In this document: piece by piece, positions 1 to 64,000 of the stretch
Layout: each line of letters opens with the position of its first letter
Numbering within the stretch: the stretch's first letter is position 1
From: Paenibacillus sp. FSL W8-0186
Lineage (GTDB): Bacteria; Bacillota; Bacilli; Paenibacillales; Paenibacillaceae
Direction: 5' to 3'
DNA length: 64,000 bases
NCBI RefSeq assembly: GCF_037969765.1
Contig: NZ_CP150207.1
Location: forward strand, 2,590,001-2,654,000
Position numbers and translations under genes: made by a program
The notes under the pieces: model-generated
Seen by the model: the letters and a program-made list of their open reading frames with translations, nothing else
Told to the model about the DNA's origin: nothing
The model's database searches: none

Positions 1-51
1 ACGAAGCAGTCGCTGGCGGAGTTAACCGAATATATGCATCAGCAGTCCTGA
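1..51 (+). CDS. C-terminal tail of an unidentified protein (partial)
   Basis: An open frame runs from the first base to a TGA at 49-51 and encodes the last 16 residues of a protein (ending TEYMHQQS). Too little is present to identify it. It lies 36 bases upstream of the next gene on the same strand with no terminator visible between them, so it may be the preceding member of the same operon. Confidence 0.5.
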   Translation, partial: TKQSLAELTEYMHQQS

Positions 52-87
52 ATTAAGGCGTGTGATCCTATCTTGGGGGTGGCGAAC

Positions 88-1422
88 GTGTCGATGAACA
101 TGAAGGTTGCAGTCATCGGTCCGCATGACCTGGTCGATGCGGTGCTCCATATTGGATCTTTCTTTTCCGAGCTGTCCATGCTCCCTGCGCCTTACCGCCA
201 TGAACGGGAGACGCTTGAGATCATCGAGAAAATTCGGGATCAGGCGGATATAATGCTTTTTACGGGTCCGATCCCTTATCAGATTGCCTTGGCGGCATCA
301 CCCGGTAAACCTATGGTTCACGTGTTTTATTCGGGAACAGCACTGTATAAGGTGCTGTTTGATTGCTACCGCCAGCATGTTCTGTCTTTCGATGAGCGGC
401 TGCCAATCAGTGTGGATGTGCTGCAGCGAAATGAGGTGGAGGAGCCGCTTCGGGAAATCGGGCTGCCGATTCACGATATTTTTATTAAAACCTATGCATC
501 GGGTATGGGCCATGAGGAATTCGTCGCTTTTCATTATGATTTGTGGAGAGCGGGGAAAGTAATGGTCACGGTAACCTGTGTAACCTCGGTTTATCATCGT
601 CTGGTCGAGCTCGGCGTTCCTGCATTCCGGGTCATACCGACGCAATCGGCGATTCGGGACGCTTTGAATTGCGCTCTGCTGGAAGGGAAGAGCCTTCGTT
701 ATAGCAGCACACAAATCGCCGTTGGTATTATGAACATCGATAACTTTGAGCAAGTCGCCAAAGAGGCAGCCTCCGAATACGACATCCAGCGCAAAAAAAT
801 TATCCTGCAGCAAATTCTTATCGATTTCGGGGAAGAAACCCAGTCCCTGATCAAATGGAGCAATTCGGATGAAGTGTCGTTTATCACCACACGTGGAATT
901 ATCGAGCAGGTGACGCGTAAATTCCAGGACGCTCCGCTGCTGCTGGAAGTCATGGAGCGGCTGCAATGGAATGCCAGTATCGGCATTGGCATTGGCCGTA
1001 CAGCCAATGAAGCGGAAGGCAAAGCACGCGAAGCGCTGCTCAAGGCCAAGACAGGCGGCGGCGGCAACTGTTTCCTGATTATGCAGGACGGAATGGTTTA
1101 CGGCCCGATGGGCTCGGAGCTGAAGCTGGAATATTCCGCGCGGAGCGAGAATCCAGAGCTGATTTCGTTAGCGAAAAAGGTAGGGCTTAGTGTGGGTACG
1201 ATCAATAAGCTCATTTCGTTATGCCGGAGGCTCGGTACGTCGAGGATTACTGCCGCCCAGCTCGCGGAGGGCTTCGGTATTACGCTTCGCAGCGCGCGGC
1301 GGATCATGGCGGCCTTGGAGAAATATGAAATTGCCAGTATCGTAGGGGAAGAGCAGCCTGCTGGACGGGGCAGACCGCGGCAAATTTATTCTTTGAACCT
1401 AGAAGGAGTCGACTATGAGTAA
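88..1422 (+). CDS. Transcriptional regulator with degenerate GGDEF-like domain and C-terminal winged helix
   Basis: I do not recognise this as a named protein. The first ~200 residues look like an alpha/beta sensor domain. Residues ~210-345 resemble a degenerate GGDEF/GTP-cyclohydrolase-III-type fold: MNIDNFEQV near the start, NSDEV where GGDEF would sit, then an IGIGIGRTANEAEGKA helix motif. The last ~80 residues are a helix-turn-helix with a basic wing (AGRGRPRQIYSL). The protein is probably a DNA-binding regulator of the following amidohydrolase and DapA-like genes, since it overlaps the next gene by 8 bases. The GTG at 88 is chosen because GGGGGTGG (75-82) sits 5 bases before it; ATG 94 or 100 are alternatives, and TTG 73 lies too close to that site. 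The ligand is unknown. Confidence 0.6.
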   Translation: MSMNMKVAVIGPHDLVDAVLHIGSFFSELSMLPAPYRHERETLEIIEKIRDQADIMLFTGPIPYQIALAASPGKPMVHVFYSGTALYKVLFDCYRQHVLSFDERLPISVDVLQRNEVEEPLREIGLPIHDIFIKTYASGMGHEEFVAFHYDLWRAGKVMVTVTCVTSVYHRLVELGVPAFRVIPTQSAIRDALNCALLEGKSLRYSSTQIAVGIMNIDNFEQVAKEAASEYDIQRKKIILQQILIDFGEETQSLIKWSNSDEVSFITTRGIIEQVTRKFQDAPLLLEVMERLQWNASIGIGIGRTANEAEGKAREALLKAKTGGGGNCFLIMQDGMVYGPMGSELKLEYSARSENPELISLAKKVGLSVGTINKLISLCRRLGTSRITAAQLAEGFGITLRSARRIMAALEKYEIASIVGEEQPAGRGRPRQIYSLNLEGVDYE

Positions 1423-2602
1423 AATGAACCTATTGCAAGTCGCCTTATCTCTGGAACAGGAAATTGTAGACGTTCGCCGCCATTTGCATCAATACCCCGA
1501 GCTGGGTTTCCAGGAGTTCATTACTTCGGCGTACGTGGCGGAGCAGCTTGAGCGGCTTGGGCTTGAGGTGCAGCGCGGCGTTGCCGGTACCGGGGTCGTG
1601 GCGCTGCTCGAAACGGGCCGCCCCGGGCCATGCATCGCGGTACGGGCGGATATGGACGCCCTGCCCTTGCAGGAGCGGACAGGGCTGCCTTATGCATCGC
1701 GGCATGAGGGCGCGATGCATGCCTGCGGCCATGACGGCCATATGGCCATGGCGCTAGGCGCCGCCCGGATGCTGACCGGACTAAAGCGTGAGCTGATCGG
1801 CACGGTCAAGTTCATTTTTCAGCCGGCGGAGGAAATGCTGGGCGGAGCCCGGCACATGATCGATGCTGGGGTCCTGGACTCGCCGCGCGTGGACGGCATC
1901 ATCGGCTTGCACTTGTGGCCGGACCTGCCGACAGGATGCTTCGGCGTAAAGGCGGGGACAATTATGGCCAGCATGGACCATGTCGACATTACGGTACATG
2001 GCCGTTCCGGTCATGGGGCGGCGCCGCATCAGGGCGTCGACGCAATCATCGCCGCAGCTCACGTGCTCACGGCCCTGCAGGTGCTGATTAGCCGCGAGAG
2101 CGATCCGGCGGACGCTGTTGTGCTGAGCATGGGTTCGATCCACGGAGGCAGCATCCCTAACATTATTGCGGATGAGGTGGAGATTCGCGGCACAGTTCGT
2201 GCGGTGAATTCGGATGCCCGCGAAAGGATGCGAGATCGTGTGACGGAACTTGCTCAGGCGGTTGCGGCGGGGATGAATGCCCGGGCTGACGTTCGCTATG
2301 AGTTCGGATATCCGCCCACCGTAAATGATGGCCAGTGGATCAGCTTCGCCGAAGAGGCGCTTCGCGAACTGTACGGGCAGGAAGCAATCCATCGTCTTGC
2401 GCATGCGCAAATGACTAGCGAAGACATGGCGTATTACATGGAGCATATCCCTGGCGCGTTCCTGCTGGTCGGCACAGGCGGGGCAGGCAAAGGCAGGTTC
2501 CCGCTGCATCATCCGGAGCTTGCCGTCGACGAGCAGTCACTGATCTATGGCGCCGCATATTTGGCGCAGTTTGTACGCAACTATTTACGGGATAAGAACT
2601 AA
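1415..2602 (+). CDS. M20-family amidohydrolase (N-acyl-amino acid / hippurate hydrolase type)
   Basis: Cytoplasmic metal-dependent amidohydrolase of 395 residues, the normal length for the M20D/AmhX-HipO group, which removes acyl groups from amino acids. The di-metal site is visible as HACGHDGH at residues 102-109 and the general-base glutamate in QPAEE at 136-140; the dimerisation domain follows (VDITVHGRSGHGAAPHQG). It starts at ATG 1415, overlapping the end of the upstream regulator by 8 bases, with AGAAGGAGT just before it. The downstream DapA-like gene is 32 bases away, so the three genes form one operon. The exact N-acyl substrate cannot be read from sequence. Confidence 0.88.
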   Translation: MSKMNLLQVALSLEQEIVDVRRHLHQYPELGFQEFITSAYVAEQLERLGLEVQRGVAGTGVVALLETGRPGPCIAVRADMDALPLQERTGLPYASRHEGAMHACGHDGHMAMALGAARMLTGLKRELIGTVKFIFQPAEEMLGGARHMIDAGVLDSPRVDGIIGLHLWPDLPTGCFGVKAGTIMASMDHVDITVHGRSGHGAAPHQGVDAIIAAAHVLTALQVLISRESDPADAVVLSMGSIHGGSIPNIIADEVEIRGTVRAVNSDARERMRDRVTELAQAVAAGMNARADVRYEFGYPPTVNDGQWISFAEEALRELYGQEAIHRLAHAQMTSEDMAYYMEHIPGAFLLVGTGGAGKGRFPLHHPELAVDEQSLIYGAAYLAQFVRNYLRDKN

Positions 2603-2634
2603 TACATCTTTTGCTAGAAAGGGGGAGTACAATC

Positions 2635-3624
2635 ATGTTGGAGCATGCGGAGCGAGTCAAGCAATCCCTGCAGGGAGGGCTGATCCCTGCCGTCCCGGTT
2701 CCGCGTTATGCGGACGGGAGGATTCACGACGAGGCTCAGGCCGCATACGCTTCTTACTTGGCTCGTCAGAACATCGCCGGCGTAGCGGTATGGGCGCATA
2801 CCGGGCGGGGGCTGCATTTGCAGTCGGGGCAGCGGCGTGATATTTTACGGTTGTGGCGGTCGGTCCTAGGTCCCTCTCGAATAGTCATTGCCGGGGCAGG
2901 AGCGCTGCCTGATTCTGCTTTAAGCATGGCAGCCCGAATCGAGCGCTGGCGGATAGATAGTAAAAGGATGGCCGAGGAAGCGATCGCTGAGGGAGCGGAT
3001 GCCTTGCTAGTATTTCCGCCCGTCCTTCTTCGCGAGCTGCCAGCTCATGAGCGGGAGGAGGCAGCGGCTGAATATCACCGCGAGTTGGCTCGGCTCGGCA
3101 TTCCACTAGTCATCTTTTATTTGTATGAGGGAGCGGGTGGATGGTCGTATTCCCTGGATTTGCTGCGGGAGCTGCTCTCTCTGCCGCATGTGATCGGTAT
3201 CAAGATCGCGACGCTGGACAGCATCATGACGATGCAGAACATCGCCCGGCTCCTTGCCGAAGAGTTTCCAGGCCAGATGCACATCACGGGAGAAGACAGG
3301 ATGTTCGGTTATGCCCTGATGCGCGGAGCACAGAGCGCGCTCGTGGGCCTTGGAGCTGCTTTTCCGAATATTCAGGCGGATCTGATTAGGGCGTACCGCG
3401 TACAGGATTACGCCAGGTTCCTCGACTTATCGGAGCGTGTGGACGGATTCGCCGAGATGACCTTCACAGAGCCGATGGATAAGTACATTTTAAGAATGCT
3501 GCATTGCCTTGTCTTTGCCGGCGTCATTCCGCAGGAAGCGGCCCATGATATGGCAGGATACGAAATGACGGAACAAGAGCTGGCTTCGATTCGCCAAGGG
3601 ATCGATAAGTACCGGTTGTATTAA
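2635..3624 (+). CDS. Dihydrodipicolinate synthase (DapA)-family aldolase/lyase
   Basis: A 329-residue member of the DHDPS/N-acetylneuraminate lyase family, class I TIM-barrel aldolases working through a lysine Schiff base. The lysine is in VIGIKIATLD (K190), and the supporting tyrosine lies in VIFYLYEG (~162-164). ATG 2635 is preferred over TTG 2611 because GGGGGAG (2621-2627) precedes it by 7 bases. It lacks features that would make it the biosynthetic DapA: an odd N-terminus (HTGRGLHLQSGQ where DapA has the GTTGE loop) and an operon with a catabolic-looking M20 hydrolase. It probably cleaves or condenses a 2-oxo-acid released in the same pathway. Confidence 0.8.
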   Translation: MLEHAERVKQSLQGGLIPAVPVPRYADGRIHDEAQAAYASYLARQNIAGVAVWAHTGRGLHLQSGQRRDILRLWRSVLGPSRIVIAGAGALPDSALSMAARIERWRIDSKRMAEEAIAEGADALLVFPPVLLRELPAHEREEAAAEYHRELARLGIPLVIFYLYEGAGGWSYSLDLLRELLSLPHVIGIKIATLDSIMTMQNIARLLAEEFPGQMHITGEDRMFGYALMRGAQSALVGLGAAFPNIQADLIRAYRVQDYARFLDLSERVDGFAEMTFTEPMDKYILRMLHCLVFAGVIPQEAAHDMAGYEMTEQELASIRQGIDKYRLY

Positions 3625-3650
3625 CCTGAGATGAATTTCAACATGAAAGA

Positions 3651-3691
3651 GGCTCTCCATATGCCATCTAACCGGCTGGAGAGCCTTTTTT
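3651..3691. terminator. Bidirectional intrinsic terminator
   Basis: A 9-bp perfect stem GGCTCTCCA (3651-3659) / TGGAGAGCC (3677-3685) is followed by six T. It lies between two convergent genes (dapA-like and deoR-type) and probably serves the upstream operon, possibly both sides. Confidence 0.85.
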
Positions 3692-3694
3692 GCG

Positions 3695-4450
3695 TCAGAA
3701 AACGACTTCGATTTCCTTCTCCTTCAACATGTCCATCCACGCCGGCTCGGGTTCCCGGTCGGTAATGAGCGCGTGGATATCATCGAATTCCATGAGCTTG
3801 ACAAATGCGGTCTTATTGAATTTCGAATGGTCCGCAAGCAGCAGCACTTTGCCGGCTTGGCGCAGCATGGCCTTCTTCAGCTCGCATTCCGGCTCGTTGG
3901 AGTCCATGACTCCCTTGCCGAGGAATAGCGCTTTGCAGCTCATGACCACTTTATCCACGTTGTATTTCTTTACGATCTCCTCTGCGTTTGTGCCGACGAG
4001 GGACATCGACCTAGGACGCAATGTTCCCCCGGTGGAAATGATTTGAATCCCGCTGTTTAGAAATTCGTGCAAAATGTGAATCGAGCTTGTGATAACCGTT
4101 AAATTTTTGCGCTGATGCAGAAGCTTCATCAGTTCAAACGAGGTAGAGCTGGGATCCATCATCAGGGTATCCCCGTCATGGATCAGATCCAATGCTTTAG
4201 CTGCGATTTGCTGTTTGATTTCCGAATTTGTGGCATTTCGGGTCGTAAAGGGCAGGTCTTCATTGGTATGGCTGTTTAATATTGCACCGCCATAGGTTCG
4301 AGTGACGATGCCTTCCTTCTCCAGCTTCTCCAAATCACGGCGGATCGTTTCCTCCGTGACGTTGAATTTGTCGCTGAGCTCCGAGACGAGAACGCGTTTA
4401 TCCGCATGCACCATGCTGATCATTATTTGGCGCCGTTCAGCTGCTAGCAT
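3695..4450 (-). CDS. DeoR-family transcriptional regulator
   Basis: A 251-residue repressor with an N-terminal DeoR helix-turn-helix (residues ~3-57, RRQIMISMVHADKRVLVSEL then VTEETIRRDLEKLEKEG) and a C-terminal DeoRC sugar-phosphate sensing domain (~75-235, including the isomerase-like STGGTLRP and ADHSKFNK segments). Family members bind phosphorylated sugars. ATG 4450 has GAAAGGAG upstream. It is divergent from a rhamnulose-1-phosphate aldolase gene across 327 bases, so I infer that it represses that gene and responds to a rhamnose- or related sugar-phosphate; this is not shown directly. Confidence 0.85.
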   Translation of the reverse strand: MLAAERRQIMISMVHADKRVLVSELSDKFNVTEETIRRDLEKLEKEGIVTRTYGGAILNSHTNEDLPFTTRNATNSEIKQQIAAKALDLIHDGDTLMMDPSSTSFELMKLLHQRKNLTVITSSIHILHEFLNSGIQIISTGGTLRPRSMSLVGTNAEEIVKKYNVDKVVMSCKALFLGKGVMDSNEPECELKKAMLRQAGKVLLLADHSKFNKTAFVKLMEFDDIHALITDREPEPAWMDMLKEKEIEVVF

Positions 4451-4585
4451 AGAAACTCCTTTCTCCGTACCTTTAATAGCTTCTCATTATATGTTGAAAA
4501 TGCAGAAAAGTATAGATTTGTTACAAATATGTTAACAAAAATAAACAAAAGAAGATAAAACAACATTTAATTATGTTTGATCATG

Positions 4586-4614
4586 TTGACTTAACAGATA
4601 ACCACAGGTACGAT
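4586..4614 (+). promoter_or_regulatory. Predicted sigma-A promoter of rhaD
   Basis: TTGACT (4586-4591), a 17-base spacer and TACGAT (4609-4614). It faces the aldolase gene and leaves a leader of about 160 bases. The -35 overlaps one arm of a CAACAT/ATGTTG inverted repeat, which fits repression by the divergent DeoR-family protein. Confidence 0.55.
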
Positions 4615-4652
4615 GTAAGTAGAACAAAGAAATTTAGGATTTACTGGTGACG

Positions 4653-4742
4653 ATGAAGAGAGGGGTCAAGCTGGAGCCGGAGTTCAAACCCTATCCGCTC
4701 GGTGTGGTATATACGAACAGGAAATCCCTGCTTCAACGCTAA
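4653..4742 (+). CDS. 29-residue ORF in the rhaD leader (leader peptide or gene remnant)
   Basis: ATG 4653 to TAA 4740-4742 encodes 29 residues (it begins MKRGVKLEPEF). There is no strong Shine-Dalgarno. The codon use and composition look protein-like, and it is the only such stretch in an otherwise AT-rich leader. It may be the eroded end of a lost gene of the sugar operon, or noise. I cannot assign a family. Confidence 0.25.
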   Translation: MKRGVKLEPEFKPYPLGVVYTNRKSLLQR

Positions 4743-4777
4743 AGCACAACATTTAAGCCAAGAGAAAGGGAGAAACC

Positions 4778-5638
4778 GTGATGACAACTTTTAAACAGCA
4801 TCCTTTATCCTGTACGCGCAAGCTGGAGATTCCTTTTGTGAAGGAAATGGCGCAAATTACACAGCATATGTGGAGGTTTGGCTGGGATGAGCGGAACGGC
4901 GGGAATATTAGCTGCATTCTGGACGAAGCCGAAGTGTTGCAGTATCTGGATATTAACCATGTGATCCGAACGATCAAGCCTGCCTTTCCCGTGCATGAAT
5001 TGGCTGGCCGCTATTTTATCGTCACCGGTTCGGGCAAGTATTTCAAGAACGTCGTTGCCGACCCGGAAGCGAATCTCGGCGTACTGCGCGTCTCGAAGAA
5101 TGGAGAGCATTTGGAGCTGCTGTGGGGATTGAAGGACGGCGCTGTACCGACGAGTGAACTGCCGTCCCATTTCATGAGTCATATCGAACGCTTGAAGGTT
5201 GACCCGAACCATCGCGTCGTCATTCACAACCATGCGACGAACGTCATTGCTATGACTTTTATTCATGATTTGGACGAAAATAAATTTACGAAGACGCTCT
5301 GGGAAATGTGTACGGAATGTATCGTCGTTTTCCCGGATGGCATTGCCGTAATTCCGTGGATGGTGCCGGGTTCCAGCGAGATCGGCAGAGCCACTGCGGA
5401 GAAAATGAAGGGCCACCGCGCCGTGGTATGGCCGCACCATGGCATTTTCGGCACGGGCAGCTCCATTGACGAGGCTTTCGGGCTCATTGAAACGATTGAG
5501 AAGGCGGCGCAAATCTACATGCTCATTGTCAACCAGCCGATCAGGCAGCGGATTACCGACGGAGAGCTGGCCGAGCTGGCCCGGGCATTTGGCGTAACGC
5601 CGCGTGAAGGCATTCTGAGCACCAGGTCACCGCTCTAG
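4778..5638 (+). CDS. rhaD: Rhamnulose-1-phosphate aldolase
   Basis: Zinc-dependent class II aldolase that splits L-rhamnulose-1-phosphate into dihydroxyacetone phosphate and L-lactaldehyde. The 286 residues follow the enterobacterial RhaD pattern throughout: GWDERNGGN (35-43), VTGSGKYF (82-89), the catalytic glutamate in PTSELP (E127), zinc ligands in HNHATN (H150, H152), and the third ligand in WPHHGIFG (H221). The start is ATG 4778 (a second ATG follows at once) after AAAGGGAG. No rhamnose isomerase or kinase lies within the window, so the aldolase stands alone; a DeoR-type regulator is divergent. Related class II aldolases for other ketose-1-phosphates cannot be fully excluded. Confidence 0.9.
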
Positions 5639-5687
5639 CGGACACTGTCATAAACGCTTGCGATGTATGTTCGTGCGGCGTCATGTA

Positions 5688-5712
5688 ACGAAGCGTTCAC
5701 AGGACGCTTCGT
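5688..5712. terminator. Intrinsic terminator between rhaD and the araC-type gene
   Basis: An 8-bp perfect stem ACGAAGCG (5688-5695) / CGCTTCGT (5705-5712), followed by TTGTTT on the plus strand. It reaches into the last codons of the convergent AraC-type gene. Confidence 0.65.
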
Positions 5713-6935
5713 TTGTTTCTGTATTTAATGGGGGTCACTCCGGTGAATTTCTTGAACATTTTCGAGAAGTAGCTTTGGTCGTGATAATTCAGCAATGCCG
5801 ATATTTCCGAAATGGTCTGATCCGTAAGCAGCAATAGGGATTGGGCCTCTTCTATTTTGGTCCGCTGAATATATTCCCGCAGGGAATAGCCGACCTCGCG
5901 CTTGAACAGCGCGGATAAATAATTAGGATGAAGCGCTGCTTTTTGAGCCAAATCATTCAGGCTGATATGGTCGTACAGATGCTTGAAAATATAATCCAGG
6001 CAAATATTGATCGGCTTGGAGTACCGGTTCCGTTTCGTTTGATGCACGCGTTCCGCATAATCGGACAGCACTTCCTCAATGAAATGGTCGACCGCCTTAA
6101 CATCGTTTAATTCTTCGGCATTTTGAATGTACAGATCACTGATGGTCAGGGCGGTCTCATATTGCAGCCCGCCTTCCACGGCGGCCCGGGTTGCCAGGGT
6201 GATGACGGTGATCGCGAGATTTTTCCGGCTTCTGAGCTCGCTTGTTTTGGAAAGCAGTCCGACTTCGCCGTAATGGGGGAGCTGCCTCCAGTTGCGGATA
6301 ACCTCATCTTTATTGCCCTGTTTAATCGCTTGCATCGATTTTTGCTCAAACAAGGCATCATGGTGCATGGCCGTATTCTGGCGGCGTTCGGAGATTGTGA
6401 GGACCGGATTCTCGATCTCTTTGGACAAGCTCGTTACCGAACGGCTCTGCGTATAGACATCGGCAGGGTCAAGCACTTCTTGATACAGCATATAGTGTAG
6501 ATGCATGGCGGCATACACGCAGTCCGTAATCGAAAGCACGGGGAGGGAGCGATAGTAGGCGGCCAGCTTGTCGTGCAGATCATGATCGGTGCCTGTCTTC
6601 TGCACGAAAGCTTGAATTTCCGTATCAGTCAGTTTCATTTCAGCTGCCGGTCCAAGCAGAATGGTTCCATTAAATTCACCGTCCGTACGAACAGGAACGG
6701 AGATAAAGGTCTCCGAATCATCCGTTCTAAAGAGAATGGGCAGATGTCCGGCATGCGGTGCGCATATCTGGGACAACCAGCTGTTTTTGGACGAGAAGTG
6801 CGGATTCATTACGAAATTAGCGGAAAATTCGATTTCGATCTTTTTATGCCCATTTAAATAAAAGACCGGTATTTTAAAAGAATGCCACATGAGCTTGCAA
6901 ATATATGGCAAGGAATGATCGGCTGGCAGGGTCAT
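5697..6935 (-). CDS. AraC/XylS-family transcriptional regulator
   Basis: A 412-residue activator-type regulator. The N-terminal ~270 residues look like a cytoplasmic sensor domain with no membrane segment. The C-terminal ~100 residues hold the two AraC helix-turn-helix motifs: SLNDLAQKAALHPNYLSALF and TISEISALLNYHDQSYFSKM, then the typical FKKFTGVTPIKYR end. The start at ATG 6935 follows AAAGGAG. It is divergent from a GH3 beta-glucosidase gene across 190 bases, so that gene is its likeliest target and a sugar or glycoside its likeliest signal. Confidence 0.85.
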   Translation of the reverse strand: MTLPADHSLPYICKLMWHSFKIPVFYLNGHKKIEIEFSANFVMNPHFSSKNSWLSQICAPHAGHLPILFRTDDSETFISVPVRTDGEFNGTILLGPAAEMKLTDTEIQAFVQKTGTDHDLHDKLAAYYRSLPVLSITDCVYAAMHLHYMLYQEVLDPADVYTQSRSVTSLSKEIENPVLTISERRQNTAMHHDALFEQKSMQAIKQGNKDEVIRNWRQLPHYGEVGLLSKTSELRSRKNLAITVITLATRAAVEGGLQYETALTISDLYIQNAEELNDVKAVDHFIEEVLSDYAERVHQTKRNRYSKPINICLDYIFKHLYDHISLNDLAQKAALHPNYLSALFKREVGYSLREYIQRTKIEEAQSLLLLTDQTISEISALLNYHDQSYFSKMFKKFTGVTPIKYRNKRSVL

Positions 6936-7086
6936 GACAAATCTCCTTTAGGTTCATAATTTGAACATAACATACTTCAGCGATTCGCACGATCTTTCCA
7001 GGAAAATAACCTTAAAAAAACACCAAAAAGCTTAAATCAGCGCCATAAATAATCAGATTCTCTTCTTATAATGAATATATCATTAA

Positions 7087-7100
7087 TGAAAGCGATTACT
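7087..7100 (+). promoter_or_regulatory. cre-like box (CcpA) before the GH3 gene
   Basis: TGAAAGCGATTACT fits the CcpA consensus TGWNANCGNTNWCA at all but the last base. It sits 25 bases before the beta-glucosidase start codon, where binding would block transcription or elongation. This suggests glucose repression. Confidence 0.45.
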
Positions 7101-7125
7101 TTTATGCTTGGAACAGGAGGAGCTT

Positions 7126-9420
7126 ATGAAAAGAGACATGAAATCACTAATTGCCCAAATGACGTTGGAGGAGAAGGCAGGGTTATGTTCAGGGCTGGAT
7201 TTTTGGCATTTGAAAGGAATCGAGCGTCTGGGCATTCCATCTATTATGGTGACGGACGGACCACACGGTCTGCGCAAGCAGGCGGCGGACGCCGATCATT
7301 TAGGGCTCAACGAAAGCGTGCCGGCCACCTGTTTCCCGTCGGCTGTCAGCTTGGCCAGTACATGGAACAGGGAGCTGACTAGGCAGGTTGGTGAAGCGCT
7401 AGGCCAGGAGTGCCAGGCCGAGAATGTAGCGGTGCTGCTCGGACCGGGAGCCAATATCAAGCGTTCGCCGCTGTGCGGCAGAAATTTCGAATATTTCTCC
7501 GAAGATCCTTACCTCTCCTCACAAATGGCCGCAAGCCATATTCGCGGCGTACAGAGCCAGGGTGTAGGTACATCGTTAAAGCATTTCGCCGCCAACAACC
7601 AGGAGCATCGCCGGATGTCGACCGATGCCGTCGTCGACGAAAGAACGCTGCGTGAAATCTATCTGGCCAGCTTCGAGCATGCGGTTCGGGATGCCCAGCC
7701 GTGGACGGTGATGTGCGCCTATAACAGATTAAACGGTGAATACGCCTCTGAGCACGAAGAGCTGCTTACCGGCGTTTTAAGGGACGAATGGGGCTTTGAA
7801 GGTATTGTCGTTTCTGACTGGGGCGCGGTCAATGAGCGCGTAAAAGCGCTTGAAGCGGGATTGGAGCTGGAAATGCCTTCGAGCAGCGGCCTTGGGGAGC
7901 AAAAGATTATCGCTGCCGTCCAAAATGGAACGCTTGCAGAAGCCAAGCTGGATCAAGCTGTGGAAAGACTACTGAACATTATTTTTAAGGCGGTTGACGA
8001 GCAGCGGGAGAACGCTGTTTATGATCAGGAGGCGCATCATCAGCTGGCCAAGGAAGTAGCCATGGAGAGCATGGTGCTGTTAAAAAATGAAGATCGGCTG
8101 CTGCCGCTTACGAAGCAAGGGAAGATCGCTGTGATCGGTACATTGGCGACAAAGCCTAGATACCAGGGCGGAGGCAGCTCGCATATATTGCCGACGAAGC
8201 TGGATAACGTGTTCGAGGAGATCGTTCAGGCAGCGGGCGGTGCAGAGGTGTTCTTTGCCGAGGGCTACCCTCTGGAGCATGATGAAATCGACGCGGAGTT
8301 GATGGCCAAGGCGAAAGAAACAGCACAGAATGCAGATGTTGCTGTCTTGTTTATCGGCTTGCCTGATCGATATGAATCGGAAGGCTATGACCGTGAGCAT
8401 CTGAGCATCCCGCAGAACCAAATCGCATTGATCGAAGCGGTGGCTTCCGTTCAGCCGAACCTTGTCGCGGTGCTCAGCAACGGGGCGCCGATCGAAATGC
8501 CTTGGCTGCCGAAAGTAAAAGCGGTGCTGGAAGGTTACTTAGGCGGGCAGGCCCTCGGCGGAGCGATTGCTTCGCTGCTGTTCGGCGATGCAAATCCTTC
8601 CGGCAAGCTTGCCGAGACGTTTCCGATGAAGCTCAGTGATAATCCGTCGTATTTGAATTTTCCGGGGGACGGGGACAAGGTGGAGTATAAGGAAGGAATT
8701 TTCGTCGGCTACCGTTATTACGATGCCAAGGAAATCGAGCCGCTGTTTCCGTTTGGCCATGGATTGAGCTACACCGAATTCAGTTACCGGGATATGTCCA
8801 TTAGCGCGAAGGAAATCGCAGATTCAGACACTGTGAAAATCAGCGTATTCGTCAAAAATACAGGAAAAACTGCCGGCAAAGAGATTGTCCAGCTCTATGT
8901 GAGAGATATTCAGAGCAGTGTAACGAGACCGGAGAAGGAGCTGAAAGGTTTTGAGAAGATCAGTCTGAAGCCAGGGGAGGAGAAGAAGGTTACTTTTACT
9001 CTCGATAAACGCTCCTTCGCTTATTACAATGTCGAGTTAAAGGATTGGCATGTGGAAACGGGCGAATTCGAAATATTAATCGGAAAATCCTCTCGTGAAA
9101 TCGTGCTGCGCGACACGCTGCTCGTCCGTTCGGGTACAGCCATCAAAATGAAGGTGAGCCGGAATACGCTGGTTGGAGACTTACTTGCTGATCCGCATCT
9201 TTCTTCGACAGCGAAGAAGCTGCTCGATAAAGTAAACGAGACCCATCCATTTGCGCAGATGGGCGATGAAGGGAATATGGCCGAAATGCTGGCGGCGATG
9301 ATGAAATATATGCCGCTGCGCGCGTTGGTTAACTTTGGCGGAGGTGCGTTTACGGAAGAGATGATGGACGAAATGATCGAAACGCTGAATGCAGCAAGTT
9401 CTCCTTCTTCCCGGGCATAA
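7126..9420 (+). CDS. Beta-glucosidase, glycoside hydrolase family 3
   Basis: Retaining beta-glucosidase of 764 residues with no signal peptide, so intracellular and suited to splitting imported cello-oligosaccharides or other glucosides. The N-terminal GH3 barrel shows DGPHGLR (44-50), KHFAANN (152-158) and the nucleophile aspartate in GIVVSDWG (D231). A GH3 C-terminal domain follows (~310-540, with the GGGSSH loop) and then a fibronectin-III-like domain with [14 protein letters not shown] 7126 is chosen because AGGAGG (7114-7119) precedes it. A divergent AraC regulator and a cre-like box suggest substrate induction and carbon repression. Confidence 0.92.
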
Positions 9421-9424
9421 CAAG

Positions 9425-9467
9425 ACAATCCCCGCAGCTTGCAGGACTGCTCCGCTGCGGGGATTGT
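9425..9467. terminator. Bidirectional terminator between GH3 gene and mscL
   Basis: A perfect 13-bp stem ACAATCCCCGCAG (9425-9437) / CTGCGGGGATTGT (9455-9467). It separates two convergent genes. Confidence 0.75.
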
Positions 9468-9500
9468 TATGTAGAATAGCTGCAGTGTGCACTCGCTCTC

Positions 9501-9881
9501 CTAAAGCTGCTTGTTCTTCAGCAAATCGCGGATTTCAGTGAGCAGCAGTTCTTCTTTGCTGGGTTCTGCGGGTTTGTCCGGTTTGGGGTCATCCTTCCGC
9601 TTGAATTTGCTGAGCAACTTGGTGAATAGAAAAATCGAAAAAGCGATGATCAGGAAATCAATGACGGTTTGCATGAACGATCCGATTTTAATCGTTGCTT
9701 CATTAACCTGGATCACGATGTTCGAGAAATCGCGCCCGCCTAACAAGATACCCAAAAGCGGCATAATTAGATCCTCGACGACGGAGCTGACGATTTTTCC
9801 GAATGCCCCGCCGATGATGACGGCAATAGCCAAATCTAGCACATTGCCTTTAAATGCAAATGTTTTAAACTCTTTCCACAT
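9501..9881 (-). CDS. mscL: Large-conductance mechanosensitive channel
   Basis: Membrane channel that opens under high membrane tension and releases solutes during hypo-osmotic shock. At 126 residues it has the family length. TM1 begins in [25 protein letters not shown] (the pore-lining glycine/alanine helix), there is a periplasmic-side loop ([20 protein letters not shown]), then TM2 ([15 protein letters not shown]) and a charged C-terminal helix ([11 protein letters not shown]). The start at ATG 9881 follows CAGGAGGG. It is monocistronic. Confidence 0.96.
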
Positions 9882-10078
9882 AAATGTCCCTCCTGACGGT
9901 GTTCAAACTTAATATTAGATTAAATGAGCCTAAGTTGCTTGGCAACAAGAAAAAAACCAAATAGAGGCTGCTATAAAAATAGTAACTATGGTGATAGCCA
10001 ATATCCAGGAAGATGGTATAATGCTTAATTAGCGGCTTCTAATAAGAAGTTCAACCAGAAGAAGGAGTTTACAAAAAC

Positions 10079-10963
10079 ATGTGGCTGTTATTCGCTTCTC
10101 TCGCTGCGATCAGTTTTGGTCTGCGCGGTATTTTGTATCATTGGTCATCCAAACAAGGAATGGATCGTAATTTGATGTTATTCGGCGTATTTTTTACTGG
10201 AGCCCTCGCTAGTTTAATAGGCAGCTTCCTGTTTGGGCAGAACTGGACGCTGAGCGCGCTTACGGGGGTATTTATGGGGGCGTTTTCATTCGTAGCAAAT
10301 GCCTGCATGTTCCAAGGCTTCGCTGTCGGGAAACCTTCGATCATTGCGATTCTGACCGGACTTCCCCCCGTCGTTGTCGTTACGCTTGCCTACTTCTTGT
10401 GGGGGGAGACGCTGTCCCTGGGGCAGATGCTCGCGTTCTTTCTCATTGTTGCAGGGATTCTAACCGTCAGATATTCGAATGACCTGCGAATCGGGAATTT
10501 GCAGGGCGCACAATGGGGTCTGCTGGCCATGGTATTTTTCGGTTTAAATGATATGGCGGGCAAGATGTCGACACGTTTAGAAGCAGCGCTATTTCCAACA
10601 TTGTTTTACATGTTCTCCGTCGGATCGGCCTGCTTTGCTGCTTGGTGGCTGATCGATAAAAATCGCAAACGGAAATTAGCAGTTTCCGGTACATACGGAT
10701 CCTCTGCGCAGCTGGGCAAGTGGAATGAAAAACAAACTTTCTTCAGTGGCATGGCGATCGGCTTCACGAACTTTTTCGGAATGATCCTCATCATAACCGC
10801 CTTTAAATATGGTATTACGGGGCTCGTGTCGGCCGTTGTCGCCATGAATGTGCTATTAATTCTTCTTTATACTCGCATCTTCGTCAAAGAGAAATTTAGA
10901 AGGCTTGAAGTCATTGGCATGTCTATATGCATTGTTGGCATGATTGCCCTGCGAATTTTTTAA
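10079..10963 (+). CDS. EamA/DMT-superfamily permease
   Basis: Integral membrane protein of 294 residues with about ten hydrophobic segments in two EamA-like halves, typical of drug/metabolite transporters. The second half includes GLNDMAGKM and ends in a short helix after FVKEKFRRLEVIG, a common EamA ending. The start ATG 10079 follows GAAGGAG. It stands alone between mscL and the cellulase operon; TATAAT at 10017-10022 is a likely -10. The substrate cannot be predicted. Confidence 0.82.
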   Translation: MWLLFASLAAISFGLRGILYHWSSKQGMDRNLMLFGVFFTGALASLIGSFLFGQNWTLSALTGVFMGAFSFVANACMFQGFAVGKPSIIAILTGLPPVVVVTLAYFLWGETLSLGQMLAFFLIVAGILTVRYSNDLRIGNLQGAQWGLLAMVFFGLNDMAGKMSTRLEAALFPTLFYMFSVGSACFAAWWLIDKNRKRKLAVSGTYGSSAQLGKWNEKQTFFSGMAIGFTNFFGMILIITAFKYGITGLVSAVVAMNVLLILLYTRIFVKEKFRRLEVIGMSICIVGMIALRIF

Positions 10964-10977
10964 CTGAATTTTGAAGC

Positions 10978-11015
10978 AAGAGTGGTATGTCTTTATGACA
11001 TATCGCTCTTTTTTT
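10978..11015 (+). terminator. Intrinsic terminator after the DMT permease gene
   Basis: A 14-bp stem, AAGAGTGGTATGTC (10978-10991) / GACATATCGCTCTT (10997-11010), with two G-U pairs and a run of T. Confidence 0.85.
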
Positions 11016-11197
11016 CATTAAGCTAACAATAAATAACAATTTATATGTAAAATATAGTAATTAATAGATTGATATGTTATATTATGGCTAGGAATTGTTG
11101 TAATTAAATGGAAACTTCCTAACAACAATCCTAATTTAATGAAAGAAGGTGGTACTTGAAGCAGCCTGTCGGGATTTTTGTGGATATTATCGTATAG

Positions 11198-13948
<2,751 letters not shown>

Positions 13949-13971
13949 AACCAAGAATAGAGAGGATGTAT

Positions 13972-16965
13972 ATGATGAAATGGTCAGCTTTTAAGAAGCC
14001 GGTATCGCTCTTAATGAGTGCGGCACTGTCGCTTACGATCGTATCGGGTGTGTTTACCGTTCATTCCAGCCAGGCACTCGCAGCATCGTCCACCGAGGAA
14101 ACCCGGTTCCTGCAAATGTATCAGCAGCTTAAAAATCCGGCCAATGGCTACTTTTCGCCCGAAGGAATTCCTTATCACTCCATTGAGACCCTAATGAGCG
14201 AGGCGCCGGACTATGGGCATATGACGACGTCGGAGGCGTATAGCTATTGGCTGTGGCTCGAGGTGCTCTACGGCCATTACACCGGGGATTGGAGCAAGCT
14301 TGAAGCCGCGTGGGACAATATGGAGAAGTATATTATCCCGGTGAATGAGGGAGACGGCAAGGAAGAACAGCCAACGATGAGCTACTACAACCCCAACAGC
14401 CCGGCAACTTATGCCGCAGAATATTCGCAGCCGGATCAATATCCGAGCCAGCTTAGCGGTCAATATGCGGCAGGAAGAGACCCGCTGGATGCAGAGCTAA
14501 AAGCGACGTACGGAAACAACCAGACGTACTTGATGCACTGGCTGCTGGACGTGGACAATTGGTACGGCTTCGGCAATTTGCTCAATCCAAGCCACACGGC
14601 AACTTATGTGAACACGTTCCAGCGGGGTGAGCAGGAGTCGGTATGGGAGGCCATACCACATCCATCGCAAGACAATAAAACGTTTGGAAAAGCAGGGGAA
14701 GGCTTCATGACTCTGTTTACGAAGGAGAGCAACGCTCCGGCCGAGCAATGGCGTTATACGAATGCGACCGATGCGGATGCGCGGGCCATTCAAGCCATGT
14801 ACTGGGCTAAGGAACTGGGTTATAACAACTCCGTATATTTGAACAAGGCCAAAAAGATGGGTGACTACTTGCGCTACGGCATGTACGATAAATACTTCCA
14901 GAAGATTGGAAGCGCTTCAAATGGAACGCCGACAGCCGGTACCGGCAAGGATGCCAGCCATTATCTCATGGCTTGGTATACAGCCTGGGGAGGCGGCCTG
15001 GGACAAACAGGCAACTGGGCTTGGCGAATCGGATCGAGCCACGCTCATCAAGGTTATCAGAACGTCGTAGCGGCTTACGCGCTTTCCAATCCAAGCGGCG
15101 GCCTGGTGCCGAATTCTCCAACGGCAGGACAAGATTGGACGACTTCGCTGAAGCGCCAACTGGAGTTCTACACTTGGCTGCAATCCGCAGAAGGGGCGAT
15201 TGCGGGCGGAGCGACCAACAGCTGGGACGGCTCCTACAAAGCTTATCCTGCCGGCAAGAGCACTTTCTACGGTTTGGCTTATGATGATGCGCCTGTATAT
15301 CATGACCCGCCATCCAATAACTGGTTCGGCATGCAGGCTTGGCCGGTAGAGCGGATCGCTGAGCTTTATTATATTCTGGCATCAAATGGAGATACCTCCT
15401 CGGAGAATTTCCAAATGGCCAAGCAGGTCGTACAGAAATGGATCGACTGGTCCATGGACTACGTCTTTGCTAACCAACGTCCGGTAACCGATTCTGAAGG
15501 CTATTATCTGGATAGCCTGGGCAATCGTGTGCTCGGCGGCAATAATCCGGCCATCGCCACGGTTTCAGCGCCTGGGGAATTCTGGGTTCCAAGCAACTTG
15601 GAATGGTCCGGCCAGCCGGCGACTTGGAATGGCTTCAGCAGCCATAACGGCAACCCTAACTTGCGTGTAGTAACAAAGAACCCGGGGCAGGATGCGGGAG
15701 TGCTCGGCAGCTATATCAAAGCGCTGACCTTCTTTGCGGCCGGAACGAAAGCGGAAACCGGCAGCTACACTGCGCTGGGCAGCCAGGCTGAACAGTTGGC
15801 CAAGGCGCTGCTGGATGCTGCGTGGGGATACAATGACGGCATCGGTATCACGACAGTTGAGCCGCGCGAGGACTATTACCGCTACTTCACGAAGGAAATT
15901 TATTTCCCTAATGGCTGGACGGGCTTGTTCGGACAAGGCAATACGCTCCCGGGATCGTCTGCGGTGCCATCTGATCCAGCCAAGGGCGGCAATGGCGTAT
16001 ATGCCAGTTATACGGATGTAAGACCAGCCATTAAAAATGATCCTCAATGGCAATATTTAGAGAATAAATACAACACTTCCTGGGATCCGCAAACGAAGAA
16101 ATGGACGAACGGGGCCCCAGAGTTCACTTATCACCGCTTCTGGTCTCAAGTTGATATGGCTACGGCGTACGCCGAATACGATCGCCTGATCAACAGCGAT
16201 CAAGGCGGACCGGTGGAGCCAGTAGCGCCAAAAGCTCCATCCAAGCCGAACGCGGTGGCTGGCGACGCTGTGGTCAATCTGTCCTGGAACAGTGTTAGCG
16301 GCGCTACCAGCTATACGGTGAAGCGGGCAACGACAAGCGGCGGTCCATACACGATGTTAGGAACTACAGCGCAAGCTGCCTATACCGATTCAAACGTTGT
16401 CAACGGCACGACGTATTACTATGTAGTCAGCGCATCCAACAGCGTTGGGGAGAGCCCGGACTCGCCGGAGGCAAGCGCCAAGCCTGCATCCACTCCAATT
16501 CCGGTACAGGGCAATCTGAAGCTTGAATACCGTACGAATGACACGAACCCAGGAGATAACCAATTCCGGCCGCAGTTCCGCATCGTGAATACGGGTGACA
16601 CAGCCGTATCGCTAAGCAATGTGAAGATTCGCTATTATTACACCATCGACGGTGATAAACCGCAGCAATTCCATTGCGACTATGCCGCTATCGGCAGCAG
16701 CAACGTAAGCGGAACCTTCGTCAAGCTGCCATCAGCCAAGCCGGGGGCGGATTATTACTTGGAAATTTCGTTCGGCGCTGGTGCGGGCAGCTTGGCACCG
16801 GGGGCGAATTCCGGCGAAATCCAGGTACGGGTCAACAAGACGGACTGGTCCAACTATAATGAATCGGATGACTATTCATATGATGCGACTAAGACCAATT
16901 TTGCCAGCTGGGAGAAGGCAACTTTGCATTTGAACGGAGATCTGGTATGGGGACTTGAGCCTTAA
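13972..16965 (+). CDS. Secreted cellobiohydrolase, GH48-FN3-CBM3
   Basis: Processive exo-cellulase of 997 residues attacking cellulose from the reducing end and releasing cellobiose. It has a signal peptide (~1-38, ALA-A site near SQALAAS) and a GH48 catalytic domain (~42-745). The hallmark SEAPDYGHMTTSEAYSY motif is at 76-92, with E88 matching the family's acid glutamate. An FN3 module (~752-840) and a CBM3 (~848-997) follow. ATG 13972 is preferred because AGAGAGG ends 6 bases before it; the upstream ATG 13966 overlaps that site. The C-terminal FN3-CBM3 block is a near-copy of the one in the preceding GH9 gene. Confidence 0.95.
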   Translation: MMKWSAFKKPVSLLMSAALSLTIVSGVFTVHSSQALAASSTEETRFLQMYQQLKNPANGYFSPEGIPYHSIETLMSEAPDYGHMTTSEAYSYWLWLEVLYGHYTGDWSKLEAAWDNMEKYIIPVNEGDGKEEQPTMSYYNPNSPATYAAEYSQPDQYPSQLSGQYAAGRDPLDAELKATYGNNQTYLMHWLLDVDNWYGFGNLLNPSHTATYVNTFQRGEQESVWEAIPHPSQDNKTFGKAGEGFMTLFTKESNAPAEQWRYTNATDADARAIQAMYWAKELGYNNSVYLNKAKKMGDYLRYGMYDKYFQKIGSASNGTPTAGTGKDASHYLMAWYTAWGGGLGQTGNWAWRIGSSHAHQGYQNVVAAYALSNPSGGLVPNSPTAGQDWTTSLKRQLEFYTWLQSAEGAIAGGATNSWDGSYKAYPAGKSTFYGLAYDDAPVYHDPPSNNWFGMQAWPVERIAELYYILASNGDTSSENFQMAKQVVQKWIDWSMDYVFANQRPVTDSEGYYLDSLGNRVLGGNNPAIATVSAPGEFWVPSNLEWSGQPATWNGFSSHNGNPNLRVVTKNPGQDAGVLGSYIKALTFFAAGTKAETGSYTALGSQAEQLAKALLDAAWGYNDGIGITTVEPREDYYRYFTKEIYFPNGWTGLFGQGNTLPGSSAVPSDPAKGGNGVYASYTDVRPAIKNDPQWQYLENKYNTSWDPQTKKWTNGAPEFTYHRFWSQVDMATAYAEYDRLINSDQGGPVEPVAPKAPSKPNAVAGDAVVNLSWNSVSGATSYTVKRATTSGGPYTMLGTTAQAAYTDSNVVNGTTYYYVVSASNSVGESPDSPEASAKPASTPIPVQGNLKLEYRTNDTNPGDNQFRPQFRIVNTGDTAVSLSNVKIRYYYTIDGDKPQQFHCDYAAIGSSNVSGTFVKLPSAKPGADYYLEISFGAGAGSLAPGANSGEIQVRVNKTDWSNYNESDDYSYDATKTNFASWEKATLHLNGDLVWGLEP
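16225..16962 (+). repeat. FN3-CBM3 cassette, copy 2 (in GH48 gene)
   Basis: Second copy of the FN3-CBM3 cassette found in the GH9 gene, about 3.0 kb downstream in the same orientation. Conservation is highest at the planar cellulose-binding face of CBM3 and the [10 protein letters not shown] segment; the inter-module linkers differ. Confidence 0.85.
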
Positions 16966-16983
16966 TCGCATAGAGCATAACGG

Positions 16984-17019
16984 AGCGCCCAACTTGCTGA
17001 CCATGGCAAGTTGGGCGCT
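16984..17019 (+). terminator. Intrinsic terminator of the cellulase operon
   Basis: A perfect 14-bp stem AGCGCCCAACTTGC (16984-16997) / GCAAGTTGGGCGCT (17006-17019), followed by a T-rich stretch. Confidence 0.85.
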
Positions 17020-17111
17020 TTCCTGCTGTTTTTAATTTTTACAGTCTGGTCACTTCAAGGTATGAATTGTGATAAAATCCAATTGTAGAAACAGGAGGCT
17101 GATGTCCCGTT

Positions 17112-17921
17112 ATGATGTTTATCCGCAAGCTGTTCGTGTTTGCTTGGCTCCAAGCGCTATCCTGCATATTTCCGCTAATAATCTTCGGAGCCCTCGCTCT
17201 GACGAAAGTGATCCAGCTGCCCGTTCTTCCGCGATATGACTGGATTTTGCTGATTTGCTTGCTCGCTCAGGCAGGGATGATGATCAGCAAGCTGGAAACG
17301 CTGGACGAGCTGAAGGTCATTTGCATGTTCCACATCATTGGCCTTGCACTCGAAATATTCAAAGTTCATATGGGCTCGTGGACTTACCCGGAACCTGCAT
17401 GGAGCAAGGTATTCGGTGTCCCGCTATACAGCGGATTCATGTACGCCAGTGTCGCCAGCTACATATGCCAGGCCTGGAGACGGCTGCAGCTGCAAATTAC
17501 GGGCTGGCCCAATTCGATTTACGCCGTTGCCATTAGCGCGGCAATCTATCTAAATTTTTTCACGCATCATTTTATCGGCGACTATCGCTGGATACTCATG
17601 CTGCTCCTGGTTGCCGTATTTTTCCGATGCACGGTATATTTTACGCTGGAAGAGCGCACCTTTCGAATGCCGCTGCTGCTGTCATTTCTGCTGATCGGCT
17701 TCTTTATCTGGATTGCGGAGAATGTGACCACCTTCCTGGGAGCCTGGAAATACCCGAATCAGGAAGAGGTATGGCGGCTCGTTCATATCGGAAAAATCAG
17801 CTCATGGCTGCTGCTCGTTGTGATCAGCATCATCATCGTTGCGCAGCTGAAGCATGTTAAAAAGGGAAGGATCGACGCCCCGCAAGGCGTGTCCTCCGAC
17901 AAATGGGAGAGTCGCACATGA
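17112..17921 (+). CDS. DUF817-family membrane protein
   Basis: Integral membrane protein of 269 residues with seven to eight hydrophobic helices, matching the DUF817 pattern: MGSWTYPEPAW followed by VPLYSGFMYASV, and near the end FLGAWKYP then GKISSWLLLV. The family's function is unknown. The start at ATG 17112 (ATG 17115 follows) is preceded by AGGAGG at 17093-17098, a rather wide spacing. Its stop overlaps the next start (ATGA), so it is translated together with the small membrane protein downstream. Confidence 0.8.
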   Translation: MMFIRKLFVFAWLQALSCIFPLIIFGALALTKVIQLPVLPRYDWILLICLLAQAGMMISKLETLDELKVICMFHIIGLALEIFKVHMGSWTYPEPAWSKVFGVPLYSGFMYASVASYICQAWRRLQLQITGWPNSIYAVAISAAIYLNFFTHHFIGDYRWILMLLLVAVFFRCTVYFTLEERTFRMPLLLSFLLIGFFIWIAENVTTFLGAWKYPNQEEVWRLVHIGKISSWLLLVVISIIIVAQLKHVKKGRIDAPQGVSSDKWESRT

Positions 17922-18316
17922 ATAACTCAAAGGGGATTTTCTATTATATTGCATGGATGATCGGCGCCTGTCTGCTTGTTTACTATAGCGGCAGCTTCTT
18001 CGCCATGATGGATCAACAGCGAACGATACTTTACAAAACTGACAATATGCTGCTGGCCAACATGATTTACGCCTTTGCATTTGGCCTGTATTTAAGTCTG
18101 CTTAACGGATGGCCGGCCCGGCGAAAAATGATTAAACCGCTGTTTTTCGGCGTGTTCTTGCCATGCTTTTTGATCTTGATTTATCCAATTGCCTCTTCAT
18201 ATATTAAAATTATCGCGATGGCCGAATATTACCAATTGGTTCGGGAACGCGAATTTTTCTTCTTTGGTCTTATGAGCGGATTAACGCTGATGAAGAGCTT
18301 CTTTACGACTCGTTAA
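17918..18316 (+). CDS. Small integral membrane protein, unknown function
   Basis: I do not recognise a family. The 132 residues form about four hydrophobic helices (IFYYIAWMIGACLLVYYSG, MLLANMIYAFAFGLYLSLL, PLFFGVFLPCFLILIYPIA, FFFFGLMSGLTLMKSFF) with a charged loop between the third and fourth. ATG 17918 is preferred over 17903 because GGGAGA (17905-17910) precedes it and the start overlaps the upstream TGA. It probably works with the DUF817 protein encoded just before it. Confidence 0.65.
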   Translation: MNNSKGIFYYIAWMIGACLLVYYSGSFFAMMDQQRTILYKTDNMLLANMIYAFAFGLYLSLLNGWPARRKMIKPLFFGVFLPCFLILIYPIASSYIKIIAMAEYYQLVREREFFFFGLMSGLTLMKSFFTTR

Positions 18317-18340
18317 TATTTAAAGGAGGCTGTATTCGTT

Positions 18341-19087
18341 ATGTCATTTGCCAAACTCGTCGTATTAGTCACCGGTGCTTCGCAGGGAATCGGCCGTGGA
18401 ATTGCGGAAGCTTACGCTCGCTGCGGCGCTGTCGTAATCCTGGCCGATCTGCCGTCCTCGGCTGGGGAGCAATCGGCTGAGGTAATAAGGCAAAAGGGGG
18501 GACAAGCCGAATTCATCTCTTGCGATGTCCGCAGCGAACGGGACATATCCGGCATAATGAAGCAGGTTGAACATACATATGGCAGAATTGATATTGTCAT
18601 TAACAATGCAGGGGTGTCCCGGTTCAAATCGCCCTTTGAGCTGACGGTGGATGAATGGGATGATGTGCTGAATACAAATGTGCGCAGCTGTTTTCTCGTA
18701 ACGCGGGAGGCGGCAAAATTGATGAAACAGCATGGCGGAGGGTCGGTCGTCAATATTTCCTCGACCCGCTCCTTCATGTCCGAACCGAACTCCGAGGCAT
18801 ATGCCGCCTCGAAGGGGGCCATCGTATCGCTAAGCCACGCGATGGCGGTGTCGCTCGGCCCTGACGGGATACGAGTGAATTGCATCAGCCCCGGATGGAT
18901 AGAAACGGGGAAATACGAGGAGCTGCGCGAGATTGATCATAGCCAGCATCCGGCGGGCCGGGTAGGCAAACCCGAGGATATCGCCCGGGCTTGTCTCTAT
19001 TTAACAGATCCGGCTAATGATTTCGTGACCGGCATCCATCTCGTCGTCGACGGCGGAATGACTCGAAAAATGATTTATGAAGATTAG
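18341..19087 (+). CDS. Short-chain dehydrogenase/reductase (SDR)
   Basis: Classical SDR oxidoreductase of 248 residues using NAD(P)H. The nucleotide-binding GASQGIGRGIAEAYA motif is at residues ~12-26, NNAG near 88-91, the catalytic serine in VNISSTRS, and YAASK (Y ~151, K ~155) as the active-site pair. An aspartate after the second strand (ILADLP) favours NAD(H) over NADP(H). The start ATG 18341 follows AAAGGAGG. It ends tail-to-tail with the chromate transporter gene, overlapping it by 4 bases. The substrate is unknown; the C-terminal DGGMT matches 3-ketoacyl-ACP reductase/glucose-dehydrogenase-like members. Confidence 0.88.
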   Translation: MSFAKLVVLVTGASQGIGRGIAEAYARCGAVVILADLPSSAGEQSAEVIRQKGGQAEFISCDVRSERDISGIMKQVEHTYGRIDIVINNAGVSRFKSPFELTVDEWDDVLNTNVRSCFLVTREAAKLMKQHGGGSVVNISSTRSFMSEPNSEAYAASKGAIVSLSHAMAVSLGPDGIRVNCISPGWIETGKYEELREIDHSQHPAGRVGKPEDIARACLYLTDPANDFVTGIHLVVDGGMTRKMIYED

Positions 19088-20322
19088 ACGAACAATTGCG
19101 CAAGCATGCCTGCTGCCGCGCCTGCGATAACCGCACACCACGGCGGAAGCTTCCAGAACACCAGCATCGCGAACAAGCAAAGCACGATAACGAAGTCTGC
19201 CGTGCCGCGAACAGCGCCGGTCCAAATGGGATCGTACAGTGCAGCCAGCAATATTCCTACCACTGCTGCATGGATACCCTGCAGCGCCCGCTGCATAGTT
19301 ATGTTCCGGCTTAGCCGATCCCACAGAGGCAGAACGCCTGCGACCAGCAGAAAGGCTGGCAGGAAGATGGCGATTGTAGCTAATGCCAGACCCGGCACTC
19401 CTCCATATATGGCGCCTAAATAGGAGGCAAAGGTAAAGAGCGGCCCAGGAACGGCCTGAGCAGCGCCGTACCCGGCGATGAAATCGGACTGGCTGACCCA
19501 GCCGTGTGCGACGACTTCTTCTTGCAGCAGCGGAAGCACCACATGTCCTCCGCCGAAGACGAGGGAACCGACCCGGTAGAAGCCGTCGACCAGGGAGAGC
19601 CATCCGCCGTTTGACCATTGGCTGAACAAGGGGAGAAGCAGGAGTAATGCGAAATAGAATCCTAGATAGATGAAGGACTGCCTGCAGCCATGAACATCCC
19701 GCGAACTTGCCGCGGCAGCTGGCATAACGGATTCCGCAGCCGCTTCATGGCGATACATAATGAGCCCCAGTAATGCCGCCGCGGCGATAACGCCTACTTG
19801 GCTATACGTGCCTGGCCAGAGCAGCACAACCGCTGCTGCACCAACAGCGACGCCGGCTTGCTTTCGGGTTGCGGCTAGCTTTGTCCCCATGCTCCATACA
19901 GCCTGGGCGACGATGGCCACGGCGGTCAGCTTCAATCCGTGCAGCCAAGACGCTTCGGCGACATTCATGCGCTGCACGATGATAGCGAACAGCCCTAACA
20001 GGAGGATGGATGGCAGTGTAAATCCAACCCAGGCTGCTATGGCTCCCATCAACCCGGCGCAGCGCAGGCCGACTCCGATCCCGACTTGGCTGCTGGCCGG
20101 TCCGGGAAGGAACTGGCATAAGGCAACCAAATCAGCGTAGGCTTTCTCTTCCATCCATTTGCGGCGGACGACATATTCCTGATGGAAGTACCCCAGGTGC
20201 GCAACAGGACCGCCAAAGGAGGTCAGCCCCAATTTGGCTGAAGCAAGGAAAATATCAAGCACGGTAATGCGTGGCAGAGACTGGGCGGCAGTCTCTTTTT
20301 TTGCTGTATTTTTTGTATTCAT
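19084..20322 (-). CDS. chrA: Chromate transporter, ChrA family (two-domain)
   Basis: Inner-membrane protein of 412 residues that in studied bacteria exports chromate. It has the long form with two homologous CHR domains: the first begins LGLTSFGGPVAHLGYFHQEYV and contains QFLPGPASSQ; the second begins RVGSLVFGGGHVVLPLLQEE and contains AQAVPGPLFTFASYLG. Roughly ten to twelve membrane helices are visible. The start at ATG 20322 has AAAGGA upstream. It is a single-gene unit, divergent from the GntR-type regulator. Confidence 0.92.
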   Translation of the reverse strand: MNTKNTAKKETAAQSLPRITVLDIFLASAKLGLTSFGGPVAHLGYFHQEYVVRRKWMEEKAYADLVALCQFLPGPASSQVGIGVGLRCAGLMGAIAAWVGFTLPSILLLGLFAIIVQRMNVAEASWLHGLKLTAVAIVAQAVWSMGTKLAATRKQAGVAVGAAAVVLLWPGTYSQVGVIAAAALLGLIMYRHEAAAESVMPAAAASSRDVHGCRQSFIYLGFYFALLLLLPLFSQWSNGGWLSLVDGFYRVGSLVFGGGHVVLPLLQEEVVAHGWVSQSDFIAGYGAAQAVPGPLFTFASYLGAIYGGVPGLALATIAIFLPAFLLVAGVLPLWDRLSRNITMQRALQGIHAAVVGILLAALYDPIWTGAVRGTADFVIVLCLFAMLVFWKLPPWCAVIAGAAAGMLAQLFV

Positions 20323-20514
20323 AGCATGTCATGTTCCTTTCAAAGTGTGGTGCCTAGAGAACCCGGCCTGTTTCAACCGTTCGTCTACATTATCATAGGT
20401 ATGTTAACCTGGCGTAAAATACGAGAAAACTCTGTGTAAGGCGGCTAGTTTATTTGCCGGGTAAAAGCAGCTATACTGGATAACATGATGATGTAAAAGG
20501 GGGACTACACCGTA

Positions 20515-21135
20515 ATGCAGGAAATTGCTGTCTACAAATCCATCGCACTCGATATTGCTCAGAGAATCGTCAGCGGGGAGCTGGCTGTCCATAGCAAAAT
20601 ATCGGGGCGTTCCTTGTTGGCGGCTCAATATCATGTCTCTCCGGAAACGATACGCAAGGCGATCGGGCTGCTCAAGGATGAGGGAATCGTCTCGGTCTCG
20701 CAGGGCAAAGAGATCGTTGTCATCTCTGATCAGAAAGCCGGAGAATATTTGGCGAGCAGCAATTATCTGAAATCGGCTTACTCGTTAAAACGGGATTTGG
20801 AGCAGCTGATGGCAGAGAAAAAAGAAGTGGATCGCAGATTCGAAGTTCTGTTGAACAAAATTACAAAGGCTTCAGACCGGCTGCAGAATCTTACTCCCTA
20901 TAACCCGATGGAAATACAGATCAAGGAAGGATCCCATGCGGTGGGCAAAACAATCGGCAATTTATTGTTCTGGCAAAATACCGGAGCTACCGTAATCGCG
21001 CTGCGCAGGGGTACTAGAATCTCGATCTCCCCCGGACCCCATGTGATTTTGCGGGAGAATGATATGCTTGTATTTGTAGGAGATCCGAAAATTTACGACA
21101 AAACCGAGCGGTTTGTCAATCAAACCAGCGAATAA
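20515..21135 (+). CDS. busR: GntR-type regulator with RCK_C (TrkA-C) domain, BusR-like
   Basis: A 206-residue protein with the same architecture as BusR of streptococci and lactococci: a GntR winged helix (residues ~5-72, including SPETIRKAIGLLKDEGIVSV), a coiled-coil linker (~85-120, KRDLEQLMAEKKEVDRRF) and an RCK_C/TrkA-C domain (~128-200, PGPHVILRENDMLVFVGD). BusR binds cyclic di-AMP through RCK_C and then represses a glycine-betaine transporter. Here the osmolyte transporter operon follows directly, which supports the same role. The start is ATG 20515 after AAAGGGGG. The symbol is by architecture and context, not by direct proof. Confidence 0.75.
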   Translation: MQEIAVYKSIALDIAQRIVSGELAVHSKISGRSLLAAQYHVSPETIRKAIGLLKDEGIVSVSQGKEIVVISDQKAGEYLASSNYLKSAYSLKRDLEQLMAEKKEVDRRFEVLLNKITKASDRLQNLTPYNPMEIQIKEGSHAVGKTIGNLLFWQNTGATVIALRRGTRISISPGPHVILRENDMLVFVGDPKIYDKTERFVNQTSE

Positions 21136-21145
21136 TACATAGTTG

Positions 21146-21190
21146 AAAGAGGCTGTTCCTAGGCAGATAGTGCCAGGGAGGCCTCTTTTT
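21146..21190 (+). terminator. Weak intrinsic terminator after the BusR-like gene
   Basis: An 8-bp stem AAAGAGGC (21146-21153) / GCCTCTTT (21181-21188) with a 27-base loop, ending in a T run. Confidence 0.5.
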
Positions 21191-21240
21191 TGTTGGAGCA
21201 AGTCCATTTTTTAACATACAACTTATGAACTTGATAAAGG

Positions 21241-21269
21241 TTGTCAGTATTCCGGGGGTTTGTTATAGT
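21241..21269 (+). promoter_or_regulatory. Predicted sigma-A promoter of the osmolyte transporter operon
   Basis: TTGTCA (21241-21246), a spacer of exactly 17 bases, and TATAGT (21264-21269). The ATP-binding gene starts 108 bases downstream; the leader between holds a GATTGATAG-like inverted element that could be a regulator site, but no match to a known operator can be claimed. Confidence 0.6.
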
Positions 21270-21377
21270 AATACCTATTGATGCTTCAAGCATAGTAGTA
21301 AAAAACTATCAATGCTGCTGATTCAATGCATATGGGGGGAGAAGAAACATAAATTTGCAAGCACAAAGGAGGCAGAA

Positions 21378-22508
21378 ATGCTGAAATTTGAACAGGTAAG
21401 CAAGACATACCCAAACGGTTATCATGCGGTAAAAAATATCAGCTTCGAGGTGGATTCGGGCGAAATTCTGGTGCTGATCGGCCCCAGCGGTTGCGGGAAA
21501 ACGACATCCATGAAGATGATTAACCGCCTGATTCCGCACACATCAGGCAAAATATACGTCCAGGGCAAGGATATTACGCAGGAAAACCCCGTAACGCTGC
21601 GCAAGAACATCGGCTACGTCATTCAACAAATCGGACTGTTTCCCCATTACACCATCGAAGACAATGTAGGTCTAATCCCCGAATTAAAAGGATGGTCCCG
21701 AGATAAAAAGAAAGCACGGGTAAGCGAAATGCTGCGCTTGGTCGGACTCGATCCGGAAATTTATGCGAAGCGCTACCCCAAACAACTGTCCGGCGGCCAG
21801 CAGCAGAGGGTCGGTGTAGCGAGAGCCTTGGCGGCCGATCCGGACATTATCCTGATGGATGAGCCGTTCGGCGCACTCGATCCCATTACTCGGGAGCAGC
21901 TGCAGGATGAACTCTTGCGTCTCCAGCAGGAGGTAAAGAAGACGATCGTATTCGTCACACATGACATGGAGGAAGCGCTGAAGCTTGGCGACAAGATCGC
22001 CATTTTACGAGATGGAGAGCTGGTGCAGATCGATACGCCGGAGCAAATTTTATGTCATCCGGCCGATGAGTTCGTAGAAGGTTTTGTCGGTAAAAATCGC
22101 CTCTATCAGAACCCCGAATTTATTCCGGTTACGGAGGTGATGCGGGACAATCCTTCCACAACACTTCCGGGCCGCAGTCCAAGCAGGGCCCTAACCTTCA
22201 TGCGCCAGCGGAAGACGGACACGCTGCTTGTCAGCGATGAAGCGGGCAGACTGCTGGGCATCGTCTCAGCTTACGATGTGTCGGCCCAGATGGACAGCTC
22301 GGTAACCATCCGGGATATTATGCAATCCCCCCAAGCCCTGCTTGAGGATACTGCGACAGCGAAGGATGCGCTTGCGCTTATCACTGAGGCGCCGTTTGGC
22401 ATCATCCCGGTAGTGACGGGGAGTGGAACAATTGCAGGCATCGTAACCCGAAGCAGTCTGTTAACAGCGTTTGCCGCTCAGTGGGTAGGGGGTGAAGAGA
22501 AAGCATGA
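21378..22508 (+). CDS. opuCA: Osmoprotectant ABC transporter, ATP-binding protein with CBS domains (OpuCA-like)
   Basis: ATPase of a glycine betaine/carnitine/choline importer, 376 residues. Walker A GPSGCGKTT is at 35-43, Q-loop QQIGLFPH, signature LSGGQQQR, Walker B IILMDEPFGALD, and two C-terminal CBS domains (~250-370: SRALTFMRQRKTDTLLV and TAKDALALITEAPFGIIPV) that sense ionic strength or nucleotides in related OpuA/OpuC proteins. ATG 21378 is chosen because AGGAGG precedes it by 6 bases; the in-frame ATG at 21312 lacks a site. It overlaps the permease gene by 4 bases. The BusR-like regulator is upstream. Confidence 0.92.
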   Translation: MLKFEQVSKTYPNGYHAVKNISFEVDSGEILVLIGPSGCGKTTSMKMINRLIPHTSGKIYVQGKDITQENPVTLRKNIGYVIQQIGLFPHYTIEDNVGLIPELKGWSRDKKKARVSEMLRLVGLDPEIYAKRYPKQLSGGQQQRVGVARALAADPDIILMDEPFGALDPITREQLQDELLRLQQEVKKTIVFVTHDMEEALKLGDKIAILRDGELVQIDTPEQILCHPADEFVEGFVGKNRLYQNPEFIPVTEVMRDNPSTTLPGRSPSRALTFMRQRKTDTLLVSDEAGRLLGIVSAYDVSAQMDSSVTIRDIMQSPQALLEDTATAKDALALITEAPFGIIPVVTGSGTIAGIVTRSSLLTAFAAQWVGGEEKA

Positions 22509-23161
22509 GAGATAAATCATTATGGGATCAGCTGATCCATCAGTTCGACATGCGAAAGGGAGAATTGGCGCAGTCCTTATTGGTGCATATTGAACTCGTG
22601 TTCCTGTCGATGCTGCTGGCGATAGTTGTCGGCATCTCCCTAGGCATCATGATTACTAGAGTTAAATCTCTCAAGGGCGTTACCTTGGGAACGGCCGGGG
22701 TTCTGCAAACGATTCCGAGCCTCGCCATGCTCGGTTTTATGATTCCGCTATTCGGCATCGGCATGAAGACGGCTGTAGCCGCCTTGTTCCTGTATTCATT
22801 GCTGCCGATTATCCGGAATACGTACGCGGGTATTACTGATGTAGATAAGTCAATCGTGGAAGCGGCACGCGGGATGGGCATGAAGTCATGGCAAATTCTA
22901 TTCCGCGTCCAGCTGCCGCTGGCCTTAAATGTCATAATGGCCGGTATACGAACAGCGGCGGTGATCAATGTGGGGACGGCAACGCTGGCCTCTTTTATCG
23001 GAGCCGGGGGACTTGGAGAATACATCTTCCTAGGCATCCAGCGCAATATTGAGGCGCTAACCTTGCTCGGTGCGATTCCAGCGGCTATTCTCGCTCTGAT
23101 TATGGACTACTTGCTTGGTCTGCTGGAGAGAGTGACGACACCAAAAGGCTTAAAAGTGTGA
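22505..23161 (+). CDS. opuCB: Osmoprotectant ABC transporter permease (OpuCB-like)
   Basis: Membrane permease of 218 residues with five to six helices. It carries the ABC-permease EAA motif (VEAARGMGMKSWQILFRVQLPLALN) that docks on the ATPase and the usual OpuCB/ProW-like ending (FLGIQRNIEALTLLGAIPAAILAL). Its ATG overlaps the stop of the ATPase gene, giving tight coupling. In Bacillus the opuC operon encodes two permeases (B and D); only one is present here, so it would act as a homodimer or pair with a product encoded elsewhere. Confidence 0.92.
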   Translation: MRDKSLWDQLIHQFDMRKGELAQSLLVHIELVFLSMLLAIVVGISLGIMITRVKSLKGVTLGTAGVLQTIPSLAMLGFMIPLFGIGMKTAVAALFLYSLLPIIRNTYAGITDVDKSIVEAARGMGMKSWQILFRVQLPLALNVIMAGIRTAAVINVGTATLASFIGAGGLGEYIFLGIQRNIEALTLLGAIPAAILALIMDYLLGLLERVTTPKGLKV

Positions 23162-23247
23162 ATGGAGGAAGGCAATAGCAGGCCTGACTTGCAAAAAATG
23201 CAGCTATAGAGTGCTTAGCATTAAAATATGGAGGTTCAAAGAAACAA

Positions 23248-24177
23248 ATGAAAATGATAAAATTTAGCAAAAAAACGGCGGTTGGTTTGTTGGCAGTCGT
23301 ACTGATGACGATGCTATTGAGTGCGTGCGGAGGCGGAACTAACAAGGACTCTGGAGCAGGAAACGCAGGAGAAATTACAATAGGATCTAAGAATTTTACC
23401 GAGAATATGCTGCTTGCTCTGATGATGGCGGAGCTGATCGAAGCGAAAACGGACATCAAAGTGAAGCGCCAGGTCAATCTGGGTGGCTCCAACGTCGCAT
23501 GGAGCGCGCTAAAGAATGGTGAAATTCAGCTGTACCCTGAATATACGGGGACGGTTGTAGCCAATTATTATCAGGAGGAAACGGGCAATTCGGCGGAATC
23601 GCTGGCTAAAACGAGAGAGCTGCTTGCTGATGATGAGCTAATCTTTCTGGAGCCGTTCGGCATTAATAACACATACACACTGGCGGTAACACGGGAGACT
23701 GCAGAACGGCACAACCTTGAGACCTTCAGCGATTTGTCGAAGGTATCCGAGGACATGATTCTTGGCGTAGAATTCGAATTTCTTGATCGGGACGACGGCT
23801 TTCCGGGAATTCAGAAGCTGTACGGCATGAAATTCAAGCAGCAAAAGGGGATGGACCACGGTATTATGTATCAGTCGATCGCCAGTGGAGAGACGGATGT
23901 GACGAATGCATATGCCACCGATGCGCAAATCAAGGTGCATGATCTAGTTATTTTGCGGGATGACAAAGAATTTTTTCCGCCATATGATGCCGGACCGGTC
24001 ATTCGTAAAGCGACCTTGGAGCAATATCCTGAGTTAGAAGAGGTATTGAATCTAATGAGCGGTTTGATTAGCGACGAGGAGATGCAGAAGCTGAATGCGG
24101 ACGTCGATGTGGAAGGGCTGAAGGAAGAAGAGGTCGCACGCCAATTTTTGATTGAAAAAGGGTTGATAGAAGGCTAG
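23248..24177 (+). CDS. opuCC: Osmoprotectant-binding lipoprotein (OpuCC-like)
   Basis: Extracellular substrate-binding lipoprotein of 309 residues. The signal peptide ends in the lipobox LLSACGGG (lipidated cysteine near residue 27). The mature part is a type II binding fold typical of the ProX/OpuCC group: ITIGSKNFTENMLLALMMAELIE at its start, YPEYTGT (residues ~94-100), and TDVTNAYATDAQI. It delivers glycine betaine, choline or carnitine to the permease. It is separated from the permease gene by 86 bases with a good GGAGG, and is the last gene of the operon. Confidence 0.92.
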   Translation: MKMIKFSKKTAVGLLAVVLMTMLLSACGGGTNKDSGAGNAGEITIGSKNFTENMLLALMMAELIEAKTDIKVKRQVNLGGSNVAWSALKNGEIQLYPEYTGTVVANYYQEETGNSAESLAKTRELLADDELIFLEPFGINNTYTLAVTRETAERHNLETFSDLSKVSEDMILGVEFEFLDRDDGFPGIQKLYGMKFKQQKGMDHGIMYQSIASGETDVTNAYATDAQIKVHDLVILRDDKEFFPPYDAGPVIRKATLEQYPELEEVLNLMSGLISDEEMQKLNADVDVEGLKEEEVARQFLIEKGLIEG

Positions 24178-24307
24178 TATATATAGTATTAAATATTTGT
24201 ACGGATAGGAGTATATGATGAGACCGATTTAACTATGAACTGTAAGCTGCTTCAATTAAGCTGATCATACAAAATTTAATGCTATAGAACACGGAGGCTT
24301 ACGGTTC

Positions 24308-25612
24308 ATGTTCAAGAAGTCTTTTTATTACTTGTGGGGCTCGCAGGCGCTGTCCAATACGGTAGATGTCTTCTACCTGGTCGCGCTGATGACATTCGTG
24401 CTGAGCACTACGAACTCGATCATGTTTGCGACCCTGGTTCCTTTCATCCGAGTAACCGCCCAGTTAGCGAGCGGATTTCTTGCCCCGCTGATGGTTGCGA
24501 ATTATAGACTGCCCTTTCTGCTGACAATATCGCAGAGCGGGCAGTTTCTCTTGTTTAGTCTGCTGGCTTTCTATCTCTCACCCTGGATCGGGGGAAACAG
24601 TTTCCTGTTGATCTACGGTATTATTGCCTGCATATCTTTCTTGGACGGCTGGACAACTCCCGCGCGAAATGCGCTCGTTCCGCGTCTTGTGTCAGACGAG
24701 GTACTGATGAAGGCCAATGGAATGGTGGCTACAACTGATCAGGTCGTTCAGTTTGCGGGTTGGGCGTTAAGCGGGTTGATGGTCGCGAAGCTGGGGGCTT
24801 TTCCGGTACTGGTTATTGTTGCCGCCGGTTATGGAATAGCCATGCTTGTGACCTTCTGGATCGAAGATCCGCTAGAACCTCCAAGGCGGGGAATATGGGA
24901 TTGGCGGACTGCCTCAAAACAAGGCTATATGGCGCTGAAGGAGGCACAGACAGCGAGTGATCCGAGCAGTGAAATCAAGTCGCCTACCCGCTGGGATACA
25001 CTTAAGGAAGGCTGGGTGCTAATCTGGAAATCGCCGAGGCTGCGGGCTTTAACGGTGATGGACGTGACGGATATGTTCGGAGGCTCTGTGTGGGCCGGAG
25101 CGTTCATGCTTGTCTTCGTCAAGGAAGTATTGCTGAAGGATGAGCAGTGGTGGGGTTATATCAATGCGAGTTATTTTGCCGGCGCTGTGATTGGCGGACT
25201 GCTTGTCGTGGCGTTCGTCGGGCGTTTGGAGAAGCGGATATTTGCGGCAATGCTCGCAGGGATGCTGGGCTATGCACTGCTGACGACTCTGTTTGCGGTC
25301 AATTCCTATGCGCCGCTTGCGCTGCTCCTCGTTCTGCTGACCGGACCGATGACAGAGCTTGCTGCGGTATCCCGCCGAACATTGATACAGCGAAGCGCAA
25401 GCAAGGAACGGCTGCCCCAGATTTTTTCGGCGCAAGCGACGTTGCTGAATACCGTTTTCGGCATATCACTGCTCGCGATGAGCGGCATCGCCGAGTGGCT
25501 TGGGATCGTAAATATGTATTTGTTCGCCGCCGGTATTACATTACTTGCGATATGTACAGGCATAGTCAATCGAAGCTCCTTCCGAAAGGAAGTTCATATC
25601 GTGGAACCTTAG
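24308..25612 (+). CDS. MFS transporter, probable exporter
   Basis: Major facilitator protein of 434 residues with about twelve helices, of the MFS_3/EntS-like type (open first helix MFKKSFYYLWGSQALSNTVDVFYLVALMTF broken into short segments; FLDGWTTPARNALVPRLV after helix 4). Such proteins export siderophores or drugs. A long central loop of charged residues (~195-230) separates the halves. The start ATG 24308 follows CGGAGG. It ends in its own terminator, so it is not part of the ars operon that follows, although it is oriented with it. Confidence 0.82.
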   Translation: MFKKSFYYLWGSQALSNTVDVFYLVALMTFVLSTTNSIMFATLVPFIRVTAQLASGFLAPLMVANYRLPFLLTISQSGQFLLFSLLAFYLSPWIGGNSFLLIYGIIACISFLDGWTTPARNALVPRLVSDEVLMKANGMVATTDQVVQFAGWALSGLMVAKLGAFPVLVIVAAGYGIAMLVTFWIEDPLEPPRRGIWDWRTASKQGYMALKEAQTASDPSSEIKSPTRWDTLKEGWVLIWKSPRLRALTVMDVTDMFGGSVWAGAFMLVFVKEVLLKDEQWWGYINASYFAGAVIGGLLVVAFVGRLEKRIFAAMLAGMLGYALLTTLFAVNSYAPLALLLVLLTGPMTELAAVSRRTLIQRSASKERLPQIFSAQATLLNTVFGISLLAMSGIAEWLGIVNMYLFAAGITLLAICTGIVNRSSFRKEVHIVEP

Positions 25613-25619
25613 TGAAAGA

Positions 25620-25642
25620 GGCGCCTATTAGGCGCCCTTTTT
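25620..25642 (+). terminator. Intrinsic terminator after the MFS gene
   Basis: GGCGCCT (25620-25626) / AGGCGCC (25630-25636) with a 3-base loop and a T run. Confidence 0.8.
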
Positions 25643-25689
25643 AATTGGATGGAAGAAAGTTCATATAAGCTACTAAAATATATAACCGA

Positions 25690-25718
25690 TTGATTATATA
25701 ATTGTTCAATTATATAAT
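25690..25718 (+). promoter_or_regulatory. Sigma-A promoter overlapped by the ArsR operator
   Basis: TTGATT (25690-25695), a 17-base spacer and TATAAT (25713-25718). A perfect palindrome with 12-base arms and a 2-base centre (ATTATATAATTG at 25693-25704, CAATTATATAAT at 25707-25718) covers the promoter almost exactly, so a bound repressor would exclude RNA polymerase. Confidence 0.75.
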
Positions 25719-25760
25719 ATAATCTATCAAAATATATTCTAAGAGAGGAGGGGCTGCCCG

Positions 25761-26075
25761 ATGGAAGAGATCATTCGGGATTTGAAGCTGCTGGCCGACA
25801 GGACGCGCTTGACACTGCTGGCCATTTTGAGGGAAGGGGAGCGCTGCGTATGTGATCTGGTCGATGCACTGCAGACGACTCAGCCGAACGTCAGCCAGCA
25901 TCTGCGCAAGCTGAAGGAGGCAGGTCTGGTCATTGAAGATAAACGCGGATCATGGGTCTATTATGATTTGACACTTGAGGGCAAGCCGCATGTCCAGGCT
26001 CTGATGGAGCATGTTCCTGTACCTGTGGAACAACTGGAATGGATGAAGAAATGCTCAACGAACAACTGCTGCTGA
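25761..26075 (+). CDS. arsR: Arsenic-responsive repressor, ArsR family
   Basis: Winged-helix metalloregulator of 104 residues that releases DNA on binding arsenite or antimonite. The As(III) site CVCDL is at residues 29-33 in helix alpha-3, the recognition helix is QTTQPNVSQHLRKL (38-51), and the wing is DKRGSWVYYDL. The C-terminus carries extra cysteines (CSTNNCC), as in several Firmicute ArsR proteins. The start ATG 25761 follows GAGAGGAGG. It is the first gene of arsR-arsB-arsC. Confidence 0.93.
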   Translation: MEEIIRDLKLLADRTRLTLLAILREGERCVCDLVDALQTTQPNVSQHLRKLKEAGLVIEDKRGSWVYYDLTLEGKPHVQALMEHVPVPVEQLEWMKKCSTNNCC

Positions 26076-26091
26076 TGGAAGAGGAGAATAG

Positions 26092-27384
26092 ATGGTATAC
26101 ATTGCTTTTAGCATATTTGCGCTTACATTAACGATGGTTATATGGCAGCCCAGAGGGCTTGGCATCGGCTGGTCGGCGATGGGGGGCGCCATACTGGCAT
26201 TGCTGTTAGGCGTGGTTGGCTTTCAAGACGTGCTTGATGTCACAGCCATCGTATGGAATGCCACACTCGCTTTTATTGCGATTATAATAATTTCTATATT
26301 GCTGGACGAAATCGGATTTTTTGAATGGGCTGCGCTGCACATGTCCAGGCTGGCGAACGGCAGCGGAAAGTTGATGTTCGTCTATGTTATTCTGCTTGGC
26401 GCGCTGGTCGCCGCTTTATTCGCCAATGATGGAGCTGCCCTAATCCTTACACCGATCGTATTGGCAATGGTCAGGGCGCTTAAGTTCGAGGACCGCATGG
26501 TCCTGCCATTTATTATGGCGAGCGGTTTTATTGCGGACACGGCCTCGCTGCCGCTTATTGTGAGCAACCTGGTCAATATCGTGTCGGCGGATTACTTTGG
26601 AATCGGGTTTGGCGCCTATTTTATCAAAATGATCATACCCAATTTATTTTCGATTGGTGCCAGTGTGCTCGTGTTGTACCTGTTCTACCGCAAACAAATT
26701 CCAGGACATTATGACGAGGCACAGCTTAAGGAGCCAAAGGAAGCGATCCGGGATCCGCGGATGTTCCGGTTATCCTGGCTTATCCTTGTTCTGCTGCTGG
26801 CGGCGTATTTATCCAGCGAATTTATCGGCATTCCTGTATCGGCGGCGGCGGGGGCAGTGGCGGTCATATTTATCATTGCTGCCCGGAAGAGCCCGGCAAT
26901 ACGGACATCCAAAGTCATCAAAGAAGCGCCCTGGTCCATTGTCGTCTTTTCCATCGGAATGTATGTCGTCGTATACGGGCTTCGCAACGCCGGATTAACC
27001 GATCAGCTCGGAAGCTGGATCCAGGCCATTGCAGGTCAAGGGCTATACGCTGCCACGTTAGGCATGGGTCTGCTGGCGGCGCTGCTGTCATCGATTATGA
27101 ATAATTTGCCTACGGTCATGATTGGCGCATTAGCGATAGATAGCACAAGTACAGCGGGGGTCATGAGAGAAGCACTTATATACGCGAACGTGATTGGCTC
27201 GGATCTCGGTCCGAAAATAACACCGATCGGTTCCCTGGCTACTTTGCTGTGGCTGCATGTGCTGTCCAAAAAGGGCATCAGAATTACATGGGGCCAGTAT
27301 TTCCGCACCGGAATTATTCTTACGATTCCAACGCTAGTCATTACGTTAACCGGACTCTATGTATGGCTTTTATTTATAGGCTAG
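26092..27384 (+). CDS. arsB: Arsenite efflux permease ArsB
   Basis: Inner-membrane arsenite/antimonite exporter of the ArsB/NhaD (ion transporter) superfamily: 430 residues, about eleven to twelve helices. Typical features are [19 protein letters not shown] (the inner conserved loop), [21 protein letters not shown] and, near the end, [15 protein letters not shown] with [19 protein letters not shown]. It lies 16 bases after arsR. It differs from the unrelated Acr3 exporter family, which is absent here. Confidence 0.94.
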
Positions 27385-27432
27385 AAGGCACCATTACTTA
27401 ACTTCTATTAACTTCGGAAAGAGGATTGCTAG

Positions 27433-27858
27433 ATGAACAATAAAAAAAGCGTATATTTCCTTTGTACGGGAAATTCATGCCGGAGTCAGATGGCAGACGG
27501 CTGGCTCAAGAAAATAGGCGGTGATCAGTTTGAAGTGTTCAGTGCGGGATTGGAGGCTCACGGATTGAATCCTCGCGCTGTTCAGGTCATGAATGAGGCA
27601 GGTGTCGACATTAGTACTCACCGGTCAGAGGTGATTGATCCAGACATTCTAAAGCGTACAGATTATATTATTACGTTGTGCAGTCATGCGGACGATCACT
27701 GCCCGGCTGTACCTACCCGAATTGGTGTGAAATGGCATTGGGGATTTGAAGACCCCGCGAAGGCGACAGGAACCGAGGAAGAAATTATGCTGCGTTTCCG
27801 GGAAATCAGGGATCAAATCAAGGCCCGCATTGAACGATTTGTTACGGAAGGCCAGTAA
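27433..27858 (+). CDS. arsC: Arsenate reductase, thioredoxin-coupled
   Basis: Reduces arsenate to arsenite for export by ArsB, using an intramolecular disulfide cascade regenerated by thioredoxin. The phosphatase-like loop CTGNSCRS has the nucleophile C11 and C16; C83 and C90 (LCSHADDHC) are the redox pair, matching Cys10/82/89 of the Bacillus enzyme. 141 residues, the usual length. It follows arsB by 48 bases and is the last gene before a terminator. Confidence 0.96.
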
Positions 27859-27889
27859 TGCCGAAATAAGAGCGTTAGAAAAAAGATCT

Positions 27890-27917
27890 AAAGGCACCTC
27901 CAGGGTGCCTTTTTTTG
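27890..27917 (+). terminator. Intrinsic terminator of the ars operon
   Basis: Stem AAAGGCACC (27890-27898) / GGTGCCTTT (27904-27912) with a run of seven T. Confidence 0.9.
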
Positions 27918-27989
27918 GTGTAACTTTATAAGGTGAAATGCGTACTACATGATAAACGTTATTATCAATTAACTATTGGAGGGATCCAT

Positions 27990-28916
27990 ATGCGCATAGG
28001 GATCATCGGTCTGGGGGATATTGCGCGCAAAGCGTATCTGCCGGTCATAACGGCTATCGAAAATATAGAACTTGTATTGTGCACCCGCAATTCAGAGGTT
28101 CTCCGCCAAACAGCAAATCAATATCGCATTGGTGAAACGGCTCATCAACCTGAGCAATTAATTGCTGCCGGGATAGATGCAGCGTTTATACATACAGCGA
28201 CGGAATCGCATGCCGGGATCATTGAACTTCTGATCAGGCACGGCATCCATGTATATGTAGACAAACCTATCTCTTATAATTACGGGGAATCCGCCAGATT
28301 GGTAGAGCTGGCCGAATCCATGGGAGTTCAGCTAATGGTCGGATTCAACCGGAGATATGCCCCGATGGTTGCGGCCATGAAGGAACAGAACGAACGGCGT
28401 CTTGTTATTATGCAGAAAAATCGCGTGACTTCTCCCGATTTTGCACGCCGCTTCGTTTTGGATGACTTTATTCATGTAGTCGATACAGTTCGCTTCTTAG
28501 CGCCGGGGGAAATTAAGGACACCAAAATCACAACCTATCAGCAAAATGGGAAGCTGCACCATGTTACTCTGCAACTGGAGGGTGACGGTTTTACAAGCAC
28601 AGCTATTATGAATCGCGATAACGGAATAACCGAAGAGACGCTGGAAGTAATGAGTCCAGGAAATAAATGGCTTATTGACGGTTTAAATACAACAAGACAT
28701 TTTCATGCGGGCAAGGAGCAGCTGATCAAATTCAATGATTGGGATCCGGTGCTTTACCGCAGAGGTTTTCATCAAATCATCAGTCATTTCCTGGACAGTG
28801 TCCGCAGCAATTCGGAGTTGGGCGTATCCGCGCGTGATGCACTGGAAACGCATCGACTCTGTGAATTAGTTGTCAAGCATGCCGAAGAGCATGGTGCAGA
28901 TATTTGGCATGGTTAG
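27990..28916 (+). CDS. Gfo/Idh/MocA-family oxidoreductase
   Basis: NAD(P)-dependent dehydrogenase of 308 residues. The Rossmann motif GIIGLGDIARKAYLP is at residues 3-17, the family EKP-type signature appears as VYVDKPISYNYGESARLVE (K of the KP pair binds the cofactor), followed by a C-terminal alpha/beta domain. ATG 27990 is chosen over GTG 27933 because TTGGAGGGA precedes it and the Rossmann strand begins at once. These enzymes act on sugars, inositols or virulence-factor-like substrates; this substrate is not predictable. The coiled-coil gene follows after 44 bases. Confidence 0.85.
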   Translation: MRIGIIGLGDIARKAYLPVITAIENIELVLCTRNSEVLRQTANQYRIGETAHQPEQLIAAGIDAAFIHTATESHAGIIELLIRHGIHVYVDKPISYNYGESARLVELAESMGVQLMVGFNRRYAPMVAAMKEQNERRLVIMQKNRVTSPDFARRFVLDDFIHVVDTVRFLAPGEIKDTKITTYQQNGKLHHVTLQLEGDGFTSTAIMNRDNGITEETLEVMSPGNKWLIDGLNTTRHFHAGKEQLIKFNDWDPVLYRRGFHQIISHFLDSVRSNSELGVSARDALETHRLCELVVKHAEEHGADIWHG

Positions 28917-28960
28917 GCAGTCGCCATCCGGGTACTTTTTTTAGTAGGAGGAGATGTGTT

Positions 28961-29890
28961 ATGTATGAGGACATGAATGAGCGTTTAGCCGAGCTAAAAG
29001 AGAAGGGACGGAAAAAAGAGAAGTGGGAGAAGCGCCATCAACAATTGCAGGAAGAGCTCGCGGCGTTGGAGCGTGCAAGAGAAGAGGCTAGCCGGAGACT
29101 TGCAGCGGAAGAGAAGGACGTCAAGCAGCTGACCAGCTTGTCCTTATCCAATTTGCTGCATACGATTCTTGGCAGAAAGACAGAGAAGCTGGATCAAGAG
29201 CAGCGCGAGGTGGTCGAAGCCAAGCTCAAATACGATGAAGCCGATCAGGCGGTGCAGCATACCGTGCAGCAAATCGCTGCTGCCGAGAAGCAGCTGGCGG
29301 AAGTGAAATTCTGGAAGCTTGATTATGATCAAGTGTTTGAGGCTAAGGAGCGTCAAGTACTGCAGGAAAATGAGGAGCTGCGGACATTGGCGGAAGAACA
29401 GGCAGCCCTAAGTGTACAGAACAAGGAATTAGAAGAAGCGCTGCGGGCGGGCGGCTCGGCCGCTCACGATCTGGACAGCGCCGTTGACAAGCTGCTGTCA
29501 GCTAAAAATTGGGGCACCTATGATATGCTTGGCGGCGGCATGATCTCGACGCATATGAAGCACGGCCGTCTGGATGAAGCGATGGATTATTTATACCGTG
29601 CCCAGAATAGTTTGCGGCATTTCGAGAAGGAGCTGCGGGACGTGGGCGAGCAGATGCCGGTTCATATCGAAATCAGCGGGTTTCTCAAATTCTCCGACTA
29701 TTTCTTTGACGGCTTCATTATGGATTGGATCGTTCAGGGTAAAATCAACGATATGCTGCATCAGGTGGAAGGTAAGCGGTCAGAGGTAAACAGAATACTG
29801 TCAGATCTAGCTGCATTGCAGCGCAAAGTCGGGACAGCGCTGGATTCCTCGCGGCGCAGATATGTCCAGACCATAGAGCAATATATATAG
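28961..29890 (+). CDS. Coiled-coil protein of unknown function
   Basis: I do not recognise this protein. Its 309 residues are strongly charged and helical, with heptad-like stretches at ~5-65 (LAELKEKGRKKEKWEKRHQQ) and ~85-155 (LDQEQREVVEAKL, ENEELRTLAEEQAALS) and a C-terminal helical part (HFEKELRDVGEQM). A glycine-rich turn, YDMLGGGMISTHMKH, separates the halves. There is no signal peptide or membrane segment. ATG 28961 is preferred: AGGAGGAG precedes it. It sits 44 bases after the Gfo/Idh gene and may be cotranscribed. Confidence 0.7.
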   Translation: MYEDMNERLAELKEKGRKKEKWEKRHQQLQEELAALERAREEASRRLAAEEKDVKQLTSLSLSNLLHTILGRKTEKLDQEQREVVEAKLKYDEADQAVQHTVQQIAAAEKQLAEVKFWKLDYDQVFEAKERQVLQENEELRTLAEEQAALSVQNKELEEALRAGGSAAHDLDSAVDKLLSAKNWGTYDMLGGGMISTHMKHGRLDEAMDYLYRAQNSLRHFEKELRDVGEQMPVHIEISGFLKFSDYFFDGFIMDWIVQGKINDMLHQVEGKRSEVNRILSDLAALQRKVGTALDSSRRRYVQTIEQYI

Positions 29891-29900
29891 CATTATTCAA

Positions 29901-29940
29901 AAGGGACCGTGATCGCAGCAGCAGCGATTCGCGGTCCCTT
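29901..29940. terminator. Bidirectional hairpin after the coiled-coil gene
   Basis: AAGGGACCG (29901-29909) / CGGTCCCTT (29932-29940); convergent with the MFS gene that follows. The T-tract is weak. Confidence 0.6.
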
Positions 29941-30000
29941 ATTATTGGTTAACGCACCTAGCCTTCAAATCAATTTCTAATGTGGCGAGCATAGCTTGAA

Positions 30001-31233
30001 TTATTTGCTTGCAAGCTTTGGACGCACCAGGAACAAATAGCTGCATATCGCGCCAAGTTCGGCGATGGCTATGACGATGCCCAGCGGCACCGCGGTGTGC
30101 TCACCGCCCAAACCAACGAGCGGGGCGACGGTGGCTCCAAGGATGTATGGGATTAGCCCGAGCAGAGCGGAGGCGCTTCCTGCAGCTTTTCCCTGACTCT
30201 GCATCGCCAGCGAGAAGCTTGATGTGGAGATGATTCCTACGCAGGATACGACTAAAAATAAAGGAATCAGGACAGCGATCAGCTTGCCTCCTAGCAGTAT
30301 CGCCGTTAATAGGCCTGTGGCGCCTGTCAGCGCCAGAGCCAGTCCGAACTGAAGCATCTTCGCTTCTTTGATTTTTCCTGCCAAACGGCCTGTAGTTTGG
30401 CTTGCAATGATAATACCGACGCCGTTCAAAGCAAAAATAAAGCTGTACATTTGCGGTGAAACCTCAAATACATTCTGCATAACGAAGGAGGAGCCGGATA
30501 TGTATGCGAACATAGCAGCGGACACAAGGCCTTGTGTCAGGCAGAAGCCGATGAACAGACGGTCTCCGAGCAGCCGCCGAAAGGTTGTCCACGTGGCAGC
30601 GAAGCCGCCGGACTGCCTGCGCTCCCTGGGAAGGGACTCGGGAAGTCCGAATAATACGGCGATCATCATAACAACGCCGATCAAGGCTAATACTACGAAT
30701 ACGCCTCGCCAAGATGTAAATTGCAGCAGCTGTCCTCCAAAGATTGGAGCGAGAATCGGCGCAGCACCATTAACGAGCATGAGGAGTGAGAAAAACTTCG
30801 TCAGCTCCGAACCGGAGTATAAATCGCGTACAACGGCGCGGGAAATTACGATTCCTGCCGAACCGGACAAGCCTTGAAGAAACCGCAGGGCAATAAGCGC
30901 CCAGGCCGAAGGCGCAAATACGCAAAGCAGCGAGCTTATCGCGTAAATGCAAAGGGAAATGATCAGCGGCGCGCGGCGGCCCCGCACATCGCTCATCGGC
31001 CCTGCTGCCAATTGGCCCAGCGCGAGTCCAAGCAGGCAGGAAGTCAGGCTAAGCTGAGTAACGGAAGCTGTCGCATTTAGCTCTTCGGCAAGCTTGGGCA
31101 ACGCGGGCAAATACATATCTAGCGAAAGCGGACCGAAGGCTGACAGACTGCCGAGAATAAAAGCCGTTTTCAAACGAGCCGAACGGGATAGGGGATGCGA
31201 AGACGTCGAAGAATCGCTGGTTAATGAATTCAT
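30001..31233 (-). CDS. MFS multidrug efflux transporter, Bcr/CflA type
   Basis: Drug:H+ antiporter of about 410 residues and twelve helices. The first helix has the Bcr/CflA signature GPLSLDMYLPALPKLA, followed by QLSLTSCLLGLALGQLAAGPMSDVRGRR (motif A) in two short blocks, with AVVRDLYSG after helix 5. Overexpressed relatives give resistance to bicyclomycin, chloramphenicol or sulfonamides. ATG 31233 is chosen because AAAGGG lies upstream; ATG 31260 and 31275 are in frame but have no ribosome site. It is monocistronic. Confidence 0.85.
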   Translation of the reverse strand: MNSLTSDSSTSSHPLSRSARLKTAFILGSLSAFGPLSLDMYLPALPKLAEELNATASVTQLSLTSCLLGLALGQLAAGPMSDVRGRRAPLIISLCIYAISSLLCVFAPSAWALIALRFLQGLSGSAGIVISRAVVRDLYSGSELTKFFSLLMLVNGAAPILAPIFGGQLLQFTSWRGVFVVLALIGVVMMIAVLFGLPESLPRERRQSGGFAATWTTFRRLLGDRLFIGFCLTQGLVSAAMFAYISGSSFVMQNVFEVSPQMYSFIFALNGVGIIIASQTTGRLAGKIKEAKMLQFGLALALTGATGLLTAILLGGKLIAVLIPLFLVVSCVGIISTSSFSLAMQSQGKAAGSASALLGLIPYILGATVAPLVGLGGEHTAVPLGIVIAIAELGAICSYLFLVRPKLASK

Positions 31234-31502
31234 TACTGTAGGAACACCCTTTCGAAACATAACGATAATTTGCACAGTCTGACGTATAGACGCAGATTAT
31301 TTCATTATACTATATCAGTGAAAATAAGCTGCAAAAAGAATGCCATTCCGCCGAAAGTTCTTTTTGTCTGTTATACCGGACGTTTCACTTGTTTATAGAT
31401 ATAACAAAGCGCATATCAGGTTTAGTTGCAATCTAGGGAAGAATGAATTATCCGCTTGCCGGCCCGATGAGGCTCAGTCCGGATAAGGAGGCAGAATATA
31501 GA

Positions 31503-33212
31503 ATGAAACCGAAATGGTGGAAAGAAAGCGTAGTATATCAAATTTACCCGATTAGCTTTAAAGACAGCAATGGCGACGGCATCGGCGATCTTAAAGGGAT
31601 CATCTCCAAGCTGGACTATTTACAGGAGCTGGGGGTCAACGTCATTTGGCTGAGCCCCATTTACAAATCCCCCGGCCATGACAATGGATATGACATTAGC
31701 GATTATTGCGATATTATGGAGCAGTTCGGCACGATGGAGGATTTTGACCGATTGCTTCAGGACATGCATTCCCGTGGGATGAAGCTCATGATGGATTTGG
31801 TACTGAACCATACCTCGCACAAACATCCATGGTTCATAGAATCCCGTCAGTCCAAAGATAATCCGAAAAGGGATTACTACATATGGCGGAAAGGGAAAAA
31901 CGGTGGTCCGCCTAACAACTGGGAATCGTACTTCAGCGGCTCGGTCTGGGAGTATGATGAGCAGACGGACGAATACTATTTGCATTTATACTCCAAGTAC
32001 CAGCCGGATTTAAATTGGAGCAATCCCGTAGTGATCGATGAACTCCATAACATGGTGGAATGGTGGCTTAAAAAGGGAGTGGACGGTTTTCGTTTCGACG
32101 CGATATCACACATCGTCAAAGCCGAAGGCCTTCCGGACGCCGACAATCCTCATCAGACGAAGACGGTACGGGCCTATGAAATGTTCTCCAATCTGGAGAA
32201 TGTCCATACCTTACTGCAAAATCTGCATGACAAAGTACTTTACTATTACGACATCATGACCGTCGGGGAAACGTCGGGACTCGGTCCGGAGCAAGCGCTG
32301 GATTATGTGGGGGACGGCCGGCGCGAATTGAATATGACTTTCCAGTTCGAGCATATGTTCATAGATGCCGCCTCTTCAGGGAGCGGTAAATGGAACGTCG
32401 TTCCCTGGAACCTGCTGGAGCTGAAAAAAATCATCAGCAACTGGCAAAACGTTCTCCACGACCGGGGCTGGAATGCGAATTACTGGTGCAATCATGACCA
32501 GCCGCGTTCTGTATCCCGTTTCGGGAACGATGTGCTGTACCGGGTGCCTTCGGCGAAAATGCTGGCCACCTTCATTCACACCCTGGAAGGCACGCCGTAT
32601 ATTTATCAAGGCGAAGAAATCGGAATGACAAACATCGCTTTCGAGTCTATCGACGATTACCGCGATGTGGAGACGCTGAATTACTACGAGGAACAGCGCG
32701 ATAACGGGGTGCCGGAAGAAGAAATCATGCAGGCTCTTCGCAAAAGGAGCCGGGACAACGCGAGAACTCCGATGCAGTGGGATACGACTCCAAACGCTGG
32801 TTTTACTAAGGGAACACCCTGGATTAAAGTCAATTCCAATTATATGGAGATTAACGTAGCGGATGCGCTGAATGATCCCGATTCTATCTTTCATTATTAC
32901 AAAAAGCTGATTCAGCTTCGCAAACAGCATAAGGTAATCGTTTATGGCAGATATAAGCTGCTGCTGCCGCTTCATTCAGAAATATATGCTTACACTCGAA
33001 CTCTGGATAACGATCAGCTGCTCGTGATCCTTAACTTTTTTGAACGGGAGCCGCTCTTTGAACTGCCGAAGGATGTATCACCCGAGGGAATGGAACTGCT
33101 CATTTCGAATTATCCCCCGGAAAAGAATGAAGATTTATGTAAATTGAAGCTGCGGCCTTATGAAGCAAGGGTGTATTTACAGCGTCTGCCCAAATCTGCG
33201 AATGAACAATAG
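31503..33212 (+). CDS. Alpha-glucosidase, GH13 (oligo-1,6-glucosidase/maltase subfamily)
   Basis: Intracellular enzyme of 569 residues hydrolysing short alpha-glucosides. It starts with the typical WWKESVVYQIYP, and has the calcium-site loop DSNGDGIGDL, DLVLNHTS, the nucleophile in GFRFDAIS (D199), the acid/base in TVGETSG (E257) and NHDQPR later. The residue after the nucleophile is Ala, which in this group goes with alpha-1,4 preference (Val goes with alpha-1,6). ATG 31503 is chosen over 31443: AAGGAGG lies 11 bases before it and the protein then begins where homologues begin. It is solitary, with no sugar transporter beside it. Confidence 0.9.
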   Translation: MKPKWWKESVVYQIYPISFKDSNGDGIGDLKGIISKLDYLQELGVNVIWLSPIYKSPGHDNGYDISDYCDIMEQFGTMEDFDRLLQDMHSRGMKLMMDLVLNHTSHKHPWFIESRQSKDNPKRDYYIWRKGKNGGPPNNWESYFSGSVWEYDEQTDEYYLHLYSKYQPDLNWSNPVVIDELHNMVEWWLKKGVDGFRFDAISHIVKAEGLPDADNPHQTKTVRAYEMFSNLENVHTLLQNLHDKVLYYYDIMTVGETSGLGPEQALDYVGDGRRELNMTFQFEHMFIDAASSGSGKWNVVPWNLLELKKIISNWQNVLHDRGWNANYWCNHDQPRSVSRFGNDVLYRVPSAKMLATFIHTLEGTPYIYQGEEIGMTNIAFESIDDYRDVETLNYYEEQRDNGVPEEEIMQALRKRSRDNARTPMQWDTTPNAGFTKGTPWIKVNSNYMEINVADALNDPDSIFHYYKKLIQLRKQHKVIVYGRYKLLLPLHSEIYAYTRTLDNDQLLVILNFFEREPLFELPKDVSPEGMELLISNYPPEKNEDLCKLKLRPYEARVYLQRLPKSANEQ

Positions 33213-33238
33213 CAACGACCGCGTTTCGCGGTCGTTGC
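33212..33238. terminator. Hairpin between convergent GH13 and DUF2512 genes
   Basis: Perfect 12-bp stem GCAACGACCGCG (33212-33223) / CGCGGTCGTTGC (33227-33238) with a 3-base loop; there is no clear T run, so it may act as a barrier rather than a full terminator. Confidence 0.55.
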
Positions 33239-33248
33239 GCATTGTCGT

Positions 33249-33608
33249 TCATTCCACTTTCATCTGCTTGTCCTGCTGAATTCCATTTCTGATAAGCCAG
33301 TCATGGTACACATACTCGAAGACAGTTACGGCGACCGTGGCGGTGAGCACCTCCATCAGCGTCATTGACCAGCCGTTATTGGCTGCGAGCGCCCATATAA
33401 ACAGGTAAGCTAGGACAGCATCCATCATCGTCGCCAAAACATTGCTGGCTCGGGGCAATACAAACAGATCCACCAATAAAAACGAGAAAATCGTCAGGCC
33501 AACAGCTGTTAACAGCGCGGGGAAAAACGAGGCATCGCTCATCAGCATAAAGAGCCCTACAAGGATAATGCAGCTCCAGACGATTTTGACAACAATCCGT
33601 TTGGTCAT
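33249..33608 (-). CDS. DUF2512-family membrane protein (YndM-like)
   Basis: Small inner-membrane protein of 119 residues with four hydrophobic helices (ALLTAVGLTIFSFLLVDLFVLPR and VLAYLFIWALA are recognisable), and the family's FEYVYHDW ending. This matches the DUF2512 family common in spore-forming Bacillales; its function is unknown. ATG 33608 is chosen because GAGGAGG precedes it; the upstream in-frame starts lack a site. Confidence 0.8.
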   Translation of the reverse strand: MTKRIVVKIVWSCIILVGLFMLMSDASFFPALLTAVGLTIFSFLLVDLFVLPRASNVLATMMDAVLAYLFIWALAANNGWSMTLMEVLTATVAVTVFEYVYHDWLIRNGIQQDKQMKVE

Positions 33609-33703
33609 CGTGTCCTCCTCATCAAGATGTATACTCATGATTCCCAGCATGTCCCGCAAGATATTCAGCAGCTGCCGAAATCTAAATGAAGGAGTTTATG
33701 TTT

Positions 33704-34663
33704 ATGCCGCAGGATTGCATTATTGTCGGAGGAGGAATCGCTGGGCTGCAGGCCGCGATCCAATTAGGCCGTTATTCCGCCTATGATGTTCTGGTCGTTG
33801 ACGCTGGGGAAGGCAGATCTACGCTTTGCCGCGGTTATCACAATATTTTAGGCTGGCCAGAGGGAATATCGGGACAAGAATTGCGTGCAAGAGGAAGGCA
33901 TCAGGCTGAGAGCACTGGTGTCCGCTTTGCTCGGGACAGGATTGTAACAGCGGCTCGAACCTCAGCCGGAACGATACTTCTTAAAGGGGAAACGGGAGAA
34001 ACATACGAGACCTATACGACGCTGCTTGCGACAGGAGTGAGCGATCGCATTCCCGAAATCCCTGGGCTTGTTCCGCTGCTCGGAAGCAGCGTATATATTT
34101 GCCCGGATTGCGACGGGTATGAAATTGAAGGCAAGCGCACTGTTTTGATGGGAGCTGGAGATGCCGGTGCCAATATGGCGCTTCTGTTGGCAGAACGCAC
34201 ACACAGTCTGACTTATGTGAACCATGAGTCTTCCCGTATATCTCCAGAACTGTTGGAACAGATGGGTCATGCAAGTATTTCTTATATCGAGGCAGCGATT
34301 GTGGAAATACGGTCAGCTGCGGAAGGGCAAATTGCGCAGGTCATACTTCATGACGGTACTGTTCTGCCCGCCGAACGGGGCTTTATTGCTTTTGGCGGAA
34401 ACAAGGTTCATTCTGACCTCGCGAGGCAGCTTGGGGCTGTTCTCAGTGATAACGGCCATGTGGAAAGTGATCCGCGAAGCAAGCAGACGAGTGTGGATAA
34501 CGTATGGGCCGCTGGCGATATCGCTCTGCACGCAGAGCAGGCCACTGTGGCGATGGGCGAAGGTTCGATCGCCGCGATATGGATCAATAAAGCCTTGCGG
34601 GCGCAGAAAGGAAAATTCGATCAGCGTAAATCATATAATGATGGTATAATAAGGACAACATAA
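33704..34663 (+). CDS. FAD-dependent pyridine nucleotide-disulfide oxidoreductase (thioredoxin reductase-like)
   Basis: Flavoprotein of 319 residues related to thioredoxin reductase. FAD site [11 protein letters not shown] is near residues 8-18, the NADPH-domain motif [11 protein letters not shown] is in the middle, and WAAGDIALH near the end closes the FAD site. The redox pair is CPDC (in [10 protein letters not shown]), not the CATC of true thioredoxin reductase, so I would not call it trxB. The start is ATG 33704, 9 bases after AAGGAG; ATG 33698 is too close. An ABM-domain and a DinB-like gene follow. Confidence 0.82.
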
Positions 34664-34701
34664 CAAATTATGCTTCTTTCGAGCTGGTTAGGGGGGAAAG
34701 A

Positions 34702-35004
34702 ATGATCCTTGAAGTAGCCGAGCTGCATGTGAAGCCAGGAACGATCAATGACTTTGAGAGCAGCTTTCGGCAAGCGTCCAAAATCATTTCGGGCATGCCA
34801 GGGTATATCGACCATGAGCTGCATAAATGTGTGGAAGAGGAGAATAAATACATTCTTCTCGTCAAATGGCGGTCGATTACCGATCATGAGGTCGGATTCA
34901 GAAAATCGGAGCAGTATCAAGAATGGAAGGCCCTGCTTCATCATTTCTACGACCCGTTTCCCGTTGTCCAGCACTATGTTCAGATCAAGCAGCTTATTGA
35001 TTAA
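34702..35004 (+). CDS. Antibiotic biosynthesis monooxygenase (ABM) domain protein
   Basis: A 100-residue single-domain protein of the ABM dimeric ferredoxin-like fold: [19 protein letters not shown] at the N-terminus, [12 protein letters not shown] and [14 protein letters not shown] as the family strands. Members are cofactor-free oxygenases or quinone- and heme-acting enzymes. The start ATG 34702 follows GGGGGGAAAG. It lies 38 bases after the FAD oxidoreductase gene, so a redox role with that enzyme is plausible. Confidence 0.8.
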
Positions 35005-35021
35005 ATTAAGGGGGCTAGTCC

Positions 35022-35492
35022 ATGGGGGAGATTATTTTTAGTCAATTGGAATTCATCCGCGGGCAGACATTAAAAATAGCTCAGGATTTATCAGAGGAAC
35101 AGGCTAATATTATACCTGCCAAGTTCCGCAACAATATTCGCTGGAATCTTGGACATATCGCCTTTGTACAGGACGCTTTTGCATTTCAGCTAAACGGACG
35201 CCCTTCGCTGATTTCAGCCCAATATAGAAGTTTTTTTGCTAACGGGACATCTCCGGAAAACTGGACGGAAGACGTGCCAAGGCTAGCAGATATCGTTGAG
35301 GTTCTGGAGCAGCAGCCGAAGCAGATTGCTTCGATTTTACCAGGAAAACTGGACGAACGCGTGAGTAAGCCGTATACGACATCGTCGGGATTTACGCTGG
35401 ATACGATTGAAGGATTTTTGAATTTCACCCTTTATCATGAGGGGATGCATTTTAGCGTCATTAAGATGTATAAGAAATTGATCCAAAGCTAG
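35022..35492 (+). CDS. DinB/YfiT-like four-helix metalloprotein
   Basis: A 156-residue DinB-fold protein with the three metal-binding histidines in NLGHIAF (H46) and YHEGMH (two His near 143-147). The superfamily includes bacillithiol transferases and hydrolases. It lies 17 bases after the ABM gene in the same operon, after an AAGGGGG site. The substrate is unknown. Confidence 0.82.
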   Translation: MGEIIFSQLEFIRGQTLKIAQDLSEEQANIIPAKFRNNIRWNLGHIAFVQDAFAFQLNGRPSLISAQYRSFFANGTSPENWTEDVPRLADIVEVLEQQPKQIASILPGKLDERVSKPYTTSSGFTLDTIEGFLNFTLYHEGMHFSVIKMYKKLIQS

Positions 35493-35570
35493 CCTGCGCG
35501 GCTAGCTATTTTTATTTTTTTTTGTTATCTTTGGTTGGATTGGGAACTGATACGGATAGGAGCAGCATAA

Positions 35571-36116
35571 ATGTTGACATCATATGCGATTGAACATGCG
35601 ACAATTGATGATTTACAGGAAATCGTAGCCATCTATAACGAGACGATCGACAGCAGAGCTGTTACGGCTGACCTGGAGCCGATCACGGTGGAAAGCCGTT
35701 TGAAATGGTTTGCGGAGCATACGCCAGACCGTAGGCCGCTATGGGTAGTCAGAGCCGGAGAGAACAAAGGGGCGGGTTCGGCTATTGAGTATGGAAATCC
35801 GGTGATCGCCTGGCTTAGCTTCCAGTCTTTTTATGGGCGCCCTGCTTATGACGGCACAGCGGAAATAAGCATTTACATTTCCTCAAGGTTCCGCGGCCAG
35901 GGCATCGGCAGCTTGCTGATCGAGAAGGCGATTGCGGCCTGTCCCGAAATTGGAGTGAAAACGATGCTTGGCTTCGTGTTCGCCCATAACGCCGGAAGCT
36001 TGGGGCTGCTGAGCAAGCACGGGTTCGAGCAGTGGGGACTGTTACCGCGGGTCGCCAATATGGACGGTGAAGAGAGAGACCTTGTGATCATGGGAAGGAG
36101 GGCGAACAGCGATTAA
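35571..36116 (+). CDS. GNAT acetyltransferase, phosphinothricin-type
   Basis: A 181-residue acetyltransferase resembling phosphinothricin/methionine sulfoximine N-acetyltransferases: [20 protein letters not shown] at the N-terminus, and the acetyl-CoA loop [15 protein letters not shown] (~102-116) and [16 protein letters not shown] near the end. The start ATG 35571 follows GATAGGAG. A second GNAT gene begins 12 bases downstream. Confidence 0.85.
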
Positions 36117-36128
36117 GCAGCTGATTCC

Positions 36129-36611
36129 ATGGACAATAAAGTGAATTTGCATTTATATGCAGCAAGTGACAAAGAAGCATTGGAACGTTTTGTCCTTCCA
36201 GAGGAACAGGTTATTTTCAGCGCTCTGCCGAAGGACGTTCTGGATGAAGCGATTCAGGATAAATGCATGTATCCGGTGGTTATCGCATCCGGGGACATTC
36301 ATGCCGGCTTTTTTATCCTGCATGAAGGGCCGGATATCGGGGAGTATACCGCAAATCCTAATGCGATGCTGCTCCGTTCCTTCTCCATCGATTACCGCTA
36401 TCAAGGGCAAGGGATTGCCAAAACGGCAATGCTTCAGCTTCCCGAATTCATGAAATCCCGCTTTCCCGGGAGAAATGAAGTCGTCTTGGCCGTAAATAGG
36501 CGCAATAAAGCAGCCCAGGCCGTGTATATAGCGGCGGGCTTCCAAGATAAAGGCAGATTGATCGAAGGTCCAGTCGGACCGCAGCATATTTACCATCTAG
36601 CGCTAGATTAG
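36129..36611 (+). CDS. GNAT-family acetyltransferase
   Basis: A 160-residue GNAT protein. The acetyl-CoA site is YRYQGQGIAKTAM (~95-107) and NRRNKAAQAVYIAAGFQDKG closes the domain. The start is ATG 36129, but no strong ribosome site precedes it; translation probably depends on the upstream GNAT gene that ends 12 bases before. The substrate is unknown. Confidence 0.8.
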   Translation: MDNKVNLHLYAASDKEALERFVLPEEQVIFSALPKDVLDEAIQDKCMYPVVIASGDIHAGFFILHEGPDIGEYTANPNAMLLRSFSIDYRYQGQGIAKTAMLQLPEFMKSRFPGRNEVVLAVNRRNKAAQAVYIAAGFQDKGRLIEGPVGPQHIYHLALD

Positions 36612-36632
36612 AGTAATGAGTATATATAACAA

Positions 36633-36679
36633 AAGAGCTGTTCCCAAGTGCAATTTACACTGTCAAGGGAACAGCTCTT
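36633..36679. terminator. Bidirectional intrinsic terminator
   Basis: Perfect 13-bp stem AAGAGCTGTTCCC (36633-36645) / GGGAACAGCTCTT (36667-36679). It separates convergent GNAT and GYF_2-like genes. Confidence 0.8.
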
Positions 36680-36710
36680 GTTATGTTATTTCGGTTAAAG
36701 TCAGCTGACT

Positions 36711-37475
36711 TTATATGAACGCTCCGAAAAAACCTTTGAGGAAACCATAAACAAAACCGACGGAAAAGCCGATGACTAGCATTACGATCGCATACGACGG
36801 AAATTGGCGCAACCGGTATGCCCGGATAAACATATACACTGGGACGATCAAGAACCACCAGACAGACGTCGTACGATGGCCGGAACGTTGGAGTTCGTTT
36901 TTATCCAGCGAGCAAAATAGAGCATATAGCCCGAACATGAGGATTGTTATCACGAAACCGAAACCGAAGAAAGCCCCAGCGTCCCGCGCCAGAAGATGTA
37001 TAAGATTGCCGGTGCCAGCAACCGCAACAAGCAGCCAAACATATGTATTGTTTACTTTTTGCAAAGGATATTGGCCGGGAGCCATTCGAGCCCCGGTATG
37101 CTGTCCCGGATAGATCCGCGCTCCAGGCATATGGCCTCCAGGCGGATATCCTGCTGGCCCAGGAACCGTGCCGGGCTGCGAGCCGCGATAAGCTTGGCCT
37201 GCGGGGGCCTGATTCGGATATGCTCCGTTATATGGAGAACGGCTTTGTTCTGCTTGCGAGCCGCTGCCGGGCGCAAACATAATATGGTTAATCAGTTCTG
37301 TCGAGGATAGCGGTACCCAATCAGCCATTCCATCGGTCCAAACCATTGTGCCCGGATGCAGCTCGCGGTAGATGTAATAGTCTCTTTGCATCTGTCCGAT
37401 GGTAACCGGTCCTTTAATGATGTCGTTATGTACATAGTACCAGGGAACCGGACTGGTGTTATAATTGTTTCCCAT
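36711..37475 (-). CDS. GYF_2-like (DUF4339) domain membrane protein
   Basis: A 254-residue protein with an N-terminal GYF_2/DUF4339 domain (PWYYVHNDIIKGPVTIGQM ... VWTDGMADWVPLSS, residues ~10-60), a Pro/Gly/Gln-rich flexible linker (~70-135), and three to four C-terminal membrane helices (YVWLLVAVAGTGNLIHLLA, FFGFGFVITILMFGLYALF, VWWFLIVPVYMFIRAY, YAIVMLVIGFSVGFVYGFL). GYF_2 proteins are thought to bind proline-rich partners. ATG 37475 is used because GGCAGGAT lies upstream; the earlier ATGs have none. Function unknown. Confidence 0.75.
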   Translation of the reverse strand: MGNNYNTSPVPWYYVHNDIIKGPVTIGQMQRDYYIYRELHPGTMVWTDGMADWVPLSSTELINHIMFAPGSGSQAEQSRSPYNGAYPNQAPAGQAYRGSQPGTVPGPAGYPPGGHMPGARIYPGQHTGARMAPGQYPLQKVNNTYVWLLVAVAGTGNLIHLLARDAGAFFGFGFVITILMFGLYALFCSLDKNELQRSGHRTTSVWWFLIVPVYMFIRAYRLRQFPSYAIVMLVIGFSVGFVYGFLKGFFGAFI

Positions 37476-37660
37476 GAATATCATCCTGCCTTTTGAAAAA
37501 AGATTTGCAAAATATAGCATAATATCCTCAATAGTACCATGGAATTACATAGAAGTAACGAGGCAGCTGAAGTTTTTGAGCGAAAAAAGTCATTATTTGC
37601 TATTATTAATCCATATTAAAAGAGAGAGAGAAACTAATCGAGCCCGTAGGAGTGGTTGAA

Positions 37661-38887
37661 ATGAGCATATTGGAGACGATCCGCCAGCCGAAGCAGCGCA
37701 AGCTGCTGATGAGCGCGGGGCTGAGCTGGATGTTTGATGCGATGGATGTCGGCATGCTGTCATTCATTATCGCTGACTTAAGCCTGAAGTGGCAGCTGTC
37801 CCCTGAGCAAACCGGTCTGTTTACGAGCATTAATTCGATCGGCATGGTCTTCGGGGCGGCCATCGCCGGTTATATGGCGGACAAATACGGCCGAAAATCT
37901 GTGCTGCTATGGACGCTGCTGATCTTCTCGTTCGCGACAGGCTTGTCGGCCGCGGCCACCGGATTTGTGGTCCTGTGCATCCTTCGGTTTATTGCCGGCT
38001 TTGGCCTGGGAGGGGAACTGCCCGTTGCGTCGACGCTGGTGTCGGAATCGGTTCAGTCTAAGGATCGGGGGAGGGCGGTCGTGCTGCTGGAGAGCTTTTG
38101 GGCGGCAGGCTGGATTGCTTCGGCATTGATCGCCTATTTCGTGATTCCGAAATACGGCTGGCAAGCGGCCTTTATTATCGGCGGGCTGCCAGCGCTATAT
38201 GCCCTATATTTGCGCAGGGCAATCGAGGATCCGCCGAGATATACGAAGCAAACGGCAGAGAAGGGAAACCGGGCAGCGTCTTTTCGCCAGAGGTTCAAGT
38301 CCGTGTGGGCCAAGCCTCATCGCCGTGCGACGATCATGCTGTGGGTGCTCTGGTTTACCGTCGTATTTTCTTACTACGGTATGTTCCTGTGGCTTCCATC
38401 GGTTATGATGCTTAAAGGGTTCAGTCTCGTCAAGAGCTTTGAATACGTTTTGATCATGACGCTGGCCCAGCTTCCCGGTTACTTTACGGCGGCCTATTTC
38501 ATCGAGAAATTTGGCCGTAAATTCGTTCTCGTTCTCTATCTTGTGCTTACCGCTGTGAGTGCGGCATGGTTTGGCCTCGCAACTACGGAAGGCGCATTGA
38601 TCGCTGCCGGCATTTGTTTATCGTTTTTCAATCTTGGGGCTTGGGGCGGGATGTACGCTTATACGCCTGAGCTGTATCCGACCAGCGTACGGTCCACGGG
38701 CGTCGGGCTGGCGGCCTCGTTTGGCCGGGTCGGGGGCATACTTGCGCCATATATGGTCGGGATGCTAGTTGCCAGACATTATGAGATCGGGTACATTTTC
38801 GTAATCTTTTTTGTGACCATCCTCATCGGTGCGGCAGCTGTGCTGTGGCTGGGGACAGAGACGAAAGGCAAAGAGCTGGAGGATTAG
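37661..38887 (+). CDS. MFS transporter, sugar-porter/NiaP-like
   Basis: A 408-residue twelve-helix MFS carrier with the sugar-porter/aromatic-acid motifs: DAMDVGMLSF in helix 1, GYMADKYGRKSVLL between helices 2 and 3, RFIAGFGLGGELPV in helix 4, and PELYPTSVRSTGVGLA in helix 11. It resembles niacin transporter NiaP and related carboxylate carriers, but no riboswitch or vitamin gene supports that. ATG 37661 is preferred over GTG 37652 because GTAGGAG precedes it. Confidence 0.78.
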   Translation: MSILETIRQPKQRKLLMSAGLSWMFDAMDVGMLSFIIADLSLKWQLSPEQTGLFTSINSIGMVFGAAIAGYMADKYGRKSVLLWTLLIFSFATGLSAAATGFVVLCILRFIAGFGLGGELPVASTLVSESVQSKDRGRAVVLLESFWAAGWIASALIAYFVIPKYGWQAAFIIGGLPALYALYLRRAIEDPPRYTKQTAEKGNRAASFRQRFKSVWAKPHRRATIMLWVLWFTVVFSYYGMFLWLPSVMMLKGFSLVKSFEYVLIMTLAQLPGYFTAAYFIEKFGRKFVLVLYLVLTAVSAAWFGLATTEGALIAAGICLSFFNLGAWGGMYAYTPELYPTSVRSTGVGLAASFGRVGGILAPYMVGMLVARHYEIGYIFVIFFVTILIGAAAVLWLGTETKGKELED

Positions 38888-38900
38888 CTGGCATAAGTAA

Positions 38901-38940
38901 AGCCCCTGGCTGCCGCGAACGGCAGCCAGGGGCTGCTTTT
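38901..38940. terminator. Bidirectional intrinsic terminator
   Basis: Perfect 14-bp stem AGCCCCTGGCTGCC (38901-38914) / GGCAGCCAGGGGCT (38921-38934) with a T run on the plus strand. Confidence 0.9.
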
Positions 38941-38942
38941 TA

Positions 38943-39641
38943 TTATAAACTTAACTGATGGTGGTGCAGCTCTTCTCCGGGCTTCAGTGCATGTCCTGTT
39001 ATGCCAAGCTTGCTGAGTTCGCTGACGAACAGATCGCCATCCTGCCGGATCAGACCGAAGGTATTATAATGAATAGGCACGACATGGCGGGCGCTGACCC
39101 ATTCCGCTGCGGTCAAAGCATCCTCCGGCCCCATCGTAAAGAAATCGCCGATCGGGATAAAGGCCAAATCGACCCGGTGGCGCGTGCCAATCAGCTGCAA
39201 GTCGGTGAACAGAGCCGTGTCTCCAGCGTGATAGATGGTGAACCCATTCAGCTCCAGCAATATCCCCGCGGGATTTCCAAGATAGACATTCGCGCCGTCT
39301 ACCTCTACCGAGGAGCTGTGCAAGGCCGGAGTGAATTTCAATTTACCGAACGGAAACGTGAAGGAGCCGCCAAGATTCATGCCCGTCGTTTCCAGTCCTT
39401 TGGCTGCAAAATAGTTCGCTAGTTCCACAACGGCAATGATCGGACACTGATTGTTGCGAGCAATGGCCTCGGCGTCGCCGATATGGTCGGAATGGCCATG
39501 CGTCAGCAGTACGAAATCGGCCTCAACCTCTTCAGCGGAAACTGTGGCGACCGGGTTGCCCGTCAGGAACGGATCGATGATCAGCTTGTGTTCGCCAGTG
39601 TCGATGTGAACGGTAGAATGTCCTAAATAGGTCAGCTTCAT
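38943..39641 (-). CDS. Metal-dependent hydrolase, UPF0173/YtkL type
   Basis: A 232-residue metallo-beta-lactamase-fold hydrolase of the UPF0173 (YtkL) group. The metal site THGHSDHIGD is at residues 47-56 (H48, H50, D52, H53), with AGDTALFTD and HVVPIHYNTF supplying further ligands. Family substrates are poorly known. ATG 39641 is chosen because GAGGTGAT precedes it and the protein starts with the typical MKLTYLGHS; the longer in-frame form has no site. It is convergent with the MFS gene. Confidence 0.88.
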   Translation of the reverse strand: MKLTYLGHSTVHIDTGEHKLIIDPFLTGNPVATVSAEEVEADFVLLTHGHSDHIGDAEAIARNNQCPIIAVVELANYFAAKGLETTGMNLGGSFTFPFGKLKFTPALHSSSVEVDGANVYLGNPAGILLELNGFTIYHAGDTALFTDLQLIGTRHRVDLAFIPIGDFFTMGPEDALTAAEWVSARHVVPIHYNTFGLIRQDGDLFVSELSKLGITGHALKPGEELHHHQLSL

Positions 39642-39805
39642 GAATATCACCTCAATAAATAGTCGAATCCCTACTAAATTATAACTGACTTGGGCACTAG
39701 AGTCACATTTCAACTAATTTATGCCAAAATCATAAAGGATAGTAAAGGATAGTATTGTATTCGGGACTCGAACATGCTACGTTTTGAAGCGAGAGGGGGA
39801 GCAGA

Positions 39806-40447
39806 ATGAGCACTGCGTTTGAGCAACTGAAACAAGAGAGGATCATCGCCATTCTTCGCCATGTGCCTGATGAACAGGCAGACGGATTGATTGCGGCTTT
39901 GGATCGTGCTGGAGTAGTGTTTGTGGAGGCTACGCTGAACAGCGATGGCGCTTTAGGCATGATTTCGCGCTGGCGCGAGCAGTATGGCGACCGGATGCGT
40001 ATCGGAGCCGGCACGGTCCTGGATGTGAACATGGCCAAGGAGGCTGTGTCCGCAGGGGCAGAATATCTAATCGCCCCGAATTTGGATGAAGCTGTCGTGA
40101 ACTATGCGCGTGAACAATCGATTGACGTTTATCCAGGCGCAATGACGCCTAGCGAGATCGTCAGAGCCTGGAATGCGGGAGCAACCGCAGTAAAAATATT
40201 TCCTATGGCCTCCATGGGGCTCGCCTATTTACGCGAAATTCGGGCTCCGCTTAGCCATATTCCGATGATCGCGACCGGGGGCGTCCGGCTGGATAATATT
40301 CAGCAGTTTATTCAGGCAGGAGCGACCGCGGTCGGACTTGGCGGAAGCATCGTCAACATGGATCTCGTAAAAGAAGGCCGCTTTGATGAAATCGAGCGGA
40401 ATGCAGCATTGCTCGTACAGGCAGCCCGGCGGGCTGACGATAAATGA
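39806..40447 (+). CDS. eda: KDPG/KHG aldolase
   Basis: Class I aldolase of 213 residues that splits 2-keto-3-deoxy-6-phosphogluconate or 4-hydroxy-2-oxoglutarate. It has IIAILRHVPDEQADGLIAAL at the N-terminus, the catalytic glutamate in FVEATLNS, and the Schiff-base lysine in ATAVKIFPMASMG; GGVRLDNIQQFIQAGATAVG is the phosphate site. The start ATG 39806 follows GAGAGGGGG. No KDG kinase or other Entner-Doudoroff gene is adjacent, so it could serve uronate or hexonate catabolism from elsewhere. Confidence 0.9.
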   Translation: MSTAFEQLKQERIIAILRHVPDEQADGLIAALDRAGVVFVEATLNSDGALGMISRWREQYGDRMRIGAGTVLDVNMAKEAVSAGAEYLIAPNLDEAVVNYAREQSIDVYPGAMTPSEIVRAWNAGATAVKIFPMASMGLAYLREIRAPLSHIPMIATGGVRLDNIQQFIQAGATAVGLGGSIVNMDLVKEGRFDEIERNAALLVQAARRADDK

Positions 40448-40472
40448 AATGAAGCTGCTTCGACTATGAAGC

Positions 40473-40521
40473 ACACCAACCAAGCTCCCTTGACCATTGG
40501 CCAAGGGAGCTTGGTTGGTGT
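40473..40521. terminator. 20-bp perfect inverted repeat between convergent genes
   Basis: Arms of 20 bases (40473-40492 and 40502-40521) pair perfectly around a 9-base loop. There is no T run after it on either strand, so it is unlike a classic terminator, but its place between convergent ends fits a shared transcription stop or RNA-end stabiliser. Confidence 0.6.
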
Positions 40522-40532
40522 TCAGGATTCGT

Positions 40533-42833
40533 TTACGGAATGGGCCAGCTTACGGTCACTGTAGTGGATCGCGGGTGATCGTAAGCGCTTGCCCAGTAGT
40601 AATCGCCCGAGAGAACTCGCTGCGGCCAGAAGCCGACTTCTCCGGCGGCGTCAGGCAATGCTTCCGAATGGGCGTACAGCATACCGCTTGCATCAGGCGC
40701 TAGTTCGACGTATTTGCCTCCATTGAAGGTGAAGCGCCCGTAAACTCTGGCGACGATTTGTTCACCTGTTTCGTAATCGCATACTTTTAGCGTCACCTTT
40801 GAACGCGTACCCTCGCGGGCGATATTCATTCCGCTAATGATCATCGGGCGGAGGCTTGAGCTGGAGGTCGTGGCCGAAGCGACTTCAGAAGCGGGACCGA
40901 CGTTGCCGCTAATGTCTTTGGCCGCAATCTTGTAATAGTATGTCGTATCAGGCAGCAGGCCGCGGTCTTTATAGGTCAGGTTGCGGGACTGGCCAGCCAT
41001 GTTGGCGGAGTCAGGTTCGAAATCGGGCTCAGTGCTGCGGTAAATGACGTATTCCTCAATATCCGAATCGTCGAATGCCCTGCCGTATCGGAGGATAATG
41101 CTCTGGTAGTCGAAGGCATCGGCGGATGGCTGTTCGCTCACGGCGGTCGGCGGAGTCACATCTTCAGGCGTTACTGCCCACTTTACTCCGCCTGGCCCCC
41201 AAGCTGAAGGCAGCCAGCGAATCGAATCATAATGATGCATGGCGATGCCTCCGAAGGCGGGATTCCCGCTGAACCAGGCATAGACCTTATCCAGCTCGCT
41301 CTCCATATATGTCCGGCCCTCCTCCCGGAAGGTAATGGTTTCCGGGTCTCCGCTGTTGGCAATATCGAGCGTTTCGACACCGATCACGACTGAATTCGGC
41401 TTGCCGATCAAATTGGCATAATCGATTTCGCCTTGAGCATGGGCGATGATTCCGGCGCTGCCTTCGGCGCTATCGCGATAGTCCATGATTGTAATATAAT
41501 CGCTCATGTCCTGAATATGCTCGGACAGCCATTTCGTTTGTCCGTTCCACGTAATATCTTTGGCCGGGTCGTTGCTGTCAAACCATCTGGGGATGGCCGG
41601 GCCGAACGGCAAGGCGATCCCAGCAGTATCTCTGCGAGCTATTAGCTGTTCCATAATATCGAGATACTGAAGCTGAACCGAGGGTTTTTGCAATCTAAAG
41701 TCCGGCAGGATATACGGTTCGATGTCTACGTTTACGCCGTCGAATTGCTCGTTAGCAGCTGACGACAGGTTGTAGTTTATCACCTTTTCCATTTCACGGA
41801 TCGCCAGCTCGTGATAGGGAGTTAATGCTCCGAAATAGGGAGGGACCGTACCACCAGCGATGCAGGCATGGACTTTAAAGCCGTTATCGTGGGCCCAGGC
41901 TACGAATTCCCTTACTTTGCCGGGTTCATCCTCCAGGATGTCGATGCCTTCATATGGGAATACGCCCAGGTAGAAGGTCGTTACCGAATCGGAGTCGAAG
42001 GTATCCGTATCGTCTGCAAAAGCCTTAAGAGCGCTGCGCGATCCTGGATTGAGGAATAAATTATAGGCGGCTTTTTCCCAAATCCATATGGCCCGGTCCT
42101 GCCGTTCCAAAACCATCTCTTCCGGAATCACTTCGCCGTTCTTTACGTATACGGTCAAGCTGCGGCCGACATTCCCGAATTGGTCGATAGCTCTGGCCTC
42201 GATGCTTGAGGTGCGGTCTGGAGCCGAATCGGCATCCCACATATACTCGTAGTTCTCCCCGGAACCGCTCGCGGCATTCCATGAACCGCCGTTCAACCTG
42301 ACTTCAACGGTTTGCACAGGATTTAAAGCATAGACGGATAAGGCTACGGATATTTGTCCTTCGACGAGGGAGCCGTCAAGCGGCTGATCAATGCGTACAA
42401 GGGGAGGGGAGGAGCCTGGATTATCCACCTCGATCCGTTTGACCGGGGTGGTTACTCCGTATCTGGTAACGCTGTCCAGTCCACGCGCGACGAGGTTGAT
42501 CTCGCCGTGGTACCGGCTGGTGTCCAGCTCGGCATGCCATGTGCCCGTCTCGGTTCCGCTCAAATTGTTCATGTGCGTATCGAGCTGTTCCCGCCCGTTC
42601 ACGATCAGCTTGATATCGTAGACATCCGTATAATGCCCAGAAATGATAACCTGGCCTGCTTCTACTTGGGCCCCATCGCTATGGGAATCGATCGTGATTT
42701 GAGAAACAGCCCGGGCTGCCGGAAGCTGATGAACGGGGAATAACGGCATAATACCGACGACGAGCATCATGACCAGCCATTTGGATAGCAAAGGGAGGAC
42801 GCGTGACTTCCTGCCTGTCGCTTGACATGACAT
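40533..42833 (-). CDS. Secreted multidomain protein with GH18-like TIM barrel (putative glycoside hydrolase)
   Basis: A 766-residue exported protein. It has a signal peptide (~1-43, ending PAARA), N-terminal Ig-like beta domains (~45-240, ITIDSHSDGAQVEAGQVIIS and RIDQPLDGSLVEGQISVA), a TIM-barrel (~245-560), an FN3 domain (~575-665, DISGNVGPASEVAS) and a C-terminal beta domain. The barrel has FDGVNVDIE (364-372), matching the GH18 pattern DGxxxDxE with D370/E372 as the likely catalytic pair, then MDYRD (450-454), like the GH18 MxYD. I do not recognise it as a described family. ATG 42833 is chosen after GAGAGGG; a perfect cre box lies 45 bases upstream. It shares the barrel with the next gene upstream. 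Confidence 0.7.
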   Translation of the reverse strand: MSCQATGRKSRVLPLLSKWLVMMLVVGIMPLFPVHQLPAARAVSQITIDSHSDGAQVEAGQVIISGHYTDVYDIKLIVNGREQLDTHMNNLSGTETGTWHAELDTSRYHGEINLVARGLDSVTRYGVTTPVKRIEVDNPGSSPPLVRIDQPLDGSLVEGQISVALSVYALNPVQTVEVRLNGGSWNAASGSGENYEYMWDADSAPDRTSSIEARAIDQFGNVGRSLTVYVKNGEVIPEEMVLERQDRAIWIWEKAAYNLFLNPGSRSALKAFADDTDTFDSDSVTTFYLGVFPYEGIDILEDEPGKVREFVAWAHDNGFKVHACIAGGTVPPYFGALTPYHELAIREMEKVINYNLSSAANEQFDGVNVDIEPYILPDFRLQKPSVQLQYLDIMEQLIARRDTAGIALPFGPAIPRWFDSNDPAKDITWNGQTKWLSEHIQDMSDYITIMDYRDSAEGSAGIIAHAQGEIDYANLIGKPNSVVIGVETLDIANSGDPETITFREEGRTYMESELDKVYAWFSGNPAFGGIAMHHYDSIRWLPSAWGPGGVKWAVTPEDVTPPTAVSEQPSADAFDYQSIILRYGRAFDDSDIEEYVIYRSTEPDFEPDSANMAGQSRNLTYKDRGLLPDTTYYYKIAAKDISGNVGPASEVASATTSSSSLRPMIISGMNIAREGTRSKVTLKVCDYETGEQIVARVYGRFTFNGGKYVELAPDASGMLYAHSEALPDAAGEVGFWPQRVLSGDYYWASAYDHPRSTTVTVSWPIP

Positions 42834-42877
42834 CGTGAATCCCTCTCTTTCCGCGGGATCAACACCGCTCCAATATT

Positions 42878-42891
42878 TGTAAACGTTTACA
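42878..42891. promoter_or_regulatory. Perfect CcpA cre box upstream of the 766-residue secreted protein
   Basis: TGTAAACGTTTACA is a perfect palindrome and matches TGWNANCGNTNWCA at every base. It lies 45 bases before the start of the minus-strand gene, so glucose repression through CcpA is expected. Confidence 0.75.
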
Positions 42892-42964
42892 GCATCCATT
42901 GTACCGGTTGAAAATTTAGAAGGGCAACGGCCTTAAATCGACCATATTACAGCTCAGGATATCC

Positions 42965-43023
42965 AAAAAAAGCTCTTTCCGCTTTTGGATGAATATGGAT
43001 CATTCCAAAATTGGAGAGAGCTT
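42965..43023 (-). terminator. Intrinsic terminator of the 303-residue secreted protein gene
   Basis: On the minus strand a stem of AAGCTCTCTCC / GGAAAGAGCTT (one mismatch) extends through TTTTGG/CCAAAA with a small internal loop, and a run of T follows. Confidence 0.65.
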
Positions 43024-43063
43024 CAGAGTAAGACAGGCTTTAATGTTTAAGATGAACAGCAGA

Positions 43064-43975
43064 CTACGGCTTGCTGCGTTGGGCCATTTCCATCATTCCC
43101 ACGAGGTCATGAACGGCGATGCCCGCATACGAGCTGTAAGCTCTGCCGAGCTGATCCAAATAGAGCAGCTGTGCGTTCATATAATCATATCCTTCCTCGT
43201 AGAAGGATACCTGATTGCCTTCCGAGGAATACTTGGTCTCAACGCCGGTATATATGCGCTTGTTCAATTTCTCCGCCTCCTGGAGCTCCTCTTTGGCCAG
43301 TTTAATTACGGCATCGGCGCTATCGCGGTAAGACATCAGGGTTACAGAATCAAATTGGGAGATCATCCAGGAGCTTAATGACATTTCTGAATCGCTTGCC
43401 GCATATTTATCTAACCAGAAAGGCAAATCGGCAGCGATCGGCAGCTTCAGGTTCGCGGCTTCCTGAATGAGATACTTTACATTGGACTGCCACTGCTTAA
43501 TAACGTTATTGATGTCGTTCTTCCACTCGGGCAAAAGATAAGGTTCAATATCCACATGAACGCCCGTAAATTGTTCCTCTTCAGCAGCTGTCGCTTGATA
43601 GCTGCGAATCCAGTTCATGAAGCTTGTCAGTTGAGAGCGGTTAGATTCCAGCGCCCAATTCGGGGCTCCGTTCAAGGCATGAACCTGGATGCCGAGCGCA
43701 TTTGCTTTGTAGATGAATTGCTTGTAATAAGGGATGTCTACACGTGTGCTGATTTGCAAATAAATCATGCGAATGCCTTCTGAAGCGGAAAATGCCAGAA
43801 GCTCTTCGGTTTGCGTTTCGATCAGTTTCGTATTCCACAGCCATGTGGCTTTGGGAAGCTTGCCGGTTGCAGCGGCCTTGGTTGCAGAGGGGGCAGTAAT
43901 AGTACCGAATATGATGATGCTTGCGATGAGCAAGAAGAAGAGACGCCGGAGGGAAGGATTTGCAGGTAAACTCAT
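43064..43975 (-). CDS. Secreted single-domain GH18-like TIM-barrel protein (paralog of the 766-residue gene)
   Basis: A 303-residue exported protein with a signal peptide (~1-34, ending ATKAA) and one TIM-barrel. It contains FTGVHVDIEPYLLPEW (D142, E144), MSYRDSA (214-220), TGVETKYS (E246) and GIAVHDL (H289, D290). These same motifs, in the same order, appear in the much longer neighbouring protein, which shows common ancestry. The first catalytic-motif aspartate of GH18 is Thr here. ATG 43975 follows AAGGAG. A role in polysaccharide or peptidoglycan breakdown is inferred; the substrate is unknown. Confidence 0.68.
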   Translation of the reverse strand: MSLPANPSLRRLFFLLIASIIIFGTITAPSATKAAATGKLPKATWLWNTKLIETQTEELLAFSASEGIRMIYLQISTRVDIPYYKQFIYKANALGIQVHALNGAPNWALESNRSQLTSFMNWIRSYQATAAEEEQFTGVHVDIEPYLLPEWKNDINNVIKQWQSNVKYLIQEAANLKLPIAADLPFWLDKYAASDSEMSLSSWMISQFDSVTLMSYRDSADAVIKLAKEELQEAEKLNKRIYTGVETKYSSEGNQVSFYEEGYDYMNAQLLYLDQLGRAYSSYAGIAVHDLVGMMEMAQRSKP

Positions 43976-44494
43976 GTTGTCCAGCTCCTTAATAATAAAT
44001 TATTCACAAAAATAGGACTATGGTGGCGGGAAGATGAAATGATTTCATGATATGCTGTTACTTCCAGGCCCTACCTCCTATTTTTTCTTTACCGTATGAA
44101 AAATACATGAAAGAATTGGTTATAAAAGCACTATATCATATAAATTGATAATTTTGTCGAAATTTGTCTAGTTCTTTAGTATGATTTTTCAAAATTATCG
44201 TTTCATTTGCACATTTTTTGGGTATTTATTCAGGTTTGAGTGAAGTAATTTGTCAGCGAAAATAGGATGACATACATATAGCCAGTGCACGGTAAAGAGG
44301 CTGTACGCCTATAGGGAACTTGTTCCTGTTAACGTTCGCGGGGTATTTTGTAAGCGATTACAAATGGGCGGGAATGCTTAGATGCCGATTTAGGCATGCA
44401 AATCACTGTTTCAAAACCGATATATTGGCTAAACTATTATTAAAAATTTAAATATATAGGTATAAAAGACCTCGGAAAAAGGAGCGATCCTGGC
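43976..44494. other. Long AT-rich intergenic region
   Basis: 519 bases with no gene I can support. It holds a cre box (44349-44362). An AT-rich section at 44080-44220 probably contains the leftward promoter for the 303-residue secreted protein. The stretch 44281-44345 is more GC-rich and could fold, but I recognise no known RNA motif. The right end carries a likely ribosome site for the 51-residue ORF. Confidence 0.4.
44349..44362. promoter_or_regulatory. CcpA cre box
   Basis: TGTAAGCGATTACA matches the cre consensus at every position. It lies 146 bases before the 51-residue ORF and 374 bases from the start of the divergent secreted-protein gene, so either could be its target. Confidence 0.65.
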
Positions 44495-44650
44495 ATGAAA
44501 ATTATCATCACGCAGAGCGAGGCGATGGAGAAAGGGATTTGGCCGAAAGTGATGAGCGCATTCGGTTTGGATAAGGATGATGAGGTATGGGACAAGGAAC
44601 AGTTCATTTTGACGGAGGAACAGGCCCGAGAATTTGGGTTGATTCGCTGA
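44495..44650 (+). CDS. Small protein of 51 residues, unknown function
   Basis: ATG 44495 to TGA 44648-44650. AAAAAGGAGCG precedes the start at proper distance. The product begins MKIIITQSEAMEKGIWPKV and ends FILTEEQAREFGLIR; it is acidic, without membrane segment. Strong coding character and a good ribosome site make it a real gene in my view. The last residues look like a short helix-turn-helix-like packing motif, but no family can be assigned. It lies between the GH18-like pair and the sigma-factor gene and is followed by an imperfect hairpin. Confidence 0.6.
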   Translation: MKIIITQSEAMEKGIWPKVMSAFGLDKDDEVWDKEQFILTEEQAREFGLIR

Positions 44651-44729
44651 TCCTAAAATCGTTGCCCATTAAAAAACGCCGACCCGTCAGGGATCAGCGT
44701 TGTTTGCATGAATTAAGCAAAACTATTGA

Positions 44730-44758
44730 TTGATTAATTATTATTTATGTGTTAAAAT
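44730..44758 (+). promoter_or_regulatory. Predicted sigma-A promoter of the sigma-factor gene
   Basis: TTGATT (44730-44735), 17 bases, TAAAAT (44753-44758). The following leader is about 125 bases. Confidence 0.5.
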
Positions 44759-44884
44759 GACGGATAGTCAAATAGAAGTAACGATTTTTGGATCGCTTTT
44801 ATAATAGCATAAAAGCTGGCAATTGTCAAACCAAATATAGATCGAGATAAGTTGTATGTCAATTCATGGGTGGGGGTCTGAATC

Positions 44885-45781
44885 GTGACAGAGGATTTGA
44901 AGCTTCATACTGAATCAGAATATACGGATGACCTGACGCTGCCGCCAGGTATAAAGATCGATGATCCTGTCCGCATGTATTTGAAGGAAATCGGCAGAGT
45001 CCCGCTCTTGTCAGCGGAAGAAGAAATCGAACTGGCGAAGCGAATAGAGCAAGGGGACGAAGAAGCCAAACGCAGACTGGCCGAAGCCAATCTGCGTCTC
45101 GTCGTTAGTATTGCCCGCCGATATGTCGGCAGGGGAATGGTGTTCCTCGACCTGATTCAGGAAGGGAACATGGGGCTTATTAAAGCCGTCGAAAAATTCG
45201 ATTTCAAGAAAGGTTTCAAATTCAGCACCTATGCTACATGGTGGATTCGCCAGGCCATTACAAGAGCCATCGCTGATCAGGCCAGAACGATTCGGATTCC
45301 AGTTCATATGGTAGAGACCATTAATAAGCTGATCCGCGTTTCCCGCCAGCTTCTTCAAGAGATCGGGCGTGAGCCAACTCCGGAGGAAATCGCCAAGGAA
45401 ATGGATCTTACCCCGGAAAAGGTTCGGGAAATCATGAAGATCGCCCAGGAGCCTGTTTCATTAGAGACGCCAATTGGGGAAGAAAATGATTCCAATCTGG
45501 GTGATTTTATTGAGGATCAGGATGCACTTGCACCGGCGGATGCTGCAGCGTACGAATTGCTGAAAGAGCAGCTGGAGGAAGTGCTGGATACGCTGACCGA
45601 ACGTGAGGAGAATGTGCTTCGTCTGCGTTTCGGGATGGATGATGGACGGACGCGTACGCTTGAAGAGGTAGGCAAGGAGTTCGGCGTGACCCGGGAACGG
45701 ATCAGACAAATCGAGGCCAAAGCGCTTCGTAAGCTGAGACATCCAAGCCGCAGCAAGCGTTTAAAAGATTTTATGGAATAA
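44885..45781 (+). CDS. RpoD-like (sigma-70 group 1/2) sigma factor lacking region 1.1
   Basis: RNA polymerase sigma subunit of 298 residues. Regions: 1.2 (~26-60, [20 protein letters not shown]), 2 (~64-134, including [22 protein letters not shown]), 3 (~145-215), 4 (~225-290, [19 protein letters not shown]). It has no acidic region 1.1, and is ~75 residues shorter than a Bacillus SigA; the gene is not near dnaG as rpoD normally is. Promoter recognition residues look like the primary sigma, so it could read overlapping promoters. It starts at GTG 44885 after GGGTGGGGG. It may be a second RpoD (group 2), but a standard house-keeping role cannot be excluded. Confidence 0.85.
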
Positions 45782-45802
45782 TAGCTTATCGTTTAACATA
45801 TG

Positions 45803-45850
45803 AAGGGAGCTTTCGCTTGAGTTCAAATCAAGGAAGCTCCCTTTTGTTTT
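45803..45850. terminator. Bidirectional terminator between the sigma and protease genes
   Basis: AAGGGAGCTT (45803-45812) / AAGCTCCCTT (45834-45843) followed by TTGTTTT. Confidence 0.75.
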
Positions 45851-46967
45851 AACGGCGACACTTAGGGGGGCAGTGCTCGGCGGTAATAGGCCTGATTGAG
45901 CGCAGCAGCTTAGGCGGCAAAGGCTGCGTAAAGGCATAGTTCCGCAGCCGGCTCCGGCCAGGACGATGCAGGGCATGACATTTCCGCCGTTGATGGCTGG
46001 ACGGGGTGGCTACCCTTGCACCGAATACCTGCATGAACCATTCAATCGGATACGAAATCGAAAGAAATCCGTCGGCAGAGCCGGCATAATTGACAGCGGC
46101 TGCCAAGTTTCCGCGGCGGGTTAGCCATACGGAGCCGGAGTCTCCGCTTAAGGAGACGGGCCGGTTGCCGCGAATAACGCTCTGGTTCTTGAAGGTAATT
46201 GTCCCTAGATTGCCGTATGAACCGTAGCCGACGCGAATATCAGTATGGATCGATTCTACGCGTCCTGTTCTTATTCCCGTCGTGCGGCCGACCTTCTTGA
46301 ACCGGTCTCCTACACGATAGGATCGCAAATGGCCCGGAACGGTTCCGAACACGGCGTAACGGGGATTGAGCAGCGCGGGGCGAAGCGGTTTGGCCATCGC
46401 TGCGTCCAGGTAATTGTTCCTTTTCTTGCTTAGTCTTACGAAACGATGCAGTTCTCCAATGCGATCCGTGCGTACTGTGCCTCCGTCGGCGCCTCCCGGC
46501 TGGAGTGTCTTGGAGCAGCGGTTGCTATTCTCGTTCACGAGCACATGATTATTGCTGAGCAAGTAGCGGTTCTGGCCGCATTTTCTCTTGGTCACGATCA
46601 GTCCGGCTGTACCGGAAGCCCCAGGAGTTCCGACGCTGTAACCCGCGATGACCGGCCGGATTCTTCTTCTGAACCGAACGCTTTCTGAGCTGCTGTGTTT
46701 ATGAAAGCCAGCCGAACGAACGATGCGGACTGGAACGCCCAATTTAGTTTGCAGCTTGGCGCAATTTATAGGTTTTCGTTTGGACGAGGCCTTTTGATTG
46801 GATTTAGCGGTTGCCGCCAGAGCGCTGGCATAGAGTATAATTGCTGCGCCCTTGCCCGGGCGGCGCGGATCGGATAGTCCAACGCCAATGCCGTGAACAC
46901 CGTGCCGCTTCAGTATGTTTGCGGCTAATCGCTGTTTTATTTGATACGCTTTGCGGAAGCTTGCCAA
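45849..46967 (-). CDS. Trypsin-like serine protease, very basic, no signal peptide
   Basis: A 372-residue protein with a chymotrypsin-like catalytic triad: H141 in LLSNNHVL, D188 in NNYLDAAM, S277 in SLSGDSGSV. It is strongly positively charged, with an arginine/lysine-rich N-terminus and a basic C-terminal tail (~325-372), and has no signal peptide or membrane helix. It starts with TTG at 46967 after AAAGGTGAT. In form it resembles uncharacterised trypsin-like proteins of Bacillales whose role is unknown. Peptidase activity is plausible from the intact triad, but the substrate is unknown. Confidence 0.72.
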   Translation of the reverse strand: MASFRKAYQIKQRLAANILKRHGVHGIGVGLSDPRRPGKGAAIILYASALAATAKSNQKASSKRKPINCAKLQTKLGVPVRIVRSAGFHKHSSSESVRFRRRIRPVIAGYSVGTPGASGTAGLIVTKRKCGQNRYLLSNNHVLVNENSNRCSKTLQPGGADGGTVRTDRIGELHRFVRLSKKRNNYLDAAMAKPLRPALLNPRYAVFGTVPGHLRSYRVGDRFKKVGRTTGIRTGRVESIHTDIRVGYGSYGNLGTITFKNQSVIRGNRPVSLSGDSGSVWLTRRGNLAAAVNYAGSADGFLSISYPIEWFMQVFGARVATPSSHQRRKCHALHRPGRSRLRNYAFTQPLPPKLLRSIRPITAEHCPPKCRR

Positions 46968-47036
46968 TGGAAATCACCTTTTCTCTCTGGTTTCTTGTAT
47001 CTTATGCCGGGAATTAGAGTTTGGTTTGGGGGACGA

Positions 47037-47066
47037 TTGACTACGGGGAGCATATTGATATACAAT
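47037..47066 (+). promoter_or_regulatory. Predicted sigma-A promoter of the fluoride riboswitch operon
   Basis: TTGACT (47037-47042), 18 bases, TACAAT (47061-47066), then the riboswitch starts about 15 bases on. Confidence 0.6.
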
Positions 47067-47080
47067 GATTTCAACTAAAA

Positions 47081-47172
47081 AGCGAAGGCGATGGAGTTCG
47101 CCATAACCGCCAATGAGGCTAATGACTCCTATCAGTGCGTATTTTGCCTGCGCACTGGTAGGAGTCTTTGTT
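47081..47172 (+). ncRNA. Fluoride (crcB-type) riboswitch with terminator
   Basis: The leader shows the crcB-motif core: GGCGATGGAGTTCGCCATAA (47088-47107) and the pseudoknot strand GCTAATGACTCCT (47118-47130). The GACTCCT stretch is also the left arm of a terminator hairpin (47124-47139 with 47151-47166, one wobble pair) ended by TTTGTT. Fluoride binding would hold the aptamer and break the hairpin, turning the downstream gene on. The gene it controls is a CLC-type channel of the kind used for fluoride export. I judged this by reading, not by a covariance search. Confidence 0.9.
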
Positions 47173-47208
47173 CATTAACCAGTCTAATCTGCTAGGAGGA
47201 TTAAGTTC

Positions 47209-48540
47209 ATGTCGTCTCAAGAAGCATCGCCTCGAAATCATGAGCGAACAAAGGGCAGCTATCTTATCGGGGAAATAAAGAATTTTGCAGCTTTTCCTGG
47301 CTCATTCATAAAATGGATACTGCTTGGCAGTATTGTCGGACTGCTTACCGGTACGGCTTCCGCTTTTTTTCTGATCAGTCTTGATGCTGTTACGGATTGG
47401 CGGTATATGCATCCTTGGCTGCTATGGCTGCTCCCGCTCGGGGGTGCGTTAGTAAGCTATGCCTATATGAAATGGGGAAAAATCAGCGCCAAGGGCAATA
47501 ATCTCATTCTGGAGCAAATCCAGAACGGAAACGAACGCATCCCCCTTCGAATGGCGCCGCTCGTCCTGTTTGGAACTTTGGTCACGCATTTGCTAGGCGG
47601 TTCAGCTGGCCGGGAAGGAACAGCGGTACAAATGGGGGGAACCCTGGCCGATTCGTTAAGCAGGCTCGTTAGGCTGGGTCCGCTGGACCGCCGGATCCTG
47701 TTAATGTGCGGGATAAGCGGAGGCTTCGGCTCTGTATTTGGCACGCCGCTGGCGGGAACGATGTTCGGACTAGAGGTGGCCGTGCTCGGGCTGATCAGCT
47801 ATCGGGCGCTTGTTCCCTGTTTTGCCGCGAGTTTCGTTGGCCATTTGACGACGGTTAATCTATGGGGGGTTCAGCACCATACGTATCAAATCGGGCAAAT
47901 TCCGGCTTTATCCGGCACAGTGCTGTTGAAGGTCGTAGCCGCATCCATCCTCTTTGGGCTGACGAGCATGCTATTCAGTAAATTGACTCACTATTTTAAA
48001 AAAACCTTCAGCCGCGCAGTCCCTAATCCAGTGTTGAAGACTGCGCTAGGAGGCGGTCTTATCATCGTTATGGTCTATGCGGCAGGAACCCGGGATTATT
48101 TGGGGCTTGGCCTGCCGTTAATTGCCGATTCCTTTGGCGAGGGAGTTTCGCCGTTTGCTTTTTTGGGCAAGCTGCTGTTCACTTCGGTTACACTGGGCTC
48201 GGGATTTCAGGGAGGAGAGGTGACACCGCTTTTCGCGATTGGAGCCAGTTTGGGGCACAGTCTGTCTGGTTGGCTTCATCTCCATGGCCCGTTTCTGGCG
48301 GCTCTTGGTTTCATCGCGGTCTTCTGCGGGGCTGCCAATACACCTGTAGCCTGCTTTATAATGGGGATTGAGCTATTTGGATCGGAGGGGGCGTTATACA
48401 TGTTCATTGCCTGCCTGGTCAGTTATGTATTCTCGGGTCATAGCGGCATCTACAGCTCCCAGCAAATCGGCGTCTCTAAAAGTTCGCTGCTGAGCATTCC
48501 GCCCGATACGAGACTGGATAGCGATAGGGCAAGGCGGTAA
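47209..48540 (+). CDS. CLC-F fluoride/proton antiporter
   Basis: Integral membrane CLC-family antiporter of 443 residues that expels fluoride in exchange for protons. The gating signature is GGSAGREGTAVQMGG (CLC-F type; chloride channels have a GSGIP at the ion site that is missing here). GSGFQGGEVTPLFAIGASLG closes the second ion-binding region. Ten or more helices are visible. The start at ATG 47209 follows CTAGGAGG. The upstream fluoride riboswitch directly supports the assignment, so this is almost certainly a fluoride exporter. Confidence 0.93.
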   Translation: MSSQEASPRNHERTKGSYLIGEIKNFAAFPGSFIKWILLGSIVGLLTGTASAFFLISLDAVTDWRYMHPWLLWLLPLGGALVSYAYMKWGKISAKGNNLILEQIQNGNERIPLRMAPLVLFGTLVTHLLGGSAGREGTAVQMGGTLADSLSRLVRLGPLDRRILLMCGISGGFGSVFGTPLAGTMFGLEVAVLGLISYRALVPCFAASFVGHLTTVNLWGVQHHTYQIGQIPALSGTVLLKVVAASILFGLTSMLFSKLTHYFKKTFSRAVPNPVLKTALGGGLIIVMVYAAGTRDYLGLGLPLIADSFGEGVSPFAFLGKLLFTSVTLGSGFQGGEVTPLFAIGASLGHSLSGWLHLHGPFLAALGFIAVFCGAANTPVACFIMGIELFGSEGALYMFIACLVSYVFSGHSGIYSSQQIGVSKSSLLSIPPDTRLDSDRARR

Positions 48541-48655
48541 GGGAATGCAGCGAGGTATATTTTATTAGGCGTTTCATTCCATTTGAGATAAAATAGAGCT
48601 AGCGATGATGTGATTATAATCATACTTTCTTGAAATGAATGGAGGACTTGGAACG

Positions 48656-49171
48656 ATGAGACAAGCGTTTGCTACGCTGCTGGCGTCTACGCTTCTATTA
48701 CTCTCGTTAACCGCCTGCGGCGGTGAGAGCAAGGGCGCAGCCGGCGGAACTGATACGAATCAAATGCAGCATGGCGAGTTACATATTACGGTTAGCGGGG
48801 ACTTCCAGGAACGGACGGCTAGCCGGGAGGCCCTGCCTTCTTTTTTGGAGGGTCAGCATGAAAATGTCGTTCTCGCATACAAAGCTGTCAGTGAGCATCC
48901 CGAGCTGCTGGACGGTATGCCCTGCTATTGCGGCTGCGGGGATTCGGCAGGTCATCGCAGCAATCGGGACTGCTTCATTCACGAGCTGAAGGAGGATGGC
49001 TCGATCGTCTGGGATGACCACGGGACAAAATGCAACGTATGTCTGGAAATCGCCGTAGAATCGATTCAACTGCAGCAGACTGGCAAATCGGCCGCGGACA
49101 TTCGTACAAGGATCGACGAGAAGTATCGGGATGGCTACGCCAAGCCGACGGATACGCCGTTTCCGTCATAA
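48656..49171 (+). CDS. PCYCGC-motif lipoprotein
   Basis: A 171-residue membrane-anchored lipoprotein with a lipobox LTACGGES (lipidated cysteine ~ residue 22). The mature part carries the family-defining PCYCGCG at ~93-99, followed by GHRSNRDCF and CNVCLE, giving six cysteines in three close pairs. Bacillus relatives (PCYCGC family) are thought to bind a metal or have a role in envelope redox chemistry; their function is not settled. ATG 48656 is preferred because GGAGG lies upstream; the longer start at 48635 overlaps it. A radical SAM gene follows after 37 bases. Confidence 0.85.
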   Translation: MRQAFATLLASTLLLLSLTACGGESKGAAGGTDTNQMQHGELHITVSGDFQERTASREALPSFLEGQHENVVLAYKAVSEHPELLDGMPCYCGCGDSAGHRSNRDCFIHELKEDGSIVWDDHGTKCNVCLEIAVESIQLQQTGKSAADIRTRIDEKYRDGYAKPTDTPFPS

Positions 49172-49208
49172 GTCGCAAATAATATGAGACAAGTAGGAAT
49201 AAAACAAG

Positions 49209-50105
49209 ATGAAAAAATTCAAAAAGTTCTATATTGAAACGACCAGCATCTGCAATTTGGCTTGCAGCTTCTGTCCGCCTACGGAGCGGAAATCCCAGTT
49301 CATCAAAGTTGAGGACTTCGCAAAAGTACTGGACGAGGTAAAACCGCACACCGACTATATTTATTTGCATGTCAAAGGTGAGCCCCTGCTGCATCCGAAG
49401 ATCGACCAGCTGCTTGATTTAAGCCATGAGAAGGGCCTCAAGGTGAATATTACGACGAACGGAACCTTGATTCGCAAAGCCTGGCCCAAAATCATCAACA
49501 AGCCTGCTTTGAGACAAATGAACTTCTCGCTGCACAGCTTTGATGGTCATGAGGGTTCGACGGACCGCGAAGGGTATATCGAAAATATATTGTCCTTCGT
49601 GCGGGAGGCGGTCAGTACCTCTGACCTGATTGTTTCGTTCCGCCTGTGGAATTTGGATAAGAACAACGAGACCAATTTACAGCGGAGCCGCAACCGGGCA
49701 ACACTGGAAATGATTGAGAAAGAGTTCGGGCTCGACTATCAAATCGAGGAGAGAGTAGTGCCAGGGGGCGGAATTAAGCTTGCCGACCGGGTGTATTTGA
49801 ACCAGGATCATGAATTTGACTGGCCGGACTTGCGGGCGGAAGAGGACGATGGCCACGGCTTCTGCCATGCGCTGCGGAATCAAGCGGGCATTCTCGTGGA
49901 CGGCACGGTTATTCCATGCTGTTTGGATGGGGAAGGTGTAATTAATTTAGGCAACGTCTATCAGACGCCGTTCTCAGACATTATTGAAGGAGAGCGGGCA
50001 ACCCGGCTTTATGAAGGATTCTCGCGCAGAACCGCCGTGGAGGAGTTATGCCGCAAATGCGGCTACCGGAAGCGGTTTGGCGGCAGGCCGCAGCAAATCA
50101 TATAA
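49209..50105 (+). CDS. Radical SAM/SPASM domain enzyme
   Basis: A 298-residue radical SAM enzyme. The [4Fe-4S]-SAM cluster motif CNLACSFC is at residues 15-22, followed by a typical GEPLLHPK element. The C-terminus is a SPASM/Twitch-like auxiliary-cluster domain: FCHALRNQAGILVDGTVIPCC, then CRKCGYRK. Such enzymes usually modify peptides, proteins or sugars. The gene is 37 bases after the PCYCGC lipoprotein gene, so they may share a transcript. Its substrate is unknown; the adjacent cysteine-rich lipoprotein is one candidate, by position only. Confidence 0.85.
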   Translation: MKKFKKFYIETTSICNLACSFCPPTERKSQFIKVEDFAKVLDEVKPHTDYIYLHVKGEPLLHPKIDQLLDLSHEKGLKVNITTNGTLIRKAWPKIINKPALRQMNFSLHSFDGHEGSTDREGYIENILSFVREAVSTSDLIVSFRLWNLDKNNETNLQRSRNRATLEMIEKEFGLDYQIEERVVPGGGIKLADRVYLNQDHEFDWPDLRAEEDDGHGFCHALRNQAGILVDGTVIPCCLDGEGVINLGNVYQTPFSDIIEGERATRLYEGFSRRTAVEELCRKCGYRKRFGGRPQQII

Positions 50106-50106
50106 C

Positions 50107-50160
50107 AATAGCCGATCAGTTCAGGCAAGAGCTCCTGTTGCTGATCGGCTATTTGTTTTG
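50107..50160. terminator. Bidirectional intrinsic terminator
   Basis: Perfect 13-bp stem AATAGCCGATCAG (50107-50119) / CTGATCGGCTATT (50141-50153), then TTGTTTTG. It lies between the radical SAM and mqnD genes. Confidence 0.9.
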
Positions 50161-50163
50161 TTT

Positions 50164-51027
50164 CTAGCGGAGCAGGCTGGGGTCTATCTCGGGTACGAGC
50201 CCTTCGCGTGCTGCACGGCTAAGGAGCGCAGTAACAGCCGCATATCCGTCTTCGCCTAGCGATTCCGTATAACGGTTTACGTACAGGTTGATATGCGCGT
50301 CGGTCACTTCCGGCGACATTTCCTGCGCATGGCTCATGACATATTCCCGCGACGATTCCGGGTGAGCCCAGGCATATTGCACCGATTGCCGCGTCCAGTT
50401 CGCAATGGCCGCCAGGTCAAGAGAGCGGCGGGCGATAATGGCGCCTAAAGGGATCGGCAGTCCGGTATCGTCTTCCCACCAGCTGCCGAGATCTCGCATT
50501 AGCGTTAACCCATACGCAGGATAAGTAAAGCGGGCTTCGTGGATGACGAGTCCGGCGTCGACCTGGCCGTCGCGGACTGCAGGCATGATCTGGTCGAAGG
50601 GCATGACTACGATTTCGCCCACACCGCCAGGAACCGCTTGGGCAGCCCATAATCGGAAGAGCAGGTAAGCCGTGGAACGCTCACTAGGAACAGCGACGCG
50701 CCGCCCAGACAGCATGGAAGGGGCGGTCGCAGCCGTATCAGACCCCGAGCCAGCGGCAGATTTGTCTCCAGCGGTTAGCACTAGCGGTCCACAGCCGCGG
50801 CCGAGTGCGCCTCCGCAGGGAATCAGCGCATATTCATCAAGCACCCAGGGGAGGGCGGCATAAGAAATCTTCAATACATCGGGGCCTTTGCCGCTGGCGG
50901 CAAGACCGTTGGTTACATCGATATCCGCATAGGTAATGTCCAACTCGGGCGCTCCGGGAATGCAGCCATGCGCCCAGGCATGGAACACGAAAGTATCGTT
51001 CGGACAGGGAGAAAAAGCTATTTTCAT
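50164..51027 (-). CDS. mqnD: 1,4-dihydroxy-6-naphthoate synthase
   Basis: Enzyme of the futalosine route to menaquinone, converting cyclic dehypoxanthine futalosine to 1,4-dihydroxy-6-naphthoate. The 287 residues form the bilobed fold related to periplasmic binding proteins: start MKIAFSPCPNDTFVFHAW, catalytic-pocket DVTNGLA and SYAALPWVL, and RRVAVPSERSTAYLLFRLW in the second lobe. The start ATG 51027 overlaps the TGA of the futalosine hydrolase gene (ATGA) and follows GGAGG. A longer minus-strand frame exists upstream, but homologues start at this methionine. Confidence 0.93.
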   Translation of the reverse strand: MKIAFSPCPNDTFVFHAWAHGCIPGAPELDITYADIDVTNGLAASGKGPDVLKISYAALPWVLDEYALIPCGGALGRGCGPLVLTAGDKSAAGSGSDTAATAPSMLSGRRVAVPSERSTAYLLFRLWAAQAVPGGVGEIVVMPFDQIMPAVRDGQVDAGLVIHEARFTYPAYGLTLMRDLGSWWEDDTGLPIPLGAIIARRSLDLAAIANWTRQSVQYAWAHPESSREYVMSHAQEMSPEVTDAHINLYVNRYTESLGEDGYAAVTALLSRAAREGLVPEIDPSLLR

Positions 51028-51725
51028 AATTCCAGTACCTCCGGTAATAAGGAACAAGCTCGTTCCAAGGCTAATAGGGCATCGCCGATTTTCCACAGCT
51101 CGCGCTGGCGCGGGCCGACCGGATTGGAGATGGCCCTGATTTCCATTACGGGCAGATTTCGATGGTGTGCCGCTAAGGCCACGCCGTATCCTTCCATTCC
51201 CTCCGCAGCAGCTCCCGGAATGCGATGGCTGAGATGCTCTGCCGTCGCTGCCGATCCCGTAACGGTGGATAACGTCAGAACAGGCGCTGTGCAGGCGGCA
51301 AGCCCAGATTTCAGAACCGCCTGCGCCCATTGGCTCGACAAGTGCTCATCGGCTTTGAGGCGCGAGGAGCCGAAGCCGAGCTCGTCCAGGCTCAAGAAGC
51401 CCTCCGGCGATTCAGCGCCTAGGTCCGCGGCGATAATATCGGTGGCGATGACGATGGAGCCGATGTCTGCTATGCCGATAAATCCGCCGCCGATGCCAGC
51501 GCTGATCACCAAATCATAGGGCTTAGCCCCGTCTGCTGAAGCAAGCGTTGCCGCTGTATTGGCCGCAGCGGCGATCGGGCCGACACCTGCCAGCCGCACC
51601 TCAATTCCGGGCGCGCCGTTCAATCCGCGAAGCACCGCATCCCGCTCCGCTTCGACCGCAGTCATGATGAGCACGCGGCGAGGACGAGGAGAATTGTTAT
51701 TCTTGGAGTTGTTGTCATAATTCAT
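51024..51725 (-). CDS. mqnB: Futalosine hydrolase
   Basis: Nucleoside phosphorylase-like enzyme of 233 residues that removes hypoxanthine from futalosine. It has the PNP/MTAN-type ISAGIGGGFIG element and the C-terminal AEGMEGYGVALAA with the catalytic glutamates near ~190-195, plus NPVGPRQRELW. ATG 51725 is used because AAGGAG precedes it at about ten bases; the in-frame GTG 51737 abuts that site. It is translated with mqnD. The remaining futalosine genes (mqnA, mqnC, mqnE) are not in this window. Confidence 0.9.
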   Translation of the reverse strand: MNYDNNSKNNNSPRPRRVLIMTAVEAERDAVLRGLNGAPGIEVRLAGVGPIAAAANTAATLASADGAKPYDLVISAGIGGGFIGIADIGSIVIATDIIAADLGAESPEGFLSLDELGFGSSRLKADEHLSSQWAQAVLKSGLAACTAPVLTLSTVTGSAATAEHLSHRIPGAAAEGMEGYGVALAAHHRNLPVMEIRAISNPVGPRQRELWKIGDALLALERACSLLPEVLEL

Positions 51726-51745
51726 ACTGTGAGCCACTCCTTCTC

Positions 51746-52759
51746 TTATGCGCGATGGTACGGCTGAGGGCGCTCGATTTCAGCACCCAGCTCCTTAGCT
51801 GCGTTCAGCGGCCAATACGGATTGCGCAGCAATTCCCGGCCGATGAAAATAAGATCAGCCCGGCCGTTGCCGAGGATTTCTTCCGCCTGCAGGCTGCTGG
51901 AGATAAGGCCGACTGCTCCGGTTGCGATGCCGGCTTCGTTTCGAATCCGATCGGCCAAATTGACCTGGTAGCCGGGATATACGTCGATGGAAGCTGGTAC
52001 GATCCCGCCAGAGCTGCAATCGATCAGGTCCACTCCTTGCTCCTTCATGTGCGCGGCGAATTGAATATATTGCTCCAGGGAGTTGCCTTCCTCATGGTAC
52101 TCATTCGCGGAGACGCGTACGAAGATCGGGCCGCTCCATTCCGTTTTTACCGCTTCGATAATTTCGCGCAGCAGGCGATAACGGTTATCTGCGCTGCCGC
52201 CGTATTCATCACTGCGCTTATTCGCAAGCGGAGAGAGGAACTCGCTGATCAAATAGCCGTGAGCGCCATGAATTTCGATGATATCGAACCCGGCTTCCTT
52301 GGCACGACGCGCCCCGTCTTTAAAAGACGCAACGATATGCGCAATATCGTCTTTGGAAGCTTCCTTTGGCGTTTTCATGCCTGGGAAGGGAATGGCGGAA
52401 GGGGCGATAATCGTTTCTTCCAGCTCAGCTTTTCTTCCAGCATGAGCCAGCTGAATTGCCGCTTTGGCCTCGTGATGATGGATGAGGCGGACGATTTCCT
52501 GCAGCCCCTCGATATGCTCGTCGCTCCAAATGCCCAGATCCTGATAGGAGATCCGGCCTTCGGGCGCCACGGCGGTTGCTTCAAGCATAATCAAGCCAAC
52601 CTGTCCGGCGGCGCGGCTTGGATAATGCACCCGATGCCAGTCGGTGACTTTGCCGTCGCGGTTATAGGAGGAGTACATGCACATCGGCGACATGACGATC
52701 CGGTTTTTTAGAGTTACATTTTTAATGGTGTAAGGCGAGAACAATTTGGTTTGGGTCAT
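51746..52759 (-). CDS. namA: NADPH dehydrogenase NamA (YqjM-type old yellow enzyme)
   Basis: FMN-containing enoate reductase of 337 residues that uses NADPH to reduce activated C=C bonds, nitro compounds and oximes; it is part of the oxidative stress response in Bacillus. It has the YqjM-type PMCMYSS with the redox-tuning C27 and Y29, the H-x-x-H flavin/substrate pair in [10 protein letters not shown], and RVSANEY. ATG 52759 follows AAGGAGAG. It precedes mqnB by 20 bases and may share its transcript. Confidence 0.94.
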
Positions 52760-52887
52760 GGTTACTCTCCTTTTTTATATGGTTATCTCATGGAATGAAG
52801 GTGCAAATTTCCTTCTGAAAACTATGTTAGACTATACGGGAAGGGTTGACAAGTTTGCGGGAACAAGGGCAGGGAACGACATTCCCG

Positions 52888-52916
52888 TTGACCATGAGCT
52901 CATTATCTTGTAAAAT
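52888..52916 (+). promoter_or_regulatory. Predicted sigma-A promoter of the guanidine operon
   Basis: TTGACC (52888-52893), 17 bases, TAAAAT (52911-52916), about 15 bases before the riboswitch. Confidence 0.65.
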
Positions 52917-52930
52917 ATATGTCACAATTG

Positions 52931-53065
52931 TTCTCTAGGGTTCCGCGGCAGCTACTGCAGCCGGCCTGGTCCAAGAGAGGACGCGCAGGAAATATCCTGT
53001 GGACACGGAGGGACAAAAGCCCGGGAGGATATCATTCGCCGATATCTTTCCGGGCTTTTGTCTGC
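52931..53065 (+). ncRNA. Guanidine-I (ykkC class) riboswitch with terminator
   Basis: The leader has the ykkC-I blocks in order: CTAGGGTTCCG (52935-52945), CTGGTCCAAGAGAGG (52966-52980), and ACACGGAGGGACAAAAGCCCGGGAG (53003-53027), the last given here as two short parts. A 12-bp terminator, ACAAAAGCCCGG (53013-53024) / CCGGGCTTTTGT (53050-53061), overlaps the aptamer's 3' end, so guanidine binding would suppress it. It controls gdnC and gdnD. Judged by reading, not by a covariance model. Confidence 0.92.
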
Positions 53066-53101
53066 CTGAGAGAGATGAGAGCGCTGGGGAGGAGGAATTC
53101 C

Positions 53102-53170
53102 ATGGATACAAGCTGTTTTTTTGTTTTTGTGTGGGAAAGAATAAAATCGGAGGTGCTGTTCGATGAATAA
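53102..53170 (+). CDS. 22-residue leader peptide overlapping gdnC
   Basis: ATG 53102 to TAA 53168-53170; begins [25 protein letters not shown] lies just upstream, a better ribosome site than most in the window. Its stop overlaps the first codons of gdnC by 8 bases in another frame, which would couple translation of gdnC to this peptide. It could instead be a chance ORF in the riboswitch-gene spacer. Confidence 0.45.
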
Positions 53171-53504
53171 CAACTGGATCAAAGTAGTTATTGCTGCTTT
53201 TTTTGAAGTTTTTTGGGTTATTGGATTAAAACATGCAGATGACTTTTGGACTTGGGCTGGTACGGTTATTTCCATTATTGTTAGCTTTTATTTAATGATT
53301 ATGGCTGGCAAAAAACTGCCTGTTGGAACTGTATACGCAGTTTTTGTTGGGCTAGGCACAGCGGGAACTGTCTTTTCAGATATCGTATTCTTTGGTGAAC
53401 CCTTTAAATTAGCAAAATTAATTTTAATTGTGGTTTTATTAGCAGGGGTCATGGGCTTGAAATTAGTTACGAATGACAAAGGTATAGAAGGGGTTGAATC
53501 TTAA
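53163..53504 (+). CDS. gdnC: Guanidinium exporter subunit GdnC (SMR family)
   Basis: Small multidrug resistance-type membrane protein of 113 residues with four helices and the typical conserved glutamate in [13 protein letters not shown] (helix 1). It forms a heteropair with GdnD (formerly YkkC/YkkD in Bacillus) to export guanidinium. The start ATG 53163 follows CGGAGGTG. The gene is much richer in A/T, especially at third positions, than its neighbours, pointing to transfer from a lower-GC Bacillus-type donor. The riboswitch upstream gives the function. Confidence 0.93.
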
Positions 53505-53818
53505 TGGCGTGGGCTTCTTTGGTCGCAGCAGGCTTGTTTGAAATGTTTGGTGTTTCCATGATAAATAAATTGCATAAAGATCGCAGCTGGCAGTCAATAG
53601 CGCTGTTAATTCTTGGATTTGGAGCAAGTTTTCTATTTCTTGCTTATGCCATGAAAACCTTGCCTATGGGGACCGCGTATGCAATTTGGACAGGAATTGG
53701 TGCATCTGGCGGAGCGATTTTAGGAATGTTGCTATATGGCGAGTCAAAAGACTGGAAAAGAATTTTTTTTATAGCTATGGTATTAGGAGCTGCTATTGGT
53801 TTAAAGCTAGTCTCGTAA
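53504..53818 (+). CDS. gdnD: Guanidinium exporter subunit GdnD (SMR family)
   Basis: Second SMR subunit, 104 residues and four helices, with the conserved glutamate in LVAAGLFEMFGVSMINK and the GMLLYGES loop before the last helix. It starts on the last base of gdnC's stop (TAATG), so the two are made in equal amounts. AT-rich like gdnC. Together they form a proton-coupled guanidinium exporter. Confidence 0.93.
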   Translation: MAWASLVAAGLFEMFGVSMINKLHKDRSWQSIALLILGFGASFLFLAYAMKTLPMGTAYAIWTGIGASGGAILGMLLYGESKDWKRIFFIAMVLGAAIGLKLVS

Positions 53819-53848
53819 AGCATTCAACATCCTCATTTGCGTAAAAAA

Positions 53849-53890
53849 AGCGGCCGAAATCTCACTAAGGAGCTTCGGTCGCTTTATTTG
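53849..53890. terminator. Bidirectional terminator between gdnD and the small basic protein gene
   Basis: AGCGGCCGAA (53849-53858) / TTCGGTCGCT (53874-53883), one wobble pair, T-rich after it. Confidence 0.7.
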
Positions 53891-53903
53891 TGTATTGAAC
53901 GGG

Positions 53904-54095
53904 TCAAACCCGTTTGGTTGCTTCGCTGAACCGGTCTTTGATCCGTTTGCTGTTGCGTTTCATTGCGGTGCGCTGCTCGCGCAATATTTGCGAGGAGCTC
54001 TTCTTGGAAGGAGCGAACAACAGCGCTTCCTTGGGCTGGGTGCCTATAGCTTCGGTAACTTTCCCGTTCTTCGAGACGAATACTCCGGTGCTCAC
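53904..54095 (-). CDS. Small basic protein coupled to a DUF4062 gene
   Basis: A 63-residue protein, markedly basic in its second half (SSSQILREQRTAMKRNSKR). GTG 54095 overlaps the stop of the DUF4062 gene (GTGA), and AGGAGGG (54104-54110) lies 8 bases before it, an ideal ribosome site. These signs make it a real gene. No family is recognised. Two-gene coupling suggests that it is a partner of the DUF4062 protein, perhaps a regulator or DNA/RNA binder. Confidence 0.68.
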   Translation of the reverse strand: MSTGVFVSKNGKVTEAIGTQPKEALLFAPSKKSSSQILREQRTAMKRNSKRIKDRFSEATKRV

Positions 54096-55246
54096 GACTG
54101 CATCCCTCCTAGAATCAGCTTGATCAACTCGATCATCAAAGGATTTTTACTAATTATAGCATCGTTTGCGGCTTCTTTGTAGTGGATGAATTTCTTATAA
54201 TCCCAATCCGGGTCGGCCGGAAAATGAAGGGTCAGTACTAAGTTACCCGTTCGCATGCAATAATAAAACATGTTCTTCGACGCTTTGAAAAATACCTGTT
54301 CCTCTTGGTCTCCCATATGATACGTAAGCACGTTATAGGAGCTATGATCGTCGAGCTTGTAGCAAGCTGCCCCTGCCGCGCTGCCTACCTTGGCAACTAA
54401 CCGGAGACAATCATCCTCCTGCCGATATAAGGTAGCCGCGCAGCATTCTCCGTAAAACCCAACGGTCTCTGCAACATAGGAACCGTAGCTGTGCTCGATG
54501 CGGCCGCCGGCCATCCGTGACTTGATGACCTCCAGAAATTCCTCGCTTTGCTGCAGGCCCGTAATTTCGAGCTGCGGGATAAGCTGGTACAGCAAATCGA
54601 CCGCTTCGTCGAATTGCTCAAGCCTGAAGCTAGTCTGCTCTATGGATTGTTCGAGGGGCAGGAGCAGCGAACCGCGGCGGAGCAAATCGCTGAAATAAGC
54701 CTTCCAGTCGATCGGTACGCCCAGTGACAAATCGTCGATGTATATTTTGCGGAGGGTCATGTCGTATAGAAAATACCATACATAAGGCTCAACGTTGGAA
54801 GGGATGGTATGATATGCGCTAAGGAAATCCATAATATGTAATGGGGAAGGGAAACGTTCCTCGTCATTAATGTATTGGTCGATGAACTGATCGATCAGCG
54901 GTTTGATTATGGTGAAAAAAACGGATTTGATCTCCGTATCCGCAAATACGAGAATAAGCTTGCCCTGCTCATGCGCCTTGATAAATTCCATATGCGTTAC
55001 CGTGATTCCGGACGCAGCATTGTAAGTTCCCGATTTGCTCCCCAGGAACAGCAAATAAATATCGCATGCCTCAACCGCTTCAAGGCATTTCTTGATTGAA
55101 TCGATATGGGCTGGCCAAGGCCCCAGATTTTCCTCCCACATCAAAGGATCATGACCGAGGGATACCAGCTCGCGGAAAGCAGCTCGGCGAAGCGGTTTCA
55201 GGCCATCTTCATTTACGGAGCTAATGAACACTTTAGTTCTCGCCAC
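54092..55246 (-). CDS. DUF4062-domain protein with C-terminal sensor-like region
   Basis: A 384-residue protein with an N-terminal DUF4062 domain (~1-105: TKVFISSVNEDGLKPLRRAA, GHDPLMWEEN, IKKCLEAVEACDIYLLFLG, GITVTHMEFIKAHEQGK). DUF4062 has a TIR-like fold and is often the N-terminal domain of STAND or other signalling proteins. The rest (~110-384) is a helical region and then a mixed beta region that resembles a GAF/PAS-like sensor but is not assigned. It starts at GTG 55246 after AAGGGGGTGA. Downstream, the small basic protein overlaps it. The role is unknown. Confidence 0.75.
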   Translation of the reverse strand: MARTKVFISSVNEDGLKPLRRAAFRELVSLGHDPLMWEENLGPWPAHIDSIKKCLEAVEACDIYLLFLGSKSGTYNAASGITVTHMEFIKAHEQGKLILVFADTEIKSVFFTIIKPLIDQFIDQYINDEERFPSPLHIMDFLSAYHTIPSNVEPYVWYFLYDMTLRKIYIDDLSLGVPIDWKAYFSDLLRRGSLLLPLEQSIEQTSFRLEQFDEAVDLLYQLIPQLEITGLQQSEEFLEVIKSRMAGGRIEHSYGSYVAETVGFYGECCAATLYRQEDDCLRLVAKVGSAAGAACYKLDDHSSYNVLTYHMGDQEEQVFFKASKNMFYYCMRTGNLVLTLHFPADPDWDYKKFIHYKEAANDAIISKNPLMIELIKLILGGMQS

Positions 55247-55351
55247 GCCAGAGGGTCACCCCCTTAAGTTGGATTTTATTCCCATTATAAACGAGTTGGT
55301 TGGGAATAGATAGCGTCGTTTTAGGATAAATGGGTTAAGTAATTGTTCCTA

Positions 55352-55380
55352 TTGCATTTGTTTTTTTCATCATGTAATAT
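55352..55380 (+). promoter_or_regulatory. Predicted sigma-A promoter of the nitroreductase gene
   Basis: TTGCAT (55352-55357), 17 bases, TAATAT (55375-55380), 60 bases before the start codon. Confidence 0.5.
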
Positions 55381-55440
55381 ATAAAACAGTGTTACTAAAT
55401 AAAAGTAAGTAAATATTCAAAAGATAAGGAGAATTTCAGC

Positions 55441-56037
55441 ATGAGTCAATTTTTGGACGAAATCAAAGTAAGACGCAGTGTGTACGCTATTAGCAAGGAA
55501 GAGGTTATTTCGGATCAACGTGTAGAAGAAATCGTTGCCGAGGCCGTACTACACACGCCGTCATCCTTCAACTCGCAAAGCGCGCGCGTAGTCGTTCTGT
55601 TCGGTGAGCAGCACGACAAGCTGTGGGATATTACGAAAGAAACGCTGAGAGCAATCGTACCGGCAGACAGCTTCGGACCGACCGAAGAGAAGATGGCTGC
55701 ATTCCGCAGCGGGCGCGGCACGGTACTCTTCTTTGAGGATCAAGAAGTCATTCAAGGGCTTCAAGAGCAATTCGCGCTGTACAAAGACAATTTCCCCGTG
55801 TGGTCTGAACAATCTTCGGGCATGCTGCAATTCGTAATATGGACAGCCCTGGCTAACGAAGGCGTTGGCGCTTCGCTGCAGCACTATAATCCGCTGATCG
55901 ACGAGAAGGTTCAGCAGGAATGGAACATTCCGGCTTCCTGGAAGCTGATCGCGCAAATGCCGTTTGGCAAACCAGTAGCCGAGCCGGGAGAGAAGCCATT
56001 CAATCCGATTGAAAGCCGTTTGAAAGTATTTAAGTAA
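55441..56037 (+). CDS. Nitroreductase-family protein
   Basis: FMN-dependent reductase of 198 residues of the YfkO/YdgI-like nitroreductase group: RRSVYAI near the N-terminus (phosphate-binding arginines), TPSSFNSQSARVVVL (~40-54), ALANEGVGASLQHYNPL and QMPFGKPVAEPG in the C-terminal half. These enzymes reduce nitro compounds or quinones. The start ATG 55441 follows AAGGAGAA. It stands alone. Confidence 0.88.
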   Translation: MSQFLDEIKVRRSVYAISKEEVISDQRVEEIVAEAVLHTPSSFNSQSARVVVLFGEQHDKLWDITKETLRAIVPADSFGPTEEKMAAFRSGRGTVLFFEDQEVIQGLQEQFALYKDNFPVWSEQSSGMLQFVIWTALANEGVGASLQHYNPLIDEKVQQEWNIPASWKLIAQMPFGKPVAEPGEKPFNPIESRLKVFK

Positions 56038-56052
56038 TCGCACTGTAAACAT

Positions 56053-56091
56053 AAAAAGGGAAGGCATCCTGAAGATGCTTTCCCTTTTTCT
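56053..56091. terminator. Bidirectional intrinsic terminator
   Basis: 16-bp stem (56053-56068 / 56074-56089) built on AAAAAGGGAA and TTCCCTTTTT with one G-U pair. It lies between nitroreductase and SgrR-like genes. Confidence 0.9.
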
Positions 56092-56100
56092 TGCACTCCG

Positions 56101-57924
56101 TTATTCGTCGCAATCACATATTGGCGAGGTCAGCCAGATATCCTTGAAATCCATCCAGCCCAGGCGGTTAATGCCGATTCCGCGGATGGAGGGGTGGACA
56201 TAGGTATTGATTTTGCGGTGAACGAGAAACAAAAATTGAGCCTCGTCCTGCAGCCGGAACTCGATTTGCTGAAAAAGAGCACTGCGCGCCTCGATCGAGG
56301 CCGTCGCCAAAATTTCCTTGGCAATCCCAAATATCCATCTGCGCAAATTGTGCTCCATGTGGTTATAAATAAAACTCTGGCTTTGAAGGTAAGTTTCCAA
56401 CTGGCATACCTCGTCATCCGCGAAGGCAAGGCAGGTCAATATGCAGTCGGCTTCCGCGCCAATGCCTTCGTCACTACACTCGCTGACCGTAACATAATTT
56501 ATACGGACATTTATACCGACTGAAGCGCATTGCTCCGCAAACCAGCTGGCATCCTCGCTTTGATGAAGGGTCGTAATCAGGTCAAGCGGGGTTCCGTCAT
56601 AGCCGGATTCCTGAAGCAGCTGCAGGGCGGCGTCCCGGTCATACCGGAATGCGCTGCTGGCGAGGCGTTCCTCGCGGGGCAAGAAACCTCGGGCAGGAGC
56701 TCCTCGCTCCACATCTTGAATCAGCTGCCTTCGGTCGATAATCAGATTCACGGCCTGGCGGAACGACAAGGACTGCTGCGGGCCTGGTTTGTTGCGGTTC
56801 CAGCTTATCAGGCTGCAGTTCTTCCCCAAGCTTTCGATTTGGTTCCAATCCTTCTCCGGCTTGCTTGGAAACCGTGCCTCGTTGTCGATAAGCTTCTCCC
56901 ATCTCAGCCTGGAAGAACCGGGGATCTCTTCGGGAAGGATGACGATGTTCACCGCATCCAGGTAGGCCCTTCCTAGGAAATACTCGGTGTTCACGGAAAG
57001 GTTGATGAGGTTCGAACTCCAATGGGTCAGCCGAAAAGCGCCCGTGCCGATAGGCATCCTCCAGAACTTCTCTTCATCCTCGCTGACCAAATCTGCGGGC
57101 AAAATCGCCGCGCATGCGGAGCAGAGCATACGCGGGAGCAGCCAATTGGGCTGCTTCAGAACGATTTTGACCGTAATCGGGTTCAGCGCCTCGACGCGGT
57201 CCATTGTAAAAAGCAGCCATTCGTTCATTGAGCGATTCCGAAGCCGATTAAAGGTAAATACGACGTCATGAGCAGTCAGCTCGCGTTTATGGTGGAAACG
57301 CACGCCTTTTCGGAGGTGAAAAACCCACTGTGTTCCATCATCATTGCTCTCCCAATGATGGGCGAGCATCGGTACGACCTTCGAATTTTCATCGGATTCG
57401 TATTGCACGAGCCGATCGAATATTTGTCGTGTGAGATGAGCGTCAAAGCTATGGAACAGATTGGCGGGATCAAGCGTCAGCGGGGCACGGTATACCGGCA
57501 AGCGGAACAAATCGATGCAGCCTGCTGAATTGGAATTTTCCTCTTCGCTGTAGCCAAACTGGCCATTGAGCCACTTCATGAACTGATCGAGAACCACCAG
57601 GTCCTCCTCATACTGATTCAGCACCTCAAACGCGGTCCGGTATTCGCCTTTGTCGGCCAGGCGCTGTGCATACTGAAGAAGAAACTCGTCTCGCGGGACG
57701 CGGAACTCGATCCGCGAGCGGTTGCCGCGTCCTCGTCCAGGGTGCCATACAATGAGCTCTTCCTCTTCGAGCTTGCGGACGATCAGCTTGACATTCCTCT
57801 CTGTGCAATGAAACAGCTTGGTCAATTCGTTTAAAGTGACTTCCTTGTCCATGACAGAGCCAGCCGGGATATCCCTCGCGATATATTCATTCAATAGTGC
57901 CAAATAACGTTCTTCTGTAAGCAT
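56101..57924 (-). CDS. SgrR-like regulator: winged helix fused to ABC-type solute-binding domain
   Basis: A 607-residue cytoplasmic regulator. It has an N-terminal SgrR-type helix-turn-helix (~1-90, TLNELTKLFHCTERNVKLI, then the basic HPGRGRGNRSR), a short linker and an SBP_bac_5 solute-binding domain (~150-600, VPMLAHHWESNDDGTQWVFH and ELTAHDVVFTFNRL). It lacks a signal peptide, so the binding domain serves as an internal sensor. In enterobacteria SgrR responds to glucose-phosphate stress; in Bacillales the signal is unknown. The start is ATG 57924, though no strong ribosome site is obvious upstream. No transporter lies next to it. Confidence 0.85.
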   Translation of the reverse strand: MLTEERYLALLNEYIARDIPAGSVMDKEVTLNELTKLFHCTERNVKLIVRKLEEEELIVWHPGRGRGNRSRIEFRVPRDEFLLQYAQRLADKGEYRTAFEVLNQYEEDLVVLDQFMKWLNGQFGYSEEENSNSAGCIDLFRLPVYRAPLTLDPANLFHSFDAHLTRQIFDRLVQYESDENSKVVPMLAHHWESNDDGTQWVFHLRKGVRFHHKRELTAHDVVFTFNRLRNRSMNEWLLFTMDRVEALNPITVKIVLKQPNWLLPRMLCSACAAILPADLVSEDEEKFWRMPIGTGAFRLTHWSSNLINLSVNTEYFLGRAYLDAVNIVILPEEIPGSSRLRWEKLIDNEARFPSKPEKDWNQIESLGKNCSLISWNRNKPGPQQSLSFRQAVNLIIDRRQLIQDVERGAPARGFLPREERLASSAFRYDRDAALQLLQESGYDGTPLDLITTLHQSEDASWFAEQCASVGINVRINYVTVSECSDEGIGAEADCILTCLAFADDEVCQLETYLQSQSFIYNHMEHNLRRWIFGIAKEILATASIEARSALFQQIEFRLQDEAQFLFLVHRKINTYVHPSIRGIGINRLGWMDFKDIWLTSPICDCDE

Positions 57925-58070
57925 AAAAATACCACCTCATTGCGGTATAAATTGGGCTTGATCCTCTAAAAGGGGAATTACTTGTTCAATAGTGTACTCT
58001 TTTTCTTCCTGATTTTGAAGCAGATAATGGAAATATATATAAAGGGTCCAAAAGTAAGGGGTGGGAGAGA

Positions 58071-58244
58071 ATGTACACAGAGGAGTTATATCGTTTAGAA
58101 AGAGATCTGAAGTTGTTTCATCATCATCCACAGCAATACAGAGTGAATGAGGAAGGCAGAATCGTTGGATTGAAGAGGCGGCCAATGAAGAGGAGGGCAG
58201 CACTTCGCTTGCTGCGTTCTTTCGCCAGCTTGGTGAAATTCTAA
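58071..58244 (+). CDS. Small basic protein of 57 residues, unknown function
   Basis: ATG 58071 to TAA 58242-58244. GGGTGGGAGAG precedes it. The product (starting MYTEELYRLERDLKLFHHHP) is helical and rich in arginine and lysine, with RPMKRRAALRLL near the end. A strong terminator directly after it supports a real gene. No family recognised; a longer minus-strand frame over it is a worse candidate. Confidence 0.55.
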   Translation: MYTEELYRLERDLKLFHHHPQQYRVNEEGRIVGLKRRPMKRRAALRLLRSFASLVKF

Positions 58245-58280
58245 GGCGACGACGGGGAAACCCGTCGTCGCCTCGTCTTT
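58244..58280 (+). terminator. Intrinsic terminator with GAAA tetraloop
   Basis: Perfect 13-bp stem AGGCGACGACGGG (58244-58256) / CCCGTCGTCGCCT (58261-58273) with a GAAA loop, then CGTCTTTGTTT. Confidence 0.9.
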
Positions 58281-58319
58281 GTTTGATATAGAAATCGGTA
58301 AAAGATGAAGATGATAACC

Positions 58320-59294
58320 TCAAGCGAGCGCCTTGCGGAATTCTTCCGTTATAAGGGGAACTACCTCGAATAAGTCACCGACGATCCCGTAATCCGCTAT
58401 TCTGAAGATCGGGGCTTCCGGGTCTTTATTGATGGCGATAATGATCCCGGAGTGGCTCATGCCCGCTAAATGCTGGATGGCACCGCTTATTCCGCACGCG
58501 ATGTAAATTTGCGGCGTGACTACTTTGCCGGTTTGGCCGATTTGCAGCGCGTAATCGCAGTATCCGGCATCACATGCTCCGCGGGAAGCGCCGACTGCTC
58601 CGCCCAGCACCTCGGCAAGCTGTTCGAGCGGCTTAAAGCCTTCCGCGCTCTTCACGCCGCGGCCGCCGGAGACGACGATTTGCGCTTCGGCCAAATCGAC
58701 GCGCCCCGACGCTTTGGTAATGACATCTTTAATTATAGTTCTAAGATTGACGGGAGCTGTGTATGCATGCTGAATAATTTCCCCAGGGGAGCCTGCTTCC
58801 GCGGCGGGAGGGATGTTGTTGGGCCGTACAGTGATAATATGCGGACCGTTGATGAATCGCTTCTGCTCGAAGGCTTTACCCGCATAAACAGGCCGTGTAA
58901 AAAGAAGCTCGGAGCCGTTTCTGTGTATGGCTGTCACATCGGAGATTTGCCCGGCCTGAAAATGGGCGGCCAGCATGGGGGCGAGATCCCGTCCCATCGC
59001 AGTATGGCCAAGGACAATGGCGCAGGGCTCCAAGGACTCCAGCACGGGAATGATGGCGGAGCAGTATGTTTCGGCTAAATAATGCTCCAAATCAGGATGA
59101 TCCAAGACATGCACTTGCCCGGATACGTAACGGGACAGCTGGCTGGCTGGCTCGGACAAATTATGCCCAAGAAGCAAGGCGGAGATCCTATCGCCTTCTT
59201 CGGCGGTGAGCCGCGCCGCTTCGATCGCCTCCAGGCAGACCTGGCGGAGCTGCCCGCTGCGCACCTCCGCGATGACCACATAATGTTTGCTCAT
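58320..59294 (-). CDS. etfA: Electron transfer flavoprotein, alpha subunit
   Basis: Alpha subunit (324 residues) of the ETF heterodimer that accepts electrons from acyl-CoA dehydrogenases. It has the N-terminal adenine-nucleotide-like domain and the C-terminal FAD domain with [62 protein letters not shown] (read in two parts) and the closing [20 protein letters not shown]. It begins at ATG 59294 after GGGAGG, 21 bases after etfB. The operon etfB-etfA with fadR upstream is minus strand. Confidence 0.95.
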
Positions 59295-59315
59295 CGATAT
59301 TCCTCCCTTGGGTTA

Positions 59316-60083
59316 TTAAATCGCTTTGGCATCGGAACGCAGCAGGGATACCAGCTGTGCGGCCTGTTCCTTCAGCTCGCCCTGCAGAATTTGTCCGGCC
59401 TGTCTCTGTGGAGGCAGAGAGAGGGAGATTCGCTCCGTGCGGGGGGCGATTTCCGCATCCGACAAGCCTAGCTCACTTAGTCCAAGCTGGTGAAAAGGCT
59501 TCTTCTTCGCTTTCATAATTCCGGGCAGGGAAGGGTAGCGGGGCTCGTTCAATCCTTGCTGCGCCGTAAAAAGGGCAGGCAGGGCGACCTCGATCGTCTC
59601 GGCGTCGCCTTCCGCATCCCGGAGCACCTTCGCTTTGCCGTCAGCGATCTCCAGCTTTGTGACCGAGGAGACATGGGGGAGATTGAGCAGACGGGCCAAA
59701 CGGACGGCGACTTGCCCCGACCCCTGATCCACGGAAAAATTGCCGCCGAGCACAACATCGGCGGATACTTTGTGCAAATACGCGGCGAGCACGACTGATA
59801 GGCTATATTCGTCTGAAGGAATTCGCTCATCCGAGATCAGCACCGCCTCATCTGCGCCCATGGCCAGGGCGGTTCGCAGCGCCTCGGCAGACCTTTGCGG
59901 GCCAACGGAAACAACCGTGACCTGGCCGCCGTGCAGCTCCTTCAGGCGAAGCGCCTCTTCTACCGCATACTCATCGTAAGGATTAATGATGAACTTGACG
60001 CCATCCTCGGAGATTTCCCCGTCTTGAATCACGATTTTCTCCTCGGTATCGAAGGTTTGTTTCAAAAGCACGAAAATGTTCAT
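59316..60083 (-). CDS. etfB: Electron transfer flavoprotein, beta subunit
   Basis: Beta subunit (255 residues) of the ETF heterodimer. The family signature VLGGNFSVDQGSGQVAVRLA and the AMP-binding-type NPYDEYAVEEALRL are present, with the C-terminal KKKPFHQL segment that interacts with the alpha subunit. It begins at ATG 60083 after AAGGAGGAG. The regulator gene fadR ends upstream, 94 bases away. It passes electrons from beta-oxidation to the FadF-type oxidoreductase. Confidence 0.95.
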   Translation of the reverse strand: MNIFVLLKQTFDTEEKIVIQDGEISEDGVKFIINPYDEYAVEEALRLKELHGGQVTVVSVGPQRSAEALRTALAMGADEAVLISDERIPSDEYSLSVVLAAYLHKVSADVVLGGNFSVDQGSGQVAVRLARLLNLPHVSSVTKLEIADGKAKVLRDAEGDAETIEVALPALFTAQQGLNEPRYPSLPGIMKAKKKPFHQLGLSELGLSDAEIAPRTERISLSLPPQRQAGQILQGELKEQAAQLVSLLRSDAKAI

Positions 60084-60177
60084 GCTGTTTCTCCTCCTTC
60101 ACATTAGTGACCGCGTTATTGACATACGCACTTGTCAAATTTGTCGCCAGATATCCCAAAGCCGATGTCAGTCTACG

Positions 60178-60762
60178 CTAGGAACTCAAGGCCTTGAGGA
60201 AGAAATCGACCGTCTTGTCAACCTGGGCGGAGAGGGAATATTTCCTCCCGGAAATAAGCCACGAGGTCACGACCTCATCCATTGCCCCGAAGATCAGGTG
60301 GCGCGTAAGCTTGGGATCAAGCTCGGGACGGAATGAATTCTCATGAATCCCCTTCTGTACAATATGCTCGATCAGCTGAATATAGGGCTTCACGGATAAG
60401 CCAATCGCCTTGCGCAGCTCAATGGAGCTCTGCCGGAGCTCGATTTGGGTAACGTAGGCGAGATCGACGTTGTTCTCCAGTTCGGTGAAATGGATCTCGC
60501 ATACTTTGCGCAGGGCCTGCTCCGCGGTATCGGTCTCCTGAATGCTGCTGTTGAATCTGTCGACCAGCTTGCCCAAGCGATCCTCAAACAAAGAGATAAG
60601 GATATCTTCCTTCTTCTTGAAATATAAATAAATCGTACCGTCCGCTACTCCGGCCTCCTTCGCGATTTTGGACACCTGAGACCCGTGAAACCCATTCTCG
60701 GCAATGACTTTCTGCGCCGCATCCAAAATCATTTCAAATTTTTCCTGTTTTCTACTTGTCAT
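60178..60762 (-). CDS. fadR: TetR-family regulator of fatty acid oxidation (FadR type)
   Basis: A 194-residue TetR repressor. The helix-turn-helix is at ~10-50 (ILDAAQKVIAENGFHGSQVS, GVADGTIYLYFKKKEDIL), followed by a helical ligand domain. Bacillus FadR releases DNA when long-chain acyl-CoA binds. Here it lies divergent from fadF-fadN and in front of etfB-etfA, next to a palindrome typical of its operators, which supports the assignment. ATG 60762 follows GAGGTGAC. The symbol rests on context and architecture. Confidence 0.85.
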   Translation of the reverse strand: MTSRKQEKFEMILDAAQKVIAENGFHGSQVSKIAKEAGVADGTIYLYFKKKEDILISLFEDRLGKLVDRFNSSIQETDTAEQALRKVCEIHFTELENNVDLAYVTQIELRQSSIELRKAIGLSVKPYIQLIEHIVQKGIHENSFRPELDPKLTRHLIFGAMDEVVTSWLISGRKYSLSAQVDKTVDFFLKALSS

Positions 60763-60796
60763 CAGGTCACCTCAATGCTAATATTTAAACCAACTG

Positions 60797-60814
60797 AATG
60801 AATGCTCATTCATT
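60797..60814. promoter_or_regulatory. Predicted FadR operator
   Basis: Perfect inverted repeat AATGAATG (60797-60804) / CATTCATT (60807-60814) with a 2-base centre. It resembles the Bacillus FadR box (TGAATGAN-TNNTCATTCA type). It lies between the divergent fadR and fadF genes and so could control both. Confidence 0.75.
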
Positions 60815-60887
60815 TTTGATATTATCTTAGGGGAAATGATGGGAAAAGTCAATGTTTGTTCGTTCATCGTCAAGAAGTCCAATCGGT

Positions 60888-60901
60888 TGTAAACGCTATC
60901 T
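60888..60901 (+). promoter_or_regulatory. cre-like box (CcpA) before fadF
   Basis: TGTAAACGCTATCT fits TGWNANCGNTNWCA except for the last base. It lies 50 bases before fadF, consistent with carbon-source repression of beta-oxidation. Confidence 0.5.
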
Positions 60902-60951
60902 AAAGCTTGTCGTCTTAGTTTAACCATTACGGAAGAAAGGACGGAAAGCAT

Positions 60952-63156
60952 ATGACGTGGCAGCTCATTAACTTGGTTTTATTTCTGACGGCAACGGGGC
61001 TCGGCCTATATTTGTTCGCGGTCGTTGTTCATCGCCGTTACAGCTACCTGCGGCTCGGAAAAAGCGTTGAGCTGCGGCAACGCGGCATGGGCAGGGCGGC
61101 TGAATATTTGTCCGAGGTATTCGGCCAAAAGAAGCTGCTGAAGGATCCGCGCAGCGGCCTGATGCATATCGTCATTTTTTACGGATTCATTATTTTGCAG
61201 TTCGGCGCCTTGGATCTGATTGTCAAAGGACTGGCCAAAGGCAGGCATTTGCCCCTTCCTGCCTACGAGTCCTTCGGCCTGCTGCAGGAGATTACGGTTC
61301 TGCTCATTTTGCTGGCTATGGGTTATGCCTTTTATCGCCGTTACGGCGAGAAGCTGTCCCGGCTGAAAAGAGGCTGGAAGCCCAGTATAGTCGTTATGTT
61401 CATCTATTCGCTCATGTTGACCGTTCTGTTCTCGCTCGCCTTCGAACGGCTTTGGCTCGGGCTGGAGCCATCCGGCTACGCCCCCATTTCCTCACTGATC
61501 GCAGCAGCGTTTGCCGGGATACCGCAATCCTCCGCAGCTATCTTCTTTTACCTGTTCTGGTGGCTGCATTTAATCATACTGCTATCCTTCTTAGTTTACG
61601 TACCCCAATCGAAGCATTTTCACATTATTACTGCACCGATTAACCTGTGGCTGCGCCGGAGCGAACCCGCCGGGCGCTTGAAGAAGCTGGATCTCGAAGA
61701 TGAAGAGGCCGAGAGCTTCGGCGCCGGCAGGATCGAGGATTTCACGCAAAAGCAGATGCTCGACTTCTACGCCTGCGTGGAGTGCGGCCGCTGCACAAAC
61801 GCCTGCCCGGCATCGAATACCGGCAAGCCATTGTCACCAATGCATCTGATCACGAAGCTGCGCGATCATTTACAGGAGAAAGGGACTGTGATTACCGGGA
61901 AATCCCCCCAAGTGCCAGCTTTCGCCAATTCCATGCACGGCGCTCATGCCCTTGAGTTTGCGCCCGCAGCTGAACCCCTTCAGCCCGTTTGGTGCGACGA
62001 GGCCGGTATAACCAATATCGCGCCTACGATGGATTGGCATAAAGCCACCTGGAGGCTTCAGGATCAATCATCTCCCGAGGATATAGCCCTGATCGGCGGA
62101 GTGATGACGGAGGAGGAAATTTGGTCCTGCACGACCTGCCGGAACTGTGAGGATCAGTGTCCTGTCGGCAATGAGCACGTTGATAAAATCATCGATTTGC
62201 GCCGACATCTCGTTCTCATGGAAGGCCGTCTCCCGCAGGAAGGACAACGCGCAATGATGAACATCGAACGCCAGGGGAATCCGTGGGGGCTTAGCCGTAC
62301 CGACCGGGCGAACTGGACGGGAGAGGTGGAGGGAATTTCCGTCCCTACAGTCGGGGAGAATCCGAAGTTCGAATATTTGTTTTTCGTCGGGTCGATGGGC
62401 TCTTATGATCAGCGCAGCCGCAAAATATCGAAGGCCTTCGTCCGTCTCCTGCACGAAGCTGGTGTGAGCTTTGCAATTCTCGGCAATGAGGAGAGGAATT
62501 CCGGCGATACGCCGCGGCGGCTAGGCAATGAACTTCTGTATCAACAGCTGTGCCAGGAGAATATCGCTTCCTTTCGCAAGTACGGCGTACGCAAAATCGT
62601 GACCGCCTGTCCGCATACGTTCAATACGCTAAAGAACGAATATCCCGATTTCGGGCTGGAGGAGGTGGATGTACTTCATCATACACAGCTGCTGAGCCGG
62701 CTGGTGACGGAGGGAAGGCTGATTCCGAGACATGAAGTGAACGAGCGCATCACTTACCACGACTCCTGTTATCTTGGCCGATACAACAACGTATATGAGG
62801 AGCCTAGAGCCGTGCTCCGTGCCATTCCCGGCGTTCAGCTTGTTGAAATGGAACGCAGCCGGGAGAACGGCATGTGCTGTGGAGCCGGGGGCGGGCTCAT
62901 GTGGATGGAGGAGAACAGCGGGAAACGGGTCAATGTGGCTAGAACCGAACAGGCGCTTAAGGTAAACCCGAGCTTGATCAGCAGTGCATGCCCTTACTGC
63001 CTTACGATGCTGGAGGATGGCACGAAACTGAAGGAGGCCGATGATACGGTCAAAACAAAGGATGTTGCGGAAATATTGGCGCTGTCCGTGTTTGGCAGTG
63101 ATACGGCAGTTACGGGACAGACGGAAATGATGATTGTTCCGGAGGGAAGCATATAG
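60952..63156 (+). CDS. fadF: FadF-type iron-sulfur oxidoreductase (ETF to quinone)
   Basis: Membrane-bound 734-residue protein thought to move electrons from ETF to menaquinone. It has an N-terminal NarI-like membrane domain with five to six helices (~1-215), two ferredoxin-type clusters at ~280-410 (CVECGRCTNACPASNTGKP; CTTCRNCEDQCPVGNEHV) and two CCG heterodisulfide-reductase domains (HDSCYLGRYNNVYEEPRAVLR ... MCCGAGGGLMWMEE, read in parts). Length and domains match FadF (YwjF) of Bacillus. The start ATG 60952 follows AAAGGACGG. fadN follows after 57 bases. Confidence 0.92.
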   Translation: MTWQLINLVLFLTATGLGLYLFAVVVHRRYSYLRLGKSVELRQRGMGRAAEYLSEVFGQKKLLKDPRSGLMHIVIFYGFIILQFGALDLIVKGLAKGRHLPLPAYESFGLLQEITVLLILLAMGYAFYRRYGEKLSRLKRGWKPSIVVMFIYSLMLTVLFSLAFERLWLGLEPSGYAPISSLIAAAFAGIPQSSAAIFFYLFWWLHLIILLSFLVYVPQSKHFHIITAPINLWLRRSEPAGRLKKLDLEDEEAESFGAGRIEDFTQKQMLDFYACVECGRCTNACPASNTGKPLSPMHLITKLRDHLQEKGTVITGKSPQVPAFANSMHGAHALEFAPAAEPLQPVWCDEAGITNIAPTMDWHKATWRLQDQSSPEDIALIGGVMTEEEIWSCTTCRNCEDQCPVGNEHVDKIIDLRRHLVLMEGRLPQEGQRAMMNIERQGNPWGLSRTDRANWTGEVEGISVPTVGENPKFEYLFFVGSMGSYDQRSRKISKAFVRLLHEAGVSFAILGNEERNSGDTPRRLGNELLYQQLCQENIASFRKYGVRKIVTACPHTFNTLKNEYPDFGLEEVDVLHHTQLLSRLVTEGRLIPRHEVNERITYHDSCYLGRYNNVYEEPRAVLRAIPGVQLVEMERSRENGMCCGAGGGLMWMEENSGKRVNVARTEQALKVNPSLISSACPYCLTMLEDGTKLKEADDTVKTKDVAEILALSVFGSDTAVTGQTEMMIVPEGSI

Positions 63157-63213
63157 CTGCCATTCGAGCAAAATCACCTAAAACAGCAAAATGTGTATGG
63201 GAGGGGAAGGAGT

Positions 63214-64000
63214 ATGTTCAAACCGATTACAACTGCGGCCGTCATCGGCTCCGGAATTATGGGCTCGGGGATTGCAGCGCAATTGGCGAATGTGGGAATA
63301 TCGTGCCTTCTGCTGGATATCGTTCCGACACAGCTCACCGAGACCGAAGCCGCAAAGGGGCTGACGCTGGAGGAACCGGCTGTACGAAGCCGGCTTGCCT
63401 CGTCGGCCATCAAGCAGCTGGCGAAGACCAAACCGGCGCCGCTCTATGATGAGCGCTTCGCCAAACGGATTACCCCCGGAAATTTGGAGGATGATCTTCA
63501 CCGCATTTCTGGCGTGGATTGGGTGATCGAGGTCGTGGTCGAGAATCTGGAGGTGAAGCGGAAGCTGCTCAGCGATATCGAGCGGTATTGGCGGCCCGGT
63601 GTTGTCGTCAGCTCCAACACATCCGGGATCTCGATCAACGAGATGACGGAGGGGCGGTCGGAGGACTTCCGGCGTCATTTCCTCGGAACGCATTTCTTTA
63701 ATCCGCCGAGGTATATGAAGCTGCTGGAAATTATTCCCGGAGACAACACAGATCCCGGCGTAGTGGCCAGGATGACCGAATTTGCGGAAAAGAAGCTCGG
63801 CAAGACGGTCGTCCAGGCCAAGGATACGCCGAATTTCATCGCTAATCGGATTGGAACATATGGGCTGCTCGTTACGCTGCGGGAAATGATTGCGAAGCGG
63901 CTGCCGGTGGAAGAGGTCGATGCCGTGACAGGTCCGGCAATGGGGCGGCCGAAGAGCGCGACATTTCGCACGCTCGATCTGGTCGGTCTGGATACGTTCG
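63214..64000 (+). CDS. fadN: 3-hydroxyacyl-CoA dehydrogenase / enoyl-CoA hydratase (partial)
   Basis: N-terminal part of the bifunctional beta-oxidation enzyme; it runs beyond the end of the window. The Rossmann site VIGSGIMGSGIAAQLAN begins at residue 10, the HAD signatures SSNTSGISI and GTHFFNPPRYMKLLEII lie at ~130-170, and KDTPNFIANRIGTYG follows near 205. ATG 63214 is chosen because GAAGGAG precedes it. It is downstream of fadF and probably in the same FadR-controlled transcript; fadA and fadE would be expected next. Confidence 0.92.
   Translation, partial: MFKPITTAAVIGSGIMGSGIAAQLANVGISCLLLDIVPTQLTETEAAKGLTLEEPAVRSRLASSAIKQLAKTKPAPLYDERFAKRITPGNLEDDLHRISGVDWVIEVVVENLEVKRKLLSDIERYWRPGVVVSSNTSGISINEMTEGRSEDFRRHFLGTHFFNPPRYMKLLEIIPGDNTDPGVVARMTEFAEKKLGKTVVQAKDTPNFIANRIGTYGLLVTLREMIAKRLPVEEVDAVTGPAMGRPKSATFRTLDLVGLDTF

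Follow-up and report, generated by a model that had tools for sequence, protein, structure and literature searches.

The window, the 64,000-nucleotide stretch of Paenibacillus sp. FSL W8-0186 DNA analysed here, contains two adjacent reverse-strand genes encoding exported proteins of 766 and 303 residues. An earlier note had proposed both, and the open reading frames were borne out at their coordinates. The long protein runs, in order, from a signal-like N-terminus through an Ig-like (Big_7) module, a barrel and an FN3-like module to a C-terminal region of unknown kind. The features are:

40533..42833 (-), long gene, 766 aa; start set by GAGAGGG and a signal-like N-terminus
40866..41105 (-), FN3-like module, long protein residues 577-656; weak Pfam fn3 and PDB FN3 domains
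41214..42101 (-), barrel domain, long protein (about residues 245-540); family profile E 3.2e-65, modelled with eight main strands
41373..41375 (-), E487 at the strand 7 end (GVET), long protein
41472..41486 (-), M450-D-Y-R-D454 after strand 6, long protein
41712..41744 (-), FDGVNVDIEPY, strand 4 motif with D370 and E372, long protein
42195..42404 (-), Big_7 Ig-like module, long protein residues 144-213; Pfam PF17957 E 1.8e-10
42878..42891 (.), cre-like palindrome TGTAAACGTTTACA, 44 bases ahead of the 766-aa start
43064..43975 (-), short gene, 303 aa; signal-like N-terminus and single barrel
43103..43864 (-), barrel domain, short protein residues 38-291; AlphaFold2 and family profile E 4e-110, from a profile that includes this sequence itself
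43109..43111 (-), H289 at the strand 8 end, short protein
43238..43240 (-), E246 at the strand 7 end, short protein
43322..43336 (-), M214-S-Y-R-D218 after strand 6, short protein
43538..43570 (-), FTGVHVDIEPY, strand 4 motif with D142 and E144, short protein

The mechanically called open reading frame of the long gene extends upstream to an ATG at 42899 (788 aa). Reading the sequence, we preferred the 766-aa start at ATG 42833 because a ribosome-binding-like GAGAGGG lies immediately 5′ of it and the N-terminus that follows is signal-like. Both accessory modules claimed for the long protein were recovered, Big_7 clearly and FN3 weakly: the Pfam fn3 match at residues 577-653 scored 15.4 bits, under the cut-off of 25, while PDB FN3 domains matched from E 0.009.

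The two proteins align by BLASTP with E = 8e-21 (30% over 226 aa) and share the VDIEPY.LP, M-x-YRDSA and GVET elements previously pointed out, which carry D370/E372/E487 in the long protein and D142/E144/E246 in the short one. Comparisons with orthologues gave dN/dS values of 0.06-0.14, with dS >1 in three of five. The pair are genuine homologous exported proteins under purifying selection. Describing them as a pair is right in that two homologues adjoin, but the genome holds six copies of the domain across five genes. One paralogue in this genome is located within a polysaccharide-synthesis cluster, and the window pair lies outside the predicted cluster.

Family membership, fold and relation to GH18

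Pfam and NCBIfam, searched at E up to 10, returned no catalytic-domain family for either window protein, characterised families included. The claim that no named family fits thus stands for the catalytic models of these databases, but a solved relative exists. The only solved barrel relative to emerge was PDB 10yv, titled 'Putative GH97 from Cellulomonas fimi', which its sequence places in the family (profile E 1.7e-26, positions 20-259 of 259). It has D-x-E-P, P-x-W, the strand-7 Glu and the strand-8 region in common with the window proteins and differs in having Ile at R217 and Gln at 289. Its GH97 label is unsupported, because Pfam gave no match to its 235-aa stretch at E up to 10; the Pfam GH97 models matched neither window protein at that threshold, nor this stretch. 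No paper on 10yv was among the literature records listed. Phage records contained no family match at E<=0.01, and IMG/VR gave 8 pattern matches, 0 confirmed, and none with a Planococcus member as query. In plasmid records, family proteins carry the annotations hypothetical protein, Ig-like protein or amidase. To our knowledge, no family member has a measured activity.

The TIM barrel suggested for these proteins was confidently predicted: the AlphaFold2 model of the short protein is a (beta/alpha)8 barrel (pLDDT 92.5, pTM 0.90). Its strands 4, 6, 7 and 8 end at model residues 106, 179, 211 and 254 (numbered 35 lower than in the protein), which puts D142/E144, R217, E246 and H289 at the respective C-termini or just beyond. 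In this model the D/E motif, just past strand 4, sits at the C-terminal face of the barrel.

The window proteins are near, but outside, GH18, as judged by profile and fold comparisons, and the clan K placement suggested in the earlier note is not supported by these results. The remote GH18-type resemblance noted earlier was recovered with both hhalign and Foldseek. The six top Foldseek matches of the short model are chitinases (5y2c, 6.8e-07), which we take to be GH18; rows of this kind had TM values of about 0.4-0.6. In hhalign, the family reached a probability of 96.8 (E 3.5e-10, 233 columns, global mode) against 20 non-chitinase-type GH18 domains, presumably of the SleL type, and 10% against chitinase-type GH18. 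Profiles of GHL10, DUF4015 and GH5 were included for comparison. GHL10 reached 90.6 in local mode, and eight GH5 domains gave 1.4%, though the family has Glu on strands 4 and 7, as do GH5 and clan A. Separately, GH114 had one match across 39 genomes. The GH18 model PF00704 was unlisted for either window protein at E up to 10, and the genome's seven PF00704 places (E<=0.001) show zero overlap with the six family places.

In the predicted models, the family resembles GH18 in its barrel, in D-x-E after strand 4 and in a Tyr after strand 6 (101/113 family rows), at 10-15% identity. GH18 enzymes carry the motif [LIVMFY][DN]G[LIVMF][DN][LIVMF][DN]xE, Tyr-Asp after strand 6 and a Trp on strand 8. The family instead has Arg after the strand-6 Tyr (104/113), Glu on strand 7 and His289 on strand 8 (108/113). 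FDGVNVDIE of the long protein fits the PROSITE-style pattern, as the earlier note had held; within the family, the exact motif with its leading Asp is limited to the long-protein clade (18/113 sequences). The short protein does not match. Its FTGVHVDIE departs at T137, as described, but also at H140, where the pattern has D/N, so the change is not a single one.

The alignment (113 rows: 112 unique domains and 10yv) retains D142 in 109, E144 in 110, R217 in 104, E246 in 101 and H289 in 108 rows. The family signature is D-x-E-P on strand 4, Arg after strand 6, Glu on strand 7 and His on strand 8. In two-domain homologues, the N-terminal domain replaces E246 with N in nine of ten cases and with D in the tenth. 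Every D142R row (three) and every E144K row (three) likewise comes from these N-terminal domains; all ten C-terminal domains retain D142, E144, R217, E246 and H289. These acidic-residue losses could reflect relaxed constraint instead of marking catalytic positions. Inspection by eye of the neighbours of two-domain homologues revealed no partner common to the three groups of loci. Asp replaces E246 in the cluster-linked members L098 and L140. A role for R217 in uronate binding, tracking the dehydrogenase described below, was dropped because MNYYRD of the Planococcus member aligns ambiguously.

The predicted polysaccharide-synthesis cluster linked to paralogues

The cluster encodes a HEAT-repeat protein, a PgaC-like glycosyltransferase (GT2), a receiver-domain protein, an amino-sugar-type nucleotide-sugar dehydrogenase and a 745-aa protein (P745), with GlmS/GlmM/GlmU-like proteins in some loci. 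P745, HEAT, GT2, receiver protein, NDP-sugar dehydrogenase and family gene occur together in 23 of 91 family-bearing loci, two of which (L047 and L110) are one place. We predict from the gene content that this is a synthase-type exopolysaccharide cluster. A literature search found no description of a conserved Paenibacillaceae cluster of this composition.

The family is present in 67 of 148 Paenibacillaceae genomes, and the HEAT protein (E<=1e-20) in 42. Each of these 42 HEAT-bearing genomes has the family, with the HEAT gene 3.7-6.8 kb from a member, against 25 of the 106 that lack the HEAT protein. Among 39 relatives, a sample sharing genomes with the former, the 20 with HEAT all fall within the 21 with the family. 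Fisher p-values for this linkage ignore shared ancestry. On the tree, it lies mostly in one clade (91/87, not starred), with further scattered branches, several of them long.

At one such locus, L015, the best NCBIfam match of the GT2 is PgaC/IcaA (132.7 bits against a cut-off of 422.3). The dehydrogenase scores above the cut-off of the general nucleotide-sugar dehydrogenase model; its specific scores, all below cut-off, are 261/252 bits for UDP-ManNAc, 208 for UDP-GlcNAc and 160/153 for UDP-Glc. GlmM and GlmS exceed their own NCBIfam cut-offs, and the GlmU-like protein (283 bits against 450) covers the first half of GlmU only. Searches of Pfam, NCBIfam and PDB with P745 gave nothing of note; the idea that it is another known barrel was rejected (hhalign GH5 26.7%, the other five profiles <2%).

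Proposed role and competing explanations

From the computed homology, predicted fold, residue conservation and paralogue linkage, we infer catalysis, substrate, anchoring and biological role. At roughly even odds (about 0.5), the pair are secreted glycosidases of an unnamed family whose ancestral job is to cut a self-made amino-sugar/uronate polymer, the pair being secreted offshoots. Weighing against this are the position of the pair outside such a cluster, the genomes that have the family but lack the HEAT protein, and the uneven spread of the linkage over the tree. Both window proteins would be secreted (beta/alpha)8-barrel glycosidases, with E144 (short) or E372 (long) on strand 4 as the likely acid/base and a site probably completed by D142 and E246. 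Catalysis could be substrate-assisted and GH18-like, on an N-acetyl sugar, or follow classical double displacement, in which E246 would be the nucleophile. The former is slightly favoured, given that amino sugars are what the linked pathway suggests.

Ancestrally, the family probably cleaves a polysaccharide made by the cell itself, which, as the cluster genes point, may consist of N-acetyl-hexosamine and a uronic-acid derivative of N-acetyl-hexosamine. The cluster-encoded paralogues look membrane-anchored, whereas the window pair look freely secreted and may release, remodel or recycle the cluster polymer or a similar one. Because relatives often lie within slime-polysaccharide-type clusters, trimming or recycling of the cell's own coat is a possible role for the pair. 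With odds a little short of even, the family could be an unrecognised one dedicated to an undescribed Paenibacillaceae synthase-type exopolysaccharide. That polymer would probably be of the N-acetylhexosamine/hexosaminuronate type, related clusters would be those of Planococcus and Devosia, and duplicated copies that are freely secreted, the window pair among them, would serve as scissors for the cell's own matrix.

Scavenging of an outside polymer, such as chitin or a plant or fungal polysaccharide, with docking by the Ig-like and FN3 modules and under catabolite control, is unlikely, at perhaps one chance in four. It would suit the signal-like N-termini, the GH18-like fold and the Big_7 and FN3-like modules, the latter weakly resembling the FN3 of chitinase A1 (E 0.1). 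A gene for a KDPG/KHG aldolase (39806-40447; 164.4 bits to TIGR01182, above the cut-off), ending 86 bases from the end of the long gene, and an MFS transporter gene (37652-38887) would suit uptake of foreign uronate, and the aldolase gene is retained in six other unique pair loci (L046, L047, L108, L109, L111 and L115). However, both genes lie on the strand opposite to the pair and thus outside its operon. The cre box claimed ahead of the long gene is present as a palindrome, in a window with five strand-wise pattern matches at three places (shuffled mean 0.22), but only 3 of 18 unique long-gene loci carry one, and none of 13 unique short-gene loci among the rows listed, with 5 of that clade's 18 rows outside. 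Catabolite control as a family trait was rejected on the long-locus count. The genome, moreover, already has its seven PF00704 places, and the paralogues are linked to synthesis genes.

Action on the cell wall or cortex (peptidoglycan or teichuronic acid), like GH18 SleL/YaaH, is improbable. The hhalign match to non-chitinase-type GH18 domains and the SleL structures 4s3k and 4s3j among the fold matches point that way, but the resemblance is unspecific because GHL10 also scores highly; Pfam finds no LysM or other wall-binding domain in the pair, and the paralogues are linked to a polymer synthase. Non-catalytic sugar-binding barrels, akin to chitinase-like lectins or inhibitors, are very improbable: the fold matches include the rice xylanase-inhibitor protein OsXIP (9k1m), and acidic residues are lost from the N-terminal domain in two-domain homologues, but the window pair retains D142, E144, R217, E246 and H289, and every decayed domain adjoins one that does.

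Comparison with known systems

Cleavage of a self-made polymer would supply a function hypothesis for proteins annotated as hypothetical, Ig-like or amidase and for an orphan PDB structure. It would make the product and glycosidase of a conserved Paenibacillaceae polysaccharide-synthesis cluster testable together, and new polymer-specific glycosidases are useful biofilm reagents.

PgaB, PelA, Ega3 and PslG are glycosidases of polysaccharide-synthesis operons. The paralogues resemble them in that a glycosidase-like barrel is encoded with a GT2 synthase (23 full loci), and the glycosidase domain of PgaB (6au1) is among the fold matches (TM 0.58). No sequence match to the four was found, and the family is without a deacetylase domain; the surrounding cluster, with its HEAT, receiver and 745-aa proteins, also differs from pga and pel. 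PgaB is reported to cleave deacetylated PNAG (PMC5933820), and Pel to be processed by a glycosidase (PMC9894940). The Zetaproteobacterial stalk (sfz) cluster was rejected as the same system, its parts differing in the portion of its description available.

A family member heads the gene row in Planococcus L087 and in G201 L090, and these rows resemble Clostridium perfringens NELoc-2 and Gram-positive Pel loci with CotH/VTC/DUF4956 accessory genes. The available extract on those loci names a polysaccharide deacetylase and does not name a family member; in it, a 348-aa hypothetical protein adjoins VTC. What they have in common with L087 and L090 is genes for VTC, CotH, a protein of about 690 aa, HEAT and a glycosyltransferase.

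The window pair and its fold

Two adjacent genes encode related exported proteins:
43064–43975, minus strand: short gene, 303 aa
40533–42833, minus strand: long gene, 766 aa (the mechanical ORF reaches 42899, 788 aa)

The two proteins align over 226 aa at 30% identity (E = 8e-21). dN/dS was 0.06–0.08 for the short gene (three comparisons) and 0.07 and 0.14 for the long gene (two comparisons), with dS above 1 in three of the five, and both genes look to be under purifying selection. The pair described in the earlier note is confirmed. Both N-termini are signal-peptide-like, as judged by eye and hydropathy. In Pfam, the long protein matches Big_7 (residues 144–213) and, weakly, FN3-like models, the FN3 region also being its best NCBIfam stretch; the short protein has no Pfam match above any cut-off.

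For the short protein in its mature form, AlphaFold2 (10 sequences) gave a model with mean pLDDT 92.5 and pTM 0.90, whose eight strands and helices follow one another as in a barrel. Numbered as in the protein, strand 4 stops at 141, followed by D142 and E144, and strand 6 at 214, with R217 next; E246 closes strand 7 and H289 strand 8. The model places the D/E motif at the C-terminal face of the barrel, where the earlier proposal requires it. The long protein modelled poorly as a whole (pLDDT 49.9, pTM 0.44), with a partly confident barrel region of eight main and two short extra strands, in which E487 and H533 end strands 7 and 8.

At E ≤ 0.001, Foldseek returned 282 PDB matches to the short model, led by six chitinases (5y2c, E 6.8e-07, TM 0.42), which we take to be GH18 enzymes. 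Further matches included the putative alpha-L-fucosidase BT_0435 (TM 0.60), PgaB (0.58), GH168 fucanase (0.56–0.57) and O-GlcNAc hydrolase (0.52), as well as methylenetetrahydrofolate reductases and isomerases. Identity was at most 15% among the best 50 of the 282, and these are barrel-level matches. Among the matches listed from the PDB and viral-model libraries together, the closest was A0A3G4ZKF2, an uncharacterised protein of Terrestrivirus, a giant virus, and the best BFVD match, with a query-length TM of 0.85 at E 2.2e-15 and 17% identity.

Family extent, relation to GH18 and candidate active site

The sole barrel relative found in the PDB was 10yv_A (E 8.1e-11 with the short query, 6.5e-10 with the long query and 1.7e-26 against a 30-sequence family profile). 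It was absent from the best 50 of the 282 Foldseek matches (PDB library to April 2026). By sequence comparison this chain is a member of the family. Its PDB label, "Putative GH97 from Cellulomonas fimi", is doubtful because its stretch has no Pfam match at E up to 10, GH97 models included.

The genome itself holds six domain copies across five genes: the window pair, a 413-aa protein with a copper-amine-oxidase-N domain, a 321-aa protein in a polysaccharide cluster and a 620-aa protein with two barrels. The family occurs in 21 of 39 relatives (E ≤ 1e-5), 67 of 148 Paenibacillaceae genomes (E ≤ 1e-20) and 13 of 398 Bacillota genomes, in 9 of 267 genera (E ≤ 1e-6). Eight plasmid records matched with the short protein and nine with a paralogue as query, one of them from the alphaproteobacterium Devosia; phage records gave none. 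The closest named genome found was Paenibacillus woosongensis (98%). A short remnant with two stop codons (10728–10964 on contig C1 of genome G242) is perhaps a decayed copy.

With a 113-row family alignment as hhalign query, 20 non-chitinase-type GH18 domains, presumably SleL-type, scored 95.7% in local and 96.8% in global mode (E 3.5e-10 for a single comparison, uncalibrated against a library; 233 columns), with D-x-E aligned on D-x-E and IMaYR on IMaYD. Three such domains taken first had given 93.7% and 95.3%. The family scored 10% against 11 chitinase-type GH18 domains, 90.6% local (80 columns) and 50.9% global against GHL10, 1.4% against GH5 and 0.9% against DUF4015. Against the same 20 domains, GHL10 scored 95.5% and chitinase-type GH18 99.8%, so the family and GHL10 stand at roughly equal distances from GH18. 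A PF00704 search of the genome hit seven places, none of them among the six family places. Given this distance and the missing PF00704 match, we regard the family as resembling GH18 and do not file it there. The earlier note had proposed a new glycosidase family with a GH18-like motif; the missing catalytic Pfam match, the remote GH18 resemblance and the barrel model support part of this.

Candidate active-site residues were counted in 112 unique domains (114 before deduplication; from loci fetched for holding the family, E 1e-3 and 180-residue filter) plus 10yv: D142 in 109, E144 in 110, P145 in 110, W187 in 109, R217 in 104, E246 in 101 and H289 in 108, counts that weigh close relatives heavily. 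A natural test comes from ten two-domain proteins, one gene and its nine orthologues (L133, L135–L139, L158–L160):
L016:7193–9055: two-barrel protein

The N-terminal domain lacks E246 in all ten (Asn in nine, Asp in one), and all three D142R and all three E144K rows are N-terminal domains. The C-terminal domains retain D142, E144, R217, E246 and H289 in all ten, and each domain set forms a well-supported tree group (100/99). Seen per protein, the first barrel has lost E246 in every case and D142 or E144 as well in six, beside an intact second barrel. This loss pattern favours D142, E144 and E246 acting together, and a binding-plus-catalytic pair of barrels is possible. The remaining departures at these positions are Glu at 142 (L091) and Asp at 246 (L098, L140).

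The polysaccharide cluster

The 321-aa paralogue comes last in a row that also encodes a 747-aa protein of no family, HEAT-repeat and GT2 proteins, a 269-aa receiver protein and a nucleotide-sugar dehydrogenase. Two of these, at locus L015, are:
14075–16318: conserved ~745-aa protein, 25 homologues, no notable relative in Pfam, NCBIfam or the PDB
10510–11319: ~150 aa of no known kind, then a C-terminal response-regulator receiver domain, with no DNA-binding domain in the Pfam listing

All six gene kinds occur together in 23 of 91 loci fetched around family members (two of which, L047 and L110, are the same place). Variants carry further genes:
L098: GlmS between dehydrogenase and family gene
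L140: GlmS and GlmU-like genes in that position; HEAT and GT2 not on the piece
L097: family gene followed by GlmM and GlmU-like genes
L050, L051: GlmS near the family gene

In Planococcus (L087) and the Bacillota genome G201 (L090), a row opens with the family gene and continues with VTC, DUF4956, CotH, a protein of 689 or 713 aa, HEAT and GT2. The Devosia gene is surrounded by histidine-kinase parts, receiver proteins, TPR, HEAT and GT2, and the Priestia gene lies near sugar transferase and glycosyltransferase genes; the plasmid members of Bacillus badius, Pontibacillus and P. polymyxa have no such neighbours.

Among the 148 Paenibacillaceae genomes, the family occurs in 42 of 42 with the HEAT gene and 25 of 106 others (Fisher p 1e-19, kinship ignored), every HEAT gene lying 3.7–6.8 kb from a family gene. 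In the 39 relatives, a sample overlapping the first, the counts are 20 of 20 with HEAT and 1 of 19 without. The HEAT matches in G488, G516, G528 and G551 each contain one TAG.

Position of the window pair and possible polymer

The long proteins form a single group of 18 (support 100/99). The short protein falls in an 18-row clade (96/88), none of whose loci holds the polysaccharide cluster. The short gene sits beside a long gene in 10 of the 18 rows (the window, L046, L047, L108, L109, L111, L112 and L116–L118) and not in L048, L094, L100, L113–L115, L154 and L155. Many cluster-linked copies have a single N-terminal hydrophobic stretch running nearly into the barrel (by eye and hydropathy; exceptions L057, L098, L140; ambiguous L049, L051, L058), which looks like an anchor. 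We assign the window pair to a barrel family without a name that resembles GH18 but lies outside it, and read both proteins as putative glycosidases, most likely tied to a self-made exopolysaccharide.

The surrounding genes are:
44885–45781, divergent, upstream of the short gene: RpoD-type sigma factor, 298 aa, covering positions 80–370 of the 370-position RpoD model, N-terminal part missing
39806–40447, opposite strand to the long gene: KDPG/KHG aldolase (TIGR01182, 164.4 bits, cut-off 156)
38943–39713, next after the aldolase gene: metallo-beta-lactamase-fold hydrolase
37652–38887, next after the hydrolase gene: MFS transporter

The aldolase and long genes are convergent, with about 85 bases between them. 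The aldolase gene recurs in L046, L047, L108, L109, L111 and L115 and is absent from the fetched stretches of L112–L114 and L116–L118. A 2-keto-3-deoxy sugar acid aldolase would suit a uronate-containing product, self-made or foreign, though it is a single neighbour encoded on the opposite strand. The cre box reported before the long gene is a cre-like palindrome 44 bases before the 766-aa start. Such a palindrome was found in 3 of 18 unique long loci (the window, L108 and L046) and not in the other 15; the search ran from 350 bases upstream to 120 inside the mechanical ORF start, and a mechanical start well above the true one could hide a site. Two more cre-like sites lie at 44349–44362, between the short and sigma factor genes, and at 11262–11275.

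For the L015 GT2, the best NCBIfam model was PgaC/IcaA, followed by XrtG-associated glycosyltransferase and NodC. The L015 dehydrogenase passed the general nucleotide-sugar dehydrogenase model and scored 261, 252 and 208 bits with UDP-ManNAc and UDP-GlcNAc types versus 160 and 153 with UDP-Glc types, all below the equivalog cut-off; that of L097 showed the same preference. GlmS and GlmM exceeded their NCBIfam cut-offs. The dehydrogenase preference, with GlmS, GlmM and the GlmU-like protein, suggests an N-acetylhexosamine/hexosaminuronate polymer.

Among the matches listed in searches of open-licence PMC texts, neither the family nor the six-gene cluster was described. The CotH/polyphosphate-polymerase/DUF4956 set is reported as an accessory to Gram-positive Pel loci (PMC7112168), and a C. 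perfringens locus is reported to carry VTC, CotH, HEAT and glycosyltransferase genes (PMC2879425, PMC11677781). By its published annotation, C. perfringens NELoc-2 resembles the Planococcus and G201 loci, with a row of VTC, CotH, ~690-aa, HEAT and glycosyltransferase genes, and this matching gene row suggests a polysaccharide-synthesis locus.
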